Shown: one piece after another, positions 1-64,000 of the stretch
Layout of the letters: each line of letters starts with the position of its first letter
How positions within the stretch are numbered: position 1 is the first letter of the stretch
Assembly: GCF_041154675.1 (NCBI RefSeq)
Contig: NZ_AP031322.1
Span: 1,859,812 to 1,923,811 of the forward strand
DNA from: Sulfurisphaera javensis
Lineage (GTDB): Archaea > Thermoproteota > Thermoprotei_A > Sulfolobales > Sulfolobaceae
Reading direction: 5' to 3'
Length of the DNA: 64,000 nucleotides
Translations under genes and position numbers: made by a program
The notes under the pieces: model-generated
What the model saw: only the letters and a program-made list of their open reading frames with translations
Told to the model about the DNA's origin: nothing
The model's database searches: none

Positions 1-180
1 TTATAAATATACTTTAGACCATTTTATGACTTTAAAGGGTAATATGCATAGAGCTGATAAATCTTCAATACCTTTCACATAGCTTTCTTTTAGAAGTAAA
101 GCCTTATCACTGTATTGTTCATTAGCAAATCATTTAATAACTACTGAAGCATCAACTACTCCTAATTTATATCTCTGCAT
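1..180 (-). pseudogene. Decayed VapC-type PIN-domain toxin (partial at window edge)
   Basis: Read leftwards from an ATG at 180, the product begins MQRYKLGVVDASVVIK, the typical start of a VapC ribonuclease with the first PIN aspartate in VVDAS. The codon that is normally Trp in the IKWF motif is TGA here. The frame resumes as FANEQYSDKALLLKESYV. Near 15-25 a second lesion, one extra A, breaks the VINxLKY region. VapC proteins are about 130 residues, so the rest would lie outside the window. Just upstream (181-230) another frame reads LLSKRSEENIRE and runs past the toxin start, as a VapB C-terminus would. Seen: two disabling lesions. Inferred: a dead vapBC pair. Confidence 0.6.
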
Positions 181-772
181 TCTCTTATGTTTTCTTCTGA
201 TCTTTTACTCAATAATTTAAGAAAAATTAATAAGACTCAACTGACGCTTCGGGGTTTGGGTCTCATTGAATTCCATATATTTTGTATCCATTCTCTTTCC
301 TTAGATTTCGTTGAAGTCATGGTTATCTAATCATTTTTCTCTATACCCTTCACGGGAACCCTATGAGAGAAATCCGCACACTTGAGTTTCTAATATTATT
401 CGGGAATTTACCATCCACATCTGGAGTATGGGGTCTAAAAATAATTTGCACTAAGAGTATTTAAATTTCATGCTTTTAGGGAAATTGTTTTCTATGACAA
501 CTCTTTTGTAATCTTTCTTTCTATTTCTCTTTTTTCTCCTCCTCTTTTTTGACTTTTTCTATTTTCCTCATTATTACCTCGCTCTAATTAATGTAACTTA
601 GCTCATCCATTTTTATTTTTAATTCATCGTTAATTATTACACTAATACTTAATATACGAAAATATTTGTTTGCATATATTATAAAATTTACGTACTCGTA
701 ATAAATGTGTTAGCTCATCTTTAGGAAAATTACACCAATCACTTTTTATCCTCTTTGTCCTCTAATCATTTC
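181..772. other. Non-coding stretch with a possible mobile-element relic
   Basis: No intact gene is visible. Positions 240-445 are richer in GC than the surroundings. On the minus strand they give short open pieces such as RPHTPDVDGKFPNNIRNSSV and MRPKPRSVS, interrupted by stops, in the style of a decayed transposon-encoded protein C-terminus. I cannot assign a family. Positions 500-575 are a pyrimidine tract with several T runs, which could end transcripts. A TATA-like CTTTTTATC at 741-749 serves the next gene. Confidence 0.25.
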
Positions 773-1381
773 GTGATATTGGAAATCGCAAACTACATAG
801 GAATAATAGCTTTTGCAATATCTGGTTCAATGAAAGGAATAAAAAAAGGAATGGATCTACTTGGAATTTTAGTTTTAGGCTTTTCAACTGCATTAGGCGG
901 GGGAGTAATTGCTGACTTATTGCTCGGTAAAACACCACCAACAAACTTAACTTATTTACCTTATCCTCTAACTGCATTAATATCGAGTTTAATTACATTC
1001 ACCTTTTATAAGATATTTGCAAACGTAGGTAAACCATTATTATATGCTGATGCTATAGGATTAGGTGCATTTGCTGCTTCTGGAGCCTCATTAGCTTATT
1101 CAATAGATCCTTCACCTTTACTTGTTATAATGATTGGTAGTGTAACTGCAGTGGGAGGAGGAGTAATTAGGGATCTTCTTTCGAATGAAATTCCATTAGT
1201 TTTAAGTAGAGAATTTTATGCAACTGCTGCAATTCTTGGCTCATCTATCTATTTTATCTTAAGATTTGAAGGAATAAGTAATTATTATGATATAATAATC
1301 TCCTTTATAGTGACATCATTACTAAGAATAATTGCGATGAAAATGAATTGGGAATTACCTAAAGCTATTAAGAATAAGTAA
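773..1381 (+). CDS. TRIC/YadS-family (UPF0126) membrane channel protein
   Basis: Integral membrane protein of about 202 residues made of two similar halves of three helices each. Each half carries the family's glycine-rich signature: SGSMKGIKKGMDLLG with ALGGGVIADLL, then ASGASLAY with AVGGGVIRDLL. Bacterial and archaeal members are related to trimeric intracellular cation channels, so cation passage across the cytoplasmic membrane is the likely role. A GTG at 773 is preferred over an in-frame TTG at 755, because a TATA-like CTTTTTATC centred near 745 then gives a leaderless transcript, and MILEIANYIG matches the usual family start. Substrate unknown. Confidence 0.8.
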   Translation: MILEIANYIGIIAFAISGSMKGIKKGMDLLGILVLGFSTALGGGVIADLLLGKTPPTNLTYLPYPLTALISSLITFTFYKIFANVGKPLLYADAIGLGAFAASGASLAYSIDPSPLLVIMIGSVTAVGGGVIRDLLSNEIPLVLSREFYATAAILGSSIYFILRFEGISNYYDIIISFIVTSLLRIIAMKMNWELPKAIKNK

Positions 1382-1407
1382 TTATTAAAGGAAAGAAAAT
1401 ATCTATT

Positions 1408-1707
1408 TTAATTCTGTTTTATACAAACTAAGAAATTAGACTCAGCTATTTTATCACTAAGTAAAATAGTAATAGAAGCCTTATGTTGGTTTGCTATTTT
1501 TCTTATATGATTGATTAATACATCCCTATCTTCTCTTGATGTTGGTATTATTATGCTTAATTCTTTATTCCTCGCTAATAAAGCCAAAATAAACTTACTC
1601 AAATCATTGACCCATTTAAAATTGTAAAGCCAGCAAGTATTAAAACCAAGCCTATCATTGATCTCAACAATGTTTTCTTCAACTAATCCTTTAAGGCTAA
1701 CTGTCAT
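1408..1707 (-). CDS. Conserved hypothetical protein, 99 aa
   Basis: A small soluble protein I do not recognise. It alternates predicted strands and helices (LSIIIPTSREDRDVLINHI, then ASITILLSDKIAESNFLVC), an alpha/beta layout without an obvious active site or metal motif. A TATA-like TTTAAATA on the minus strand at about 1738-1748 lies 27-35 nt before the ATG, fitting a leaderless transcript, which supports expression. It faces the TRIC-like gene tail to tail and stands alone. No function is proposed. Confidence 0.55.
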   Translation of the reverse strand: MTVSLKGLVEENIVEINDRLGFNTCWLYNFKWVNDLSKFILALLARNKELSIIIPTSREDRDVLINHIRKIANQHKASITILLSDKIAESNFLVCIKQN

Positions 1708-1923
1708 TACAAGTCTGTTTTAATTTGTAATTAGAGTATTTAAAAGTTTTTACTACTAAAGTCTAGGTAAGACCAAATTAAACTCTGTTAACGGAATTTA
1801 ATAATTTTTCTAAAATTTCTAGTTTTAGATAATGTTTATACGTTTTATAAAGAGACTGTTTGCTATGGATTAAAAAATTATCTGAAAAATAAGCTTTAAA
1901 AACAAACATTTTTCACTTTATAC

Positions 1924-3465
1924 ATGGCTGAGAAAAAATCATTGTTCATCAGAGAAAGCTCAGGTTTAATTAAGCAAGTAAACCTCCTTGATGCTATAAT
2001 GCTAAACTTAGGTAATATGTCTGCCGGCGAAGCCTTATTTCAATCAATATCTCCTTATGTTAGTAATGGTGCAGTACTCTGGATAGCAAGTGTTTTAGGA
2101 TTCATTCTTTCAATACCACAGATTATTGTATATACAATAATGACCTTAAAGATTAGAAGAACTGGAGGAGATTACGTTTGGATATCAAGAGTGATTGATG
2201 GTAGACTAGGATCAATACTTGCATTATCATATCTTATACAATCAACAGCGTTCTTTGCAATAATTGCTTTTTTCTCAGCTTCATCAGTAAACTCGGTTTT
2301 ATGCACAATAGGAATTATGACTCATAACCAAGGTTTGATAAGCCTTGCTAATAATGTCTTTGTAAATCCTTATGGTAATGTTACTTTAACTCAGAGGATA
2401 ATATTTTATGTAATATCTGCTATCTTTTTTGGAATAGTAATAGCCATTAACATAAGGAAAGCAAAATGGGGATTTACTTTAGTCACGTCTTTCGGAGTGT
2501 TCTCTATTCTAGCTTTAATCATAGCAATGATTATAATTGGGGCAAACAGTAGTGATTTCTTTGTTAAATTAACTCCATTCTTGAACGCTTACAACATATC
2601 TGTTCCATCTGGAGAAAAGGTCTTCTTTCCTAGTAACTTCAATTTGTTAGCTACACTTTCCCTTTTACCTTTATTTGCATTATATACTTACCCATGGATA
2701 AATGCCGGACCATCAGTATCTGCTGAATTTAAGAATGCTGATAAGGTAGCGAAACTAAACATTATAATTGCGTCTCTTGTCACATTCCTCTTAGTAACTT
2801 TAGGTTTTATGGAGATGGATTTAGTTGCTGGATATAACTTTAATATTTCAGCTTATCCAACTTTTGTCTATAATTTCTGGACTGTTGCAATAGCCTTAGC
2901 AAGTAATCCAATTTTACAATGGATAATAGGCTTAGGACTAATAATGTGGAACTTTTATACTTTATCTTATGGCGTTGTAATGTTTTCTAGGTATGTTTTT
3001 GCTCTTTCATTTGATAGAATCCTTCCAGAGAAGTTCTCTGAAGTTAATAAATATGGCTCACCAGTTTATGCTCACTTACTTGACTTAACAATAACTCTTC
3101 TACTCTTGTTAATCCCAGTCTTTTCCCTAAATGCAGCATTAGCACTATATGGCACAACGATATTAGGGGCTATATATCTTTTCTTTGGAGTTCTAGCTGG
3201 TACAATATATGGTTTTAGAAATAACGAAAGAATTTTGAAGATCTTTGGAATATTAGCTGTTGGCTATTTAGGTTATTTAACTTATGAAGCAACTACTAAT
3301 CCACTTATAGGTTTTACTACATCTCATGGAGTTAACACAATTACTTTAGGATTTGTAATTTCAGCATATATATTTGCAGTTTTAGTATTCTTGGCATCAT
3401 ATTTAAGGCATAAGAGAGAAGGAGTAGATATTAATATAATGTTTAAGGAAATACCACCAGAGTAA
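1924..3465 (+). CDS. APC-superfamily amino acid permease
   Basis: A 513-residue polytopic membrane protein with about 12 hydrophobic segments. The first helix region ([19 protein letters not shown]) has the APC layout, in which an unwound glycine/serine-rich helix 1 binds the substrate backbone. Members take up amino acids or polyamines by cation symport or exchange; the substrate cannot be read from sequence. TTTAAAAAC at about 1892-1900 sits 27 nt before the ATG, so the mRNA is probably leaderless. T-rich DNA at 3512-3530 may end the transcript. A second APC permease lies at 18515 but is clearly a different subfamily. Confidence 0.85.
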
Positions 3466-3472
3466 ACTAGTT

Positions 3473-3500
3473 AGTATACTAGTAAATTAACAAGTATACT
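3473..3500. promoter_or_regulatory. Paired AGTATACT palindromes upstream of the FTR1-like gene
   Basis: The perfect 8-bp palindrome AGTATACT occurs at 3473-3480 and again at 3493-3500, 20 bp start to start, close to two helical turns. Both lie just upstream of the probable TATA region (about 3512-3525) of the FTR1-like gene at 3546. Such spacing suits two dimers of a regulator on one DNA face. An operator is inferred; the regulator is unknown. Confidence 0.35.
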
Positions 3501-3545
3501 CATTAAGTGATAATTTTTTTATTTTACGTTTGTTTTTAGAATCTC

Positions 3546-4175
3546 ATGGACTTAGGTGTGTTCTTCGCCTCATTAGGGATTTCTTTACTCGAATTGTCAG
3601 AAGCCGGTGCAATAGCTGCTATTTATCACAATATTTTGAAGAACAATATACCATTTCTTTATGCAATATTAGGTGTATTAGTAGTATTAATACCTACTTT
3701 TACTTTAGGAAAATTTATTTATCTAGTACCACTTAGCTATTTTCTTCTAGCTGCTTCAGTTATTTTATTCTATTTTGGATACAGACTATTAAGAAGTGCA
3801 AGAAGATATTTTAAAAAACAATTTAAGAAAAAAGGAGAAAAGGAAGAAAAAGAAGGTGTTGGAGTTGTGTTTACGGTTTCAGCAGTAGAAGGATTAGAAG
3901 CTTCATTAGTAATTTTAGCTTTACTTCCCCAAAGTTATTCCTCAGCATTATTAGGAGCTATAATTGCAGGAGTTGCGGTGGTTATTTTGACTGCAGTTTT
4001 GAAGGCCCAAATAGCTAAGATAAGGTTACCTCACTTAAAGTTTATACTTTCGGCACTTTTATTTAGCTTAGGTACGTTGTGGCTGGGTGAAGTTTTTATT
4101 GGGATCGATGAAATCTTCTTACCATTGTTTCTTCTTATTTACCTAGGAGTTAATTATATTATAATAAAAGGATAA
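3546..4175 (+). CDS. FTR1/OFeT-like membrane permease, short form
   Basis: A 209-residue membrane protein with about six hydrophobic segments in two halves. The second half begins [16 protein letters not shown], which resembles the R-E-G-L-E iron-binding motif of FTR1/OFeT iron permeases with the Arg replaced by Val. The first half has [11 protein letters not shown] at the equivalent place. A Lys/Glu-rich cytoplasmic loop (about residues 83-103) separates the halves. Divalent metal transport is possible but uncertain because the signature is degenerate; it may also be an uncharacterised relative. The AGTATACT pair upstream hints at regulated expression. Confidence 0.6.
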
Positions 4176-4252
4176 TAAGGAGGTATTCTTCCTTAGTTCG
4201 CTAAAAGTACTTAATGTGTTATTTTTATATTTAGTCTCATAATTTGTATATT

Positions 4253-5005
4253 GTGAGAATCTCTTTTGTTGGAATAAAAGGAGGGATAGGAAAATCAATA
4301 ATGGCACTCATGACTGCAAAAGAATTAAGTAATAGAGGTTACAATGTACTATTTTTAGATAGGGATTTATTCTCTTTTGCATCCCAAATTGCCAAGGTTG
4401 GAAACAGTTTATTCTCTCAGATAGCAAAAGGTGAAGAACCTAAAAATTATTTTATTGATATAGGAAATCTTACTATAGTTAGACTTTTTGGAGAAGGTAT
4501 AATATTTTATAAGGATGTAGAAGAAATTCATAGGGATAGTAAAAAACGAGATATTCTAGAAAAAATTTACGAAGAATTAGTCAAAAGAAAAGATTACAAA
4601 TTCTTTATAGTAGATAATCCACCCTACGTTACTATGAAAAGTGAAGTTGTTGAACATGAACTCACAATGTTTACTAAGCTTTTTCCTAACGTGGAAATAT
4701 ATAGGGTTTATCTTACTACCGACTTAGTAGAAGATACGGAAACAACTAAAAAATACATTAACGAATTAGAATCCACATCAATAGGTAAGCCTTTAGGCTT
4801 AATTGTTAACATGAGTACTAATAAGGAAAGAGGCATTAACGTCCTTAGATCTTTATTGGATGACAGATTTTTAGTAGGTGTTGTTATTCCTTTCATAGAC
4901 GAATTGTATCAATTTAACGGTAGATTAGAAGACTTACCGATTGTTCCCCAAATAAAGGAGTTTGTTAATGCAATACTTAATAAAGAGAGAAAAATAATAT
5001 CTTAA
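4253..5005 (+). CDS. ParA/MinD-type P-loop ATPase
   Basis: About 250 residues. The N-terminus carries a deviant Walker A motif, GIKGGIGKS, followed by a strand ending LFLDRDLFS in the place where ParA/MinD proteins have the Walker A' aspartate, and a Walker B-like strand FFIVDNPP. Members position DNA, chemoreceptors or envelope machines by ATP-driven dimerisation. No ParB-like partner or centromere repeat is visible nearby, so cargo is unknown. GTG at 4253 is chosen over TTG at 4244 because TTTTTATAT near 4222-4230 would then give a leaderless mRNA and because MRISFVGIKGG is the usual start. Confidence 0.8.
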   Translation: MRISFVGIKGGIGKSIMALMTAKELSNRGYNVLFLDRDLFSFASQIAKVGNSLFSQIAKGEEPKNYFIDIGNLTIVRLFGEGIIFYKDVEEIHRDSKKRDILEKIYEELVKRKDYKFFIVDNPPYVTMKSEVVEHELTMFTKLFPNVEIYRVYLTTDLVEDTETTKKYINELESTSIGKPLGLIVNMSTNKERGINVLRSLLDDRFLVGVVIPFIDELYQFNGRLEDLPIVPQIKEFVNAILNKERKIIS

Positions 5006-5112
5006 ATACAATTTCGAATATAATTTAACAATTGATATCACATAGGTTCTACTTTAATGAATATATATATATAGTTTTCTAAGATAGTAAATATAAAAAA
5101 CAATTTAACTTA

Positions 5113-5406
5113 TTACCATGCTTTTACTTTTTTCCATTTTCTTTTCTGAGTAGTACTTTGCTGTATAGTGTTGTAATCTCTTATTCTAGCTAAAGCCTCC
5201 CTCCAATCTTTCACACCTTTTAACATCTCCGCTAAAGTACTATTTCCTATATACTTTAGCCATGTTACAATATGTCCTTGCTCAAGATGCCAATTTACAC
5301 ATGCTGGATCTGTTGCACCTATTCTTGCTATTTCCTTCTCTAACTCTTTAACATCATGTGCTACGCCCACAACTCTTTCATAGGATTTGAAATAAAACGG
5401 CTCCAT
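5113..5406 (-). CDS. Small conserved archaeal protein, DUF5752-like
   Basis: A 97-residue soluble protein. The stretch DPACVNWHLEQGHIVTWLKY followed by LAEMLKGVKDWREALARI resembles short DUF5752-type proteins, in which a His-containing helix precedes a W-L/I segment. The function of that family is unknown to me. The C-terminus is basic (RKWKKVKAW). It is transcribed alone, with no partner gene, between the ParA-like and TPR genes. The family assignment is from memory and tentative. Confidence 0.5.
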   Translation of the reverse strand: MEPFYFKSYERVVGVAHDVKELEKEIARIGATDPACVNWHLEQGHIVTWLKYIGNSTLAEMLKGVKDWREALARIRDYNTIQQSTTQKRKWKKVKAW

Positions 5407-5564
5407 GTGTTAACCATTAATTATTAAATTTTTTAAGGAGTTAGGGTTTAAAGAAAGTGAAATGTTTATCTTAGTCTTCCTTAAAAATTAAGGTTAGAGA
5501 AAATAGTATTATTTTTCTTCATAAAGATTAAATGTTAAATACTCCTAAAGAATAATATAAATTT

Positions 5565-6314
5565 GTGAATGATATAAAAGAAATTGAAGAATACTATGCT
5601 CAAGGAAATTTAGTTTCTGCACTTAAAAAAGCTGAGGAGGTTATTAAACAAAATCCTTCAAAAGATGCTTATAATTTATTAGGAAAAATTCTAAAAGAAC
5701 TCGGCGAAGATGATAAGGCAATAGACGCCTTTATGAAAGCGGGGAATTATGTTGAGGTAGCAAAAATATATATTTCAAAAGGGATGTATAAGGAAGCATT
5801 GAAAGCACTTTCTAATGTTAATGATAAAGAGGCTAGATTGTTAAAAGCTTTAGCGTATTTAAAGCTTGAAGAATATGAGAAGGCAAAAGAGGAACTTAAT
5901 GGATTAGAAGATTCTTCTCCTTTATTTTACAAGGTGAAGGGAATTATTGATTACTATACCGGTGATTCTTATGACGCTTTAAGAGAATTAAGTATTGCTG
6001 TTTCTCTTTATCCACTAGATGCTGAACTATATTATTTTAGAGCTTTAACTAAAATGAAATTAGGATTAAATGCTGAAGACGATTTAAATACTGCAATGAA
6101 CTTAAATCCTTACTTTGCAGAGGTTTACTTTAGTAAGGGGGTTCTTCTAGAGAATGAAGGAAAGTTAGAGGAAGCTATTACATATTATTCTAAAGCAATT
6201 AACTTAAACCCCGAGTATATACAAGCTTATGTAAGAAGAGCAAAAACATATATGAAACTAGGTAAAGAGGAGGAAGCAATAGAAGATATAAAGAAAGTTT
6301 CGGATAGAAAATGA
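5565..6314 (+). CDS. Tetratricopeptide-repeat protein
   Basis: A 249-residue helical protein with about six to seven TPR units, for example DAYNLLGKILKELGEDDKAI and AEVYFSKGVLLENEGKLEEA, with the W/L-G-Y-A-P pattern of alternating helices. TPR arrays are protein-binding scaffolds; the partner is unknown. It starts at GTG 5565. Its stop overlaps the next start as ATGA (6311-6314), so the two genes are probably translated together and may act together. Confidence 0.85.
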   Translation: MNDIKEIEEYYAQGNLVSALKKAEEVIKQNPSKDAYNLLGKILKELGEDDKAIDAFMKAGNYVEVAKIYISKGMYKEALKALSNVNDKEARLLKALAYLKLEEYEKAKEELNGLEDSSPLFYKVKGIIDYYTGDSYDALRELSIAVSLYPLDAELYYFRALTKMKLGLNAEDDLNTAMNLNPYFAEVYFSKGVLLENEGKLEEAITYYSKAINLNPEYIQAYVRRAKTYMKLGKEEEAIEDIKKVSDRK

Positions 6315-6940
6315 GGGAATTTTATTTATTTTCAATAATTAAAGATATAATGTTAAAAACTTTACAATCAGTATCTCAAAATTTTTGTTATACTTATAAG
6401 TTTGAATTACTTTCTCCTTTTACTGCTTTAGGTTCTTCTGGTAGTCTAATATTAAAAGGGATGACAAAGGATAATAGGGGCGTAATTTACTCAAATTTTA
6501 AGAGAAAAGTTTCCTTCGTCCTAAAAGATAATTATATAGTAATAGGCGAAGAGAAATTTAATCCATTTAACTTTAGTTTTCAAGATAGGATTATCAATAA
6601 GTTGTCTTATTACGAGAGGGAAGCTCTTTGCGTTACTCAGAGAAATAAGGTTAAAGTAAAAGTAATTGAGGGTAAGAATGTATTGCCTTTTCTTAGTGAA
6701 GATATAAAAAACGAGTTATCTTTAACTCTTTTTAATTATTTTAAAAAAGAAATAGGCTTCACGTTAGATAAACCTATCATGATATATAAGGTGATATTAA
6801 GTAAAAGTAAAGTGTACTTACAGTTTCTCTCTAATTGGAGTTTCTGGTATGTAGATATGGAGGAATTTGGAAAAAGAAATTATTCGCTTATACCCCTTAT
6901 TAGACTAAGTAAGGAGATTAAAGAGACTTTAAATAAGTGA
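6311..6940 (+). CDS. Hypothetical protein coupled to the TPR gene
   Basis: A 209-residue basic soluble protein that I do not recognise. It is rich in Lys and aromatic residues, with mixed strands and helices and no transmembrane segment. The ATGA overlap with the TPR gene suggests translational coupling, so it is a candidate TPR partner. Its 3' end overlaps the convergent GIY-YIG-like gene by 61 nt, a long antisense overlap for this compact genome. Confidence 0.6.
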   Translation: MREFYLFSIIKDIMLKTLQSVSQNFCYTYKFELLSPFTALGSSGSLILKGMTKDNRGVIYSNFKRKVSFVLKDNYIVIGEEKFNPFNFSFQDRIINKLSYYEREALCVTQRNKVKVKVIEGKNVLPFLSEDIKNELSLTLFNYFKKEIGFTLDKPIMIYKVILSKSKVYLQFLSNWSFWYVDMEEFGKRNYSLIPLIRLSKEIKETLNK

Positions 6941-7251
6941 GATGGATTTTGCTTATCATCTGTAGAACCAAAACCTTTTACATAATCAAAGTTCAGTAGA
7001 AGAATTTTTACTATATCCCTTTCTTTTAAGGGTAATATAATTGCAAACAAGGGCTCACAGAAATCACTCAAGTAATCAACGTGCCAATGTTTTTTCTTTC
7101 CCTTCATTAATAAATGTCTACTAATTCTTTTTCCACAATTAACTCCACATGAACCTACATACGCATAAAAACCTGATTTTATTACAAATTTGTAAGTTTT
7201 AGTTGTAATAATGCCTTCATCACATTTAAACACTACTATATAACCTTTCAC
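6880..7251 (-). CDS. GIY-YIG-like protein of the DUF123 family
   Basis: About 123 residues. The motif pair FYAYVGSCGVNCGKRISRHL corresponds to the GIY-YIG region in its DUF123 form (xYxYVGSA...L..R..RH), followed by KKHWHVDYL, the W-H-[IV]-D-Y-L motif typical of DUF123. In other organisms this domain is fused to, or found with, endonuclease III. Here it stands alone. A nuclease-like role in DNA repair is possible but unproven; DUF123 proteins lack some classical GIY-YIG catalytic residues. It converges on the hypothetical gene at 6311 with a 61-nt overlap. Confidence 0.75.
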   Translation of the reverse strand: MKGYIVVFKCDEGIITTKTYKFVIKSGFYAYVGSCGVNCGKRISRHLLMKGKKKHWHVDYLSDFCEPLFAIILPLKERDIVKILLLNFDYVKGFGSTDDKQNPSHLFKVSLISLLSLIRGISE

Positions 7252-7341
7252 ATATTTATAATATTTTAGCTAGAATTAAAAGTAGTTGAAACACAAAAAA
7301 TTTGATAAAGTTTTATTACTGATTATTCAATAATTAAGTGT

Positions 7342-7665
7342 ATGAGTGAGAAACTAAAGGACGCTAAAGATGTTATAAGGTGTTGTTATAAGCTTAGTGA
7401 TACAGATATTGATTGTCTATTTAAGCTTATTGAACTTAATAGAGCAGTAACTTCAGATGAGCTTTCCCAAATAATGAAAGTAAGCAAAACAACTATTGAG
7501 AATAGTTTAAAGAGACTAATTGATGTTGGACTAGTTGTAAGAGATAAAAGTGATGATAAGAAGATTGGTAGACCTAAATATTATTATTCAGTTATAAAAA
7601 ACGTTACAAACAAGATAAAGGAAGATTTATTAAATTGTTCAAAGAAAATGCAAATTTCACTCTAA
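7342..7665 (+). CDS. Winged-helix transcriptional regulator (TrmB/MarR-like)
   Basis: A 107-residue DNA-binding protein. The recognition-helix region VTSDELSQIMKVSKTTIENS is followed by LKRLIDVGLVVRDKSDDKKIGRPKYYY, a wing of the TrmB/MarR-like type with the R-P-K-Y-Y-Y ending often seen in archaeal regulators. It is probably a dimeric repressor or activator; targets are unknown. It starts with ATG shortly after an AT-rich promoter and ends 9 nt inside the convergent gene at 7657. Confidence 0.75.
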   Translation: MSEKLKDAKDVIRCCYKLSDTDIDCLFKLIELNRAVTSDELSQIMKVSKTTIENSLKRLIDVGLVVRDKSDDKKIGRPKYYYSVIKNVTNKIKEDLLNCSKKMQISL

Positions 7666-8214
7666 TAATAAAGTTTTTAATTTTCTCTTTATTTTTTCAA
7701 TTTTCTCTATGTTAACATAGGAATTAAGTAATAAGTAGAGAGAATTAATGCCAAGACCTAATGAGACTCCTAATAAAAATAAAGAGAGAGGAGTAACTAT
7801 ACTTAATAAAATGATAAGTAATGATATATACGACATTATCATACCAAGTTGATTACTTTTCTTAGCACTAATATAATATGCATTTAAAAGATCTGTAATA
7901 TTAAGCGAGTCTAATAGAGCCTTTAAACCACCTTTTAGCGACTTTAGTTTTTCTTCAACGTTGTTGCTTAATAAATCTATAGAAGGAGTCATCCTAAGTC
8001 CTACTAGTAGCTCTTCTAATAATTCTTGAGCTTCATCAGCTGAAACAACATCTAAATAGTTTTTAAAAGAAGATAATGATGCAATTGACTTTAATGTAAT
8101 CCATTCGTTTTCAATCTTTTTCATTTTTATTTTGACTAACAAATACTGTAAAATTATATTAATGAGTGAAGTTAATAAACCAACAAATATCAGCAAATAA
8201 ATTTGATTTGCCAT
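7657..8214 (-). CDS. Membrane protein of unknown function, 185 aa
   Basis: One N-terminal hydrophobic helix (residues 1-25), a soluble helical middle, and two further hydrophobic helices (about 125-165) make this a small membrane protein with a cytoplasmic helical domain. I recognise no family. It is directly downstream of a winged-helix gene on the same strand; the stop and start share one base in TAATG at 8214, so the two are very likely one operon and may form a membrane-linked regulatory pair. Confidence 0.6.
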   Translation of the reverse strand: MANQIYLLIFVGLLTSLINIILQYLLVKIKMKKIENEWITLKSIASLSSFKNYLDVVSADEAQELLEELLVGLRMTPSIDLLSNNVEEKLKSLKGGLKALLDSLNITDLLNAYYISAKKSNQLGMIMSYISLLIILLSIVTPLSLFLLGVSLGLGINSLYLLLNSYVNIEKIEKIKRKLKTLLLE

Positions 8215-8498
8215 TATGATAATTCTTTAGAAAGCTCATTAATAAGCTCTGCTAATTGAAATTCTAGTTTTCTAACACTATTTAATCTATTTAATAAGTC
8301 TAGTCCTTTATCTGTGATTATATAAGAATTATCTTTTTCTTCTATGTAACCCTTCTCCTTTAGATAATCAAGATATTTCCTTAAGATAGAGAAACTTAAG
8401 TTAGCATTTTTCATTAAAGCTGATTTTGAGCCATAACCTTGTCTGACATTCTCAAGGATATCGGCCATTATTTCAAATTGATCTCTCTTAACTCTCAT
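8214..8498 (-). CDS. SSO10a-like winged-helix DNA-binding protein
   Basis: 94 residues. The fold signature is that of the archaeal SSO10a/HTH_45 group: IMADILENVRQGYGSKSALM, then ANLSFSILRKYLDYLKEKGY, a wing ending ITDKGLDLL, and a C-terminal amphipathic helix suited to an antiparallel coiled-coil dimer. Known members bind DNA either as regulators or as abundant chromatin proteins. The overlap with the downstream membrane protein gene points to a local regulatory role. Confidence 0.75.
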   Translation of the reverse strand: MRVKRDQFEIMADILENVRQGYGSKSALMKNANLSFSILRKYLDYLKEKGYIEEKDNSYIITDKGLDLLNRLNSVRKLEFQLAELINELSKELS

Positions 8499-8532
8499 AC
8501 AATTTTAAATATGATTAAAGGTTTAAAAAGAT

Positions 8533-9141
8533 TTATATAGACTTATCTTTTTTTGTTTCTTCGTTTTTCTCTATTAACTCTTTTAATAATTTATAGTCTC
8601 TTTCTCCCCTATATTTCTCTATAATTTTTAGGATGGCCTCTGTTTCTTCTTTACTAAGTGGTTTTTCCACTATTTTGTATAATTTCTCTAAAACTTCAAC
8701 CAAAGGCTGTATAGATTCTATATACTCAGGTATTGTTAATTCTGGCAAGGAATTAGATAGGTTAATAATTCCTATGGATATAATATTTAATCCTTCTATA
8801 ACTATCTTCCTTAATTCTTCTATTTGCTGATTCTTATCTTGTAGCTTTAATATTTCATCCTTCTTATTATTTAGTTCCTTTACGTATTCGGCAATCTTTA
8901 ACTTTTGTATATCTAAGGATATCATTGCATCCCTCACTGATTTTGATGTAACATATCTTATTTCACCTTGGCCAAGGTTTACTATCTTAATTAGATCTTT
9001 TACCATTAATTCTTCTATGCTTTTCACTAAACTTTCTTTTGTCATCATGGGTGAAAGTAAAGAAAATAATGTAGAACTATCAATTCCCGTAGGACCAGAT
9101 TGCGATACTGTTGTTAGAACTATCCTATCTCTTTTACTCAT
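8533..9141 (-). CDS. Winged-helix protein with coiled-coil, 202 aa
   Basis: The N-terminal 75 residues look like a winged-helix domain (RIVLTTVSQSGPTGIDSSTL, then SLVKSIEELMVKDLIKIV and GEIRYVTS). A Lys/Glu-rich coiled coil follows (about 85-115), then a helical C-terminal domain with an acidic/basic tail. Three in-frame starts exist (TTG 9159, ATG 9150, ATG 9141). ATG 9141 is chosen because it lies 27 nt from the AT-rich box at 9158-9168. It is divergent from the phosphomevalonate kinase gene and could regulate it; that is inference only. Confidence 0.6.
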   Translation of the reverse strand: MSKRDRIVLTTVSQSGPTGIDSSTLFSLLSPMMTKESLVKSIEELMVKDLIKIVNLGQGEIRYVTSKSVRDAMISLDIQKLKIAEYVKELNNKKDEILKLQDKNQQIEELRKIVIEGLNIISIGIINLSNSLPELTIPEYIESIQPLVEVLEKLYKIVEKPLSKEETEAILKIIEKYRGERDYKLLKELIEKNEETKKDKSI

Positions 9142-9157
9142 GAATTCCATGGAAGAC

Positions 9158-9168
9158 AAAAATAAAAT
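9158..9168. promoter_or_regulatory. Shared bidirectional TATA region, 9141 gene / PMK gene
   Basis: AAAAATAAAAT is the only good TATA-like block between two divergent start codons 48 nt apart (ATG 9141 on minus, GTG 9189 on plus). It lies about 26 nt from each, the spacing expected for leaderless transcripts in Sulfolobales, so both genes probably fire from overlapping promoters. Confidence 0.5.
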
Positions 9169-9188
9169 GAAGCTAAAAAATTCATCAT

Positions 9189-10133
9189 GTGATTTCAGCT
9201 CCAGGAAAAGTGCTTTGGATTGGAAGTTATTCAGTAGTCTTTGGAGGAATTTCGCATGTCATTGCGATAAATAAAAGAGTAAGATGTGAAGTCAAAGAGG
9301 GTGAAAGATTTCTCTTTGAGACAACTTATGGCACTTTTAAAGATAAAGGAAATGAATTAATAGAAAGTGTTTTAACTGTATTTAAAGAAAAATATGGAAA
9401 ATTAACTCCTTTACACGTGAAACTATTCAATGATCCAGAATTTCAGATCAATGGTAAAAAAACTGGATTAGGAAGTTCCTCAGCCTCTACAGTTGCTTTA
9501 ACTGCTTGTATATATGAATCTCTCTTTAAACAGATTGATAAAGATGAGGTTTACAAATTAGCTCAAAGGGCTAACTATATCAGACAAAGAGGTATCGGAA
9601 GTGGATTTGATATTGCCTCTGCTGTTTATGGTTCAATAGTCTATAGAAGATTTAAAGATATTGAAAAAGTTGACAGTGAAATAAAACCATTAAAAATTGG
9701 CAATTATCAAATGCTCTTAGGATTTATAGGAGAAAGTTTCAGTACAGTAAACTCTGTAGCTAAATTCGTAGAAAAGAGCAAATCTGAGGAGTTTAAAAAA
9801 ACTATGAAATATATAGATGAAGAAAATACGATGGCAATAAAACTTATACAGATTGGAAAATTGGATGAGGCTGTAGAACATGTGAAACTAGCTAGAAAAT
9901 ATCTGAATGGATTAGCTGAAAGAATAGTGGGAATAAAGATAGAAGATGATAGAATTAAAAAGCTAATTGAAATTGCTGAGAAAGACTCTTTGATAGCTTT
10001 ATCCCCTGGGGCTGGCGGAGAATCTGTTTTTGCATTAGGAGAAGATTTAACTAAAGTAAAAGAAAAATGGGAGAAGGAAAAGGTTATAGTTATTGAGTTA
10101 AAAGAAGATGAGGGACTAAAAATTGAAGCTTGA
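9189..10133 (+). CDS. Phosphomevalonate kinase (GHMP family)
   Basis: A 314-residue GHMP kinase. The N-terminus [19 protein letters not shown] matches the substrate-binding strand of mevalonate-pathway kinases. The ATP-binding motif is [13 protein letters not shown] and the C-terminal glycine loop is [13 protein letters not shown]. Sulfolobales are unusual among archaea in having a classical phosphomevalonate kinase and mevalonate diphosphate decarboxylase, and the next gene is that decarboxylase, which fits. Reaction: ATP plus 5-phosphomevalonate to 5-diphosphomevalonate, feeding ether-lipid isoprenoids. It starts at GTG 9189, leaderless, and overlaps the next gene by 11 nt. Confidence 0.88.
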
Positions 10134-11100
10134 AGCAGAAGCTATTGCACCTTCAAATATAGCAATTGTTAAATATTGGGGTAAAAGGAATGAAGAATTA
10201 AATTTACCTCTAAATTCCTCACTCTCTATTTCATTAACCAATCTAGAAGTGAGAACAAGAGTTGAGTTTTCCAGTGAATACACAAAAGATGAAGTTTATA
10301 TTAATGGTGAAAAAGCGAAAGATGAGGAAATTAAGGAATATAGTGGAAGAGTCTTAGAAATTTTTAGAAAATTATATGGAGAAAAAATATATGCTAAGGT
10401 TGAATCGTGGAGTAATTTTCCAAAATCTGCTGGTTTAGCTTCCTCAGCTGCAGGAATAGCTGCTTTAGTTTATGCTGTGAATGAAGCCTTAGGCTTAGGT
10501 TTATCTCAAAGAGAGCTATCTAAAATAGCTAGAATTGGATCTGGAAGTGCTTGCAGAAGTACTGTGGGTGGTTTTGTCATTTGGGAAAAGGGAGAAAGAA
10601 ATGATGGAGAAGATTCTTTTTGTTATCAAATATTCCCAGAAACTCATTGGCCTGAACTTGTTGATATTATAGCAATAATAGATGAAAAAAGTAAAAAGAG
10701 ATCTTCAAGAGAAGGAATGATTTTAACTGCTAAGACTTCTTCCTTAATGAAATGCAGATTAACTTTCATAGAAGAATCTTTACCTAAAATTATAGATAGT
10801 ATTCGTAGAAAAGATGAAATTGAATTCTATTATTGGTTAATGAGACATAGTAATAGTATGCATGCTGTAATTTTAGATTCTTGGCCATCGTTCTTTTACT
10901 TAAACGACATTTCATTTAAAATAATGGAATGGATACAAGAGTTTGGCAAAGCTGGCTATACTTTTGATGCTGGTCCTAATCCACACATTTTTACTACTGA
11001 AAAGTATAAGGATGAAGTTCTAAATTTTCTTGAAACCATTGGTGTAAAGAAAGTCCTTATAGCAAAAGTGGGCAAAGGGCCAAGAGTTAACAAGATTTGA
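10123..11100 (+). CDS. mvaD: Mevalonate diphosphate decarboxylase
   Basis: 325 residues. The start [20 protein letters not shown], the SLSISL strand, [14 protein letters not shown] (phosphate loop) and [19 protein letters not shown] are diagnostic for this GHMP enzyme, which makes isopentenyl diphosphate from mevalonate diphosphate with [12 protein letters not shown] is the usual C-terminal catalytic region. Translation probably starts at TTG 10123 inside the end of the upstream phosphomevalonate kinase gene, so the two are an operon. The 3' end overlaps the convergent HD-hydrolase gene by 14 nt. Confidence 0.95.
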
Positions 11101-12282
11101 GAATTTCAACATACTTCTTAACTTTATCCTCCATACTTACGTGGTAAACTATTATTGCTTTTTGTAAATCTTTTACAGCAGTTATTAAATTTGAGAACCT
11201 TGAAAGTTGGGATATTTTTTCACCATCATAAATATAAACAGCTTCACTTTCCTCTCTATAGGGAACGTCAAAGAATTCATAGTATATTATTTTTCCTTCA
11301 GTTTCCCTCATTAAGTTATTAATTTCAGCCTTATCTATTAATGACATACATTCTTGTGTTATATCTTTTTTAATTCTTTTGTAACCTTTCCTAAAGAGAA
11401 TGGGATCTCTAAATTCTGTTTCTTCAATCATGTTAAGAATCTTGATATCTGTTAAATTTTCTATGTTATTAAGATCAATTTTACCTTCTCTTATGAGCTT
11501 TGAAATTGCATGCGATAAGATTGCATTGTACATTCCTACTACACTGTGAAAATAAACGTTCTCATACATATACATTCTAGCTAATAGAAATTGTTCAACT
11601 ATCGGGATAGCTTTCTTCAATACAGCTATTTTCTTATCTACGTAAACTAAAACTCTCTTTAATCTTTCTATATCATAACTTCCATAACCTACACCAGCAT
11701 AATAAGAATCTCTAAGCAAATAATCTCCCCTATCTGCATCAACAAAATTAGATATAATTTGGGATGCTAATCTTTCTTCCTCAGTTTTAGGCGTGTTGCC
11801 AATAACGTTAATTAGGAACTTAATGGGATCTGATATATTGCTCTCTTTTCCTAATTTATCAAAAAGTGAGGAATTTTTAGATATAATCTTTAAACCGTAT
11901 TTGACATGTGTTTCTTTTCCATAATACTCTATGTTTTCACCGTATACTTCTTTAGTTACTTGTAAAGCCGATTCAAATGTGTGAGAGAATGCAACATGAC
12001 CAACATCATGTAGTAAAGCAGAAACAGAAACAAGAGTTTTATATCCTTCTGTTAGAAAATCTATCTTATTATTCATAGAAAGATAATTTAAAAATTCTTT
12101 GGCTAAATGCATTGCTCCTAGGCTATGTTCAAACCTTGAATGTCTCATTCCAGGGTAAACCATATAAGCTAAAGCTGTCTGAGAAATGTATCTAAGTCTT
12201 TGAAAAAATTGAGATGAGATTATCGGTAAAACCTCATCATTAACCTCAATATATCCATGTATAGGGTCTCTGATAATCTTCA

Positions 12283-12283
<1 letters not shown>
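11087..12283 (-). CDS. HD-domain phosphohydrolase (dGTPase/SAMHD1-like)
   Basis: 398 residues. It begins [11 protein letters not shown] and has [17 protein letters not shown] and [15 protein letters not shown], with the metal pair in [10 protein letters not shown], then [16 protein letters not shown], the pattern of the COG1078 HD family related to dNTP triphosphohydrolases and SAMHD1. Likely reaction: hydrolysis of a (d)NTP or another phosphorylated nucleotide. Its ATG shares one base with the stop of the MTA phosphorylase gene (TAATG at 12285-12281), so a nucleotide-salvage operon is plausible. Confidence 0.88.
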
Positions 12284-13058
<775 letters not shown>

Positions 13059-13086
13059 CTTAACAAATATAAACAGTAATATTAAA

Positions 13087-13341
13087 ATGTTAGGAAAATT
13101 TGGAATAAGGTTTAAAAAGACAGAAGTAATATTTCATCTTATGAAAGAGAGAGTAGTAGAAGCAAAAAGATTAGTAGGGAAAAAGACTGTGAGGGGGAAG
13201 ACCTATGAGTATGAGTACTATACATTGCCATTAAATCTATATATACCGAAGTCTATGATAGAAAAACATGGTACTAAATATATTTTACAAGTTGATGAAG
13301 ATTCTGGTACAATAACAATAAAACCTACTGAAGGCAAATAA
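13087..13341 (+). CDS. Small AbrB/SpoVT-like protein, 84 aa
   Basis: A basic 84-residue protein. The C-terminal half, LPLNLYIPKSMIEKHGTKYI followed by DEDSGTITIKPTE, resembles the swapped-hairpin AbrB/MazE DNA-binding unit (V.IPK.I....G..y.v..D..g.i.IKP). The N-terminal half is Lys/Arg-rich with no family match. It could be a dimeric DNA-binding regulator; no toxin partner lies beside it. Assignment rests on pattern only. Confidence 0.55.
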   Translation: MLGKFGIRFKKTEVIFHLMKERVVEAKRLVGKKTVRGKTYEYEYYTLPLNLYIPKSMIEKHGTKYILQVDEDSGTITIKPTEGK

Positions 13342-13369
13342 AACTAGAATACTCCCCCAATGATCTAAG

Positions 13370-14680
13370 TTAAATTTTTCCATAATCTTTCATTGTATCC
13401 ACAAATATTTCTTTTATAAATTCATAACTAGAATCAACAGAACATTTTTTAATAGTATCTCTTCCTAATGAGTACTTTTCTGGATCTTTTAATACAATAT
13501 TTATTTTTTCTGCTAAATCCTTAGGATCTCCTCTCTTAAAAACATATCCATTTCCACCGTCGATAACTAATTCGCTCACTCCAGCACCATTACTTACAAT
13601 TGCAGGCTTACCATACACCCAACCTTCACATACTGTTAATCCAAACCCTTCGATATTAGATGGTAGAACAATTACATCAGAAGCTTCATATATTGCATAA
13701 AGATCCTCATCTGGTATATAGCCAGTAAAAATAACCTTATCCCTTACCCCTATTTCATTAGCTAAACTTTGTAACTTTTTAGCCCAAGAGTTAGCTTTTC
13801 CAGTTCCTAAAGCACCACTTGTGAAACTTCCATTTCCAACTAAAAGCAATTTCGCATTTTCTATGTATTTCATAGCTTGAATAGCTATATCTTGACTTTT
13901 CATAGGATCCATTCTAGCTACAACAGTAACTATCTTTTCGTCTCTGATCCCATATTTTTCTTTTACTTTCTCAACTTCTTGCCTTGAAGCCCTCTTATAT
14001 TCATTAGGATCTATAAATGGGTAAATTTGTTTTACCCTACCTTTCATTCCTACTCTAAGCATTCCCTCTAAATCCCTTTTAGTACTAACAACTACTCCAT
14101 CAAATCCCTCAAAAGTTCTAATTAGAAATTCCCTTACTTTAGGTGATAGATATTCCGGAACAAAAGGAATATGATACCATAAGACTGCTGGAGCTGAAGG
14201 TCCTATTATTCCTCCAATCAAAAGTTGTTGAAAATCATTTATAAAATAAATATCAGTATCTTTAAAAAATTCTAAGAGCTTTTGAGCTGAAAGCCAATTA
14301 TAAGTTGCATATGCAATATAATCTTCTGGTTGAATTTCATACTTATATATTCCATGCGCCTCGTTATATATTCCTTCCTTAAATCGAGTGTAACCTTGAA
14401 GATCTTTTGGATTTAAGTCAACAAAGTAAATTTCTAAATCTTTAAACTTTATTTCAGGTGGATAACCTGGCCCTAATGAAACCCATCTCACTTTTTTAAA
14501 CTTTTTACTTAACGAAAGCATCATTTTAGCTACTCCGCCAACAGAGACATAGTAATCCGAAGGGTCTAAAAGAGAAACATCTATTGGAAATTGTAAGAAG
14601 CCATATTTATCGACAAGATCCCTATAAGTATACCTAAATCTAATTGGTGGTGTTTGTGTGTTAATGGCGACAGAAAACAT
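13370..14680 (-). CDS. Glycogen synthase-like GT4 glycosyltransferase
   Basis: 436 residues with the two-domain GT-B layout. The N-terminal domain has a [14 protein letters not shown] glycine motif and [13 protein letters not shown]. The C-terminal domain has [18 protein letters not shown] and the donor-binding block [21 protein letters not shown], in which the E-x7-E pair holds the nucleotide sugar. In Sulfolobus the equivalent enzyme sits beside a glucoamylase and makes glycogen, as here (divergent GH15 at 14732). A trehalose-forming TreT-like activity is the main alternative. It starts at ATG 14680 with the TATA shared with the neighbour. Confidence 0.85.
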
Positions 14681-14696
14681 ATGAAAATTTTTACGC

Positions 14697-14710
14697 TTAT
14701 ATTTATAAAG
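14697..14710. promoter_or_regulatory. Palindromic TATA shared by glycogen synthase and glucoamylase
   Basis: TTATATTTATAAAG reads as a TATA box on both strands (core TTTATAAA) and lies 26-28 nt from both start codons, ATG 14680 on minus and GTG 14732 on plus. The starts are 52 nt apart. Both mRNAs would be leaderless and compete for one TBP site, linking glycogen synthesis and breakdown. Confidence 0.6.
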
Positions 14711-14731
14711 TTTTTAGCGTAATTATGCTTC

Positions 14732-16501
14732 GTGAATTATGCATTCTTATCTAACGGAATAACCTCTGCCTTAGAGACTGAAGGGAGTATTGAGTGGTTC
14801 CCAGTACCTAGATTTGATTCTCAATCTATTTTTACTAGAATATTAGACGCTGAGAAAGGAGGCTACTTCTCAATTAAACCTATAGATTTTGAAAAGATTC
14901 AAGAAGAGTATATTGGATATTCACTAGTGTTAAAAACCACTTTTAAAAAAGGAAATTTGACAAGCACAATAATAGATTTTTTACCTTTGTCCTTACCAGC
15001 AATTATTAGACTTTATGATACTGAAATTCCACTTGATGTAAACATAATTCCTGTATTTAATTATGGTTTGATAAATTCTGGGACAGAAATAGTGAAAGAT
15101 GGCATAATTTTTAGGAATCCATTGTCTAAAGAAGGGGTCGAATTACTAATTTATGGTAATTATGAAATAATTAGCCCCTACAAAATCTTAATTAAACCTG
15201 GTAAAGGATATTTATATCTTCTATATTCAAAAGATTTAAGATATGGTTTATTTAGCCAAAAAGGTTTTGTGTACTCTAGGCCTTATGAAGCTTTCTCAAA
15301 GCTTATTACATTTAATGAAAAAGAATTAAATAAAGCTAGAAAGCTTAATAAAATTGATAAATTTAAGAATATTTATTATCGTTCTTTGTCAGTAATTTTA
15401 GGACTCTTGTATAGGCCCTCTGGAGGAATTATTGCTTCGCCTACAACTTCTTTACCAGAAATAATAGGGATGGAAAGAAATTGGGATTATCGGTATGTTT
15501 GGATAAGAGATGCTTCTTATGCTACTGAAGCCTTAGTAAAAGCTGAATTAATAACTGAAGCAAGAAGATCTTTAGATTTTCTTATAAGTGTGATAGATCC
15601 CTCATCTAAAAGCTTTGACCATCCATTTTACACTATTGATGGTACTCCTCCACCCGCTGAAGAGAACCTTGATTGGTTAAGTGGTTTTAAAAATAGTAAA
15701 CCAGTTAGGGTAGGAAATGCTGCATATTTGCAAATTCAAATGGATGTTGAAGGTGCATTTATGCATACATTGTACGAATATTACAAAGAAACACAAGATG
15801 ATGATTATGTGGATAGAAATTATTGGGCAATCGAAGCTATTGCCACATGGGTAAAATCATCCTGGAGAGATCCAAGTACAGACATTTGGGAAGAGAGGGG
15901 AGTAACTAGACATTATGTTCATACTAAAGTAATGTCTTGGGTAGCCTTAGATAGAGCTGCAAAGCTTGCTGAAGCTTTAGGCTATAGAAAAGATTCTGAT
16001 GACTGGAAAGAAGTAGCTAAAGAAATAAAGAATGATATACTGATAAATGGTGTAAGAAACGGTAGTTTTGTAAGGTATTATGGTGGAGATGAGATTGATT
16101 CAGCATTACTAACATTACCAATTTACGGATTTATTGATGCTTCTGATAAAATATTTTTAAACACTCTTGAAAGAATAGAAAATGAATTAAAAATATCTGA
16201 TGGTTTATATTTGAGATACAAAAAAGATTTTCTAGGAAATGTTGTTCACCCATTTAGCTTGGTTACTCCATGGATGGCTAGAGTTTATATAAGGTTAGGC
16301 GAAATAGAGAAAGCTATAAAATTAATAGAAAGACTTGATAAGTGTAGTAATTCTCTCAAGTTACTTGGAGAGCATATAGATAAAGATACTTGTGAAGCAA
16401 GAGGCAATTTCCCCCATTCATTTCCCCACGCGGGTATAATTTTAAGTATAATAGAGTTAGAGGAAAGAGTAAATGCAGAAAATTCTACAACTAATAAATG
16501 A
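14732..16501 (+). CDS. Glucoamylase, glycoside hydrolase family 15
   Basis: 589 residues. The N-terminal beta-sandwich begins NYAFLSNGITSALETEGSIE and is typical of archaeal GH15. The (alpha/alpha)6 catalytic domain has RNWDYRYVWIRDASYATEAL, then PHSFPHAGIIL near the C-terminus. These enzymes release glucose from the non-reducing ends of alpha-glucans by inversion with two glutamates. It has no signal peptide, so it probably degrades internal glycogen. The start is GTG 14732, 27 nt from the shared TATA. The 3' end overlaps the next gene by 29 nt. Confidence 0.93.
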   Translation: MNYAFLSNGITSALETEGSIEWFPVPRFDSQSIFTRILDAEKGGYFSIKPIDFEKIQEEYIGYSLVLKTTFKKGNLTSTIIDFLPLSLPAIIRLYDTEIPLDVNIIPVFNYGLINSGTEIVKDGIIFRNPLSKEGVELLIYGNYEIISPYKILIKPGKGYLYLLYSKDLRYGLFSQKGFVYSRPYEAFSKLITFNEKELNKARKLNKIDKFKNIYYRSLSVILGLLYRPSGGIIASPTTSLPEIIGMERNWDYRYVWIRDASYATEALVKAELITEARRSLDFLISVIDPSSKSFDHPFYTIDGTPPPAEENLDWLSGFKNSKPVRVGNAAYLQIQMDVEGAFMHTLYEYYKETQDDDYVDRNYWAIEAIATWVKSSWRDPSTDIWEERGVTRHYVHTKVMSWVALDRAAKLAEALGYRKDSDDWKEVAKEIKNDILINGVRNGSFVRYYGGDEIDSALLTLPIYGFIDASDKIFLNTLERIENELKISDGLYLRYKKDFLGNVVHPFSLVTPWMARVYIRLGEIEKAIKLIERLDKCSNSLKLLGEHIDKDTCEARGNFPHSFPHAGIILSIIELEERVNAENSTTNK

Positions 16502-17003
16502 AGCTATAGAAGAAATAGAAAAATATAACTCTTGTGAATCAGCATACTATCTGCTTAAATATATTGCCTCTCATGGAGAAAAATTTGTAGAAGAAAAAGC
16601 TACAAATTATGATTTTACCGTTGATAATTTGATTTTCCTTTCCTTAAAGGAAGAAATGCATAAGTATAAACTATTTGTAATCTCCTTCTTTATCTATGAC
16701 TATTTAAGTAAAAAGTTCCAAGTGCAAGAACCTCTCTTTATCTTCAGATGGGGAAAAACTTACTTCATATATAGCTATAGAATTGAGTCTAGATTACAGA
16801 TGTTAGCAAAAAATCAATTTATCCAAACTAAGAAAGGAATTGTAAGACTGACAAAGAAAGGGAAAGAAGAAAGTGAAAACATTTACAAGTTCTTAAATCC
16901 TATAGACAGACAAAAAGTAGAAGAAATAATCAGCAATATAAACAATATGAAATTAAAAGAACTAAGGATTTACACAAAAAAATATCTTTTCTCTATTCAA
17001 TAG
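16473..17003 (+). CDS. Hypothetical protein downstream of glucoamylase, 176 aa
   Basis: A soluble helical protein with a C-terminal piece ([20 protein letters not shown] followed by [15 protein letters not shown]) that resembles a small winged-helix wing, so a DNA-binding role is possible. I recognise no family. It begins inside the glucoamylase gene (29-nt overlap), which suggests co-transcription, and ends 11 nt inside the convergent flavoprotein gene. Confidence 0.6.
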
Positions 17004-18165
17004 CTTTATAATTAAATAACTTGTTAAGATAAGCTTGTTCCCAATTATCTTTTTGTAGAGTGTAATCTCTTTTCATAACTGGATCTTTTGCAGCAGCCGG
17101 TGGCTGTTTTGTTAAATCTAACTGGAATTGCAAACTATAAGTATCTAACTTGCCTTCAAGGTTTCCTACATATGCCCAACCAACAAACGCATATTGTACT
17201 GGAACTTTTTCACTTACTCCCTCCATTTCTAAGATTTTATTTGCAGCAAATTGTGAGCTTTCAAAAGCAATCTCTTGGTTCTTAGGGAAGGGTAATTTTG
17301 CAGCATCACCTACTACTAAAATATCATCATACTTTGGTGTCCTTAAATCTTGAGGACTCCTAACATCAGCAAATGGTGCTCCTAAACCAGCCTCCTCAAT
17401 GAATTTTGGAACTCTGTTTGGTTCTAACATAGCTAATATGTCATAATTATATTTCTCACCAGATTTAGTAACTACATAATTCTCTCCTATTTCAGTAATC
17501 TCTTGATTTGTAACTAACTCTATTCCAGCCTTCTCATAAATCTGCTTAACAATATCAGCAATAACTGGAGGTTGTGTTTTATCATTAGCGTCTATATGTA
17601 TAATCTTAAATTTATCCCTTACACCTCTATATGAAAGGATTGTATGAGCTAACATTGCAGTTTCAGTTGGAGCTGGTGCACATCTGTAAGGAGCTTTAGG
17701 AGCATAAATTATTACAGTGCCTTTTTCAGCTGTCCATAATCTTTCTTTTAATACATTTACTCTTCCAGGGTCATAGACAGTTGCATTTTTCCACCAGAAT
17801 TTATCATAACCAGATATTTTTGAACCATCAAACACAATACCAGGTGAAAGAACTAAATAATCGTATGAAATTTCTTTTTGAGTATTAAATGTAGTATCAC
17901 TAAGATAAACTTTTCTATTATCTGGATCGATTTTGTAAACATTACCTACTACAACATTTATCCCAAGTTTTCCAACTTCTTCGTATCCTCTAATTATTCT
18001 TCTGTATTTTTGTTCATTAGTTAATAGTAATGGTCTACTAGGACCTGCAAAATAAAAAGCTTCCTTATTTATTACAGTGATATTCACATTTTTTAACTTT
18101 TGAGCTAAAGTAGTCGCTACTCCCATTCCTCCAATTCCGCCGCCAATAATAACAATGTTCTTCAT
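16993..18165 (-). CDS. FAD-dependent sulfide dehydrogenase (FccB/SQR-like)
   Basis: 390 residues. The FAD Rossmann motif [20 protein letters not shown] is followed by a second flavin block [15 protein letters not shown]. Cys in [18 protein letters not shown] matches the position of a redox cysteine in flavocytochrome c sulfide dehydrogenase FccB and SQR. The family oxidises sulfide and passes electrons to quinone or cytochrome; in Sulfolobales this fits sulfur metabolism at the membrane. The number and place of further cysteines is unlike classical SQR, so the acceptor is uncertain. Transcribed alone, convergent with the gene at 16473. Confidence 0.8.
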
Positions 18166-18188
18166 ATGTATAATCTAATTTAACAAAG

Positions 18189-18360
18189 TTTAATGAAATT
18201 TTGTATAACTGAATAAAGGCAAAAGATTTAAATTCATAAAATGTAAAGATATTAGTTTTGCAATTATTTGTAATTTTTGATAATAAAAATCTTATATAAT
18301 GAATTAAAGTTAGTAATGAATATCTTGCCTTGAATGTTCTATACAAATTTCATTATAAAA
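18189..18360. repeat. Imperfect inverted repeat in a 349-nt gene-free gap
   Basis: The left arm AATGAAATTTTGTATA (18192-18207) has a near copy on the opposite strand at about 18339-18355 (AATGAAATTTGTATA, one T shorter). The arms enclose about 130 nt of AT-rich DNA with no gene. The left arm lies just upstream of the FccB/SQR-like start. A very small MITE-like element or a looping operator is possible; no target duplication is clear. I see nothing else in 18166-18514 apart from the promoter of the permease. Confidence 0.35.
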
Positions 18361-18514
18361 CATAAATAAGTATAATATATTTAAAATTGTATTCTTGTTT
18401 CAAATATGTAAAGTAAATACAAAGCTTAACTTGTTCATATATTTTGAGCTTTTTTTAAAAACTATTTAATTCTACAGACCAAAGAATTAATATAAGTTAG
18501 CAATATAAAATGTT

Positions 18515-20038
18515 ATGGATAGGGGAAAAGAATCTCTTCGTAAAGAATTATCACTATTAAACCTAGTTATAATTGGAATTTCTGGCGCTGTAGGTACCGG
18601 AGCATTATTCAGCTCTGCTGGTATGGCTTCAAATGCCGGACCAGCACTAGTTATTTCTTGGATTTTAGGAGGAATTTTTTATTTCTTTATAGGATTAACA
18701 TATGTTGAATTAAGTATAAATTTTCCAGAGGCTGGTGGGCCAGCTAGATATCCTTTATACTCTCACGGAAAAGTTACTAATGTTATTAATGCATTCTCTA
18801 GCTTAATTTGGTACCTTTTTGTACCTCCAATAGAGGCATTAGCAGTAGTTTACGGTCTTAATTTCTTTACCAATAATCTACTGATAAACTCTCAAGGTAT
18901 CCCTACTACTTTAGGTGGAATAATAGGTGTTATAATTATGTTACTTTTTGTTCCCTTTAATTATTATTCTGTAAAATTTTTCGGAAAGTCAACTACTGTT
19001 ATAGGAATTATAAAGCTTATATTGTATCTTGCTGTCGGTTTAGGATTCATACTTTTATTCACTCATCTACAAAATCTAACAGCTTATGGAGGATTTGCAC
19101 CATTTGGCTTCTTAGGAATATTTTCTGCAATCCCATTAGCGATGTTCGCCTTTGGAGGAATTAGAGTTCTACCAGATTATGCTGAAGAGACTAAAGACTA
19201 TAAGACGCTTGACAAAGCAATAATATATACTGTCATTGGACAAACGTTATTTTACATTCTCTTTTCATTAGCATTTGTCTTATCTATTGACTGGAATAAG
19301 ATTAGTATTACTCCGGGTAACTGGGCAGACTTATCTAATATTCCTGGAAATCCATTCATATCAATAGCCTCGACTTATAACGTTTCATCACTTCTTATAT
19401 TAACAGTTATAATTGGAATTATCGGACCTTTCGTTACTGGTTATATATATGTTGGCGGTGGAATGAGAGTTTTATTTGCTATGGCTAGGTCGAAACTTAT
19501 TACAGAGAAAATGAAAGAGCTAAATGAATATTCGGTTCCTTTCTGGGCATTGATTGTCTTCGTAGTCATAGGAGCATTAGTTTCCTATCTTTCTGCCCCA
19601 ATTCCAACAATTTATGGATTAATAGAAGATTCAGTAGTTGCTGGTTATATTGCATTTGCTGCATCACCAGTTTCACTTACATCATTAAAAAGGGAAGGGA
19701 AGATAAAGGAAATAATTCCCGGGACTGATATTATATCTCCTTTAGCTTTCATTTTTGCATCCTTAATAATCTTTTGGAGCGGATGGCCTTCAGTACCATA
19801 TTCAGTATTATTATTAACTGTAGCTAGTGTAATTTTCTCTGTAATTTACAAAATTAAAGAAAATATAGTAAATTCTTTATGGTACATAGGATACATAGCG
19901 TTTCTTTTATTTATGACTTATATAGGAGGTGTAGGTGCTTTGTCCATTATTAATTTCTATTTCAGCAGTCTGATTGTTGCTATTATATCATTAATATTTT
20001 ACTTTCTTGGTGTAGAAAGCAGAATTAGAGAAAGATAA
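18515..20038 (+). CDS. APC-superfamily amino acid permease (second)
   Basis: 507 residues with 12 or more hydrophobic segments. The N-terminal stretch LNLVIIGISGAVGTGALFSS is the classic helix-1 signature of APC amino acid transporters (G-x-G-T/A-G), and FGGIRVLPDYAEETKDYKTL matches the helix 6 to loop region with conserved acidic residues. Likely role is amino acid uptake; the substrate cannot be told. TTAATATAAG about 24 nt before the ATG supplies a leaderless promoter. It has no operon partner. Confidence 0.87.
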   Translation: MDRGKESLRKELSLLNLVIIGISGAVGTGALFSSAGMASNAGPALVISWILGGIFYFFIGLTYVELSINFPEAGGPARYPLYSHGKVTNVINAFSSLIWYLFVPPIEALAVVYGLNFFTNNLLINSQGIPTTLGGIIGVIIMLLFVPFNYYSVKFFGKSTTVIGIIKLILYLAVGLGFILLFTHLQNLTAYGGFAPFGFLGIFSAIPLAMFAFGGIRVLPDYAEETKDYKTLDKAIIYTVIGQTLFYILFSLAFVLSIDWNKISITPGNWADLSNIPGNPFISIASTYNVSSLLILTVIIGIIGPFVTGYIYVGGGMRVLFAMARSKLITEKMKELNEYSVPFWALIVFVVIGALVSYLSAPIPTIYGLIEDSVVAGYIAFAASPVSLTSLKREGKIKEIIPGTDIISPLAFIFASLIIFWSGWPSVPYSVLLLTVASVIFSVIYKIKENIVNSLWYIGYIAFLLFMTYIGGVGALSIINFYFSSLIVAIISLIFYFLGVESRIRER

Positions 20039-20089
20039 GGGAAAAATTAATCTTATATTTTTTATTACTATATTTTTATAGTATATCTT

Positions 20090-20360
20090 ATGAAACTGCA
20101 AATTAAAGGAAATTATGTAAGTATGTGGGATAAAGAGTTAAAGAAATAAAGAAGATTTTACATTGGAAGAATAGAGAACCTAGGAAAAATATAAAGAGTT
20201 ACTAGATTTTGTTAGCATGCTTAAAGTATCTAACGAAGAAATTGATAACTATATAAACTTCTATCTCGATAAAGAAACAAATCTAACTAAATTCGATTAT
20301 GTATTATTATCTTTAATTATCAGTGAAATAGTATGGAATAGAAAATCTGCTAAACCTTGA
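20090..20360 (+). pseudogene. Broken gene upstream of a nucleotidyltransferase remnant
   Basis: From ATG 20090 the reading gives MKLQIKGNYVSMWDKELKK, a TAA, then RRFYIGRIENLGK in the same frame. After a frameshift near 20190 a second frame continues YKELLDFVSMLKVSNEEIDN and on to a TGA at 20358-20360. So at least one stop and one frameshift interrupt a protein of about 90 residues that I do not recognise. The TGA overlaps the TTG start of the following broken gene, showing an ancestral two-gene operon. Confidence 0.6.
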
Positions 20361-20618
20361 GGAAAGTAATAAGAATAATTAAGAAATTTTACCCAGAATA
20401 CGCGTTGATAGGAAGATATGCAAGAAATTTTTTATGCGCCACCAGAAATCACATTAGATATAGATTTCTTGGTTAACTTAGATGACATATAAATCTTGGC
20501 TGAACTTATTAACTATATAAGATCACAAGGATATGAAATTCATCCAGATAATGAAGTCTATTTTCTAGAAAATAAAGAAAAACCATTATGCTTAGAATTA
20601 ATACAAAATAAAAATTAA
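20357..20618 (+). pseudogene. Broken nucleotidyltransferase (AbiEii/DUF6036-like)
   Basis: From TTG 20357 the product reads RKVIRIIKKFYPEYALIGRY, then ARNF. One extra T in a run near 20425-20431 shifts the frame, after which YAPPEITLDIDFLVNLDDI follows. A TAA then replaces a codon, and the rest reads ILAELINYIRSQGYEIHPDN to a final TAA. The G-R-Y-A motif and D-I-D acidic pair are those of stand-alone nucleotidyltransferases found in AbiE-like and related toxin-antitoxin systems. Two lesions make it dead. It lies 60 bp from the 3' end of tRNA-Thr. Confidence 0.65.
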
Positions 20619-20681
20619 TTTGCATATTTTACACTATAATTATATCTAAGGTTTGTATACTGTTGACCATAAAATGTGTAA

Positions 20682-20775
20682 AGCCGCGGCCGGGATTTGA
20701 ACCCGGGACCTTTGCCTTTCAGGAACTTTAGAATCTTACCAGGGCAACGCTCTAGCCAGGCTGAGCTACCGCGGC
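20682..20775 (-). tRNA. tRNA-Thr(GGT) with 19-nt intron
   Basis: The acceptor stem GCCGCGG pairs with CCGCGGC, followed by discriminator T, as in archaeal tRNA-Thr. The T loop is TTCAAAT. The anticodon stem TTGCC/GGCAA encloses CTGGTA plus A, giving anticodon GGT, with 19 extra bases (20718-20736) at the canonical 37/38 position. A TATA-like CTTATATG about 28 nt upstream serves it. Confidence 0.93.
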
Positions 20776-20897
20776 ATTAAATATTAAGACCTTTCGGCAT
20801 ATAAGTTTTTTGCAACAGCATTCGAAGATTATTTACATTTAAGAGTGTGATTTGTTATTTTCATTTTAGTCTCCTATTTTTAAACGCTATTAATAAC

Positions 20898-21092
20898 ATG
20901 GAATCTCAAAAAGAAATAGATTTAGTAGAACTTGCTTTTGAAGTAATTGAGGAAAACGTTCCTATAGATTGTGAAGACGTTATAAGGGAAATAAGAAGAA
21001 AATTCTTTAAGGACGTAAGAGACTTGGGATTTGAGGAAGCGTTGAAAAAATGGTCAAAAAGTGAGGATGATGTCGAGGTTATACTTTCTTAA
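20898..21092 (+). CDS. Small hypothetical protein, 64 aa
   Basis: A short acidic helical protein starting [20 protein letters not shown], with no family I recognise. A longer reading from GTG 20847 adds a hydrophobic leader that looks like untranslated DNA, so ATG 20898 is preferred. It ends 14 nt inside the convergent sugar-nucleotidyltransferase gene. Charge pattern and codon use look like a real gene, but support is modest. Confidence 0.5.
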
Positions 21093-21765
21093 AAATTTCT
21101 GGTATTTCTACTGAGGCTTCTTCATAATCTTTTATCGTATCTATTGATCTCCAATAAACATTCTCAAACGTAACTCCTTTAAGTAAACCTTTTTCAGCTA
21201 GCAAAGGGAATGTTGTTTTTTCGATATCTCCTTTTTCTGGTAAGTATTCAAAAATTTCTGGCTTCATTAAATACACTCCAGCATTTATCCAATACTCTTT
21301 GAGTATTGGTTTTTCCACAAATCTAGTTACTTTTCCATCTTTATCGATTTGTACTACACCATAAGGACTTCTTAGAGGAACAAGAGCTATTCCAACAATG
21401 CATTCATTAAGCTTAATTCTACTTACATCTAAGTTAGTTAATATATCACCATTAGTTACTATAAATTCCTCGCTGATAAAATCTTTTAACCTTTTTATAG
21501 CACCACCAGTACCTAAAGGTTCTTCTTCAGTCATTATAGCTATTGAAACTCCTAATCTTTCCTGGTTTTTAGATACCCATTCTATTAAGACATCTTTCCT
21601 ATAACCTGCAAGGATGAAAAAAGAAGAAATACCAAATGATTTAAGCCAAATAATTTGCCATTCAAGAATAGGTTTTCCAGCAATCTCAACAAGAGGTTTT
21701 GGTTTGTCATCAGTAAGAGGTCTTAATCTTTTCCCAAAACCACCAGCTAAAATAACAGCTTTCAT
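21079..21765 (-). CDS. Sugar-1-phosphate nucleotidyltransferase
   Basis: 228 residues. It begins [20 protein letters not shown], the nucleotide-binding signature L-x-G-G-x-G-x-R-L-x-P-L-T, followed by [18 protein letters not shown], the usual sugar-phosphate loop, and [13 protein letters not shown] with the metal-binding D. It is short, without the C-terminal beta-helix, like archaeal mannose- or glucose-1-phosphate guanylyl/uridylyl transferases. It supplies nucleotide sugars for glycans. ATG 21765 is chosen over ATG 21780 because TTATTAATA near 21788-21796 is then at leaderless distance and MKAVILAGG is the family start. Confidence 0.88.
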
Positions 21766-21818
21766 TGAAATACTAAACATCTAAATATTAATAAGTTTTT
21801 TCAAATGCCATAATTATT

Positions 21819-22292
21819 CTATTTTTTCTTAAGAATTTTTTCTATGTCTATACCTTCTAATTCTAGTAATTTCTTTTTTAATTCTATCCCTCTTGAATAA
21901 CCTCCTATATCTTTTTCGCCTATAACCCTATGACAAGGAATAATTAGCAGAATATTATTTTTTGATAAAGCAACACCAATTGCCCTAGGAGAAGATTTCA
22001 CAGCATCAGCAACTTGCTTATAAGTCCTTACTTCACCCCATTTTATCTTCATAACTTCTTTAAATACTCTCACTCTAAAATCGTTAAACGTCTTCAAATC
22101 AACTGGTTCTGTCAAGTCTACCTTTTTTCCTTCAAAGTATAAATCTAGTTTATGAAAGAAATCAGTAAAATAACTGTTATCAAGAAGATCTCTTTCAGCA
22201 CAATCACAAAAATCTAATAAAACGAAACCTTTCTCATTTCTTGCAACTGTAATTGGTCCGAAAGGACTATTATACAATCCGTAAACTATCAT
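21819..22292 (-). CDS. ogt: Methylated-DNA-protein cysteine methyltransferase
   Basis: 157 residues. The alkyl-acceptor motif [19 protein letters not shown] contains the active-site Cys in P-C-H-R-V, and [13 protein letters not shown] is the helix-turn-helix that contacts the minor groove, with the Arg finger. The enzyme removes O6-alkyl groups from guanine in a suicidal reaction. Its 3' neighbour is the nucleotidyltransferase; its start overlaps the end of thrS by 4 nt (ATGA-type, 22292-22289), so it is probably co-transcribed with thrS. Confidence 0.95.
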
Positions 22293-23911
22293 TTCAATTT
22301 ACTTAATGCACTCTGGTTCAAATCTCTATTTCTTATCTCTTCCAATAAAGCTCGCAGGAAATCCTCAAACCTCACTCCTCTTATTTCTACATTATTTCTA
22401 CCTCTAACAGTAACCTTTCCTTCTTCTCTTTCTTTTCTCCCAAGTATTATCATGTAAGGAACACCTTCATCATAAGCTTTCTTTATTCTCTTAGATAGAG
22501 TTTCATCTGACATATCAAGTTCAGCCCTTATCTTATTCTCTTTTAATTTCGCTAAGACATTTTGGGCATAATCTTCTACATCCTTACTTATTGGCAAAAT
22601 TCTAACTTGAATTGGAGATATCCAAGTTGGCAATTTACCTCTAAAATGTTCTAGTAAAATTGCCATAAATCTTTCTATTGAACCGTAAATAGCCCTATGT
22701 ATCATAACTGGTCTTTTTCTATTACCATCCTTATCAATGTACTCTAATTTGAATCTTTCTGGAAGATTAAAGTCAACTTGTATAGTAGATAATTGCCACC
22801 ATCTACCTAGACTATCCCTGATATCGAAATCTATCTTAGGACCATAAAATGCTCCTTCCTTCTCTTTTACGATATATCTAATTCCTAGTTCCTCTAAAGC
22901 TGAAGTTAAAGCTGAGGTTGCCTTATTCCACAATTCATCACTTCCAATGCTCTCATCTGGCCTTGTGCTAAGATTAATTCTTACATCATCACCTTTAAAA
23001 CCAAATATTGAAAGAACATCTAAAGTCTTCCTTACTAACATTTTTACTTCGTCTTTTATTTGATCTTCAGTTAGGAAAATGTGACCATCGTCTTGTACAA
23101 ATCCTCTAACTCTTAATAGTCCATAAAGTTCTCCTCTTTTCTCCCATCTGAAAACCAAACCAAACTCTGAAAACCTTATTGGTAAATCCTTATAACTTCT
23201 GGTCTTGCTCTTGTAGATTAAAATATGAGCAGGACAATTCATAGGTTTTAATCCTAATTCCTCATCCTCCATTTTAAATAAGACCATTTTATCTCTATAA
23301 TAATCATAATGACCACTAATCTTCCATAGTAAAGTTCTATAAATTTCTGCAGTATAAACTTCTTGATATCCCATGCTTTCGTTTATTTCTTCCATAAATT
23401 TGATTAACTCTTTTCTTATTATTTGTCCTTTTGCGTGAAAGAGAACTAAACCTGGTGCCGTTTCATCTGGAAAACTAAATAAATCAAGTTTCTCTCCTAA
23501 TATTCTATGATCATATTCTGAAACCTCTTCTAACCATTTAAGATATTTATCTAGTTCTTCTTTGCTTTCAAAACCTACTCCCCTTATTCTTATATATTGC
23601 ACATTCGGTAAAGGGTGATGAACTGAGATATTGAGTATCTCAAAATATTTTGGCTCAACATTAGAAGGCTCTCCTATTATTCTAATTTTATTTCCTTTAA
23701 ATTCTATGTAGCCATCCTTAAGCTGATAAGAGTATTGATTATATGTAGCGAACTTTTTTGCCTCATCTAATGTAAATGTTAAATCGCTCTCGACATCAAC
23801 GTAAAAATCTCTTTCCCCTAATCCAACTTCTACTGGTTTATAACCTTGAGAGGCCAAATTTAAGGCATATATAATACCAGCCTTAAGCCAGACGTTTTTG
23901 TATTCTTCCAT
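22289..23911 (-). CDS. thrS: Threonyl-tRNA synthetase, catalytic form without editing domain
   Basis: About 540 residues. The class II core has motif 2 around [18 protein letters not shown] and motif 3 around [19 protein letters not shown], with zinc ligand Cys in MNCPAHIL. The C-terminal domain from [18 protein letters not shown] binds the anticodon. The first 130 residues lack the H-x3-H and C-x3-H motifs of the bacterial-type editing domain and also any archaeal editing module, as in the ThrRS-1 of Crenarchaea, which works with a separate editing protein elsewhere. ATG 23911 is preferred over ATG 23920 because of leaderless spacing from a TATA at about 23932-23941. Confidence 0.93.
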
Positions 23912-23919
23912 GATAGGCA

Positions 23920-23943
23920 TTTTTATCTAACAAAATAAAATAG
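23920..23943. promoter_or_regulatory. Overlapping divergent promoters of thrS and the glycosyltransferase
   Basis: Only 38 nt separate ATG 23911 (minus) and GTG 23949 (plus). TTTTTATC at about 23918-23926 is 27 nt before the plus start; CTATTTTATTTTG read on minus (about 23932-23944) is 25-27 nt before the minus start. The two boxes cross over, each lying near or within the other's transcription start, so the genes may exclude each other. Confidence 0.45.
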
Positions 23944-23948
23944 TTTTA

Positions 23949-24908
23949 GTGTCAGATTTACTTATAATTGCGAGCGGGGGAGGACATACAGGATTTGGAA
24001 GAGCTATTGCTGAGTATCTTCCATTTAAGCCAGATTTTGTTATACCAGAAGGGGATAGGAATAGCGAAAGTATGATAAAAGACTACGCTAGAAAAATTTA
24101 CTATGTGAAGAAAGGTAAGGAACCTAATGAGGGAAACTTTCAGTTAGTTAAAAACCTTATTAAGATAATAAAACAGTCCTCAAAAATAGAAAAATACAAA
24201 GTTGTTATAGCAACAGGGTCAAATCATTCTTTGTTTCCTTCCTTTGTTCAATTTATAAAAGGGGCAAAGATTTATGGAATAGAAAGTCAAGATAGAATAA
24301 TAACTAGAGGTAAGGCAATCCAACTAATTTCGTATTTTGGAAAAGGAGTATTTCTTCATTGGAAAGAACAGCTTAAACTTTATCCTAATAAAGGGATTGT
24401 AGTTGGTCCTATAGTTGAAAAGCCAAAGTACAATACTGAAAAAGGTGAGTATATTCTAGTAACTACTGGAAGTCAAGGGTTTAAAAGGCTCTTCGACGTT
24501 CTAGTTAGATTAGATCTTGAGAACGTAGTAGTTCAAACTGGGAAAATCAACCCAGAAGAGTATCAAAAGAAAAAACCTAATTGGAAGTTCTTTTCCTTTG
24601 ACCCAGACTTAGAAAAATGGATAGCCAAAGCAAGAATAATTATTACTCATCAAGGTAAAACAGCTATGGAATCAGTAGTTATGTATAAAAAACCTACAAT
24701 AATTGTTTATAACAAAGATTGGATTTATGCAGCTACCAAAGAAGATAGTAGGCTTTATGCCAACATACTAGGGGCAAAGTTCCTTGATGATCCATCAACA
24801 TGGGAAAATGAAGAAGTTTTAATTAATGCAATTGATAAAGTTTCTGAGCCTAAAGATTTTGAAATAGGTACTAAAAAGTTAGTAGATATAATTTTGAATG
24901 AACTATGA
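23949..24908 (+). CDS. Fused Alg14-Alg13-like UDP-GlcNAc transferase (GT28)
   Basis: 319 residues. The N-terminal half starts LLIIASGGGHTGFGRAIAEY, the Alg14 signature SGGH, and continues like Alg14, which anchors and binds acceptor. The C-terminal half, from about residue 165, has YILVTTGSQGFKRL and IIITHQGKTAMESVVMYKKP, the Alg13/GT28 donor-binding site with H-x-G. In eukaryotes the two are separate proteins that together add the second GlcNAc of the N-glycan dolichol-linked core. Here one chain carries both. AglB at 32471 is the later step. The stop overlaps the next ATG (ATGA). Confidence 0.82.
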   Translation: MSDLLIIASGGGHTGFGRAIAEYLPFKPDFVIPEGDRNSESMIKDYARKIYYVKKGKEPNEGNFQLVKNLIKIIKQSSKIEKYKVVIATGSNHSLFPSFVQFIKGAKIYGIESQDRIITRGKAIQLISYFGKGVFLHWKEQLKLYPNKGIVVGPIVEKPKYNTEKGEYILVTTGSQGFKRLFDVLVRLDLENVVVQTGKINPEEYQKKKPNWKFFSFDPDLEKWIAKARIIITHQGKTAMESVVMYKKPTIIVYNKDWIYAATKEDSRLYANILGAKFLDDPSTWENEEVLINAIDKVSEPKDFEIGTKKLVDIILNEL

Positions 24909-25627
24909 TGAAACGAGCGCACCCTGATAAGATGAAGACGTCACTGCGTGCTGATGATCTTATTTTCAAACTTTTAGATGCTTTTGAAAAAAATAAAGAG
25001 TTATTAAGAAAAGCTGGTTGGATTGTTACTGATGTGAATTCTTATGAATGGTGGGATAATTTAAAAACAGCTGATGAAATTCTAATTTCATCTATCTTAG
25101 TACAAATGACAAAATGGGAAATAGTTAAGAAAACTATCGAAAAGCTAAGAGAGTTAAACCTCAATAGACTAGATAAAATAGCAGAATTATCTGAAAATGA
25201 AATAGAAGAACTTATTAAAGGAATTAATTTTTATAAGACTAAAGCTAGAAGATTAAAGAAATTAGCTGTTATAGTCAAAGAAAAAGGCCTTGAGAACCTC
25301 CTAAAAGATGAAAAGGCACTTAAAGATATTGAAGGAATTGGAGATGAGACAGCTGAAGCCTTGCAACTTTTTGTAGCTAATCTCCCAGTTTTCCCACGTT
25401 CCACTTATGCATCTAGAATTTTAAGCAGACTTTTAGGTGAAGAAATAAGTAAACAAGAAGCTAAAAAAATTGTAGAGAATACTATACATGACGACGTATA
25501 TAAACTAAAACTCTTACATGCTGGTATAGTAACTATTGGTAAAACTTATTGCTTTAGTAAACCTAAATGCAATAGTTGCATATTTAAAGATTTGTGTGCA
25601 TATTATAAACATGTGGTGAAAAGTTGA
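24905..25627 (+). CDS. EndoIII-like HhH-GPD protein with atypical active site
   Basis: 240 residues of the COG2231-like group. The helix-hairpin-helix is [18 protein letters not shown] and the C-terminal [4Fe-4S] cluster ligands are [16 protein letters not shown] (C-x6-C-x2-C-x5-C). At the place of the catalytic Lys of EndoIII (GxGxKTA) there is Glu. In the following segment, [11 protein letters not shown], the residue aligned with the catalytic Asp (as in VDxxTxR) is Ser. So both canonical catalytic residues seem absent. It could bind damaged DNA without cleaving, or use other residues. Starts and stops overlap both neighbours by 4 nt, so it belongs to one operon. Confidence 0.8.
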
Positions 25628-26637
25628 AACTTTACGAATATGAGGGTAAAGAACTTTTTAAACAAGTCGGAATCCCAGTTCCAAGAGGTATTGTTACAGA
25701 CAAACCGATAAAATGGGAGGGAAAAGCTGTAGTAAAATCACAATTACTTGAAGGTGGTAGAGGAAAAAGAGGATTAGTTAGAGTAACTGACAATGTAGAG
25801 GAGACAATAAAAGAGTTAATGAGCTTAGGAATAAATAAGTTCTTAGTTGAAGAGTTTATTCCACATGAGAAAGAGATCTACTTATCAGCCTTAATAGATA
25901 GAGACTCAGCTGAACCAATAATAGTAGCTTCTCCAGAAGGAGGAATAGATATTGAAAGCAGCAAGAACGTTAGAATTTTCCAAATTCCCATAGAAAGAGG
26001 GGTTAGATCGTATGATGTGATAAAAATTGAAAAATATCTAAATGTAAAAGGTCTAGAACCAGTAATAAAAGGATTATATAAATTAGTTACAGAGTATGAT
26101 GCTGAATTAGCTGAGATAAATCCCTTAGCTATAACTATTGACGGAAGGATTTATGCCTTAGATTCGAAGGTCATTCTAGAGGACAATGCACTCTTTAAGC
26201 ATCAAGATATAATTGAAAAGATCGGAAGATCACCTAGTAAGGAAGCGTATGTCGAACTTGATGGAGACATTGGAATAATTGGTAATGGTGCTGGATTAAC
26301 TATGGCTACTATGGATATGGTGAAATTAATGGGAGGAAACCCAGCTGATTTTTATGATGTAGGCGGAGGAGCCGATAGAGAAAAAGTAAAGGAAGCAATT
26401 TTAAAAATTGGCTCAAATTCAAAGGTTAGGAAAATCATAATGAATATTTATGGTGGAATAACTAGATGTGATGAAGTTGCATTAGGAATAATTGAAGCTT
26501 ATGATAAAGTGAAAAAACCAATTTATGTTAGGCTAGTTGGAACTAATGAAGAAGCTGGAAGGAAGATCCTTCAAGAAAAGGGTATACCTTATTATACAGA
26601 TGCATTAAGTTGTATAGGTGATGCTTTACGCTCATAA
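25624..26637 (+). CDS. sucC: Succinyl-CoA synthetase beta subunit (ATP-grasp)
   Basis: 337 residues. The start [20 protein letters not shown] and the grasp loop [15 protein letters not shown] are standard. The CoA/phosphate domain has [18 protein letters not shown] and [13 protein letters not shown] with conserved Gly-Gly-Ile-Thr-Arg. It works with SucD in the citric acid cycle, making succinyl-CoA or the reverse with ATP/GTP. It starts at TTG 25624, sharing TTGA with the upstream stop. It is shorter than the E. coli subunit (388 aa), as usual in Sulfolobales. Confidence 0.95.
26617..26622 (+). promoter_or_regulatory. Shine-Dalgarno GGTGAT before the sucD ATA start
   Basis: GGTGAT inside the end of sucC matches the core of the Sulfolobus anti-SD complement GAGGTGAT. 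It lies 11 nt before ATA 26634. It supports initiation at the sucC/sucD junction despite the lack of a normal start codon. Confidence 0.5.
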
Positions 26638-27479
26638 ATAGAAATTCTAGAGTACTGGTTCAAGGAATTACTGGTAAAGAAGGGTCTTTCCATACAAAGC
26701 AAATGTTAACTTATGGTACAAAAATAGTAGCAGGAACTAGCCCAGGGAAAGGAGGAACTGAAGTTCATGGGGTTCCAGTATATGATACTGTTGAAGATGC
26801 ATTAAAAGAACACGAAATAGATGCTAGTATAGTTTTTGTCCCAGCTAAATTCGCACCAGATGCAATTTATGAGGCAATAGATGGTGGTATTAAACTAATT
26901 GTTGTAATAACTGAGCATATTCCAGTCTTAGATATGTTAAAAGTTGTAAAATATGCTAAACAGAAAGGTTCAAGGATAATAGGCCCTAATTGCCCAGGAA
27001 TTATAGTTCCGGAAGAAAGTTTAGTAGGAATATTTCCCCCTAGACCTTTCAAGAAAGGAAAAATTGGTATCGTTTCAAGATCTGGTACATTAACATATGA
27101 GGTTGCTGAAATGGTTAAAGAACTAGGGCAATCAACGGTAATTGGTATAGGAGGAGATCCAATAGTCGGTACTAGTTTGGTTGAAGTAGTTAAGATGTTT
27201 GAAGAAGATCCAGAAACAGAAAGCATAATAATGATAGGTGAGATAGGAGGTACAATGGAAGAAAGAGTAGCAAAAATGAAAAAAGAAGGATTAATTAAGA
27301 AGAAAATTGTAGCATATATTGCTGGGATGACTGCACCTAAAGAAAAAAGAATGGGACATGCCGGAGCAGTAGTTTATATGGGAATGGGAACTTTCGAAAG
27401 TAAAATTAAGGCATTGCATGAATCTGGAATTCCAGTAGCGACAACACCATACGAAATCAAAAAACTCCTCGTTTTTTAA
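26634..27479 (+). CDS. sucD: Succinyl-CoA synthetase alpha subunit, ATA start proposed
   Basis: The conserved body has [35 protein letters not shown], and the phospho-histidine in MGHAGAVV. The frame is open upstream of the first ATG (26703): [20 protein letters not shown] is the invariant N-terminus (CoA-binding Rossmann strand). Between the upstream in-frame TGA (26619) and this segment there is no ATG, GTG or TTG. The best start is ATA at 26634, which overlaps the sucC stop as ATAA, just as ATGA would. GGTGAT (26617-26622), complementary to the 16S 3' end, lies 11 nt upstream. Starting at 26703 would lose the CoA-binding strand. Confidence 0.9.
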
Positions 27480-28539
27480 GCACAGCAACAATAACTAAAA
27501 TAACCGCTATTGATATACCACCTATAAGGATATACTGAGAAAAGTCTACTGGAGTAGTATACGTTACACCAACTATTTCACCTCCACTATTAATAAATAT
27601 TATAGATATATCGCCACCTTCAGGGAAAAACATAACATAATAGTGACCTATCATTGCGCCTATAAACGGAAAAGATTTATTCTGATATTCATAAGTAGTA
27701 CTCCAATAGAAATATCCGTCAGAAGACAATTGTTGAAGTAAAATAGAATAAATGCTACCATTCACATAGATATTGCCACTAGGCTCAATATATGGAAATT
27801 CACTTATGGGTAGAATAACAGCAACATACCCATGAGCAGAAATATTTAAGGCAGGAAAAGTTTGATTCCCCAATTTAATATTGCCATATGCAAAAGAAGA
27901 GGAAGGAGAAATAACATATACTTCTTCATATTTATGTTCAGTACCAATTAAGAAATTCAATTTCACTTTATAAAGATTTGAAGATTTAACAAAATTTAAA
28001 GGTGAAGGAGATTGAATATAATTAAGTCTCACACTGAAATTAAACTTAATTCCATTTTCAAACGTTTTATTGTAAACTGATATCGGAAAACCATATTGAG
28101 CAGAGACTATCATATATCCTCCACCATTATCATAAAACTTTATTGCAGGTACAGTTACATTACTACCATTAACATTAACTGGATAATTTATGATACTGAA
28201 ATTCGAAAGCACAGCTATAATAGGTAAATAATAGGGAGAATAGTAAATATCATAATATGTCAGAACATTATAACTACTAACCGAGACATTGTGATAAGGA
28301 GGCAATTTTGGCGATATAGTAGTTACAGTGAGATTATTAAAAACTGTCATATTAAAATGAGTATCCTCCCATTTCATAAGTATACTATCATTATAATAGA
28401 AATATTGATTATGTGAAACATATAAGGAGCTAGAGGATAATGTATATGAGAAAATCATTCCAGGGATTAAAAAGGCAAACAAAATTATTGAACTAACCAT
28501 AGGTAAAGAGTTTTTGTAAGAGTTATTAAAAACTTTCAT
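27457..28539 (-). CDS. Envelope protein with signal segment and C-terminal anchor
   Basis: 360 residues: a hydrophobic N-terminal segment ([17 protein letters not shown]), a long Thr/Ser/Asn/Tyr-rich extracellular region with many N-glycosylation sequons (NMT, NLT, NVS, NGS), then a transmembrane anchor ([19 protein letters not shown]) with KKRG at the inside. This is a type I surface protein of the crenarchaeal kind; no enzyme motif is seen. ATG 28539 is 1 nt from the tRNA-Ile 3' end. ATG 28500 is an alternative, 27 nt from a TATA-like TTTTTAATA at 28523-28531. It converges on sucD with a 23-nt overlap. Confidence 0.7.
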
Positions 28540-28540
28540 A

Positions 28541-28629
28541 TGGGCCCGGTGGGACTTGAACCCACGACCTCCCGGTCTCTGCCGGGAGTGTTATCAGCCG
28601 GGCGCTCTACCAAGCTAAGCTACGGGCCC
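28541..28629 (-). tRNA. tRNA-Ile(GAT) with 15-nt intron
   Basis: Acceptor GGGCCCG pairs with CGGGCCC, discriminator A. The anticodon stem CCCGG/CCGGG encloses CTGATA plus A, anticodon GAT, with a 15-nt intron (28577-28591) at position 37/38. T loop TTCAAGT. Its 3' end is followed after one base by the ATG of the envelope-protein gene. Confidence 0.92.
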
Positions 28630-28649
28630 AATAATAACATTATAACTAA

Positions 28650-28660
28650 CCTTTTTAAGA
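28650..28660. promoter_or_regulatory. Bidirectional TATA for tRNA-Ile and the C/D sRNA candidate
   Basis: CCTTTTTAAGA reads as a TATA-like box on both strands. It lies about 26 nt from the tRNA-Ile 5' end (28629, minus) and about 27 nt from the expected 5' end of the sRNA candidate (28682, plus). Confidence 0.45.
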
Positions 28661-28681
28661 CTTTTGTTAAAATCTTAATGA

Positions 28682-28737
28682 GAATGATGAACGATGGGCG
28701 GCTTGAGATGGTGATGAAAAATAAATTTACTGAAAAC
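28682..28737 (+). ncRNA. C/D box methylation-guide sRNA candidate (16S target)
   Basis: The order is C box ATGATGA (28684-28690), ACGATGGGCGG, CTTGA as a deviant D' box, GATG, C' box GTGATGA (28710-28716), a 12-nt AT-rich spacer and D box CTGA (28730-28733). C to D spans about 50 nt, normal for Sulfolobus C/D sRNAs. The first spacer can pair over about 10 bp (one G-U) with the universal 16S segment CCGCCCGUCG around E. coli 1399-1408, next to C1402, a site of 2'-O-methylation in bacteria. The AT-rich second spacer may be idle; it overlaps the HEPN promoter. Confidence 0.55.
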
Positions 28738-28748
28738 AGTTTTTTTAT

Positions 28749-29153
28749 GTGAGTATTGAAGAAGTGAATAGATTGCTTAGAAGAGCCCAAAAATTTAAGG
28801 AAGATGCAACAAGATCTTTTGAAGAAGGATATTATGATTTTACTTGCTTTTACGCTGAACAAGCTATTCAATTAAGACTTAAAGCCTTCGTACTCAGATA
28901 CTTAGGTTTCATTCCAAGAACACACTCAATTAGGGACCTACTTTCTTACGTTTACAAGTACACAAACAATGAACAAATCAGAGAGTATGTGGAGGGAAAA
29001 AGGAAACTTATATCGGATTTGGAAAGAAGTTATACGGACGCTAGGTATGGGGATATTGATTATGACAAAAATGATGGAAATGAGTGCTTAAATATTCTTA
29101 ATGAGATATTTTCTTTGTTAGAAAATGAAGAAAGCAGAAGAAATATACATTGA
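28749..29153 (+). CDS. HEPN-domain protein (MNT partner)
   Basis: 134 residues, four-helix HEPN fold: NRLLRRAQKFKEDATRSFEE, then YYDFTCFYAEQAIQLRLKAF and HSIRDLLSYV, ending DLERSYTDARYGD, typical of the HEPN family that pairs with minimal nucleotidyltransferases. In such pairs the HEPN protein is usually the RNase-type toxin. The start is GTG 28749 with a TATA-like AAATAAATTT about 27 nt upstream. It overlaps the MNT gene by 29 nt. Confidence 0.88.
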   Translation: MSIEEVNRLLRRAQKFKEDATRSFEEGYYDFTCFYAEQAIQLRLKAFVLRYLGFIPRTHSIRDLLSYVYKYTNNEQIREYVEGKRKLISDLERSYTDARYGDIDYDKNDGNECLNILNEIFSLLENEESRRNIH

Positions 29154-29529
29154 ATTTGCTAGGGAAAAAATAAAGATCCTATCTTCCTTCGACACTTATG
29201 CTAAACTTTTGTATGAGAGCCTTCTCCGCGTCTTATCTAGATACGGAATAAGAGGAGAAGTTTATTTCTTTGGATCCGTGATTGAAGGAAAATATACTGT
29301 CTCAAGTGATATAGATGTTGCTATAGTGACTGAACAAAGATTAAAGGCTGGACTACAAGCTGAAATACAAGACGAAGTCATAAAAGAAATGGAAAAGTTT
29401 GGTTACCCTTGGTGGTTCCCTTTAGAACTTCATTTCCTTTCACCACAGCTATTTGAAGCAATGAAAAAGGGTGGAGCTAATTTTGTTAAGGCTGAGGAAT
29501 ATCTAGAAAAGATTGAAATGATTATGTAA
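29125..29529 (+). CDS. Minimal nucleotidyltransferase (MNT), HEPN partner
   Basis: 134 residues with the polymerase-beta signature FFGSVIEGKYTVSSDIDVAI, that is G-S-x10-S-D-x-D with the metal-binding pair. MNT proteins are the antitoxins of HEPN/MNT pairs and in studied cases neutralise HEPN by adding nucleotides to a tyrosine. The pair is a toxin-antitoxin module frequent in thermophilic archaea. The two ORFs overlap by 29 nt, supporting co-translation. It looks intact, unlike the related remnant at 20357. Confidence 0.88.
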   Translation: MKKAEEIYIEFAREKIKILSSFDTYAKLLYESLLRVLSRYGIRGEVYFFGSVIEGKYTVSSDIDVAIVTEQRLKAGLQAEIQDEVIKEMEKFGYPWWFPLELHFLSPQLFEAMKKGGANFVKAEEYLEKIEMIM

Positions 29530-29799
29530 AACAATTACAATAAAACTTGGAAATATATGTTCTCTCCCTGAAATTAAACAAGAAAAAAGTAGTTATAAAA
29601 ATAGAAAGATACAATAGTTTAACCCTCCCTATTTATTTAAAAAATGGGAAAAATGTCAGACACACAGTGTCATCATTAGGATCTGAATTATTTCTATAAC
29701 TTTCTTAATGTTTAGCTTACATAAATTTTCATTTCTACTAGAGATAACTAACGTCATAAATTTATGCCTAAAAGACAACACTGTGAGATACATATGAAA

Positions 29800-31208
29800 T
29801 CAGAAAAGGCCTTTAACCATATTGTATATTTCTGTCGCTACATTTTCAACTCCTTTTTCAACAGTTTCAGCACCAATCTCTATATCTTGACCAACCACTT
29901 CCCATTCCTCAACAGTAGATCCAGTTTCTTGAGCAACTTTTTCCAGAGCAGATTGAATAACAGCTACAGCATCAGCAGCAATATTTAAAGCCGAAACATC
30001 TTGACCTTGAGCTTGTGCCCAAGCTACAATATCATCCCATGAGTAAGAGCGGGGTGGAGGAACCATTAAATCAGCCTTGTATTGATATTCACTCCAACTA
30101 CCGGGGGCAGGAAGTTCTGGTAATAATTGTTTACTGACAAAACCAATTAAAGCCTGAGAATCGTCACACTCAGTAGTACACATTTCAGAACCTAAAACTG
30201 GAGCACCAATAATAATAGGGAAATTGGATAAACCATTTTGTACTTGAGATGCTAACTGAATAACAAAATTAAATGAAGGTTCACTTGTATAATCCAATGT
30301 CATAGGTTTATTAGGCAAGGCAAGTATAGTAGGCATGCTAAACATATCTTCTAGTTTTCTCAAAAAATTAAAACCTAGAGTCATAGAGGGTGGCATATCA
30401 CTAATTGATCTTAAATAGTTGGATATTGATGGATTTAATATCCAATAATTAGAAGTAGCATTATAGGTTATAGTTCCGTTATGTTTTGCAATAAAATCGA
30501 AAGAAGTTAATAAATATGCTTGTATTTGCAGCACATAATTCATTATGCCTGCGAATGTTACTACATTTATTAATTTAGAAAACTCTTGAGGTGCTTGCAT
30601 AAATACTTGCACTATCCTTTGCCAAACCGATTCATAAACTAATTCTTCAATCTCTTCGCCCGCTTGATTTAATTGAATATTTCTACAAACTTGATGAACT
30701 GGATCTCTAAAGTTAATCCAATATTGGTTGCCCTCGGCTGTCGTAGGTATAACAACTAAACCAGAGTTAGAATTAAATATTTTAGGAGCTATTGAGGAGG
30801 TAAACTTAGCCTTATACGCATTTCCACCATTATAAATTCTTACTGAGTAAACAGAATTTGCCCATCCTTCATCATACCCTCCAATAAATACAAGAAATGT
30901 TTTATCACCACGGCTAGTTCTTACCAAAATCCCGTGTCTAACAATATGATTAATATCATTAAAGTAACTTCTCATAGAACCCGTATTTGGGTTAACAGCA
31001 CTAGCACTAAACTCATAGGGCGAAATAAGAGATGGATAAATAGCATATACCTCATTTGAACCAAGGTACTTATTAATTAGATTTCCAGCATAGTTTGTTA
31101 CACATTGCTCTTGTTGTGTTATTTGATATATAGTATTTCCTATATAAGATAGTATTCCAAGACCTTTAATACAGATTCTAACGCAGATTGACCAACTTCT
31201 AATGCCAT
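29800..31208 (-). pseudogene. Unrecognised ~470-aa gene with one frameshift near 31165
   Basis: A 391-residue frame runs from ATG 30975 to 29800, but the same frame stays open upstream to about 31190 without any start codon (for example YIGNTIYQITQQEQCVTNYA and EVYAIYPSLISPYEFSASAV). A second frame has ATG 31208, MALEVGQSALESVLK, at leaderless distance from a TATA at about 31228-31240. Joining the two at the AAAGG run near 31164 (one base missing) gives one continuous protein. I do not recognise it; it has hydrophobic stretches and an acidic Ala-rich C-terminus. Recent inactivation, a sequencing error, or -1 frameshifting are all possible. Confidence 0.6.
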
Positions 31209-31556
31209 AAATTATCTATGCAAAATATTTACTTTATGTTTTTAAACTTTTTCAAAAGAATAGATGAAATGGTAAATAACAAAAATCAGTCAAGAAAATT
31301 TAGGTTTATTAAATAATATTCTAATGCAAATAAAGGTAATTCCTTAAAATTAAATTATTCTTCTTTTATTTCTTTCAAGCGTAATGTGAGTTTGCAAAAA
31401 TTGATGTTTAATTTCCCTCTGCTAGTGAGAGTGAAAAGTTATATATTGCAAATCATAAATGGATAAGAAAATTTAGAATTAGTTTGTACATAAATGGAAA
31501 ATAACGTGCAGAGACTCCTGCGAAAATTCATTTATATCGTCTTTCTATAAAATATA
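31209..31556. other. Gene-free gap between two frameshifted divergent genes
   Basis: 348 nt of AT-rich DNA. It holds the minus promoter at about 31228-31240 and, at about 31529-31537 (ATTTATATCG), a TATA-like box 27 nt before the plus ATG 31557. I see no ORF, tRNA or clear repeat in between. Confidence 0.4.
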
Positions 31557-32014
31557 ATGAAGGTGTACAAAATGGATTTCATAGATCTCACAAAGAATAT
31601 TGATATTATTGAAGACGTCGTTAAGAAACGTGAAGAGTTTAAAGATAAGTTAATCAAAGGACAAAGAGTTGAATTTGAAGTGGTGGACCGCATTCAAGTT
31701 GATAATTATTCCTTCGCTTTGTAAAAACTAAAAATGGGCGTAAAGGGTATGAGATAATAGTAAAGAAAGATAATGAAGAATATCATTTCATTGTAGCTGA
31801 AGAAAATAACGGATTTATACCAATCTTAAACGTAATCAAAAAGATTAGTAGAGATGGTGATAAAAAGATTGCAACGGTGGAAAGTTATTACATGAAGGAA
31901 AACCAACTAATCAAAGTTACTTCTGGGACATATGAAATAAAAGGAAATCCAATGAAACAGATTCTAACAAACTATGAACCAGAAAAAATTGAAATTAAAA
32001 AGATAAAAGAATAA
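31557..32014 (+). pseudogene. Unrecognised ~152-aa gene with one frameshift near 31720
   Basis: ATG 31557 opens MKVYKMDFIDLTKNIDIIED and ends at a TAA (31722-31724) directly after YSFAL. One base more in the T run would give YSFAFVKTKNGRKGYEIIVK, and that frame is open for 97 more codons to TAA at 32014 (ending EPEKIEIKKIKE). The joined product is charged and soluble, with strand-rich character, and I recognise no family. It is divergent from the other frameshifted gene, both between tRNA-Ile and tRNA-Ala. Confidence 0.6.
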
Positions 32015-32286
32015 ATAATCATCTATGAATTTACAACAACAGTTTATTTTCTAAATCTTTTAATAGTATGAATTCTTTTTTGTTATGTTTATATATGTTT
32101 TACCTAAAATTCCTATTCCAATAGAAACAAAAATGATATATCACTAGAATATTCTAAGAAGATTGGTGTTAGTAAACTTTAAGATACTCTTTAAAATTTT
32201 AATTTCATTAACCATTAGTATCGATCTTCCACTCGTTCTATGACGACAAAAATTTTAAATTACGTATTGCAAACTATTTATTGACT

Positions 32287-32362
<76 letters not shown>

Positions 32363-32470
32363 ATCGTTCCGTAAAAATTCTAATTTCAATTTACCATTAG
32401 ATTAAATAAAACGGATTTGTCCTTCGTTTCTGGATTAAGCTTATATAACCTTAATCGATAAGGTATTTCG

Positions 32471-34785
<2,315 letters not shown>

Positions 34786-34789
<4 letters not shown>

Positions 34790-34956
34790 CAGTTTAGTTT
34801 TATTCCTTTTTTTAACTCTATCCTATATTTTACATACTTATCTATTGGTGAAAATCTGGGTGGATGAGGAATGATAGTTTGGGAACCGCAAATAGGACAT
34901 TTATCCCTTAAAGTATAAGTAAAATCTTTGGGACATTTTCTTATTTTCCATTTCAT
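34786..34956 (-). CDS. nop10: H/ACA RNP protein Nop10
   Basis: A 56-residue protein, complete. It starts [20 protein letters not shown] and has zinc ligands C-x13-C-x2-C-type ([16 protein letters not shown]) followed by [20 protein letters not shown], the conserved Nop10 C-terminus. It is part of the H/ACA particle with Cbf5, Gar1 and L7Ae that makes pseudouridine in rRNA. Its ATG overlaps the stop of the aIF2 alpha gene (ATGA, 34956-34953). It is the last gene of the PCNA2 operon. Confidence 0.93.
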
Positions 34957-35744
34957 TTCTTAACAACACCAAAATCAACTTTTTCCTCTTTACTTACTTC
35001 ATTTATAGTATTAAGTATTTCTTCCATGACCTTTGAAAGGGTCTTAGGGTCAGTACCTATAACATCTATTCTATATCTAGGAGCTCCAATAGTGTAAATC
35101 CTTATATCAACATCAGCGTTTTCAGCTATTTCTACTGCAGAGCCTAATACTTTTCTTATCTTCTCAATGCCGGCTGGATCACTACTTCTTAACGTAACAA
35201 TTTCACTTATCTTTACTCTTTTTTCCTCAATATGTTTGCCTATTTCTTCCATTAATGGCTTAATCCAGACTTCTGGTACTCCAGCATCTCTTAAAATATA
35301 ATCTCCTTCTTTCACGGCTTTAACTAATGCCTCATAAGCGTCTCCATACTTATCCTCTAATTTCCAAGCAACTTGTTCCCATCCTTCTCTTTCGCTCTTA
35401 TTTATCTTCTTTGAAACAATTTCTAATATTTTATCCACTTTTTGTATCTTCTTCCATTGAGCGTTTTTCTTTCTTTTTTCATCTTCTGTAACTTTCTTCA
35501 AAGAAACGTCTATTGTTCCTTTTCTTCTATCTACTCTAATTACTTTAACTACAATCTTTCTTCCTTCTTTTATAACATCCCTAATATTCTTTACCCATCT
35601 ACTGCTTATTTCACTCCAGGGCAAAAAAGCTTGTAAATTTCCATATTCATCTAAAGTTACATAACTACCATAATCAAAAACTTGCTTTACCGTAGCAATT
35701 AAAACTTCTCCTTCTGAGGGGACGGGATTTTTATTGTATATCAT
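34953..35744 (-). CDS. Translation initiation factor aIF2 alpha subunit
   Basis: 263 residues in three domains: an S1-type OB fold (residues 10-85, [20 protein letters not shown]), a helical domain (about 86-175) and an alpha/beta C-terminal domain (about 176-263). It is part of the aIF2 heterotrimer that brings initiator Met-tRNA to the small subunit. It sits in the usual archaeal order L44e-S27e-aIF2alpha-Nop10. The S27e stop is 1 nt upstream of its ATG. Confidence 0.95.
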
Positions 35745-35745
35745 T

Positions 35746-35946
35746 TTAACCTAGTATTCTTACTACTTCACCGACTATTTTAGCCTTACCGCCTCTTGAA
35801 TATATTAATTGTGTACCACAAGAAAGGCATCTAACTGGAAAAGTAGAATGACTAAATATTGTTTGCTCATTTCCACAATTGGGACACTTAACTCTAAGGA
35901 ATTTGCTTTTTGGTTCTGGGATTAAAACTTTAAACTTTGCCTTCAT
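35746..35946 (-). CDS. rps27e: Small ribosomal subunit protein S27e
   Basis: 66 residues with the four-Cys zinc ribbon [20 protein letters not shown] followed by LSCG, the signature of S27e. It overlaps the L44e gene by 4 nt at its start and is followed after 1 nt by aIF2 alpha. Confidence 0.96.
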
Positions 35947-36230
35947 TTGACCACCTCAACTAGTTCTATCTTTTTCATTCTTAATCCTTCTCTCATTATT
36001 GTATAACCACATTTTTGACATTTTAATACAAGTGTTTGTTTCTTTGTCGTCTTAGCGAATCTTTTTTGTTCTGGTTTTCTTTTGCTTCCATAACCTAGAT
36101 TCTTTCTGTCATATCTTCTCTGACCTTCTGAAAGAGTCCTTCTTTTTCCTCCTTTATATAATGATACTGAGTGCTCAGTATGAGTTTTACACTTTGGACA
36201 GTATGTAGTTATCACTTTGGGAACTTTCAT
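35943..36230 (-). CDS. rpl44e: Large ribosomal subunit protein L44e
   Basis: 95 residues, very basic. Zinc ligands are in [11 protein letters not shown] and LKCQKCGYT. The region [19 protein letters not shown] is the conserved extension near the tRNA exit site. It overlaps gins15 (36227-36230) and rps27e by 4 nt each, so the run is tightly coupled. Confidence 0.96.
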
Positions 36231-36667
36231 TCTACTTCTATTGGAGTTATATAATCTAAGGTTATTAAAGCTAAAACTTGCTTTAACGGAAGCAAAATAA
36301 GGTCTCCAGGGTATAAATTCATATCATTTATAGAAAATTTTACCTTAACTAAACATAATATTTTATCTTCTTGAGTGAAATACTTACCAGAAATAAAGTT
36401 GACGTAAATTCTTTTCATTTGATTTAAAATATCTAAAAACTCTGAATCAAATCCCTTAATGTTAATCCCTTCAATTAGTTTACTGCTTCTTAACTCAAAA
36501 AGAGATTCTGCTAATTCCTCATAAACTGAAAGTTCTTTTTTGTGTAAGTCATCAGAGTATTTTCTTCTTATTTTCCTTAACTGGGAAATTAATTGGTATA
36601 AGTCTTTAAGTTGAATTTCTGTGCTCTCTTCTTTTAAAGTCTCATTTAATACTATTTCATCTAACAT
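36227..36667 (-). CDS. GINS complex subunit, Gins15 type
   Basis: 146 residues: an alpha-helical A domain (about 15-95, [18 protein letters not shown]) followed by a short beta-rich B domain ([20 protein letters not shown]). Its place directly after priS is that of Gins15 in Sulfolobus. It forms GINS with Gins23, which joins MCM helicase and primase at the fork. The start overlaps the priS end by 11 nt. Confidence 0.85.
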
Positions 36668-37628
36668 AAGCCTTAACCCTTCCTAATCCTTTTAGAGATA
36701 AATAAACTCCTATACTTATAGGTATTTTGATAGGCGAATCTTTTTTAAGAGTATACTTTTCATCAAATACATTTATAACACCAGAAATATAAGGTAAGAA
36801 TACACAATTACCTTCAAAAGGAGATAACCACTCCCCATATTCGAATTTGTCATTTTTAACTTCAACAACCTTTAAGCCTGCTTTGCCGTTTAATGACCCA
36901 GGAATTCTTACAAGCCTTCTAATATCAATTGTTACTTGCATATCAATGTTTACACCATCAATACCTTTAGCTAATCTACCCGACCAACCTGGATTTTCTT
37001 CATGAATATACGTAGGTTTAGGAGATGAGATGTATTCAGCTATTTCCTTTCTATCATCAGAATCTAACAATGCACAATCGCCATAACAAGTTACCCTTAA
37101 ATGAAATCCTCTATTTCCAGAAAAATAGATATTTGCATTTAACCCAAAATCTTCCTTAAGAATGTCCTTTATTAACAAAGCTTTGTCAAATACTTTCATT
37201 ATACAATCTTTTGTGATTTCTGGATATTCTATTGTTGGTTGACTTTCACATTCTGTAGCTAGAGTTTCTAACCCGTCTTGAGGGCAAAATCTTCTAACTC
37301 TAATCTCACATATTTCATCAGCATCCAAATCAAAAAGTAAATCGGAACCTAACCAACCTTTTTCTTCCATATTCTTTGCTGACGGTAATTGATATCTTGC
37401 TGAAGAATAGTATAAGTGAAGTGGAGGATTTTGTAAGATGTATTGTCTTAACTCTTGTAATGAAGTAAAAGACAAATGCCTGACATAAGTTTCAGAATCG
37501 AATGGTTGATAAGCAAATTCTCTTAATTCCATATCCTCTGGTAATTCTAATTCAGCCTTTTCATAATATTCTGAAAAGAGGAGCTTGAGTATCTTATTCT
37601 GCTCTTGGTGCGATATAGAAATCTGCAT
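36657..37628 (-). CDS. priS: DNA primase small subunit PriS
   Basis: About 323 residues. YYSSARYQLPSAKNMEEKGW, then LLFDLDADEIC with the metal-binding D-x-D, and YFSGNRGFHLRV (S-G-x-R-G-x-H) are the catalytic hallmarks of archaeo-eukaryotic primases. Zinc-binding residues are in RRFCPQDGLETLATEC. It makes RNA/DNA primers with PriL. ATG 37628 is chosen; an upstream ATG at 37679 would lie 86 nt inside the PCNA gene. The chosen start still overlaps PCNA by 35 nt and has a GGGGGTT-type purine-rich site before it. Confidence 0.95.
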   Translation of the reverse strand: MQISISHQEQNKILKLLFSEYYEKAELELPEDMELREFAYQPFDSETYVRHLSFTSLQELRQYILQNPPLHLYYSSARYQLPSAKNMEEKGWLGSDLLFDLDADEICEIRVRRFCPQDGLETLATECESQPTIEYPEITKDCIMKVFDKALLIKDILKEDFGLNANIYFSGNRGFHLRVTCYGDCALLDSDDRKEIAEYISSPKPTYIHEENPGWSGRLAKGIDGVNIDMQVTIDIRRLVRIPGSLNGKAGLKVVEVKNDKFEYGEWLSPFEGNCVFLPYISGVINVFDEKYTLKKDSPIKIPISIGVYLSLKGLGRVKAYVR

Positions 37629-38334
37629 AACCCCCTTGAGGCAAATTGTATCTAAGCTTGAGTGGTATTTGAGAGCCAAATGCTATTTCAACAGTATCAG
37701 AAGGCTTTCTCATTTTTGTTGTATTTACCACATATTCAAGTCCATAAACGCTTTCTGCATCTCCTCCTTCACTTTCTAAAAGACCTCCATTTTCAGTTGA
37801 TAACTCTATGGTGGAAGAACCCATATCAGAGTTTGCTGAAATGTAAAGTTTCCCTCCTTCAGATTTAAATGTAATTGAATCTCCTCCTATATCCTCAATT
37901 TCATCTATTATATCAGTGAATGTGACTGTTAATGCTTTTGCCTTAAATGGAAACTCTAAATTAAGGTTAGGTGTTTCTATTTCTGATGCGACTATTGAAG
38001 GGAAAGAAAAAGTTCTTTCATAAATACCATCTAACGTTACTTTTATGTTATTATTTTCATCAGTTTCTAAATACAAATTGTCATTTTTTGTAACTGTTTT
38101 TAAAACATCGTTCAAATCTTCTAATTTAATTCCAACTTTTTCTTCGTTATTTACACTATATTCATCGAAGTAACCAGAAGGTATCAATATATCAATAAAT
38201 GTTACTCTAGAAGGATCTATACCTTTAATTTTTAAACCTTCAGAGGTAAAGTAAAGTGTAATTTCATCTATAAATTCTTCCAACGTCCTAAAGATATATG
38301 AAAAAGCATCCGCATCAATTACTTTAACTTTCAT
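37594..38334 (-). CDS. Sliding clamp PCNA, PCNA2-type
   Basis: 246 residues, the two-domain clamp fold: MKVKVIDADAFSYIFRTLEE, KIKGIDPSRVTFIDILIPSG, the interdomain connector, and the C-terminal LRYNLPQGGYADFYIAPRAE. It closely resembles Sulfolobus PCNA2, which is also next to priS. The organism's clamp is a heterotrimer of PCNA1, 2 and 3; the others are elsewhere. It heads the operon, with a TATA-like TTTTAAAGC about 27 nt upstream of the ATG. Confidence 0.95.
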   Translation of the reverse strand: MKVKVIDADAFSYIFRTLEEFIDEITLYFTSEGLKIKGIDPSRVTFIDILIPSGYFDEYSVNNEEKVGIKLEDLNDVLKTVTKNDNLYLETDENNNIKVTLDGIYERTFSFPSIVASEIETPNLNLEFPFKAKALTVTFTDIIDEIEDIGGDSITFKSEGGKLYISANSDMGSSTIELSTENGGLLESEGGDAESVYGLEYVVNTTKMRKPSDTVEIAFGSQIPLKLRYNLPQGGYADFYIAPRAE

Positions 38335-38360
38335 GTATAAATCCTTATTTAATAAAAGTT

Positions 38361-39125
38361 TTAAAGCTTAGGATTAGGTTCTTCTGTTAAATAATCTTCT
38401 CCACCAGCAAATATCCTCTGAAGTTCAGCATACAATTCATCTAAACCATAACTGTTTATAGCAGAAATTGGTATTGGTATATTATCTAAGTTTTCTATGA
38501 TAGTGTTTGCAAGCTCATAAGAGTATTCATCTATAACTCCTAGATCATCTATTATACTACCTTCTTCTACCCAGCTCCTTATTTTCTCTAATTCTTGTGG
38601 CGTAAGCAAATCTGCTTTAGATAAAACTAAAACTTGTGGCATCATTAATCTGAATTTTATAGAACTCGATAATAAAAGAAGTGAGATATAACTTCTAGCT
38701 TCTTTAGCCAAAAACGAATCCATCAAAAATACTGATGCTGATTTATTTCCTTCACTTATTAGTGAGGAAAGAATTTTGCCAGTTTCTCTATAGGCAAATA
38801 ATTCTATTTGACCCGGAGTATCCACTATCACATAGTTTGCTTCTATCTTGCTTATCTCCTCTTTAATTTCTTTAGCTTTTGTCAGAATTAAATCTATAGA
38901 AGCAATTAATGATGAGTTTGGACCTAAACCATATTTTTCCATTACTTCAAAAGCATCTACATATTCTCTAACATCAACGTCTGGTTTATAAGGAATTTGT
39001 TCCACTGCAGGATCTAAGTTTATAATTGCAGTATCCATTTCATTATCTAATAAATAATCTTGAAAACTCTTGACTAACGTTGTTTTACCAGATCCGGCTG
39101 TTCCTAAAATAAATATGAAGTACAT
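38361..39125 (-). CDS. GPN-loop GTPase
   Basis: 254 residues. P-loop GTAGSGKTTLV, switch region YKPDVDVREYVD, the family-defining GPN in YGLGPNSSLIASI, DTPGQIE, and base-binding SKAD. Archaeal GPN GTPases form dimers related to eukaryotic Gpn1-3, which help assemble RNA polymerase II; the archaeal role is unsettled. It shares a promoter region with the divergent prs gene (starts 50 nt apart). Confidence 0.92.
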   Translation of the reverse strand: MYFIFILGTAGSGKTTLVKSFQDYLLDNEMDTAIINLDPAVEQIPYKPDVDVREYVDAFEVMEKYGLGPNSSLIASIDLILTKAKEIKEEISKIEANYVIVDTPGQIELFAYRETGKILSSLISEGNKSASVFLMDSFLAKEARSYISLLLLSSSIKFRLMMPQVLVLSKADLLTPQELEKIRSWVEEGSIIDDLGVIDEYSYELANTIIENLDNIPIPISAINSYGLDELYAELQRIFAGGEDYLTEEPNPKL

Positions 39126-39143
39126 GTTCTTCCCGAGTTTAAT

Positions 39144-39154
39144 CTTAAAAACTA
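39144..39154. promoter_or_regulatory. Shared TATA region between GPN GTPase and prs
   Basis: CTTAAAAACTA lies midway between ATG 39125 (minus) and ATG 39175 (plus), about 24-27 nt from both, and is the only TATA-like block between them. Leaderless transcription in both directions is inferred. Confidence 0.5.
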
Positions 39155-39174
39155 CTCCCTAAATTAAATAGTTA

Positions 39175-40050
39175 ATGATTATTATAGGAGGAACAGCAAC
39201 AAACGGAATAGATGAAAACTTATCTAAAATTACGTCAATTCCATTAATAAAAGTAGAACATAAAATTTTCCCAGATGGAGAATCATACATTAGAATACCA
39301 CAGCACATTACTAATCAAGAAATTTTAGTTGTTCAATCCCTTTATCCTCCACAAGATAAGCATTTCGTAGAGCTTCTACTTATTTTAGAAACTTTAGCTG
39401 ATATGAAAAATAATAAAATTACAGCAATAATTCCTTACCTAGCTTATGCTAGACAAGACAGAAGATTCAAGGAAGGTGAAGCATTAAGTATAAAGACAAT
39501 ATTAGGTGCAATTTCAAGAGCCGGGGCAGATGCATTAATTGTCATTGAGCCTCATAAGGCTGAAGAACTTTCCTATTTTGGAAAAGAAGTCAAAATTGCA
39601 GATCCAATACCTGAAATAGCTAAGGAGATTAAAAAGAAAGTAGAAAACCCCTTCGTCTTAGCCCCAGATAGAGGGGCTCTAGAAAGAGCTAAAAGGCTAG
39701 CTGAGGAGTTAAACGCTGAATATTCATATATTGAAAAGGAAAGAGACAGAGATACTGGAGAGGTTAGGATAAAGAATTTGCCAGAGTTAAAAGTGAAAGG
39801 AAAGGATGTGATTATTATTGATGATATAATAAGTACTGGTGGGACTATGATCCAAGCTGCAAAAGCTGCATATGAATTTGGTGCTAGGAAAGTTATTTCA
39901 GCAGCAGTTCATTCCTTGTTTTTAGAAAATGCTTATGAGAAAATGGTAAATGGAGGAATAAGGGAAATTATAACTACAAATACCATTCCTCAAGATCCTT
40001 CTAAAGTTACAATAATTGATGTAGCACCATCCATAGCGAGAAAACTATGA
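39175..40050 (+). CDS. prs: Ribose-phosphate pyrophosphokinase
   Basis: 291 residues. The catalytic loop follows PYLAYARQDRRFKEGEALS, the PRPP motif is DVIIIDDIISTGGTM, and APDRGALERAK binds the substrate. It makes PRPP from ribose-5-phosphate and ATP for nucleotide and His/Trp synthesis. Its stop overlaps the next ATG (ATGA at 40047). Confidence 0.95.
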   Translation: MIIIGGTATNGIDENLSKITSIPLIKVEHKIFPDGESYIRIPQHITNQEILVVQSLYPPQDKHFVELLLILETLADMKNNKITAIIPYLAYARQDRRFKEGEALSIKTILGAISRAGADALIVIEPHKAEELSYFGKEVKIADPIPEIAKEIKKKVENPFVLAPDRGALERAKRLAEELNAEYSYIEKERDRDTGEVRIKNLPELKVKGKDVIIIDDIISTGGTMIQAAKAAYEFGARKVISAAVHSLFLENAYEKMVNGGIREIITTNTIPQDPSKVTIIDVAPSIARKL

Positions 40051-40967
40051 AATCTTATGCTTTACTAAATCAAAATAACTTATTTCTCTCTTTAGAGGAA
40101 TTGAAGTCTATTATTGGTACTGACAAGATAGAATATTATCAAGGTGTAGGATTATTTGATGGTGAGCCATACAATGTTGCTAAAAGATCAAGTTTGATAA
40201 AATATTCTGGGAAAGTAATCCAAATCTCATCTGACGTAAAGGAGATTATAGAGGCACTCAAAGGGGGATGTTATTCCATTAACCCTAATGTAATATCAAA
40301 GGAATATAAAAACGAATTCCCTTCTATCTATGAGACTATTACTAAAAATGTAAAACTATCAAAAAGATGTGATAAAATAGATTTGATTTTGACAGAAGGA
40401 CTTATAATAGCTGGCCTTAGGGTTGAAGAAAAAGATAACGAAAGTCTTATAAAACACCAGAAAAAGCCTTATTCTCAATCTGGTACATTGTCATCTGATA
40501 TAGGAAGACTTATGATTAACTTATCTAAAGCTAAAAGACAAGTTTTAGACCCTTTTGTGGGTACGGGAACTATACTTATCGAAGCTAAATGGTTAGGATT
40601 AAATTGTATAGGTCTTGATATTGATGAAAAAATGATAGAAAAAACTATAACTAATCTAAGATTTTTTAATTATGATTGTGAGGTCTTGCATGGAGATGTA
40701 ACTTTTTTACCCTTTAGAAAAGTTGAAGCAATTGTCACAGATCCTCCTTATGGAAGATCAATAAGTGTTAAAGAAGGTATAAACAACTTATACGAGAACT
40801 TCTTTTACTCTGCTAGTGATGTAACTTCTCAGTTAGTTTTCACAACAGACTCTAAACTTGATTGGAGGGATAAGTTAAAAGAAGCTGGTTTTAAAGATAT
40901 TTCGATACATTTTATTTATGAACATAAAAGTTTAAGCAGAGCTATATACGTAGTAAGAAAGAAATGA
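40047..40967 (+). CDS. tRNA (guanine-N2) methyltransferase, Trm-G10/Trm11-like
   Basis: 306 residues. The N-terminal third resembles a THUMP/ferredoxin-like RNA-binding region with low conservation. The catalytic half has VLDPFVGTGTILIEAKWLG (SAM binding), IGLDIDE and the target-base motif TDPPYGRSI (D-P-P-Y). It probably methylates G10 of tRNA. It overlaps prs and the RNase Z gene by 4 nt on each side, so it is in one operon with RNase Z; both are tRNA maturation enzymes. Confidence 0.85.
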   Translation: MKSYALLNQNNLFLSLEELKSIIGTDKIEYYQGVGLFDGEPYNVAKRSSLIKYSGKVIQISSDVKEIIEALKGGCYSINPNVISKEYKNEFPSIYETITKNVKLSKRCDKIDLILTEGLIIAGLRVEEKDNESLIKHQKKPYSQSGTLSSDIGRLMINLSKAKRQVLDPFVGTGTILIEAKWLGLNCIGLDIDEKMIEKTITNLRFFNYDCEVLHGDVTFLPFRKVEAIVTDPPYGRSISVKEGINNLYENFFYSASDVTSQLVFTTDSKLDWRDKLKEAGFKDISIHFIYEHKSLSRAIYVVRKK

Positions 40968-41848
40968 TTACCACTTATTTCATCGGTACTGGTGGAGGAG
41001 CTCCTAATAAGAGGGGTTTACCAGCTATCCTTATAAGGAGAGAAGGATTTGATGCCTTATTCGACTGTGGTGAGGGAACTCAGTGGAGAATGATGGAACA
41101 TAATCTCAGTTTCATGAGGATAAAGCTTATAGGAATTACGCATATGCATGCTGATCACGTATTAGGTTTGCCTGGAATGATAGAAACTATGGCTATGTAT
41201 AATAGAAAAGAAACTCTCCTTTTAATGGGACCAAGAGAATTAAAGGATTTCCTTGAAGAAGTTTTTAAAAGGACTCATTTTTATCCTAGCTTTGATATAA
41301 AGTTTGTTAGCAACTATGAAGATGAAAATATAAGAATTAGAAGTTTTGAAACTTGCCATACAATAGAATCTCAAGGATATTTATTTGAGGAAAAAGATAG
41401 AGTAAACATTGACGCTGAAAAACTAAGAAGAGAAGGAATTAAAGACTGGAAAGTTATTAGACAACTAAAAGAAGGTAAAAGAGTAGAAATTAATGGTAAA
41501 GTTCTACTTCCAGAAGATTATTTGATAATTAAAAAGGGAATAAGAGTAGCTTATACTGGAGATACTAGACCTTGTGAAAAGGTCATAAATGCTGTAAAAG
41601 AAGTGGACTTATTGATACATGATTCTACATTCTTAGATGAAAAAGAAGCTCATGAATATGGACATTCAAACAGTAGTGATGCGGCTGAGGTTGCTTTAAA
41701 AGCAAATGTAAAGAGATTAGCTTTATTTCATATAAGTGCAAGATATGACGATACTACAGAGTTATTAAGAAGAGCTAAAATAATATTCGAAAAAACTTTC
41801 GTATCAGAGCCTTTATCTTATTATATTATTCATCATCAGAAGGAATAG
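40964..41848 (+). CDS. rnz: Ribonuclease Z (tRNA 3' processing)
   Basis: 294 residues of the metallo-beta-lactamase fold. [15 protein letters not shown] is the T-H-x-H-x-D-H zinc motif; [23 protein letters not shown] and [13 protein letters not shown] provide the other ligands. The exosite region is in 155-190. It cuts tRNA precursors after the discriminator base. The window contains a CCA enzyme (43377), the next step. The end overlaps the convergent UPF0201 gene by 23 nt. Confidence 0.95.
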
Positions 41849-42266
41849 GATTTTCCCATAATGGAACTCCCTTAGCAGTTCTTGGAGTTAACCAATCTAT
41901 AACAGCTTGGGGGTCCTTATGCTCTATCGTTACTTTTATTGGACCTAAAGGAGATTCGTTTTCGCTGTCTACAAATGAGATTCTTCCAACTGCGGCAGCT
42001 TGCTTATTTAGCATAAAAGTTATGATATTTCCTATCGTACCTTTAGTTAAATATTTTCTAGCAGCATCTAGTATTCTTTCCTCCCTAAGTCTTTTATAAA
42101 ATTTTTCTAGGCTTTGAAGTGAATGTGATTCTGCTAAAATTATTTTTATATATCCCTTATTTTCCTCTCTTAAGTTATCAAAATCAAAGAAATTTCTAAT
42201 TGCTTGTAAAACCTTATTATAATCTTCTGATGGTCTTACTTCGACTTCAATAGTTATCTTAGTCAT
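41826..42266 (-). CDS. UPF0201 family RNA-binding-like protein
   Basis: 146 residues, with the UPF0201 layout: an N-terminal beta-alpha domain ([20 protein letters not shown]) and a second domain around [20 protein letters not shown], with the terminal [17 protein letters not shown]. The family is archaeal and predicted to bind RNA (COG1325, exosome-linked by context). It is co-transcribed with the UPF0200 kinase (4-nt overlap), an arrangement often conserved in archaea. Confidence 0.82.
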
Positions 42267-42790
42267 AATATCCGTTTAATTAATTCTTCAGCCTTACTCT
42301 TAAATTCCTCTATTGTCGAATCATTAGTTAAAACGTAATCTGCCAATGCAATTACGTTTCCTATTCCCATCTCTAACTCTTCCCAATCTCTTTTTATTAA
42401 TCCTTCCATTGTTAAAATGTCGTCTTTTCTAGCTCTTTTAAGAAGTCTCTCATACCTTAACTTTGGAGGAGAATGAATTGCAACAATTATTACTTCTCCA
42501 ACTTTTTTGAATTCTTCAATTTCTTCCCAATTCCTTATTCCATCAAAGGCCACAATATTACTTCCTTTTTCAATCTTTTCAACACAAAGTTTAGCTACAA
42601 CACCTTTGCCATAAAGTTGTCTCATCCTTTTAGCAAAATCCATTAGCCTCTCTCCACTCTTAGCCTCTTTCTCATATTTTTCTCTCAAAACATCACTCAT
42701 AGTGATTACTTTAATACCTTTCTCTGAAAGCAATCTTGCAAATTCCCCCTTTCCTGAGCCCGGCATTCCAGTAATGGCAATTATTTTAAT
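42263..42790 (-). CDS. UPF0200 nucleotide kinase-like ATPase, non-canonical start
   Basis: P-loop [14 protein letters not shown] with preceding strand KIIAIT; then [20 protein letters not shown] and [13 protein letters not shown]. The family is related to dephospho-CoA and adenylate kinases; the substrate is unproven. The first ATG (42766) would remove the first strand and the first P-loop Gly. The frame upstream reads [13 protein letters not shown] with no ATG, GTG or TTG before a TGA. ATT at 42790 (or CTA at 42793) is where homologues have their Met. A TATA-like CTTTTATAT lies at about 42821-42829 on minus. It precedes UPF0201. Confidence 0.82.
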
Positions 42791-42829
42791 TAGTGACCAC
42801 CAATTATCTCAATAATGGGGATATAAAAG

Positions 42830-43429
42830 TTGATTAGACTGTTTACAGCTATAGACATACCACAATTCCCTAAAATTCTCGAATTTATGGATGCTGTAAA
42901 AAGAAGCGGAGCAGACGTAAAGCTTGTTGAACCTTATAATATTCACATTACCCTTGTATTTATTGGGGAAATTCCAGAGAACAAATTGCAATTAGTTAAA
43001 GATTCTGTTTCGCATATTAATTTTCATTCTTTTAAGATCAAACTTAAAGGTACTGGGGCGTTCCCAAACTTATCCAGACCAAGAGTTGTTTGGATAGGTA
43101 TAGAAGAAGGATTACAAGAGCTTAGAAGCATAAGAGGTATGTTAATGAAAGAGCTTTTAGGTAAAGGCATAAGACCAGATGATGAAAAGGAATTTAGCCC
43201 GCATTTAACAATTGGAAGAGTAAAAGGACCCTCTAATATAATGAATTTAATTAACGTTATTAATGAGTATCAAAATGTTGATTTTGGAGAAATGACTGTA
43301 AATAAAATAATTTTATTTAAGAGCACTCTAACACCGAAAGGTCCTATTTATGACTCTCTTTTAGAAGTGACCCTAAATGAATTTGGAGGAGGAAGTACTT
43401 CAGAAGATAAAGCCAAGCAAAGAGGATGA
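42830..43429 (+). CDS. thpR: RNA 2',3'-cyclic phosphodiesterase ThpR (2H family)
   Basis: 199 residues. Two H-x-T/S motifs, [10 protein letters not shown] and HLTIGRVKG, define the 2H phosphoesterase/LigT fold. It acts on RNA ends with 2',3'-cyclic phosphate and was first described as a 2'-5' tRNA ligase. It starts at TTG 42830. The last 18 codons overlap the CCA-enzyme gene by 53 nt, consistent with one operon of tRNA-end enzymes. Confidence 0.9.
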
Positions 43430-44618
43430 AGAGAATCTAAGAAATAAGGCACAAATAATTTTAGATAGATTAAAGGATTTTCACGCAGAAATTGAAGGTT
43501 CATTTAGGAAAGGAACATGGCTCAAAGGAGATACAGATATTGATATCTTTGTATTTTTTCCAAAAGAAGTAGGAAAAGAATATTTGAGAGAAAAAGCGTT
43601 AAAAGAACTTATCGAAAGAGTTAAAGATTTTAATTATACTATTGCATATGCTGAACATCCATATCTTATAGTTTACGTAGATAATATAGAAATTGATATA
43701 GTACCTGCTTTAAAGATAGAAAAAGGAGAGGATGCAATAACTGCCGCTGATAGGACTCCATTTCATTCAAGCTACGTTGTTTCACATTTAGATGAGAAAG
43801 GAAAAGACGAAGTGAGATTATTAAAGAGATTCTTAAAGGGAATTGGGGTTTATGGTGCCGAAATAAAAGTTAAAGGATTTTCTGGTTATGTCGCAGAACT
43901 TTTGATTATTTATTACGGTTCTTTCAAAGAAGTTTTAAAAAATGCCTCTAAGTGGAGACCACCAGTAACAATTAAGTTAGTAGAACCTAAAAGAGAATTT
44001 AATGAACCATTGATTATTCCAGATCCAGTTGATCCAAAAAGAAATGCATCCTCAGCAGTTTCTCTTAAAAGTCTAGCTACTTTCTCTTTAGCTTCAAAAG
44101 TTTACCTTGAAAGACCGTCAATGGAATTTTTCTATCCTTCAAAGAAAAATAAAGAACAAATTAAGGGGGACGTCTTACTAGTTAAAATAGAAATTAAAGA
44201 AAATACTATTGAGGATATTGTCTGGGGACAAGTATGGAGAAATGTCGAAAAGTTAAGAAAGTTAATTTCTCAGAATGGTTACAAAATAATAGACATATCA
44301 GCATGGGGAGATTCGCAGAACATAACTATAGGAATTCAATTAGAGAATAAAGATATTGGAGAGTATTATTTAAATATTGGACCTTATTTTTACCTCAAAA
44401 ATGTTGAAGAGTTCATAAGTAAAAATGAAAACGTATGGGTAGGAGAAGATGGTAGGTTGTATTCTATAAAAAGGAGAAGATATACGATTGAAGAGATTAT
44501 AGAAAGAAATTTATTCTTTAAGCAAAAGTTTAGTTATGAGTTACAATGGTTAACTGAGGAAGTTGATGACCCTTGGATAAACTCATTCTTGAGAAAAACG
44601 CCAAGCTGGTTAAAGTAA
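43377..44618 (+). CDS. cca: CCA tRNA nucleotidyltransferase, archaeal class I
   Basis: 413 residues. The nucleotidyltransferase head has [20 protein letters not shown] with G-S-x8-D-x-D catalytic residues and a third carboxylate in IEIDIVPAL. The central and tail domains ([11 protein letters not shown]) match archaeal CCA enzymes. It adds CCA to tRNA ends; all four tRNA genes here lack an encoded CCA. It follows thpR with overlap and overlaps the next gene by 46 nt. Confidence 0.95.
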
Positions 44619-45208
44619 AAGATTTTATTTTCCCTAAATATGACGAAAGCATAGAAAAGGAGTTAATTGAAAACGGTATAAACGAACTTTACTCTTTTGG
44701 TCCACTGCAATTAGGAAAAATAAATGTGATTGGTAAAGGAAAAACTGGGGTAATTGCTTTACTCGATGAAAATAGAGTAATAAAAATTAGGAGGAGTGAT
44801 GCTCCTAAAGAAACTCTGGAAATTGAAGCTAAAATACAAATTAGTGCCTACCCAGTAGCTCCTAAGGTTTATGCTTATGGTAAAAATTTCATTATAATGG
44901 ATTACATTAAAGGGAGAAATTTAAATAGAAATGAGAAGATAGAAGTTATAACTGAACTACTAAGAAAAGCAAAAATGCTTGAAGATAAAGGAATCGAGCA
45001 TAAAGAACTAGTTAGACCATATAAAAATGTGATAGTCTCTAACGAGAATAAAGTGTTCATTATTGATTATGATTCAGCAAGTTATAAGGAAGATCCCTTG
45101 AACGTAACTTCTATTTTAAGTTGGTTAAACTTGCCTTTGCTTGCAATTATGTATAAAAGATTTAGGAACATTGATGATATAATTGAATTAATCAAAATGA
45201 GAGAATAA
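44573..45208 (+). CDS. RIO/Bud32-like protein kinase (COG2112)
   Basis: 211 residues. A kinase-like core without the full N-lobe: [15 protein letters not shown] (G-loop), VIKIRR (the ATP-anchoring Lys), [12 protein letters not shown] (hinge) and [10 protein letters not shown], where D of I-D-Y-D takes the DFG place. The HRD-like catalytic loop is [12 protein letters not shown] (Lys/Arg before N). It resembles the archaeal COG2112 predicted Ser/Thr kinases. Substrate unknown. It overlaps cca, perhaps linking it to tRNA or ribosome work. Confidence 0.78.
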
Positions 45209-45356
45209 TTTTAAAAATTATTACCTTAATAATACGAATACTTTCGGCTAACTCTCTCTAACTCACTTATGACCAATTTGTATAAAGGTTCTAATGATAA
45301 GAACGACGTAATATAAGGTATATGGAATATATTAATAGGTGTCATAGTCTGATAAT

Positions 45357-45362
45357 GGTGAT
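45357..45362 (+). promoter_or_regulatory. Shine-Dalgarno GGTGAT before the zinc-ribbon gene
   Basis: GGTGAT lies 5 nt before the ATT at 45368, a normal spacing. An overlapping ATG at 45355 is in another frame and stops after 11 codons. The motif favours initiation at ATT. Confidence 0.45.
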
Positions 45363-45367
45363 TTACA

Positions 45368-45577
45368 ATTCCAATAAAATACGTTTGTAGAAAATGTGGA
45401 TATGTTTTGTACAAGTTCGATAAGGTAGGACAAGATTTTTATGGTGTAAGAACACCATCTGAAATAAAGACTATCTTTGGAGGAAAATGTCCTAGATGTG
45501 GTCACGAGCTTTCAACACCTACCTTAGAAGATATTAAAATAAAAGTAAAAGCTAAAATTACTCCAGTAATTGAATAG
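45368..45577 (+). CDS. Small zinc-ribbon protein with ATT start
   Basis: About 69 residues. After an in-frame TGA (45359-45361) the frame reads PIKYVCRKCGYVLYKFDKVG, then FGGKCPRCGHELSTP, a two-CxxC zinc ribbon, with a Lys-rich strand to TAG at 45577. Before VCRKC there is no ATG, GTG or TTG; ATT at 45368 is where small crenarchaeal zinc ribbons of this kind have Met. Function is unknown; such ribbons often belong to transcription or ribosomal proteins. It is transcribed away from the kinase gene. Confidence 0.6.
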   Translation: MPIKYVCRKCGYVLYKFDKVGQDFYGVRTPSEIKTIFGGKCPRCGHELSTPTLEDIKIKVKAKITPVIE

Positions 45578-45912
45578 TTTTTAGTAAATTTAACTGAAAG
45601 ATAAATATATTTTAGCTAAGGTCTTTATTTCAATTGCTCTTATTTTTTATGTTATATATCTAGGTCTCCTCTATATACATAAAAATTAATTCTAGGTATT
45701 TTATCATGAACTCTCTATTATAAATAAAACTCTAGTTAAATTATCCTTGAAGTTACTATTTATTCTTAAATATAGTAAATACACTCTATTAACTACTGAA
45801 AAACTATTTAATGCACGTAAAGCTAGAACACTACGTTCAGAATACTACATTCTACATAAAATATACACCAACAAAAAATTCAAATACTACATTATTGATA
45901 TAACCATACACA
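45578..45912. other. Gene-free gap before tRNA-Pro
   Basis: 335 nt, very AT-rich, with no convincing ORF. An open frame from 45747 runs into the tRNA gene and is not a real gene. The tRNA promoter should lie near 45886; a weak AT-rich box is there. I see no repeat or RNA gene otherwise. Confidence 0.4.
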
Positions 45913-46009
45913 GGGGCCGTCGTCTAGCCTGGACTAGGATGCAGGCCTGGGGATGAATCCCCAACCACCAGTTCGCCTGTGGTCCCGGGTTCAAATCCCG
46001 GCGGCCCCA
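45913..46009 (+). tRNA. tRNA-Pro(GGG) with 21-nt intron
   Basis: Acceptor GGGGCCG pairs with CGGCCCC, discriminator A. The T loop is TTCAAAT. The anticodon stem CAGGC/GCCTG encloses CTGGGG plus C, giving GGG, with 21 extra bases (45953-45973) at position 37/38. The folded intron region includes ATCCCC, able to pair with GGGG of the anticodon loop, as expected for splicing. Confidence 0.9.
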
Positions 46010-46056
46010 TAATTTTTACTTTATAAAATAATGTAAAAATAGATAAAAATAAAAAA

Positions 46057-48186
46057 TTACCAATACTTATCGTTTCTTTCTTTAACTATAACTAAAATCA
46101 TTAACAATGCTAAAACGAAAACCACAACAACTATAATAGCTGACTTTAAATCAGTGCTCGTACTTTGTTGAGGAACATCTGTGTTTTCTGCGTTACCAAC
46201 AGTAACTTGTGGTACTGTAACTAAAATTTCTGTAGAATTTATAATAACTATATGATTCGTTACATCCGATATTATATAAGGTGCAGACATATAGTAATTA
46301 TTTGCCGCATAAACTTCAATTTCATTTTTGCCTAAGGACAAATTAAAAGCGTAATTTAAGGCAGACGTATTTGCAATTAATTTTCCATTATCATAAATTA
46401 GATAATATTCAGCTCCTATACTTTTTGTCCAATTAAGATATATGGTAGTTAGTGAGATTGCCCAAGTGACGTTTGGAGGAAGAGGTGGTATATAGTAAAT
46501 TAACGTAAATGAATATTTAGTTACACCAGCTAGATTAATTGCTTCTAATGATACATTATATATTCCAAATGGAGCTTTTACAAAGTATGAGGTATTAGTT
46601 GTAGTAACATTTACTAATACCTTATTTTGATGAGAAACAATTAGCTTATAAGTGGCATTAAATGTAGAGTTCCAACTTAACAAAAAGCCGGTTATTTCTT
46701 TAGTAATAGTCACTGTCAAATTAGTCTTCGCAACGGCTACGAAAGATGTAGTTGCAATGCTACTATTCCCGAATTTATTATAAGCGATTATACCAATTGT
46801 GTATAATTCTCCCGCAGTTAAGTTAGTTAATACATATGAAGTAACATTACCTAAATTCATACCTTTTCCGTTTACAAAGAGATAATACCCTTCAATAGGG
46901 AATCCTCCATTAAAGGTGTCTATCCAACTTAATGTCGCATTCTTATTACCAATTTTTACTTTTATAAATGGCGGATTTGGTACTGAGTATGGGGTAGCTG
47001 AAACAACCTCTGATGGAGTTCCTTTGCCTATTGAATTATAGGGAGTTATTTGAATATAGTAAGTTTCGCCATCTTGCAAACCTTTCAAAGTATACGACGT
47101 TACATTACCAACGTTTATAGTTACTTTATTTGTATAATTAGACCAATATGTCAAGTAGTAACCACTAGCATTTATATCGTACCACTTAACTGTTATAGTT
47201 TCATTTCCACTAATTACAGAAACAATCTGAGGTTTAGGTGGTGGCAAATATATTGAAACTGCTTGCATTGCATTAGTCTGCAGACCACTTTGACCATATC
47301 CTCCTAAAATTATTAGAGTGTTCCCTATTTCAACACTTGCACTAAACATTGTTGCTTGTTCTTCCATAATCCCTGCATTTCTCCATGTTCCATTATAGTA
47401 GAATAGAATCTCTCCCTGTTGTGGAAGTCCATTTACGTCGTATAATCCTCCAACTAGAAATAAATAATTCTCATAATAACCTAGTGCTCCACCAACTAAT
47501 GTTCCAGGTAAAGGAGATAGACTACTCCAAGAATTATTCTCTGGATAATAAATATAAGCTAGATCTGATGCTTCTCCAACTGCAACATATCCCCCAACTA
47601 CAAATAAGGCTGAACCATTAAAATAATAGGCTGAATACCCTAGTGGTTTTGGTGCATTACCTATTATTTCCCAAGTATTTGTCTTTATATCGTAAACCTG
47701 AATATAGGTTACTGGAGGAGAAGGAATAATTCCATTACTATCGTAACCACCTATTACATAAATCTTGTTATTATAAGAGAAAACAATTGCACCATATACT
47801 GGATAAGGCATTGAATTAGTTATAATTTTCCAGCCATTTCCTGTAAATTCAAGAATGCCACCAAAAATAGATGAGGAATTCTCGCCCCCTACTACATATA
47901 AGTTACCATCACAGACTACTGCCCCCGCTGACATCAAAGGAAACGGCAAACTTGGACCTAAATACCAACTTCCATTAGAATAAACATACACGCTACTTAC
48001 AACAGAACCCGCAATATCAAGCCCTCCTATAAGATAAATTTTACCATCATAAAAAGCAGCTGCTGAATAAGCTAAGGAGTCTGGTATTGCTTGATATATA
48101 GAAGATTTAAATTCTATGTTGGCCATACTTAGTGTCGAAAATACTAATAATACAAAAACCAAAGCCAGGAAGGTATTCCGTTTCAT
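46057..48186 (-). CDS. Secreted Kelch-repeat / fibronectin-III surface protein
   Basis: 709 residues. An N-terminal signal segment (NTFLALVFVLLVFSTLS) precedes six Kelch-type blades (each with G-G after a hydrophobic strand, such as DGKIYLIGGLDIAG and NNKIYVIGGYDSNG). From about residue 315 several fibronectin-III-like domains follow (for example ISGNETITVKWYDINASGYY). A C-terminal anchor is SAIIVVVVFVLALLMILVIV. NxS/T sequons are frequent. It probably faces the cell exterior, binding protein or sugar ligands. No catalytic motif is seen. Confidence 0.85.
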   Translation of the reverse strand: MKRNTFLALVFVLLVFSTLSMANIEFKSSIYQAIPDSLAYSAAAFYDGKIYLIGGLDIAGSVVSSVYVYSNGSWYLGPSLPFPLMSAGAVVCDGNLYVVGGENSSSIFGGILEFTGNGWKIITNSMPYPVYGAIVFSYNNKIYVIGGYDSNGIIPSPPVTYIQVYDIKTNTWEIIGNAPKPLGYSAYYFNGSALFVVGGYVAVGEASDLAYIYYPENNSWSSLSPLPGTLVGGALGYYENYLFLVGGLYDVNGLPQQGEILFYYNGTWRNAGIMEEQATMFSASVEIGNTLIILGGYGQSGLQTNAMQAVSIYLPPPKPQIVSVISGNETITVKWYDINASGYYLTYWSNYTNKVTINVGNVTSYTLKGLQDGETYYIQITPYNSIGKGTPSEVVSATPYSVPNPPFIKVKIGNKNATLSWIDTFNGGFPIEGYYLFVNGKGMNLGNVTSYVLTNLTAGELYTIGIIAYNKFGNSSIATTSFVAVAKTNLTVTITKEITGFLLSWNSTFNATYKLIVSHQNKVLVNVTTTNTSYFVKAPFGIYNVSLEAINLAGVTKYSFTLIYYIPPLPPNVTWAISLTTIYLNWTKSIGAEYYLIYDNGKLIANTSALNYAFNLSLGKNEIEVYAANNYYMSAPYIISDVTNHIVIINSTEILVTVPQVTVGNAENTDVPQQSTSTDLKSAIIVVVVFVLALLMILVIVKERNDKYW

Positions 48187-48241
48187 GATTTATTAATCTG
48201 TCGAATAATACTTTATAAATCCTATCAGATATACTAATAGA

Positions 48242-48979
48242 TTAACTAAAGTATTTTGAAACAATCCAGTAAGTAAAGTCTTGCATAATCATAGATAATT
48301 TAAGGAAGTAGGGTTCTATTTTCAATTTTGAGGGTACATAAATTTCTCTTTTTCCACTCTTTATAGCTTTTATTACAGCATTTGCTACCTTCTCCGGTTC
48401 AACAGCATATTTACTGAATTTGTCTTCAGAGTTCTTAAAAGATGGATGAGACGTAAAATTAGTCTTTACTGGACCAGGATAAATCCCACTGACTTTAACA
48501 TTATATTTTCTAGCTTCAGCCCACAAAGCGTTAGTAAAATGAGCTAAAGCTGCCTTAGCAGCAGAATATACAATTAACTTAGGAGTAGCAACATACGCCG
48601 CTTCTGAAATAATATTTATTATATTACCTTCTCTTTGTCTAACCATAATTGGATAAACTGCTTTTATAAAATAAAGTGGTGCATTAAACAACGTCTTTAT
48701 CATGTAATCTTCTTCGTCAATTGAAGTATCTAGAAAGGAACCATAAATTCCAAAACCAGCATTATTGACTAAAACATCTATTCTGCCAAATTTATTAACA
48801 ATTTCCTTAACTATTCTAAAGTCGTTCTCTTTATCAGTTACATCAGTTTCATAGATTATATCTCCAACTTCAGATTTAGTTCTAGAAATTGCTATAACAT
48901 TATATCCTTCATTTTTTAACCTTACCGCAATAGCTTTGCCAATTCCTTTTGAAGCACCAGTAACAATAGCAATTTTCAT
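48242..48979 (-). CDS. Short-chain dehydrogenase/reductase
   Basis: 245 residues. Cofactor motif VTGASKGIGKAIA, NNAGFGIYG, catalytic Ser (NIISEAAY), and YSAAK with Tyr and Lys. Arg in AISRTKSE after the second strand suggests NADP. The substrate is unknown. C-terminal hydrophobic helix IMQDFTYWIVSKYFS resembles SDRs acting on lipid-type substrates. It is followed closely by the TatD-like gene. Confidence 0.88.
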   Translation of the reverse strand: MKIAIVTGASKGIGKAIAVRLKNEGYNVIAISRTKSEVGDIIYETDVTDKENDFRIVKEIVNKFGRIDVLVNNAGFGIYGSFLDTSIDEEDYMIKTLFNAPLYFIKAVYPIMVRQREGNIINIISEAAYVATPKLIVYSAAKAALAHFTNALWAEARKYNVKVSGIYPGPVKTNFTSHPSFKNSEDKFSKYAVEPEKVANAVIKAIKSGKREIYVPSKLKIEPYFLKLSMIMQDFTYWIVSKYFS

Positions 48980-49020
48980 ATTTTTTCCTTAGATTAAGTA
49001 ATGATAAACTTTTGCCAAAT

Positions 49021-49704
49021 TTAACTTATAAATGCTTTCATAAAGTTCCTCTCAACAATTTTGTTTACTTCATCTTCTTTAACGTTTTTTAGTCTAGAGA
49101 TTTCCGAAATTGCTTCCGGTATATAAATTGGTTCTAACATTCTTCCTTTATATTCATATCCACCATCACTTTCAGTTAGAATAATATCTAATGGAGCCTT
49201 AACAACTATATTTTGATGTTTTTTCTGAAAAGTCACTGAAGGATTTACTGTTATAAAATATCCTGCTCCTTCTATGTCTTTTAATAATTGTTCTGGCCCA
49301 GTATACCAATGAAAAATAGCTTTTTTCACATTATATTTTTGTAAAATGTTAAAGGCATCCTCCCATGCATCTAATGCATGAACGTTGATTAATTTATTTT
49401 GTAGCGAAGCTAATTCAGCAAAGGTCTCAAAATATTTTACTTGAAGCTCTTTACTTGCTTTTGCATATCTATAATCTAAACCAACCTCTCCAATAAAGTC
49501 AGCTTTCTTTACTAAATCAACAACTTTATCTAAGTTTTCTTCATGTACTTTCCAGGGATGTATACCTACACCAACAAGAACGTTCTCAGCCTTTAAAAGA
49601 AGTGTGTCTATAGAAGAGGAGTAATCCATCGAGACAGCTGCAATAAAAAAATTATTATACTTTTTCTTTAAATATGAATAATGACAATGAGCATCATAAT
49701 ACAT
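49021..49704 (-). CDS. TatD-family metal-dependent hydrolase
   Basis: 227 residues of a TIM-barrel metallohydrolase. Ligands: D-A-H-C-H at the start, E in GEVGLDYR, H in INVHALDAW, H in AIFHWYTG and D in LTESDGG, the complete TatD set. Known members have DNase or related activity; the physiological role is not clear. A second, less complete relative is at 53159. Confidence 0.88.
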   Translation of the reverse strand: MYYDAHCHYSYLKKKYNNFFIAAVSMDYSSSIDTLLLKAENVLVGVGIHPWKVHEENLDKVVDLVKKADFIGEVGLDYRYAKASKELQVKYFETFAELASLQNKLINVHALDAWEDAFNILQKYNVKKAIFHWYTGPEQLLKDIEGAGYFITVNPSVTFQKKHQNIVVKAPLDIILTESDGGYEYKGRMLEPIYIPEAISEISRLKNVKEDEVNKIVERNFMKAFIS

Positions 49705-49728
49705 ATAAAAATGGGGTAAAAGAAAAAA

Positions 49729-50139
49729 TTAATATATTTCGCTTAGGTTTATGTTAACTTCTCCAGTGAAGTTGTAAAACTGTAGCTCTAATTCTCCCCC
49801 AGCAAGAAGGAACTTATGAAGTGTTAAACCTCTGTATTCTCCTAAGAACGTATTATTATCATAAATTTTTACACAAAATGGAACATGAGAGGATATAGTA
49901 ATAGATACATTTCCATATGTTGGAAGACTTATAGGATAATTATATATACCAGATGTATTAGAATATATTGTTAACTCTGTAGAATAATTGTAATAATGTA
50001 TAATTTTTTCCATAGGTCGAGAAGATGTAGTTATTACTGCATTCGTAGAAGGATGGACACCAAAATTACCTATATAATATTCGTATCCTATTACAGCTAT
50101 TAGAACTAATACAGCTATTATCAATATCTTACCTATCAT
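49729..50139 (-). CDS. Small membrane-anchored extracellular protein, 136 aa
   Basis: An N-terminal transmembrane anchor (IGKILIIAVLVLIAVIGYEY) is followed by a Thr/Ser/Asn-rich beta domain with sequons (NYS, NTS, NVS, NFT, NLS). It resembles small crenarchaeal surface or pilin-like proteins only in composition; no class III signal peptide cleavage motif is evident. Function unknown. Confidence 0.6.
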   Translation of the reverse strand: MIGKILIIAVLVLIAVIGYEYYIGNFGVHPSTNAVITTSSRPMEKIIHYYNYSTELTIYSNTSGIYNYPISLPTYGNVSITISSHVPFCVKIYDNNTFLGEYRGLTLHKFLLAGGELELQFYNFTGEVNINLSEIY

Positions 50140-50216
50140 ATTTTTTAACTCCTAATATTAGGCTTTATAAAAGGGAGAACTAGCTATTACGGATTGTTAA
50201 ATTTAGAGAGCAAGGT

Positions 50217-51374
50217 TCATTTAACTTTCGAAGCACCAGATTTCCATGTAGCCAAAGTTAGGAAAACTATTGATAACGAGAAATATCCTAATATTAATCC
50301 CCATTTACCGGCAGAAGTGATACCATAAAGATCGACTAACTCACCCATAATTATGCTACCTATACCCCCAATTATACTACCTAAATTGTATGTTAAACCT
50401 GTAAGCACTCCCCTTACTTCCATAGGAACTGATTCAACAATTAGTAAAGGTGCCAAAGGCCAAAACCCAGTAGCAATGGTATATAACATTAAACCAAATG
50501 TTACTAACGTTTCCTCATGTAAAACAGCTAACATAAATGGTAAACCTATCATTTCTCCTATAACACCATACATAATTAACTTTCTTTTACTAATTTTATC
50601 TGCAGCTCTGCCAAAACCAATGAAAGAAAACGCTAAAAAGATATTAGACACTAGCATAAGCAAACCAACTAAATACTTGCTTATTCCCACAGCTTCTAAG
50701 AACTCTGGATATACAGCAAAAATTGAGTAATAAGAGAAAAACATGCCTGCAATAACTATTGTACTTCTTATTAATATTGAGGCATATTCAGAAACCTTAA
50801 CTTTTGGAGTGTTTACGTTTTTGAACATTTTAACATCACTAACTTTCAAAAGTATGTAGGGAACAAGGAATATTGGAATTGATCCAGTAAGTAAAAAGAG
50901 TCTCCAATTTTCTGATAAGAAAATGTAAGCTATTCCAGTTAAGGCGTAACCTAACCCATAACCTGCTTGAACTATTCCGTTAACTAATCCTCTCATGGAT
51001 GTTGGCGCATTCTCATATGCTATAACTGTACCAGCAGTCCATTGCGCACCCATAAATAGACCTTGTAAGCTTCTTGCTATAAGTAAAACAGCAATGTTTG
51101 GTGATAGTGCTAATAGAGCTTGCGATAATGCATATCCAGCAGTTCCAATATTTAGGACAATCTTCCTGCCTTTGAGATCAGCTAATTTGCCAAAGGTATA
51201 TCCGCCAATTACTCTAAAGATTAAACCTAAACCAAAAAGAAGAGTACCCACAACAGTTGGAGCATTGAAGCACTTATATAGTTCTTCATAAACATACGTA
51301 ACAATAAGTAAATCATATATATTTCCAGCCCAGGCTAAAGTTGAGGCTATGGTAGAGTGAATCCATTTATCCAT
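50217..51374 (-). CDS. Major facilitator superfamily transporter
   Basis: 385 residues, 11-12 transmembrane segments. The first cytoplasmic loop KLADLKGRKIVLNIG is the A motif G-x-L-a-D-r-x-G-r-k; the matching second-half loop is GRAADKISKRKLIMYG. PMEVRGVLTGL resembles sugar/organic-acid symporters of the metabolite:H+ group. Substrate unknown. Stands alone between a surface protein and an SDR. Confidence 0.9.
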   Translation of the reverse strand: MDKWIHSTIASTLAWAGNIYDLLIVTYVYEELYKCFNAPTVVGTLLFGLGLIFRVIGGYTFGKLADLKGRKIVLNIGTAGYALSQALLALSPNIAVLLIARSLQGLFMGAQWTAGTVIAYENAPTSMRGLVNGIVQAGYGLGYALTGIAYIFLSENWRLFLLTGSIPIFLVPYILLKVSDVKMFKNVNTPKVKVSEYASILIRSTIVIAGMFFSYYSIFAVYPEFLEAVGISKYLVGLLMLVSNIFLAFSFIGFGRAADKISKRKLIMYGVIGEMIGLPFMLAVLHEETLVTFGLMLYTIATGFWPLAPLLIVESVPMEVRGVLTGLTYNLGSIIGGIGSIIMGELVDLYGITSAGKWGLILGYFSLSIVFLTLATWKSGASKVK

Positions 51375-51466
51375 AGATTAAAAATAATATTTAGATTTAA
51401 ACTCTCTTCTCATCAAAATTAAAACAAAAATTTAAACATTTTACTTAGAAAATGGTAATTATAATG

Positions 51467-52213
51467 TCAAATTGAATGAGTTAAATTATCTATCCTTCCT
51501 CCGTCGGCAACAATTACTTGCCCAGTGATATATCTTGCTTTATCGCTTGCTAGAAATACTACAATATTAGCTATGTCTTCAGGCTTTCCAGTAGTATGCA
51601 ACATAGTCTTATTTCTAAAGATTTCCCTTAGCTTCTCTTTTTCTTCTTCACTTTTACCTCCTAATGTCATATCAGTCTCTATCCATCCTGGTGCTACAGC
51701 ATTTACTCTTATTCCATATTTGCCTAATTCAAATGCTAATCTTCTTGTAAGAATTATAATTCCAGCCTTTGTTATTGCATAAAAAGTAGTCCCTTCAGCA
51801 GCTGTACCTATCCCAGCATTGCTTGCAATATTTATTATAGACGCTGATTTTGACTTTTTAAGCATTGGAAGAAACTCATAAGTTACATAAATTGTTCCAT
51901 TTAAATTGACTTTAAGCATTCTTTCGTATTTCTCCTCATCAAACTGTTCAAATGGCATTAAATACCATATTCCTGCGTTATTAACAAGAACATCAAGTTG
52001 AGGAAAAACTTTTGAGATTATTTCCTTTGCTTTTATCACCTGATTTCTATCTCCAACATCACATTTTACAGTTACTACACCCTTACTTTCCAATTCTTTT
52101 GCCCTATCTTCAGCACCATGATAAAGAACTGCAACTTTATATCCTTCTTTAATTAATGCCTCAGTTATAGCTCTTCCGATGCCTCTTGTTCCTCCGGTAA
52201 CTAAAGCATACAT
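51467..52213 (-). CDS. Short-chain dehydrogenase, FabG-like
   Basis: 248 residues. VTGGTRGIGRAITEAL, NNAGIWYL, S in IINIASNAG, YAITKAG (Tyr, Lys) and the C-terminal ITGQVIVADGGRID fit 3-oxoacyl reductase-like classical SDRs. The acidic/neutral residue after strand 2 (VLYHGAEDRAK) makes NADPH likely but uncertain. Which substrate it reduces cannot be told; archaea lack a normal fatty acid cycle, so a sugar or alcohol substrate is possible. Confidence 0.88.
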   Translation of the reverse strand: MYALVTGGTRGIGRAITEALIKEGYKVAVLYHGAEDRAKELESKGVVTVKCDVGDRNQVIKAKEIISKVFPQLDVLVNNAGIWYLMPFEQFDEEKYERMLKVNLNGTIYVTYEFLPMLKKSKSASIINIASNAGIGTAAEGTTFYAITKAGIIILTRRLAFELGKYGIRVNAVAPGWIETDMTLGGKSEEEKEKLREIFRNKTMLHTTGKPEDIANIVVFLASDKARYITGQVIVADGGRIDNLTHSI

Positions 52214-52292
52214 AAAAGTTCGTTCACAAACAAAAAATATAACGTGATCGTATAGGAAATTTTATAAAAGTGAGATAATAGTTAGGTGATAA

Positions 52293-52742
52293 ATGAAGGT
52301 TATAAAATATAACGTCAAGGTCAAGCTTGAGACAAAAGATCCAAAGAAGGAGCTTAATAAAGTTGGAGGAATTCTTATAGGAAGATTTACTAAAGATGAG
52401 AAGAAGTTTAAAGATCAATTAAATAGTATACTTCAAGGTAAAAGTAAAGTAATTGAACTTGATGGAATAAAAGCCAGTTTATCAGACTCTTCAATAGAAG
52501 TTGAAGGTATAAAATTTAGGAAATTAATAAATGTTAGAAAGTTCATTAATGAAATAGCAGAAAAATATGAAGCAAAATGCGGACAATTAAATAAATCAGA
52601 AAATTTAATGACAAAACAATGTGAAGGAGAAAATGTAAAAGTATACTTTGAAATAAAGCCAGAGAAAATTAAGCCTCAAAAGAAAGAAGAAAGTAAGAAA
52701 GAGGAAGAACAACAAAAGAACAAAACTGAAAGCAAATCTTAA
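52293..52742 (+). CDS. Hypothetical protein with charged C-terminal tail, 149 aa
   Basis: A soluble alpha/beta protein, N-terminal KVIKYNVKVKLETKDPKKEL, then a Lys/Glu-rich tail from about residue 120 (QKKEESKKEEEQQKNKTE). I do not recognise it. It starts a three-gene co-directional run with a membrane protein and a TatD-like hydrolase. TTTTATAAAAGT at about 52260-52271 is at leaderless distance from the ATG. Confidence 0.6.
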   Translation: MKVIKYNVKVKLETKDPKKELNKVGGILIGRFTKDEKKFKDQLNSILQGKSKVIELDGIKASLSDSSIEVEGIKFRKLINVRKFINEIAEKYEAKCGQLNKSENLMTKQCEGENVKVYFEIKPEKIKPQKKEESKKEEEQQKNKTESKS

Positions 52743-52766
52743 ATTTAGTTTTTACATATCTTCTCT

Positions 52767-53162
52767 ATGCCTCATATAGGTGGAATTTTAGGAATAATCA
52801 TAGGATTTATAATAGGATGGATAATAGCTTCAATTCCAGTCTGGTTAGCATCAAAAATAGTTAGTAGACACTCCTCCTTTGGGAGAGCAATGTTAGCCAC
52901 GTTAGCTGGTTATATAGTATTTATAATAGTAGTAGGCATATTTACCGGAATAAGTGCTCTCCTAGGAAGGCCAATAATTGGGATTTTCGGAATTATAATA
53001 GCCTTCATAGCTCTTCTTGGAGTATTTAAGATATTATTTGAAACAGGTTGGGGAGGAGCATTTCTAATTGCCATCCTTTCAATAATTATAGCTTTTGTGA
53101 TAGCCTTCATTCTAGGTTTAATAGGAATCTCAATACTTTCATTACATGGAGTTCCAATATGA
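52767..53162 (+). CDS. Small Gly/Ile-rich membrane protein, 131 aa
   Basis: Four hydrophobic segments (about 3-28, 42-72, 76-92, 98-125), almost only Ile, Gly, Ala, Leu, Val, with a single short loop KIVSRHSSFGRAM. Similar small membrane proteins are common in archaea with no known role. The stop is inside the ATG of the next gene (ATATGA, 53159-53162), so they are coupled. Confidence 0.6.
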   Translation: MPHIGGILGIIIGFIIGWIIASIPVWLASKIVSRHSSFGRAMLATLAGYIVFIIVVGIFTGISALLGRPIIGIFGIIIAFIALLGVFKILFETGWGGAFLIAILSIIIAFVIAFILGLIGISILSLHGVPI

Positions 53163-53794
53163 GAAAGGTTATAGACTCATTAACTTATTATGGTATAAAA
53201 CTTTACAGTTATGTTAAAGAATTAAGATTGAGTTATGAAAATTTTGAAATAGAAAAGATTGTGCTTAACCCACTTTATAAGTACTCATGCCAATGTTGTG
53301 TAGATGGTTTTTATCAGCAATATTTATGGAGTAAGGGAAGGGATTATGTAATTAGACTTGGTATATACAATCCTAAATGCAGAGTTCCACCTGAAATTGA
53401 ACTAGGTAGACAATATGATCATGAGATAAGAGGAATTGTTTTACATCCAAACCATCACGGTTTTTCTCTTCTAGATAAAAAATTAGAGTACGTATACGAA
53501 TTTGCTGAATACCATGATTTACCTTTAGTTATTCATTCGCCAAATGAGAGAGAAATAAAGAAAGTGTTAGAATATAAAGTAACTATAATCGTTGTTTCTT
53601 CGTCAAATAATTTTTCACTTAGTATCCCAAACGTATATTACATTAAAGATAAACCACTCAACGAAAGAGATATTTACGGTAGTGGAAGTCCTTATAACAA
53701 CAAAGATTTGATAGAAAGCTTAAAAGAAAATTCAAGTTTTTACAATGAGAGAAGTTTTTATTATTTAGCAAAAGAATTATTTGACAAGAACTAA
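53159..53794 (+). CDS. TatD-like metal-dependent hydrolase
   Basis: 211 residues of a TIM-barrel-like fold. HPNHHGFSLLDKKLEYVYEF and LPLVIHSPNEREIKKVLEY resemble the middle metal-binding part of TatD-type amidohydrolases, but the usual N-terminal H-x-H is absent; two Cys in YSCQCCVDGFY take that place. It may be an inactive or a different hydrolase. ATG 53159 is coupled to the upstream membrane gene; a longer frame from 53048 would run inside it. It overlaps the treY end by 18 nt. Confidence 0.65.
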   Translation: MRKVIDSLTYYGIKLYSYVKELRLSYENFEIEKIVLNPLYKYSCQCCVDGFYQQYLWSKGRDYVIRLGIYNPKCRVPPEIELGRQYDHEIRGIVLHPNHHGFSLLDKKLEYVYEFAEYHDLPLVIHSPNEREIKKVLEYKVTIIVVSSSNNFSLSIPNVYYIKDKPLNERDIYGSGSPYNNKDLIESLKENSSFYNERSFYYLAKELFDKN

Positions 53795-55891
53795 AGGAAG
53801 TTTGCCTACTTTAACCTTGCCTTTCACCTTTTTATTAGTTATAACATCAGTGTACTCATCTTCAATTGTAACTTCAAAATCTCTATTCAATGTTTTTACA
53901 ATCACTAAAACCTTGTCTCCCCTCATAAATCCACATAAACCTTTAGATAGTTTCAATGGCTTATATTCTCCCTTAATAAATAAATCACCGAAGTCTCTCC
54001 TTAAAGAAAGCAAAACCTTTGTTACGTATGCCTTTATTTTTCCATTTTCAAATAATTTATCGTCAAATTTTTCTGGAATCTCTCCAAAAGTCACTGGCCT
54101 TCTATTATCTGGATCTGTCAACAGATATCTAAAGTTCTCTAAACCTTGATAAAAGTCAGCTACCCCTGGAGACATTACTTTTAAAGTTAATAGGGAAAGT
54201 GACTTTACCTTTCCCATGTCGTCAATTTTATTTTCAAATTCTAAGAAACTTTCTTTAAATTTCTGATTCTCAAACATTTTATCTATTAAACTTGTTATCT
54301 TATTTTCATAGTCTTTATTTGGGTTTATCCAATCAGTGTTAACTTTAGCCTCTCTTAATGCCTTTATCATATGTGCCTTTAATCTTTCTTTGTACTCCTC
54401 ATTAAATCCTTCGAAACTACCTACTATAGTCTGATACAGCCTATACTCATCATTTTTATCAATATTAGGATTAAGTATACTATGCCACTCGTTTACTTTT
54501 TTACTCCACTCATCCGGGATCTCTGAAATAGCACTAATTCTCATTCTCACGTCTTCACTAAATTTCGTGTCATGAGTAGAAGTAGCATTAAACGATAAAG
54601 TACCGATTCTGTTGATGTTAAATTCATGAAACTTCTCACAAGGAATTGAATAATAATGAAGATCACTTCCAACCTCATTTAACGAGATTAATCTAGAATA
54701 AATAAACAAAACTGTGTCCTCATATGATTTAGCGAATACTGCAGGCATATATTGCTGTAACTTCATGAAAGCCTTAATATTATTCTTCATTTTTTCATAT
54801 ATAGTTTGATTGCAATTCTTTACTATTATTTCATCTCTCCTGTCCTTTTCTGTGATATATGTTCTATAAACTTTCAAACATGAGAGAAATTCTTTTAGTT
54901 CCTCATAACTTACGTTTAACATTTTAGCTAATCTTTCTATGTCATGTTTAAACATTATATCAATAATTTTTTTCTTTGTTTCTATAATTAATTTATCTAA
55001 GTCAATTTTTATTATTTCCTCGTATATCTTGCTCATTTTTTCTTCGTTAGCTGTGAATAATAAGTTGGAATAATTTAGAAAATCATATCCAGTAGTCCCT
55101 TCAATGAAGTCCCACCTTAGCTTCTCGCCAATCGAAAGTATCTTTTCAACAAAAATCAGCTTCCCTTTTGATTTAGCTTTTAGTTTCCTTAAATATCCCT
55201 CTGGGTCAAATAGCCCATCTATATGATCTACCCTATAAGCATCAACATTAAATGACAAGATTTTTGAGTGTGACTCATCAAAAACCCAATCCACTTCTTG
55301 CCTTACGGCTATGAGTTCATTAACTGCGAAAAACCTCCTATAACTAGGATACTCTTTCCAATCGACAAGTTCATAATACTGGTTTTGTAAAAGTGTATTG
55401 ATATCGTTTAAATATCTCTTACTTTCATCATTAATAGGAAAAAGATTCCCGTAATAATCTATGAAAGGTTCACCATTAACATAAGTAATTTTGAAATTCT
55501 TATCACCTAAAATTGGAATCCTTATTTTCCCTTCCTCTTCATAAAAATCAAAATACTCATAATAACGACTTTTCTTTCCATTCTTTAATACATCCATTAA
55601 CCTCCAATTAGTATGATGAACAGCCATATGGTTTGGGACAATATCTTGAATTATCCCTAAGCCTTTTCTTTTTGCTTCTTCAATAAGTTTTACATATTCT
55701 TCTTCTCCCCCTAACTCATCATTTATAACACTATGATCAACAACATCATAATCATGTGTGCTTCCTGGTCTAGCCTTTAAGACTGGAGATAAATAAAGAT
55801 GAGTAATTCCAAGTTTTACAAAGTAATCAAGTTTTTCTCTTATATCTCTAAATTTCATTGGCTGTAATCTATAAGTGGAAAGTAATTGCAT
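53777..55891 (-). CDS. treY: Maltooligosyltrehalose synthase TreY
   Basis: 704 residues, GH13. STYRLQPMKFRDIREKLDYF is the typical start; GLGIIQDIVPNHMAVHH, VDAYRVDHIDGLFDP (Asp nucleophile region), KLIFVEKIL (Glu) and SATSTHDTKFSEDVRMR are the catalytic regions. It turns the reducing end of maltodextrin into a trehalose unit; TreZ then frees trehalose. ATG 55891 follows the treX stop without a gap, so the order treZ-treX-treY is a tight operon. Confidence 0.97.
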   Translation of the reverse strand: MQLLSTYRLQPMKFRDIREKLDYFVKLGITHLYLSPVLKARPGSTHDYDVVDHSVINDELGGEEEYVKLIEEAKRKGLGIIQDIVPNHMAVHHTNWRLMDVLKNGKKSRYYEYFDFYEEEGKIRIPILGDKNFKITYVNGEPFIDYYGNLFPINDESKRYLNDINTLLQNQYYELVDWKEYPSYRRFFAVNELIAVRQEVDWVFDESHSKILSFNVDAYRVDHIDGLFDPEGYLRKLKAKSKGKLIFVEKILSIGEKLRWDFIEGTTGYDFLNYSNLLFTANEEKMSKIYEEIIKIDLDKLIIETKKKIIDIMFKHDIERLAKMLNVSYEELKEFLSCLKVYRTYITEKDRRDEIIVKNCNQTIYEKMKNNIKAFMKLQQYMPAVFAKSYEDTVLFIYSRLISLNEVGSDLHYYSIPCEKFHEFNINRIGTLSFNATSTHDTKFSEDVRMRISAISEIPDEWSKKVNEWHSILNPNIDKNDEYRLYQTIVGSFEGFNEEYKERLKAHMIKALREAKVNTDWINPNKDYENKITSLIDKMFENQKFKESFLEFENKIDDMGKVKSLSLLTLKVMSPGVADFYQGLENFRYLLTDPDNRRPVTFGEIPEKFDDKLFENGKIKAYVTKVLLSLRRDFGDLFIKGEYKPLKLSKGLCGFMRGDKVLVIVKTLNRDFEVTIEDEYTDVITNKKVKGKVKVGKLPLVLVK

Positions 55892-58039
55892 TTAATACTC
55901 AATCCTCCTATAAACTAATGCTGTTCTTCCCTCAATTTCTAATTCCTTTCCTCCTTCTACAATTTTTTCATCATCTCTAATATCCCGTAGGTAAGAAGAT
56001 ACAACTAAACTCCATTTACCATGAGGAAACTTGAACTTAACATTATTCGGAGAACCATTTAGTATTATAAGAAAAGTATCATCTGCTATTCTCTCTCCTT
56101 TCTCATTTATTTCATCCATTACGCTTCCTTCAAGAATATATGCAATGAAATTTGTTGGTGATTTCCATGTTTGTTCGTCAACCTCATTACCGTCAGGTTT
56201 AAGGAAAGTTACATCCTTTAAAGGCATTCCATGAAGCTTTTTGCCTTGAAAATATCTAGCTCTCCTAAATATTGGATGTGCCCTATAAAAGTATATCATG
56301 TTTCTTACAAAATCATGAAATTTTAACTTCCTTTCATCTAAATTCCAGTTAAACCAACTTATTTCATTATCTTGACAGAAAGCGTTATTATTTCCTTTTT
56401 GAGTTCTACTTATCTCATCTCCTCCTAAAATCATTGGTGTACCTTGACTTACAAATAAAGTAATTATGAAATTTCTCTTTTGTTTTTCTCTGCAAAATAC
56501 CACATTATTGTCATTTGTATCTCCTTCAGCACCGCAGTTCCAGCTATAATTTTCATTCATTCCATCTTCATTATTAAGTCCATTAGCTTCATTATGTTTC
56601 TGATTATAACTTACTAAATCCTCTAAAGTAAATCCGTCATGGGAAGTTATATAGTTTATACTTGCAAAAGGTGTCTTGTTGTTTCCAGCGTATAGATCTG
56701 GAGAACCCATAAGCCTATTTGCTAACTCTTCATAGGGAATTGCCTCACCTCTCCAAAACCTTCTTATAATATCTCTATACTTACCGTTCCATTCAGCCCA
56801 TTGATAAGGAAAATTACCAACTTGATAACCTCCTGGTCCAACATCCCATGGTTCAGCAATTAATTTTACTTGAGAAAGAACAGGGTCTTGTTGAATAGCT
56901 ACGAAGAAAGTTGACAACATATTAACACTATATAACTGTCTAGCTAATGCTGCTGCTAAATCAAATCTAAAACCATCAACATGCATTTGTAATACCCAAT
57001 ATCGTAAACTATCTAGCACCATTTGCAAAACTCTAGGATGACTTAAGTTCAATGTATTTCCCGTACCAGTAAAATCTAGATAATATCTCTTATTCTTAGG
57101 ATCTAGCATATAGTAAGCTAAATTATCAATACCTTTAAAAGAAATAGTTGGACCTAAATGGTTTCCTTCAGCAGTGTGATTATAAACTACATCAATTATT
57201 ACTTCAATTCCAGCATTATGCAACTCATTTACCATTTCTTTAAACTCTTTCACCTGCTCTCCAAGACAGCCGGAAGAGGAATACCTACACTCTGGTGAAA
57301 AATAATTTATTGGATTATAACCCCAGTAATTTCTTAACCCTTTCTCAACAAGAAATCTTTCATCGACAAAGTGATGCACAGGCATTACCTCAACAGTGGT
57401 AATGCCTAAATCTTTTAAGTATTCGATCATTTGCTTTGACGCTAGACCTTTGTATGTACCTCTTATATTTTCCGGCAGATCCATTCTTAGCTTAGTAAAA
57501 CCCTTAACATGGACTTCATAAATAACCATATCCTTCAGCGAGATTTTTTTCCTTCTAAAGAAGTGATCATCATCCCAATCAAAATTTGGATCAATAACAA
57601 CACTCTTTGGAACAAACTCGTCATCTGGTCTTTCATCAAAGGATAAGTCTTGATTTTGATCACCTATCTTATATCCAAATACTGCATCATTCCAAACTAC
57701 ATTACCATTTATAGCCTTAGCGTAAGGATCTATCAGTACTTTGTTAGGATTAAATCTTAATCCCTCTTCTGGTTTGTATGGACCATAAACTCTGTAAGCA
57801 TAAAGTTGACCAGGCATAATACCGGGTACAAAAACATGCCATATATCTCCAGTTCTTTGTTTTACTTCTATAACCTCTTTTGGATACTTTTGATTAGTCT
57901 GTGAATATAGTAATAGTTCAACTTTTGTTGCATTTTCAGAGAATAATGAAAAGTTAACCCCGTCTTCATCTTCAATCCATGTTGCACCCAAAGGGTAAGG
58001 TTCTCCAGGTCTTAAAGGTATGTCCTTATATATAAACAT
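55892..58039 (-). CDS. treX: Glycogen debranching enzyme TreX
   Basis: 715 residues, GH13 isoamylase type. N-terminal CBM48 (GVNFSLFSENATKVELLLYS), catalytic motifs DVVYNHTAEGN, DGFRFDLAAALA (Asp), LIAEPWDVGPGGYQVG (Glu) and YITSHDGFTLEDL. It is very similar to the characterised Sulfolobus TreX, which removes alpha-1,6 branches and has glucanotransferase activity. It supplies linear chains to TreY. Close to both neighbours, same strand. Confidence 0.97.
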   Translation of the reverse strand: MFIYKDIPLRPGEPYPLGATWIEDEDGVNFSLFSENATKVELLLYSQTNQKYPKEVIEVKQRTGDIWHVFVPGIMPGQLYAYRVYGPYKPEEGLRFNPNKVLIDPYAKAINGNVVWNDAVFGYKIGDQNQDLSFDERPDDEFVPKSVVIDPNFDWDDDHFFRRKKISLKDMVIYEVHVKGFTKLRMDLPENIRGTYKGLASKQMIEYLKDLGITTVEVMPVHHFVDERFLVEKGLRNYWGYNPINYFSPECRYSSSGCLGEQVKEFKEMVNELHNAGIEVIIDVVYNHTAEGNHLGPTISFKGIDNLAYYMLDPKNKRYYLDFTGTGNTLNLSHPRVLQMVLDSLRYWVLQMHVDGFRFDLAAALARQLYSVNMLSTFFVAIQQDPVLSQVKLIAEPWDVGPGGYQVGNFPYQWAEWNGKYRDIIRRFWRGEAIPYEELANRLMGSPDLYAGNNKTPFASINYITSHDGFTLEDLVSYNQKHNEANGLNNEDGMNENYSWNCGAEGDTNDNNVVFCREKQKRNFIITLFVSQGTPMILGGDEISRTQKGNNNAFCQDNEISWFNWNLDERKLKFHDFVRNMIYFYRAHPIFRRARYFQGKKLHGMPLKDVTFLKPDGNEVDEQTWKSPTNFIAYILEGSVMDEINEKGERIADDTFLIILNGSPNNVKFKFPHGKWSLVVSSYLRDIRDDEKIVEGGKELEIEGRTALVYRRIEY

Positions 58040-58070
58040 ACTGAAACTTTAGATAAAGGAATATTTAACG

Positions 58071-59738
58071 TTATATTAAATAAACCCCAACGCCTTTATT
58101 TACAGTTATTTTTTGACCTTTTCCTACTTTTGCAGGAAAATTAGTTGTTGAAAGAATAAGATTTCCTTTAGCTGGTGAAACTAACTCCGTGTTTGCAAAG
58201 GAAACTAAAAGCATTATTTTCTCCATAACTATTGATAACCAGTTTTCCCCTTTATTCACTTTTACATTCCTAGAACACTTATTACCAAACTCCTTCCTTA
58301 TATTAATTAATTTCTTATAATATTCTAATATTTCAATATCTATATTCCAACTCAACTTACTCTTTTCAAAAGCTTCATCAGATTGAGGATCTATAGTTTG
58401 CCCATTCTCCCTAAGTCTTCCTTCTCTTACTCCTTTTATTAAAGTCGGGTCAGAAAAATCTGAAAAGAAAAGAAAAGGGTTCTTTTCATAATACTCTTCA
58501 CCCATAAAAATCATGGGAATGAAGGGTGATAAAATATATAGAGCTGAGGCAATTTTATAACTTTCCTTGTCTACTAACAATGAAATCCTTTCTCCGTTTC
58601 CTCTGTTTCCAACTTGATCATGATTTTGAATATAAACTACAAATTTACAAGCATCTAAGTTTCCCACTGGCATACCATGAGTCTTTTTCCTAAAATTAGA
58701 ATATTTACCATCATAGACAAAAACATCCGTATATGCTTTCACTATATCATCAAGACTTCCGTAATCACTATAATATCCATTCTTTTCTCCAGTTATATAG
58801 GCATGAATTGAGTGGTGAAAATCATCAACCCATTGCGCATCAATATTATATCCACACTCCTTCCTAATGATTTTAGGATCATTAAGATCGCTTTCAGCTA
58901 TTACAAACTTTCCTAAACTATGGGCTATTTCACTAATTTCCTCTAGTATATGCTTTGGAGAGAAATCATATATTGCATGAACAGCATCCAGTCTTAGGCC
59001 ATCTACGTGAAAAATCTCTAGCCAGAATCTGACATTTTCTAGTACAAATTTCCTAACTTCATCACTATAAGCGTCATCAAAATTAAACGTCAAACCCCAT
59101 GGTGTTTTATATCTTGAGGAAAAATAAGGGCCTAATATTGTCATATAATTTCCTTCTGGACCTACATGGTTGTAAACTACATCTAAAATTACAGATAGTC
59201 CTCTCTTATGAGCTTCATCAGTAAATTTCATGAACGCATAAGGGCCTCCGTAAGAGTTTTGGACAGCATATAAGTAAACTCCATCATATCCCCAGTCCTT
59301 TTTGCCCGGGAATTGAAAAACTGGCATAACTTCTACTGCTGTTACTCCTAAATCAACTAAATAATCAAATTTTTCTATAGCAGAATAAAAAGTTCCTTCT
59401 TTTGTAAAAGTTCCAACATGAATCTCATAAATAATCAAATTTTTAGGGTCAATCTTTACGTCTTTACTATCCCAATTATACTGCAGAGAAACTAATTGAG
59501 ATTTTCCATGAACGCCTTCTGGCTGATATCTCGATGCTGGATCTGGAATTTCTCCTTTGTTGGTAAGAAAGGAATATTTGTCTCCTTCTTTAGCTTTAAC
59601 TGTAGCAGTAAAGTAACCTTTTTCGTCTTTTTCCATTTTATATTTGTTACCATTTATCAAAAGGAACACTTCTGACTGATAAGGAGCCCAAAGAGTAAAC
59701 TCTACTTCTTCATTATCCAAAAATTTAGGTCCGAACAT
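58071..59738 (-). CDS. treZ: Maltooligosyltrehalose trehalohydrolase TreZ
   Basis: 555 residues, GH13. N-terminal CBM48-like domain ([20 protein letters not shown]), GWDYDGV-like [46 protein letters not shown] (Asp), [10 protein letters not shown] (Glu) and [11 protein letters not shown]. It cuts trehalose from maltooligosyltrehalose. The start overlaps the end of the PAP2-like gene by 14 nt, so it joins the upstream membrane gene and CARF-PIN gene in one run. Confidence 0.97.
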
Positions 59739-60297
59739 AAAATAAAGTATGAAACATAAAATATAATTCTATATACGAGAGAGGAGCTAAAAACCATGCT
59801 GAAATTATTTGAGAAAAAGTGTGTGCTTTTAATTTATATCTAGATATCGAAATAAGTACACCAAAGAGATAAAGAGGGATATAATAAATGCCTAGAATAA
59901 AGACAAGTAAAGTTATTCCACCAACAGTAGTACTTACATGGACGCTAATTTTAAACTTCAGTGTTATCAGTAGAATTATTATAGTATTTATAATGTAAAT
60001 TAGAAGAATTTTAAACAAAACATCCTCTTTTACTAAAATTAGTCCAATTATGTATGAAAATATTGAAAGAGAAATGGGAATAAACCTCTCCTCTTTTCTG
60101 CTAACATAAATGTCAGTAACCTTTTTTGCTTTTACCATAAAAAATACAATAAGAAAGGGAATTATTGAATAAAAAATTGTAATTATCAGAAGAGAATAAT
60201 ATTCTAAGTGCAAGAAAGTTACTGTAATAGAAAACACGATAAAAGTTACTACTGAAGGATGAAATAAAGCTGATAGAACTTCATGTAGTTTTTTCAA
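59725..60297 (-). CDS. PAP2-like membrane protein, 190 aa
   Basis: About six hydrophobic segments. [10 protein letters not shown] resembles PAP2 motif 1 (K-x6-RP), HVSTTVGG the S/T-G-H region, and [12 protein letters not shown] the SR-x5-H motif with the following Asp changed to Gln. So a lipid phosphatase relative with an altered active site is likely; activity is uncertain. The ATG overlaps the CARF-PIN stop (60297-60294, ATGA type) and its end overlaps treZ, placing it in the middle of an operon-like run. Confidence 0.6.
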
Positions 60298-61562
60298 TTC
60301 TCTCCCTTCAGATAATTTTCAACTAAGCTAATAAAATATGGGTAATTGTATTTCTCTTCTTGATTAATTAAGGATAATTTATCTTTTCCATACATTCTTT
60401 CTCTCTTTATAGTGGCATAGACTTTACCATTGATTTCTAAGTCTATATCAGCAAAATATCTTAAACAATAAATTAATTCCTCAACACTTCCTTTACCATT
60501 CCTAAGTTCTTTTAATAATACAGTTTTAATCTTTTGATGAGCAGAGTTATAAACACCTTGATCACAAGTTAGTAAAATCACATTTGGATAATGTCCTTTT
60601 AAATCCATTGCCTCTTTAATTAATTTAATATCAGATCCTAGTTTTTTATTAACATACCCTGCTGGAATTGTATTATGGATTTTCTTAAAACTATCCATTC
60701 CTAGATTACCTATATATAACTTTTTATCATTTTTCTGAGTAGTATTAAGCATATTTTCTAGCTCAGAATAAGTTGATGAAGAAAAAAGAATTTGATTCCC
60801 ATTCTTTATGAGATTACTCAATCGATTACCTAGATTAATATAAACGTTTACATCTGCTATAAAGTAATTATCTTTATCACTTGCTAGTCTTTTTATATTA
60901 TCTTCTGCCTCATATACAAAAAAGCCAGACCTAACTAAGCATGTCTTATATTCATTAGCAAGTTGAGAAATCTCCGAAAGTTTATTCCCATCGTAAGTTA
61001 AGGAAATGCTTCCTTCTTCACTTTTTAAATTTAAAACAATTTCATTACCTAAAAGCAAGTAAAGATTTAGAAGAGCCCTTATCCCTTCTCTTCCTAATTC
61101 CACATTTTTATTACCACCTTTGATGGTTTGCGGAGGATCATAAGAAATCAAGGAACTATTCCTAAGATCATAAATTCTCACATCAGTAAAAGGAGCATAA
61201 CCAAATATCCTATATCCTTCCTCCTCTTTCTCTAGATAAATATACCTAATTTCATGAGCATTTGAATAAGTATATACAGCTAAAGCCATATATTTTCTTC
61301 CTGGCGTAATATCAGCAACATCTATTTTTAAGTCCTTCAACTTATTTCTCCATTCTTCTATTCCTCTACCCATAATCTTTTCTGTTACTTTAGCATTTAT
61401 CCCTAAAACTTTCAGTATCTCTGCAATTTTACTGTAATCCCTTTTTGATTGTTCTTCGGCTAATATCACAATTTCATCTGGTTTAAGTCCAGTAAAGACT
61501 TCAGTTAAAATAGCATTAGTAGTTGTCACAAGCTTATTAGAGCCTAAGGTAGCTAATATCAT
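60294..61562 (-). CDS. CARF-PIN protein: putative cOA-responsive ribonuclease
   Basis: About 422 residues. The N-terminal half has the CARF pattern: start MILATLGSNKLVTTTNAIL and later DITPGRKYMALAVYTY, matching the (S/T)GGRK loop. The C-terminal part is a PIN nuclease: NYFIADVNVYINLGNRLSNL (first Asp), FSSSTYSELENML (Glu), LGSDIKLIKEAMDL (Asp) and VILLTCDQGVYNSA (Asp), a full acidic quartet. CARF domains bind cyclic oligoadenylate from type III CRISPR systems. ATG 61562 is chosen: TATA GTTTTATATTTTG centred near 61588 is at leaderless distance, and the longer frame from 61679 runs through the divergent gene. The stop overlaps the PAP2-like gene. Confidence 0.82.
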   Translation of the reverse strand: MILATLGSNKLVTTTNAILTEVFTGLKPDEIVILAEEQSKRDYSKIAEILKVLGINAKVTEKIMGRGIEEWRNKLKDLKIDVADITPGRKYMALAVYTYSNAHEIRYIYLEKEEEGYRIFGYAPFTDVRIYDLRNSSLISYDPPQTIKGGNKNVELGREGIRALLNLYLLLGNEIVLNLKSEEGSISLTYDGNKLSEISQLANEYKTCLVRSGFFVYEAEDNIKRLASDKDNYFIADVNVYINLGNRLSNLIKNGNQILFSSSTYSELENMLNTTQKNDKKLYIGNLGMDSFKKIHNTIPAGYVNKKLGSDIKLIKEAMDLKGHYPNVILLTCDQGVYNSAHQKIKTVLLKELRNGKGSVEELIYCLRYFADIDLEINGKVYATIKRERMYGKDKLSLINQEEKYNYPYFISLVENYLKGEN

Positions 61563-61596
61563 ATATATTAAACAATACTTCAAAATATAAAACATA

Positions 61597-61971
61597 ATGA
61601 AGTTTGAATACGCTGAAGATGTTAGAAAATTAGCCGAAATAATAAATGAAAAATTTAATTTAGGATTAGATTTAACCAAAGTGATATTTATAAGAAGTCA
61701 AGGATCAAAAACTAGAGCAATCGCCAGAACCTTAATGCTACCTTCACAATGGAGATTTGTCTTATCTCCAAACATACTTTACATAATTGAAGTAATTTCA
61801 GAAAAATATGATAAATTGTCTTGTGAAGAAAAGGCTTACGTCACCCTTCACGAACTAACACACATACCAAGAACTATGAAAGGAGGATTAAGAAACCATT
61901 CGCACTCTCAATTCAAAAAGTTGAAGAAGCCACCTTATAAAGAGCTAAAAGAAATATGCAAACATATTTAA
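61597..61971 (+). CDS. Putative metallopeptidase-like protein
   Basis: 124 residues. VTLHELTHIPRTMKGGLRNH has H-E-x2-H and a third His 13 residues on (R-N-H-S-H), the arrangement of a small archaeal family described as putative metallopeptidases. It has no signal peptide and would act in the cytoplasm. Its start is 35 nt from the CARF-PIN start, divergent, with TATATTAAAC near 61563-61573 at leaderless distance. Substrate unknown. Confidence 0.7.
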   Translation: MKFEYAEDVRKLAEIINEKFNLGLDLTKVIFIRSQGSKTRAIARTLMLPSQWRFVLSPNILYIIEVISEKYDKLSCEEKAYVTLHELTHIPRTMKGGLRNHSHSQFKKLKKPPYKELKEICKHI

Positions 61972-61995
61972 TTTTCTAACTGAAAATGAAAAACA

Positions 61996-63084
61996 ATGGT
62001 CTCATTAGAAGAATTAAAGGCTATTTTTAAACCAAAATTAAGACCAATAATTTGGAAAGAAGATACTTTAACCCTTTTAGATCAATCAGCCTTACCATTT
62101 CAAACAGTCTATATAGACGTTAAAACTCCAGAAGAAGTAGCTAGAGCAATAAAACTAATGCAAGTCAGAGGAGCACCAGCCATAGGAATAACAGCTGGAT
62201 ATGGAATGGTCTTAGCATTAACATCTTCAAAACCATCAACACTTAATGAAGCTATAGAAACTTTAGTAAAAGCAAAACAAATAATGGATCAAGCTAGACC
62301 TACTGCAGTAAATTTAAGCTGGGCAACATCAAGAATGTTAAACTTTGCAAAAAAGAAAATTGATGAGGGCGAAGCAAAAAACGTGAATGAGCTTATTCAG
62401 TTGATGAAGGAAGAGGCTAACAGAATATTTGAGGAAGAATTGGATGCTGAACTTAAAATAGGTATGTATGGTTTAGAAAAAATAAACGAAGGAGATACTA
62501 TATTAACTCAATGTAATGCTGGTGGTTTAGCTACTGGGACTGGTTTAGGTACAGCATTGGCTCCAGTAAAATTAGCTCATTATTTAGGAATGAAAGTTTC
62601 AGTAATTGCACCAGAGACAAGACCTTGGTTACAAGGCAGTAGATTGACTGTTTATGAGTTAATGGCAGAAGGCATACCAGTTACTCTAATTACAGACACT
62701 GCAGTTGGATTAGTTATGTATAAAAACATGGTGAATAGCGTTATGGTTGGTGCTGATAGAATATTAAAAGATGGACACGTGTTTAACAAAATAGGCACAT
62801 TTAAGGAGGCTGTAATTGCACATGAACTTGGAATACCATTCTATGCTTTAGCTCCTTCATCTTCTTTTGATTTAAAGAGTAAGGCTGATGAAATTAAGAT
62901 TGAGGAAAGAGATCCTAATGAAGTGAGAACTATAAGAGGCATTCCAACAGCACCAGAAAACGTAAAAGTATATAATCCCGTATTTGACGTAACTCCACCA
63001 AAGTATGTTACTGCATTAATAACGGAGAAAGGAGTCATCTACCCACCATTCGAAAAGAACGTGCCTAAAGTACTTGGTCTATAA
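61996..63084 (+). CDS. mtnA: Methylthioribose-1-phosphate isomerase MtnA-like
   Basis: 362 residues of the aIF2B-alpha-like fold. [35 protein letters not shown] with the active Cys, and [19 protein letters not shown] with the catalytic Asp are the MtnA signature. It isomerises 5-methylthioribose-1-phosphate, the product of the MTA phosphorylase (12283). Some archaeal relatives are ribose-1,5-bisphosphate isomerases, but the extended N-terminus and QxRGAPAIG favour MtnA. Confidence 0.9.
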
Positions 63085-63113
63085 TTTTTATGCCTCTGCT
63101 CAATCTTGATTAT

Positions 63114-63665
63114 ATGGTAAAACTTATAGCTACACTAGGCACTAGTCCTGGAGGCGTATTTGAGACCTACACAAACTTAATCAACGGGAACTATGAAAGT
63201 GATAATCCAAGTAAAGTTGAAATAGATACAATCTATCTAATAAGAACTTTAGATAAAGACGTTGAATTTGCCTTTAAATTAGTAAAAGCATTATTCATTT
63301 GTCAAAAGATTCCCTCAGAAGTTGTAGAAATTAAGATAAATATCTCTGACATAACTAATAAGCAAGAGTATGAACAGTTCAAGTCTCAGATATTTCAAAA
63401 AATAGGTAAAGGAGATTTTGTTGATTTTACAGGTGGAAGAAAAGCTATGTCGGTAGCTGCAGCAATTCAAGCTCTAAAAAGAGATGCTTATCTAGTTACT
63501 ACAATTATTCCACAGTCAGAATACAACAGAATTCAAAATAAATTGAAAGAGCTAAAAAATAAAGAGAATGAAATAAATGATATATTAGCAAATAAAAACC
63601 TTAGTTTATGCCCTGAATTAAACGAGCTAATAGTTCATGGAGCAAGAACAATACTACTCAGCTAA
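63114..63665 (+). CDS. CARF ring nuclease, Crn1-like (cyclic tetra-adenylate)
   Basis: 183 residues. VKLIATLGTSPGGVFETYTN and FVDFTGGRKAMSVAAAIQAL are the CARF nucleotide-binding loops, in the same order and spacing as the Sulfolobus ring nuclease Sso2081 (Crn1), which cleaves cA4 and switches off the type III CRISPR signal. ATG 63114 is chosen because MVKLIATLGTSPGG is the family start; ATG 63090 would add eight residues. No effector domain is fused. It follows mtnA by 30 nt and overlaps the convergent HtrA-like gene by 12 nt. Confidence 0.88.
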   Translation: MVKLIATLGTSPGGVFETYTNLINGNYESDNPSKVEIDTIYLIRTLDKDVEFAFKLVKALFICQKIPSEVVEIKINISDITNKQEYEQFKSQIFQKIGKGDFVDFTGGRKAMSVAAAIQALKRDAYLVTTIIPQSEYNRIQNKLKELKNKENEINDILANKNLSLCPELNELIVHGARTILLS

Positions 63666-64000
63666 TGCTACTGGAGTTACTTTTATTGTACCTTTATTCT
63701 TGCCTCTGATAATTTTAATCTCTATCTCACTTATTCCAGCTTCATCAATTCCAGCAACCAAATCTAACTGAGATTCTACTTTTTTGCCATTTACTTCAGT
63801 AATTATATCGCCTCTCCTAACTCCGGCTTCAAAAGCAGGACTATCTTCATCTACAGCAACTACTAAAACCCCAGTATCTGAAGGTAAATTGAAATATGTA
63901 CTTATTGCCTTATTTAATTTTAAAACCCTTATACCAAGGTAAGGCCTAATATATTTTCCATTATTTTTCTCAATATTTTTTAAAAAACTAATAACTAATT
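63654..64000 (-). CDS. HtrA-like serine protease, PDZ part (truncated by window)
   Basis: Only the C-terminal 115 residues lie in the window. They contain a PDZ domain: YIRPYLGIRVLKLNKAIST, VDEDSPAFEAGVRRGDIITE and IKIIRGKNKGTIKVTP, the typical G-V-R-R-G-D-I-I motif of the DegP/HtrA PDZ. The protease domain, if present, is beyond the right edge. It converges on the ring nuclease gene with a 12-nt overlap. Confidence 0.75.
   Translation of the reverse strand, partial: LVISFLKNIEKNNGKYIRPYLGIRVLKLNKAISTYFNLPSDTGVLVVAVDEDSPAFEAGVRRGDIITEVNGKKVESQLDLVAGIDEAGISEIEIKIIRGKNKGTIKVTPVALAE

Follow-up and report, generated by a model that had tools for sequence, protein, structure and literature searches.

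A frame-broken gene of Sulfurisphaera javensis and its family beside the tRNA and rRNA genes of Sulfolobaceae

The 64,000-nucleotide stretch of the Sulfurisphaera javensis genome analysed here (the window; NZ_AP031322.1, positions 1,859,812 to 1,923,811) contains a long minus-strand reading frame that lacks a start codon at its upstream end, raising the question of whether it belongs to a single gene broken by one base and, if so, what broke it. The frame is open from 31215 to 29803 (471 codons between stops; chance probability about 4e-17, computed at 31.6 % G+C), and its first ATG, GTG or TTG is ATG 30975, reached after 80 open codons and yielding an ORF of 391 codons (29800-30975, minus strand). 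A preliminary description of a 391-codon frame running upstream without a start codon is thereby borne out, and its coordinates for the natural start, ATG 31208 in the other frame with a putative promoter upstream, are likewise right. The G+C contents of the three codon positions in the long frame (0.457/0.376/0.204) resemble those of a neighbouring AglB-like gene (0.427/0.402/0.199). The parts of the gene are as follows:

31138-31208, minus strand: 5′ piece of the gene, ATG 31208 followed by 22 codons and TAG 31140-31138; its first 14-15 residues fit the homologue of Metallosphaera javensis (M. javensis below)
31158-31169, minus strand: interval of the lesion from comparison with an intact homologue, including an AAAGG run at 31167-31163
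29800-31167, minus strand: main body in the second frame, with the stop at 29802-29800, ATG 30975 internal and the conserved columns kept
31239-31246, minus strand: TATA-like element TTTAAAAA, 38 to 31 bases ahead of ATG 31208 and read by eye; presumably a promoter element

An intact homologue of 472 aa, encoded in a single frame from its ATG, is present in M. javensis (strain AS-7, AP024487.1; genome G023, locus L003/L096). In BLASTP, it matches residues 5 to 456 of the long frame with 46 % identity, and its own first 14-15 residues align by eye without gaps to those translated from ATG 31208. Since the homologue matches both frames in succession, the frame change is placed at about 31158-31169, where the window gene is one base short (or two over) relative to intact homologues; this fits the earlier proposal of one gene with one lesion near 31165 in the AAAGG run. 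The same match makes ATG 30975 an internal codon and not the ancestral start. Translation from ATG 30975, with an irrelevant upstream frame, would be suggested by the absence of any earlier start codon in the long frame, but residues C24 and P47 and the YPSLISP block, all conserved in the family, precede this ATG. According to the preliminary description, homologues beginning at ATG 30975 would have spoken against a lesion; instead, the homologues carry the conserved region ahead of that codon. Judged by homology, ATG 30975 as ancestral start is refuted, and a gene beginning there is hardly credible; a truncated product may be formed from it at present.

The family to which the gene belongs comprises proteins of about 460-500 aa and was found by profile search in 16 of 31 Sulfolobaceae genomes (own genome included). 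Among 300 genomes sampled from the phylum 12 gave matches, one of them outside Sulfolobaceae (E 3.8e-4, with internal stops; left out of the locus counts). An alignment of 26 family sequences contains 11 invariant and 7 nearly invariant columns, which the window gene keeps. The family is unnamed and Sulfolobaceae-restricted, and apparently undescribed so far as database and literature searches show. Searches of Pfam, NCBIfam and PHROGs (26 members) and of PADLOC (five members) yielded no convincing match. The lowest E-values, 0.001 for a PHROGs tape measure protein (3 of 26 members) and 0.0045 for a Pfam one (2 of 26), were set aside, since in our judgement they likely reflect the pairing of helix-rich stretches. 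Among known transposase domains none was matched, and a new kind of enzyme is conceivable. PDB profile searches gave no support for any relationship (best E 0.51 and 0.14), including a trypsin-like reading of the GAPV...GLAGLV block, which resembles the GDSGGP region; this reading was abandoned. AlphaFold2 (three-sequence input) reached a pLDDT of 34.9, and therefore no fold is claimed. A word-based search of part of the literature, a weak negative, gave no paper describing such a family among the matches listed, and the accessible part of a study on archaeal dark matter islands does not mention it (PMC4158269).

A one-base break is by itself ordinary. Recent loss of the gene, sequencing error, -1 frameshifting and phase variation had been offered as its causes; recent loss fits best and sequencing or assembly error comes second, whereas the other two are disfavoured. 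We consider it probable that the window gene was very recently inactivated by the single-base lesion. The lesion, about 15 codons past the start, would then be a true mutation, and translation from ATG 31208, ending after 22 codons, would provide little or no full protein. The preserved family columns indicate that such decay is young; taken together with codon-position G+C contents like those of a working neighbour, they mean that the loss is very recent or that the record is wrong. At least nine of the 57 other family genes and remnants are split or carry stops:

G003, 1229336
G006, C12
G011, 2382057
G014, 914162
G015, C5 116282
G015, C4 2319
G020, C19 419385
G022, 1564581
G028, 1273177

The lesion in the window may be a single episode in the turnover of a cassette which would be copied among stable-RNA loci and decay there. 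The surroundings of the gene contain a second break:

32286-32361, plus strand: tRNA-Ala (TGC), divergent from the gene and about 1.08 kb from its ATG
31557-31724, plus strand: first piece of a neighbouring gene of about 150 codons, 55 codons followed by a stop
31706-32011, plus strand: second piece of the neighbouring gene in another frame, recognized from its translation and homologues
28540-28630, minus strand: second tRNA gene (no isotype given by ARAGORN), about 1.17 kb past the 3′ end of the gene

The neighbour (31557-32011, plus strand), located between the window gene and the tRNA gene, is split by a one-base frame change. Its relatives occur in 6 of 31 genomes (own included), with open frames of 153, 147 and 153 aa in G026, G030 and G005, respectively (the ORF in G026 having 149 aa); the relative in G014 carries stops, and that of M. 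javensis, 80 % identical and also beside tRNA genes, is split at a different point. The break of this adjacent gene, whose homologues are open, was counted in favour of a real inactivation of the window gene. A HEPN and nucleotidyltransferase (MNT) gene pair at 28749-29529, situated between the tRNA gene and the window gene, is presumably a toxin-antitoxin module.

The main rival to inactivation is a sequencing or assembly error, in which case the gene would be intact in the organism and one base absent from the record. This explanation is rather unlikely in our estimation, and several observations fit it: the lesion is a lone one in a gene otherwise keeping the conserved columns of the family, comprises one base and is known from a single assembly; the neighbour, too, lacks a single base within a short run, a common form of assembly error; and two lesions so close together could point to a weakly assembled stretch. 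Against it, a scan for frames without a near start, covering the window and 82 kb about the other family loci of the genome (146 kb in all), flagged 11, four of them in the window. Two of these four are the window gene and the broken neighbour, and the other two (8536-9258 and 35946-36323) have a start 33 and 31 codons in, respectively; among the seven outside the window, the one inspected has a plausible start. Genome completeness amounts to 99.54 %. Scan and completeness leave room for a local error.

Slippage in a short run could alternatively toggle the gene on and off. The lesion does sit within a run, and phase variation is frequent among the multi-copy families of other organisms. However, the longest stretch within AAAGG is three bases, no long homopolymer or tandem repeat unit is present, and the M. 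javensis homologue lacks such a run at the corresponding place, rendering phase variation extremely improbable.

Programmed -1 ribosomal frameshifting could join the two frames, as in fucA1 of Saccharolobus solfataricus, and its direction as well as the minimal A-AAG site would be compatible with the window gene. Such frameshifting is reported for this lineage in the accessible part of PMC8211752, the rule given there being an X-XXY-YYZ heptamer in which Z is not G, with a structure 5-9 nt downstream. Like the window gene, fucA1 belongs to Sulfolobaceae and has its reading frames separated by a -1 shift close to the 5′ end; it possesses A-AAA-AAT, a stem-loop and rare codons (PMC8211752). The site in the window, A-TTA-AAG-G, is no such heptamer and has G as its last base; downstream folding is modest (91 nt from 31170 down; z -1.61, with 14 of 200 shuffles as good). 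Moreover, the eight relatives listed are encoded in one frame and need no shift, which argues against a conserved recoding site. Frameshifting is therefore very unlikely, and recent inactivation is retained as the preferred reading.

The window gene is placed between two tRNA genes and in its position resembles nearly every other family member. The 70 profile match rows were merged by hand (tandem copies and adjoining fragments joined) into 58 genes and remnants at 47 loci. In the own genome (G000), M. javensis and G025, where Rfam RF00005 located 46, 45 and 44 tRNA genes, respectively, 20 of the 21 family loci are no more than 1.5 kb away from such a gene, with a median distance of 452 bp, a location as for a tRNA-integrated element. 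About 5 % of each of these genomes is that close to a tRNA gene; 2000 rounds of random placement across the whole genomes put 1.4 loci on average, and at most 7, within this distance, and for a dispersed HEPN family used as control (that of the 28749-29153 protein) only 1 of 21 loci qualified, namely the copy in the window. The 21st family locus (G000, 1973828) is near an rRNA operon. For the remaining 26 loci, ARAGORN or Rfam was run on the surrounding sequence: 16 are 190-1487 bp from a tRNA gene, nine near an rRNA operon and one beside a 3′ tRNA fragment. In total, 36 of the 47 loci are beside a tRNA gene, ten near an rRNA operon (0.45-3.5 kb, measured from match ends, the larger distances being weaker evidence) and one by a tRNA fragment; some loci are orthologous between species, e.g., that at tRNA-Leu(CAG) in four genomes, and hence the independent sites are fewer than 47. 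The nearest tRNA gene is on the 5′ side of the family gene in 14 of 20 loci.

The window gene and its nearest homologue both adjoin tRNA-Ala. An assignment of each clade to one tRNA isotype was dropped, since close M. javensis copies adjoin tRNA-Pro (2213k) and tRNA-Gly (562k). Partial rRNA matches next to some members, which resemble captured fragments, are ordinary rRNA genes with masked sequence. In G014, five open copies and one broken copy are clustered within 16 kb beside the rRNA operon (L061, 4499-19852). In M. javensis (L096, 5953-7371; L147), the gene is located between the tRNA-Ala promoter and TCCAGTGGAAACAGAGGGGT-type repeats, which look like origin boxes, ahead of an orc1/cdc6-like gene.

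Several copies are similar enough to delimit the copied unit. Two copies in G001 share a tract of 1471 bp with 100 % identity, which begins 72 bp ahead of the ATG and ends just short of the stop codon; weak similarity continues beyond this tract at the 3′ end (by eye). Three close copies of M. javensis (2213k, 562k and 595k) adjoin three tRNA genes. The first two share 97 % identity over 69 bp ahead of the ATG, 95.6 % in the coding sequence and 97 % over 33 bp after it; outside the unit, identity falls to about 50 and 43 % in the two flanks. The recent copying covers promoter and gene, i.e., about 1.5 kb. The 595k copy is a mosaic relative to the other copies, with 97-98 % identity at the start of the coding sequence and 96-97 % at its end, but 65-66 % in between. 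This internal mosaic also suggests gene conversion, and the 1471-bp identity in G001 may equally have arisen by conversion between older paralogues and not by new insertion; for the alike copies in general, conversion among old paralogues has to be taken seriously as an alternative to fresh insertion. At the tRNA-Ala site of M. javensis, the gene part is unmatched in five other genomes of the genus. Both flanks are readable in four of them (G025, G027, G029 and G012), where the site spans 136-332 bp versus 1.7-1.8 kb in M. javensis (by subtraction). By eye, the alike copies show no inverted repeats at their borders, and exact insertion points are unreadable because the flanks have diverged.

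We tentatively propose, as a possibility short of a probable one, that the family represents a mobile cassette of about 1.5 kb, made up of a promoter and a single ORF, which would be of a hitherto undescribed kind and be copied specifically into the tRNA and rRNA flanks of Sulfolobaceae without a known integrase; the encoded protein may be the factor recognizing these loci, and the window copy would be freshly killed. The unit would pass from one stable-RNA locus to another, and we infer that it moves by itself.

A serious possibility, also falling short of probable, is that the family represents cargo of plasmids or viruses integrating into tRNA genes by a tyrosine recombinase, the present copies being leftovers. 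According to the accessible parts of two studies, integration into tRNA genes is established for Sulfolobales (PMC3718332, PMC8371274). In G001, a 3′ tRNA fragment about 265 bp from one copy bears the mark of an integration event, and at one tRNA-Gln, G002 lacks 3.4 kb that include the family gene, an 8-bp direct repeat marking the edge. As for att repeats that might enclose the gene, an unsystematic look showed this one tRNA fragment and this one 8-bp repeat in G001. The tRNA-Gln segment (L079, 3091-6501), with TACCTTTT as the 8-bp repeat at its edge, is shared by G001 and G003; the 3′ fragment (L078, 5847-5892) and the intact tRNA gene (L150, about 1193-1279) of G001 are about 45 kb apart, as if a large element had integrated between the family copy and its tRNA gene. 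The family copy itself, though, seems to lie outside this integrated element, and the ends of the copied unit coincide, exactly or nearly, with those of the gene. Around the 21 loci of G000, M. javensis and G025, no PF00589 integrase is encoded at a distance of up to 16 kb, though degenerate or split ones could be missed; the PF00589 matches in these genomes (two, one and two, respectively) come no closer than 16.4 kb to a family locus (by subtraction). This absence renders the cargo reading less likely and the cassette reading more likely. Furthermore, neither 50,697 phage records (tblastn, three members) nor 72,556 plasmid records (tblastn, two members) nor three pattern scans of IMG/VR yielded a family match, records from the own or near genomes possibly being left out in each case. 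The side of the tRNA gene also fits poorly: archaeal integrases favour the 3′ end of the tRNA gene, apart from one group that uses the 5′ half (accessible part of PMC8371274), whereas family loci are on the 5′ side of the tRNA gene in 12 of 20 cases and on the 3′ side in eight (counted by eye). The ten loci near rRNA are a further point against integrating plasmids or viruses. Such elements, the known precedent at tRNA genes of Sulfolobales (PMC3718332), account for some of what is seen; the positions at 5′ flanks and at rRNA flanks, the missing integrase and the lack of a viral or plasmid relative are harder to reconcile with them.

For a family devoid of a recognized domain, occurrence almost only beside stable-RNA genes is striking. 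This association, observed in several genera, would point to a new route of DNA to tRNA and rRNA loci or to a location-dependent function, and the family offers concrete, testable loci with intact copies in several complete genomes.

Among known systems, plasmids and fuselloviruses integrated at tRNA genes of Sulfolobales are alike in being tRNA-adjacent and patchy and in leaving many decayed remnants. The family differs from them in lacking PF00589 within 16 kb (21 loci), in its frequent position at the tRNA 5′ flank and its occurrence at rRNA flanks, and in being a lone gene at the loci inspected, for which no viral or plasmid homologue was found. Ty1/Ty3 and the Dictyostelium TRE elements are eukaryotic transposable elements targeting tRNA genes. 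They too are multi-copy and reside in the flanks of stable-RNA genes, a likeness in the way of working only; with about 1.5 kb, no match to a reverse transcriptase or known integrase domain and no terminal repeats by eye, the family is otherwise distinct from them. Insertion sequences, finally, share with the family the single gene of comparable size and the near-identical recent copies, whereas the family shows no transposase match, no terminal inverted repeats by eye and a strong site preference.

Follow-up and report, generated by a model that had tools for sequence, protein, structure and literature searches.

The locus examined here raises the question of whether Sulfurisphaera javensis encodes a PIN nuclease whose activity is coupled to the sensing of a cyclic oligoadenylate and, if so, whether this protein belongs to type III CRISPR signaling. 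The earlier note on the window (the whole 64,000-nucleotide stretch of DNA analyzed here) had read, at positions 60294-61562, a CARF domain fused to an apparently intact PIN nuclease, and had guessed that the protein would be gated by cyclic oligoadenylates.

The CARF-PIN gene and its solved ortholog

The gene is real and was correctly read: a single ATG-started frame of 422 aa occupies 60294..61562 of the window on the minus strand, which had gone unstated, from the ATG at 61562 to the stop codon at 60296-60294. An upstream TTG start at 61679, which would give a 461-aa frame, was rejected because the homologs and the PDB entry 9JXW begin at the ATG, at the MILATLGS position. The family to which the protein belongs has already been catalogued. 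The PADLOC profile PDLC01982 (CARF_m3--CARF_PIN) matches it over the full length (E=4.3e-137; residues 1-418 against positions 1-390 of 392), and a second PADLOC CARF_PIN profile, PDLC01068, matches at E=3.4e-51. Pfam and NCBIfam gave no match above the cut-off for the single protein, so that Pfam alone would miss both domains. The listing of CARF-PIN fusions in computational surveys, which the earlier note had mentioned, is indeed on record: two CARF families with a PIN domain were listed in 2014 (PMC4012209), and the 2025 classification of CRISPR systems includes PIN among the effectors activated by cyclic oligoadenylates (PMC12669027).

An AlphaFold monomer prediction, with a seven-sequence alignment as input, yielded a model with a mean pLDDT of 88.7 and a pTM of 0.87. 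The top Foldseek match of this model is 9JXX (E=5.8e-42, TM 0.86, 36% identity), followed by 9JXW and then by Can2, Card1, Cad1 and the ring nucleases Sis0455 and Sso2081. The title of 9JXX, an entry from Sulfolobus islandicus released on 2025-07-23, reads 'Crystal structure of SiRe_0806 in complex with cA4'; 9JXW is the apo form. Sequence searches of the PDB lead to the same protein: phmmer matches 9jxw to residues 1-416 (E=2.1e-72), and a profile built from 21 divergent homologs (34-57% identity), which also served as the conservation set throughout, retrieves 9JXW/9JXX only (E=1.3e-164), plus the PIN protein 1o4w for profile positions 218-343 (E=0.0017). The gene is an ortholog of SiRe_0806, which, according to the PDB title, binds cA4. 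Hence the proposed architecture is borne out by the PADLOC profiles, conservation, the AlphaFold model and Foldseek, and the guess of cyclic-oligoadenylate gating gains support from the ortholog crystallized with cA4. The accompanying remark that no thorough biochemical study was known has been overtaken, structurally at least, by the apo and cA4-bound SiRe_0806 structures of July 2025.

Distribution and genomic neighborhoods

CARF-PIN is present in 28 of the 31 Sulfolobaceae genomes and seems to belong to the core gene set of this family; it is sparse across the rest of the order, and beyond the order the phylum sample yielded nothing stronger than weak or partial matches. When genome contigs were scanned, the single CARF-PIN sequence gave 0 matches and the profile six. 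Searches of viral contigs and of phage and plasmid collections recovered no relatives, nor did viral proteins searched by fold include a significant match, and on these grounds spread by viruses or plasmids was rejected.

The host genome (2.57 Mb, one contig) encodes a III-B Cas10 with GGDD, a second, HD-GGDD Cas10, and Csx1 (L066). With two GGDD-containing, cyclase-competent Cas10 proteins, a source of the messenger exists; the nearest Cas10 gene lies 470 kb from CARF-PIN. One of the two copies of the Crn1 ring nuclease in this genome is located 1.5 kb from CARF-PIN (63090..63665, plus strand; likely start ATG 63114), as identified by NF040581 (cas_Crn1, E=4.6e-66) and by the 7z55 and Sso2081 structures, and its motif I (GTS) and motif II (GGRK) are both intact. 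The gene order treY-treX-treZ-PAP2-CARF-PIN / metallopeptidase-MtnA-Crn1 is common to four species of the genus. In the window, treY, treX, treZ and a PAP2-like gene (53777-60297) lie downstream of CARF-PIN in the same direction with little or no spacing, and CARF-PIN, the PAP2-like gene and treZ/treX/treY possibly form one transcript. A small divergent gene (61597-61971), 34 bp from CARF-PIN, encodes a 'putative phage metallopeptidase' domain (PF18894, E=1.1e-22).

Outside the genus, the neighbors of CARF-PIN include Cas10, RAMP genes and CRISPR repeats (G102), an array (G150), an array with Cas6 and Crn1 (G084), Cas6-Csa3-Cas4-Cas1 (G081), and Cas3 genes (G022). Chance would place CARF-PIN within 100 kb of Crn1 in 2.8 of 23 genomes, and this arrangement is seen in 13; for proximity to Cas10, the corresponding numbers are 2.6 expected and 8 observed among 21 genomes. 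Because the genomes are related, neither count is made up of independent observations.

Five genomes carry CARF-PIN without a detectable Cas10: G084 and G114, which are single contigs, and G011, G147 and G154. Four models (TIGR02577, TIGR02578, PF22335 and a Sulfolobaceae Cas10 alignment) found no Cas10 in these five genomes and did find it in positive-control genomes; the association of CARF-PIN with type III systems is therefore not a strict one. Crn1 is kept together with CARF-PIN in G084 (locus L060), as well as in G114 and G011 (loci L059 and L043), where the PIN acids are intact and no Cas1 match was found either; G114 retains one RAMP-family gene, and G011 consists of 20 contigs, which makes gene absence weaker evidence. 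The simplest account of these genomes is recent loss of the type III system.

The persistence of CARF-PIN and Crn1 in two genomes with no Cas10 or Cas1 match (G114 and G011), the near-universal presence of CARF-PIN in the family, and its position as the first gene of the trehalose run in the genus would also suit a regulator of host physiology that acts outside CRISPR immunity and responds to cA4 or another small nucleotide, for example through cleavage of particular host RNAs under stress. We consider such a role improbable: the ortholog binds cA4, for which Cas10 is, to our knowledge, the only archaeal source; the neighborhood in several genera is a CRISPR one; and the loss of Cas10 may be recent, with absence from the fragmented G011 assembly counting for less. 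We likewise see only a slim chance that, in G114 and G011, CARF-PIN and Crn1 constitute a signaling module that outlives type III CRISPR and responds to a nucleotide, cA4 or another, that an enzyme other than Cas10 produces. Nevertheless, the persistence of the two genes where Cas10 is undetected raises the question of which signal is read there.

Several irregular forms of the gene were encountered in the course of this survey. In G119, a member of the same genus, a C/A run immediately after the CARF half differs by one base and splits CARF-PIN into two frames (L041:6396-7635), which could reflect a natural frameshift, a programmed slip or a sequencing error. G136 carries an intact copy and, at another site near CRISPR-like repeats, a second copy broken by stops and an insertion (L076:8560-9930). 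In G083, a single 605-aa frame (contig 1, around 964891-966657; L027 / L109) combines a related CARF domain, a truncated glutamine-amidotransferase remnant and GMP synthetase; it holds the sole GMP_synt_C match of that genome and could be a fusion of CARF with GuaA or else a chimera that arose by deletion or in assembly.

CARF and PIN halves of the protein

The CARF domain spans residues 1 to about 140 (61143..61562; this and all following features are on the minus strand). In the AlphaFold monomer model, strands and helices alternate in a Rossmann-like manner (E2-6, H11-22, E30-35, H44-51, E58-63, H68-75, E82-85, H90-99, E104-110), and Foldseek matches this half to Can2, Card1, Sis0455 and Sso2081, so that, at the level of the predicted structure, the CARF fold is confirmed. 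Both loops that had been singled out earlier are present, ATLGSNK as residues 4-10 and DITPGRK as residues 84-90. The former includes motif I, G7-S8-N9-K10 (61533..61544), at the site of the GTS motif of Sso2081 (PMC10018336), and the latter is motif II, D84-I-T86-P-G88-R89-K90 (61293..61313), which equals the GRK motif II of Sso2081. Residues S8, K10, D84, T86, P87, R89, K90, R106 and Y117 are invariant in the 21 homologs. The cA4-cleaving Sso2081 combines motif I GTS with motif II GRK, whereas the non-cleaving Can2 and Card1 are devoid of GTS (PMC10018336). CARF-PIN possesses only the second member of this ring-nuclease pair: DxTPGRK is kept and GS(N/D)K takes the place of GTS. Given the absence of GTS, the motifs suggest a CARF domain that binds cA4 and probably does not cut it. 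The model and the alignment further delineate a connector (residues 141-212, 60927..61142) with a helix at 158-171, strands within 175-190, a helix at 206-212 and an invariant C208.

The PIN nuclease domain, supported by the matches to 1o4w and to Pfam PIN_4, encompasses residues about 213-357 (60492..60926); PIN_4 matches 7 of the 21 homologs, with a best E-value of 0.0014. The four acids originally reported as intact are all present and invariant in the 21 homologs, namely D237 (60852..60854, in IADVNVYI), E267 (60762..60764, in SSTYSELENML), D311 (60630..60632, in LGSDIKLI) and D334 (60561..60563, in LLTCDQGV). Among the 27 D/E positions in residues 200-422, exactly five are invariant, these four and E317, a fifth acid that had not been named; judged from the alignment, the conservation of the PIN acids exceeds chance. 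Non-acidic invariants of the C-terminal half include N239, K322 and T332. On the predicted fold, D237 follows the strand 232-236, E267 lies inside the helix 262-274, D311 starts the helix 310-322, and D334 follows the strand 327-332, and the four acids appear to occupy the canonical PIN positions in this secondary structure. The protein ends in a small domain or tail (residues 358-422, 60297..60491) with an invariant C366, a beta hairpin and a terminal helix. Some PIN domains cut DNA, and some are inactive. A primary role of CARF-PIN as ring nuclease or cA4 sink, in which the protein would bind and destroy cA4 and the PIN domain would serve only oligomerization or a minor activity, would fit the retained GRK motif and the clustering with Crn1, but is highly unlikely given that GS(N/D)K replaces GTS, the signature linked to cA4 cleavage (PMC10018336), that the four invariant acids argue for a working nuclease, and that the genome already encodes two copies of Crn1.

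Proposed mechanism and relation to known systems

Taken together, the CARF_PIN profiles, the SiRe_0806 match, the invariant PIN acids, the 1o4w match and the context of Cas10, Crn1 and cas genes make it very likely that CARF-PIN, an ortholog of SiRe_0806, acts in type III CRISPR signaling as a PIN nuclease effector that depends on metal and is gated by cA4. Binding of cA4 is known for the ortholog; nuclease activity and activation by cyclic oligoadenylates are what we infer for this protein. Under this proposal, either of the two Cas10 complexes would make cyclic tetra-adenylate upon meeting invader RNA, and the ligand would settle in the pocket of a putative CARF dimer, where S8/K10 and the DxTPGRK loop probably form the lining. 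The connector would relay the cA4-induced change to the PIN domains and thereby activate them, with D237, E267, D311 and D334 holding Mg2+ or Mn2+ and single-stranded or specific RNA being cut. The outcome could be a growth stop or the destruction of viral RNA, lasting until cA4 is hydrolyzed by Crn1, the activity of which is known for orthologs and which, encoded 1.5 kb away, would be the probable off-switch of the signal. With the ortholog solved in complex with cA4, substrate choice and activation become directly testable in a tractable genus.

With respect to known systems, the PADLOC family CARF_m3 CARF_PIN matches along the full length of the profile, and we found no difference from it. 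SiRe_0806 (9JXW, 9JXX) has the same length and end-to-end domains, conserved PIN acids and CARF motifs, and a TM of 0.86; it differs in sequence (about 36-40% identity) and in neighborhood, which here consists of trehalose genes and Crn1. Can2 and Card1 (7bdv, 6wxw) provide the closest CARF folds after SiRe_0806 and similarly lack GTS (PMC10018336), but their effector is a PD-(D/E)xK restriction-like nuclease instead of PIN. Crn1 (Sso2081, Sis0455) shares the CARF fold and the GRK motif II with CARF-PIN, but lacks an effector domain, carries GTS as motif I and cleaves cA4. Finally, Csx1/Csm6, of which Csx1 is also encoded in the host genome, resemble CARF-PIN in the fusion of a CARF sensor to an RNase; their HEPN domain, however, is metal-independent and relies on R-x4-6-H, whereas the PIN domain presents an acidic metal site. 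CARF-PIN would stand beside the extensively studied CARF-HEPN RNases as their metal-dependent equivalent.
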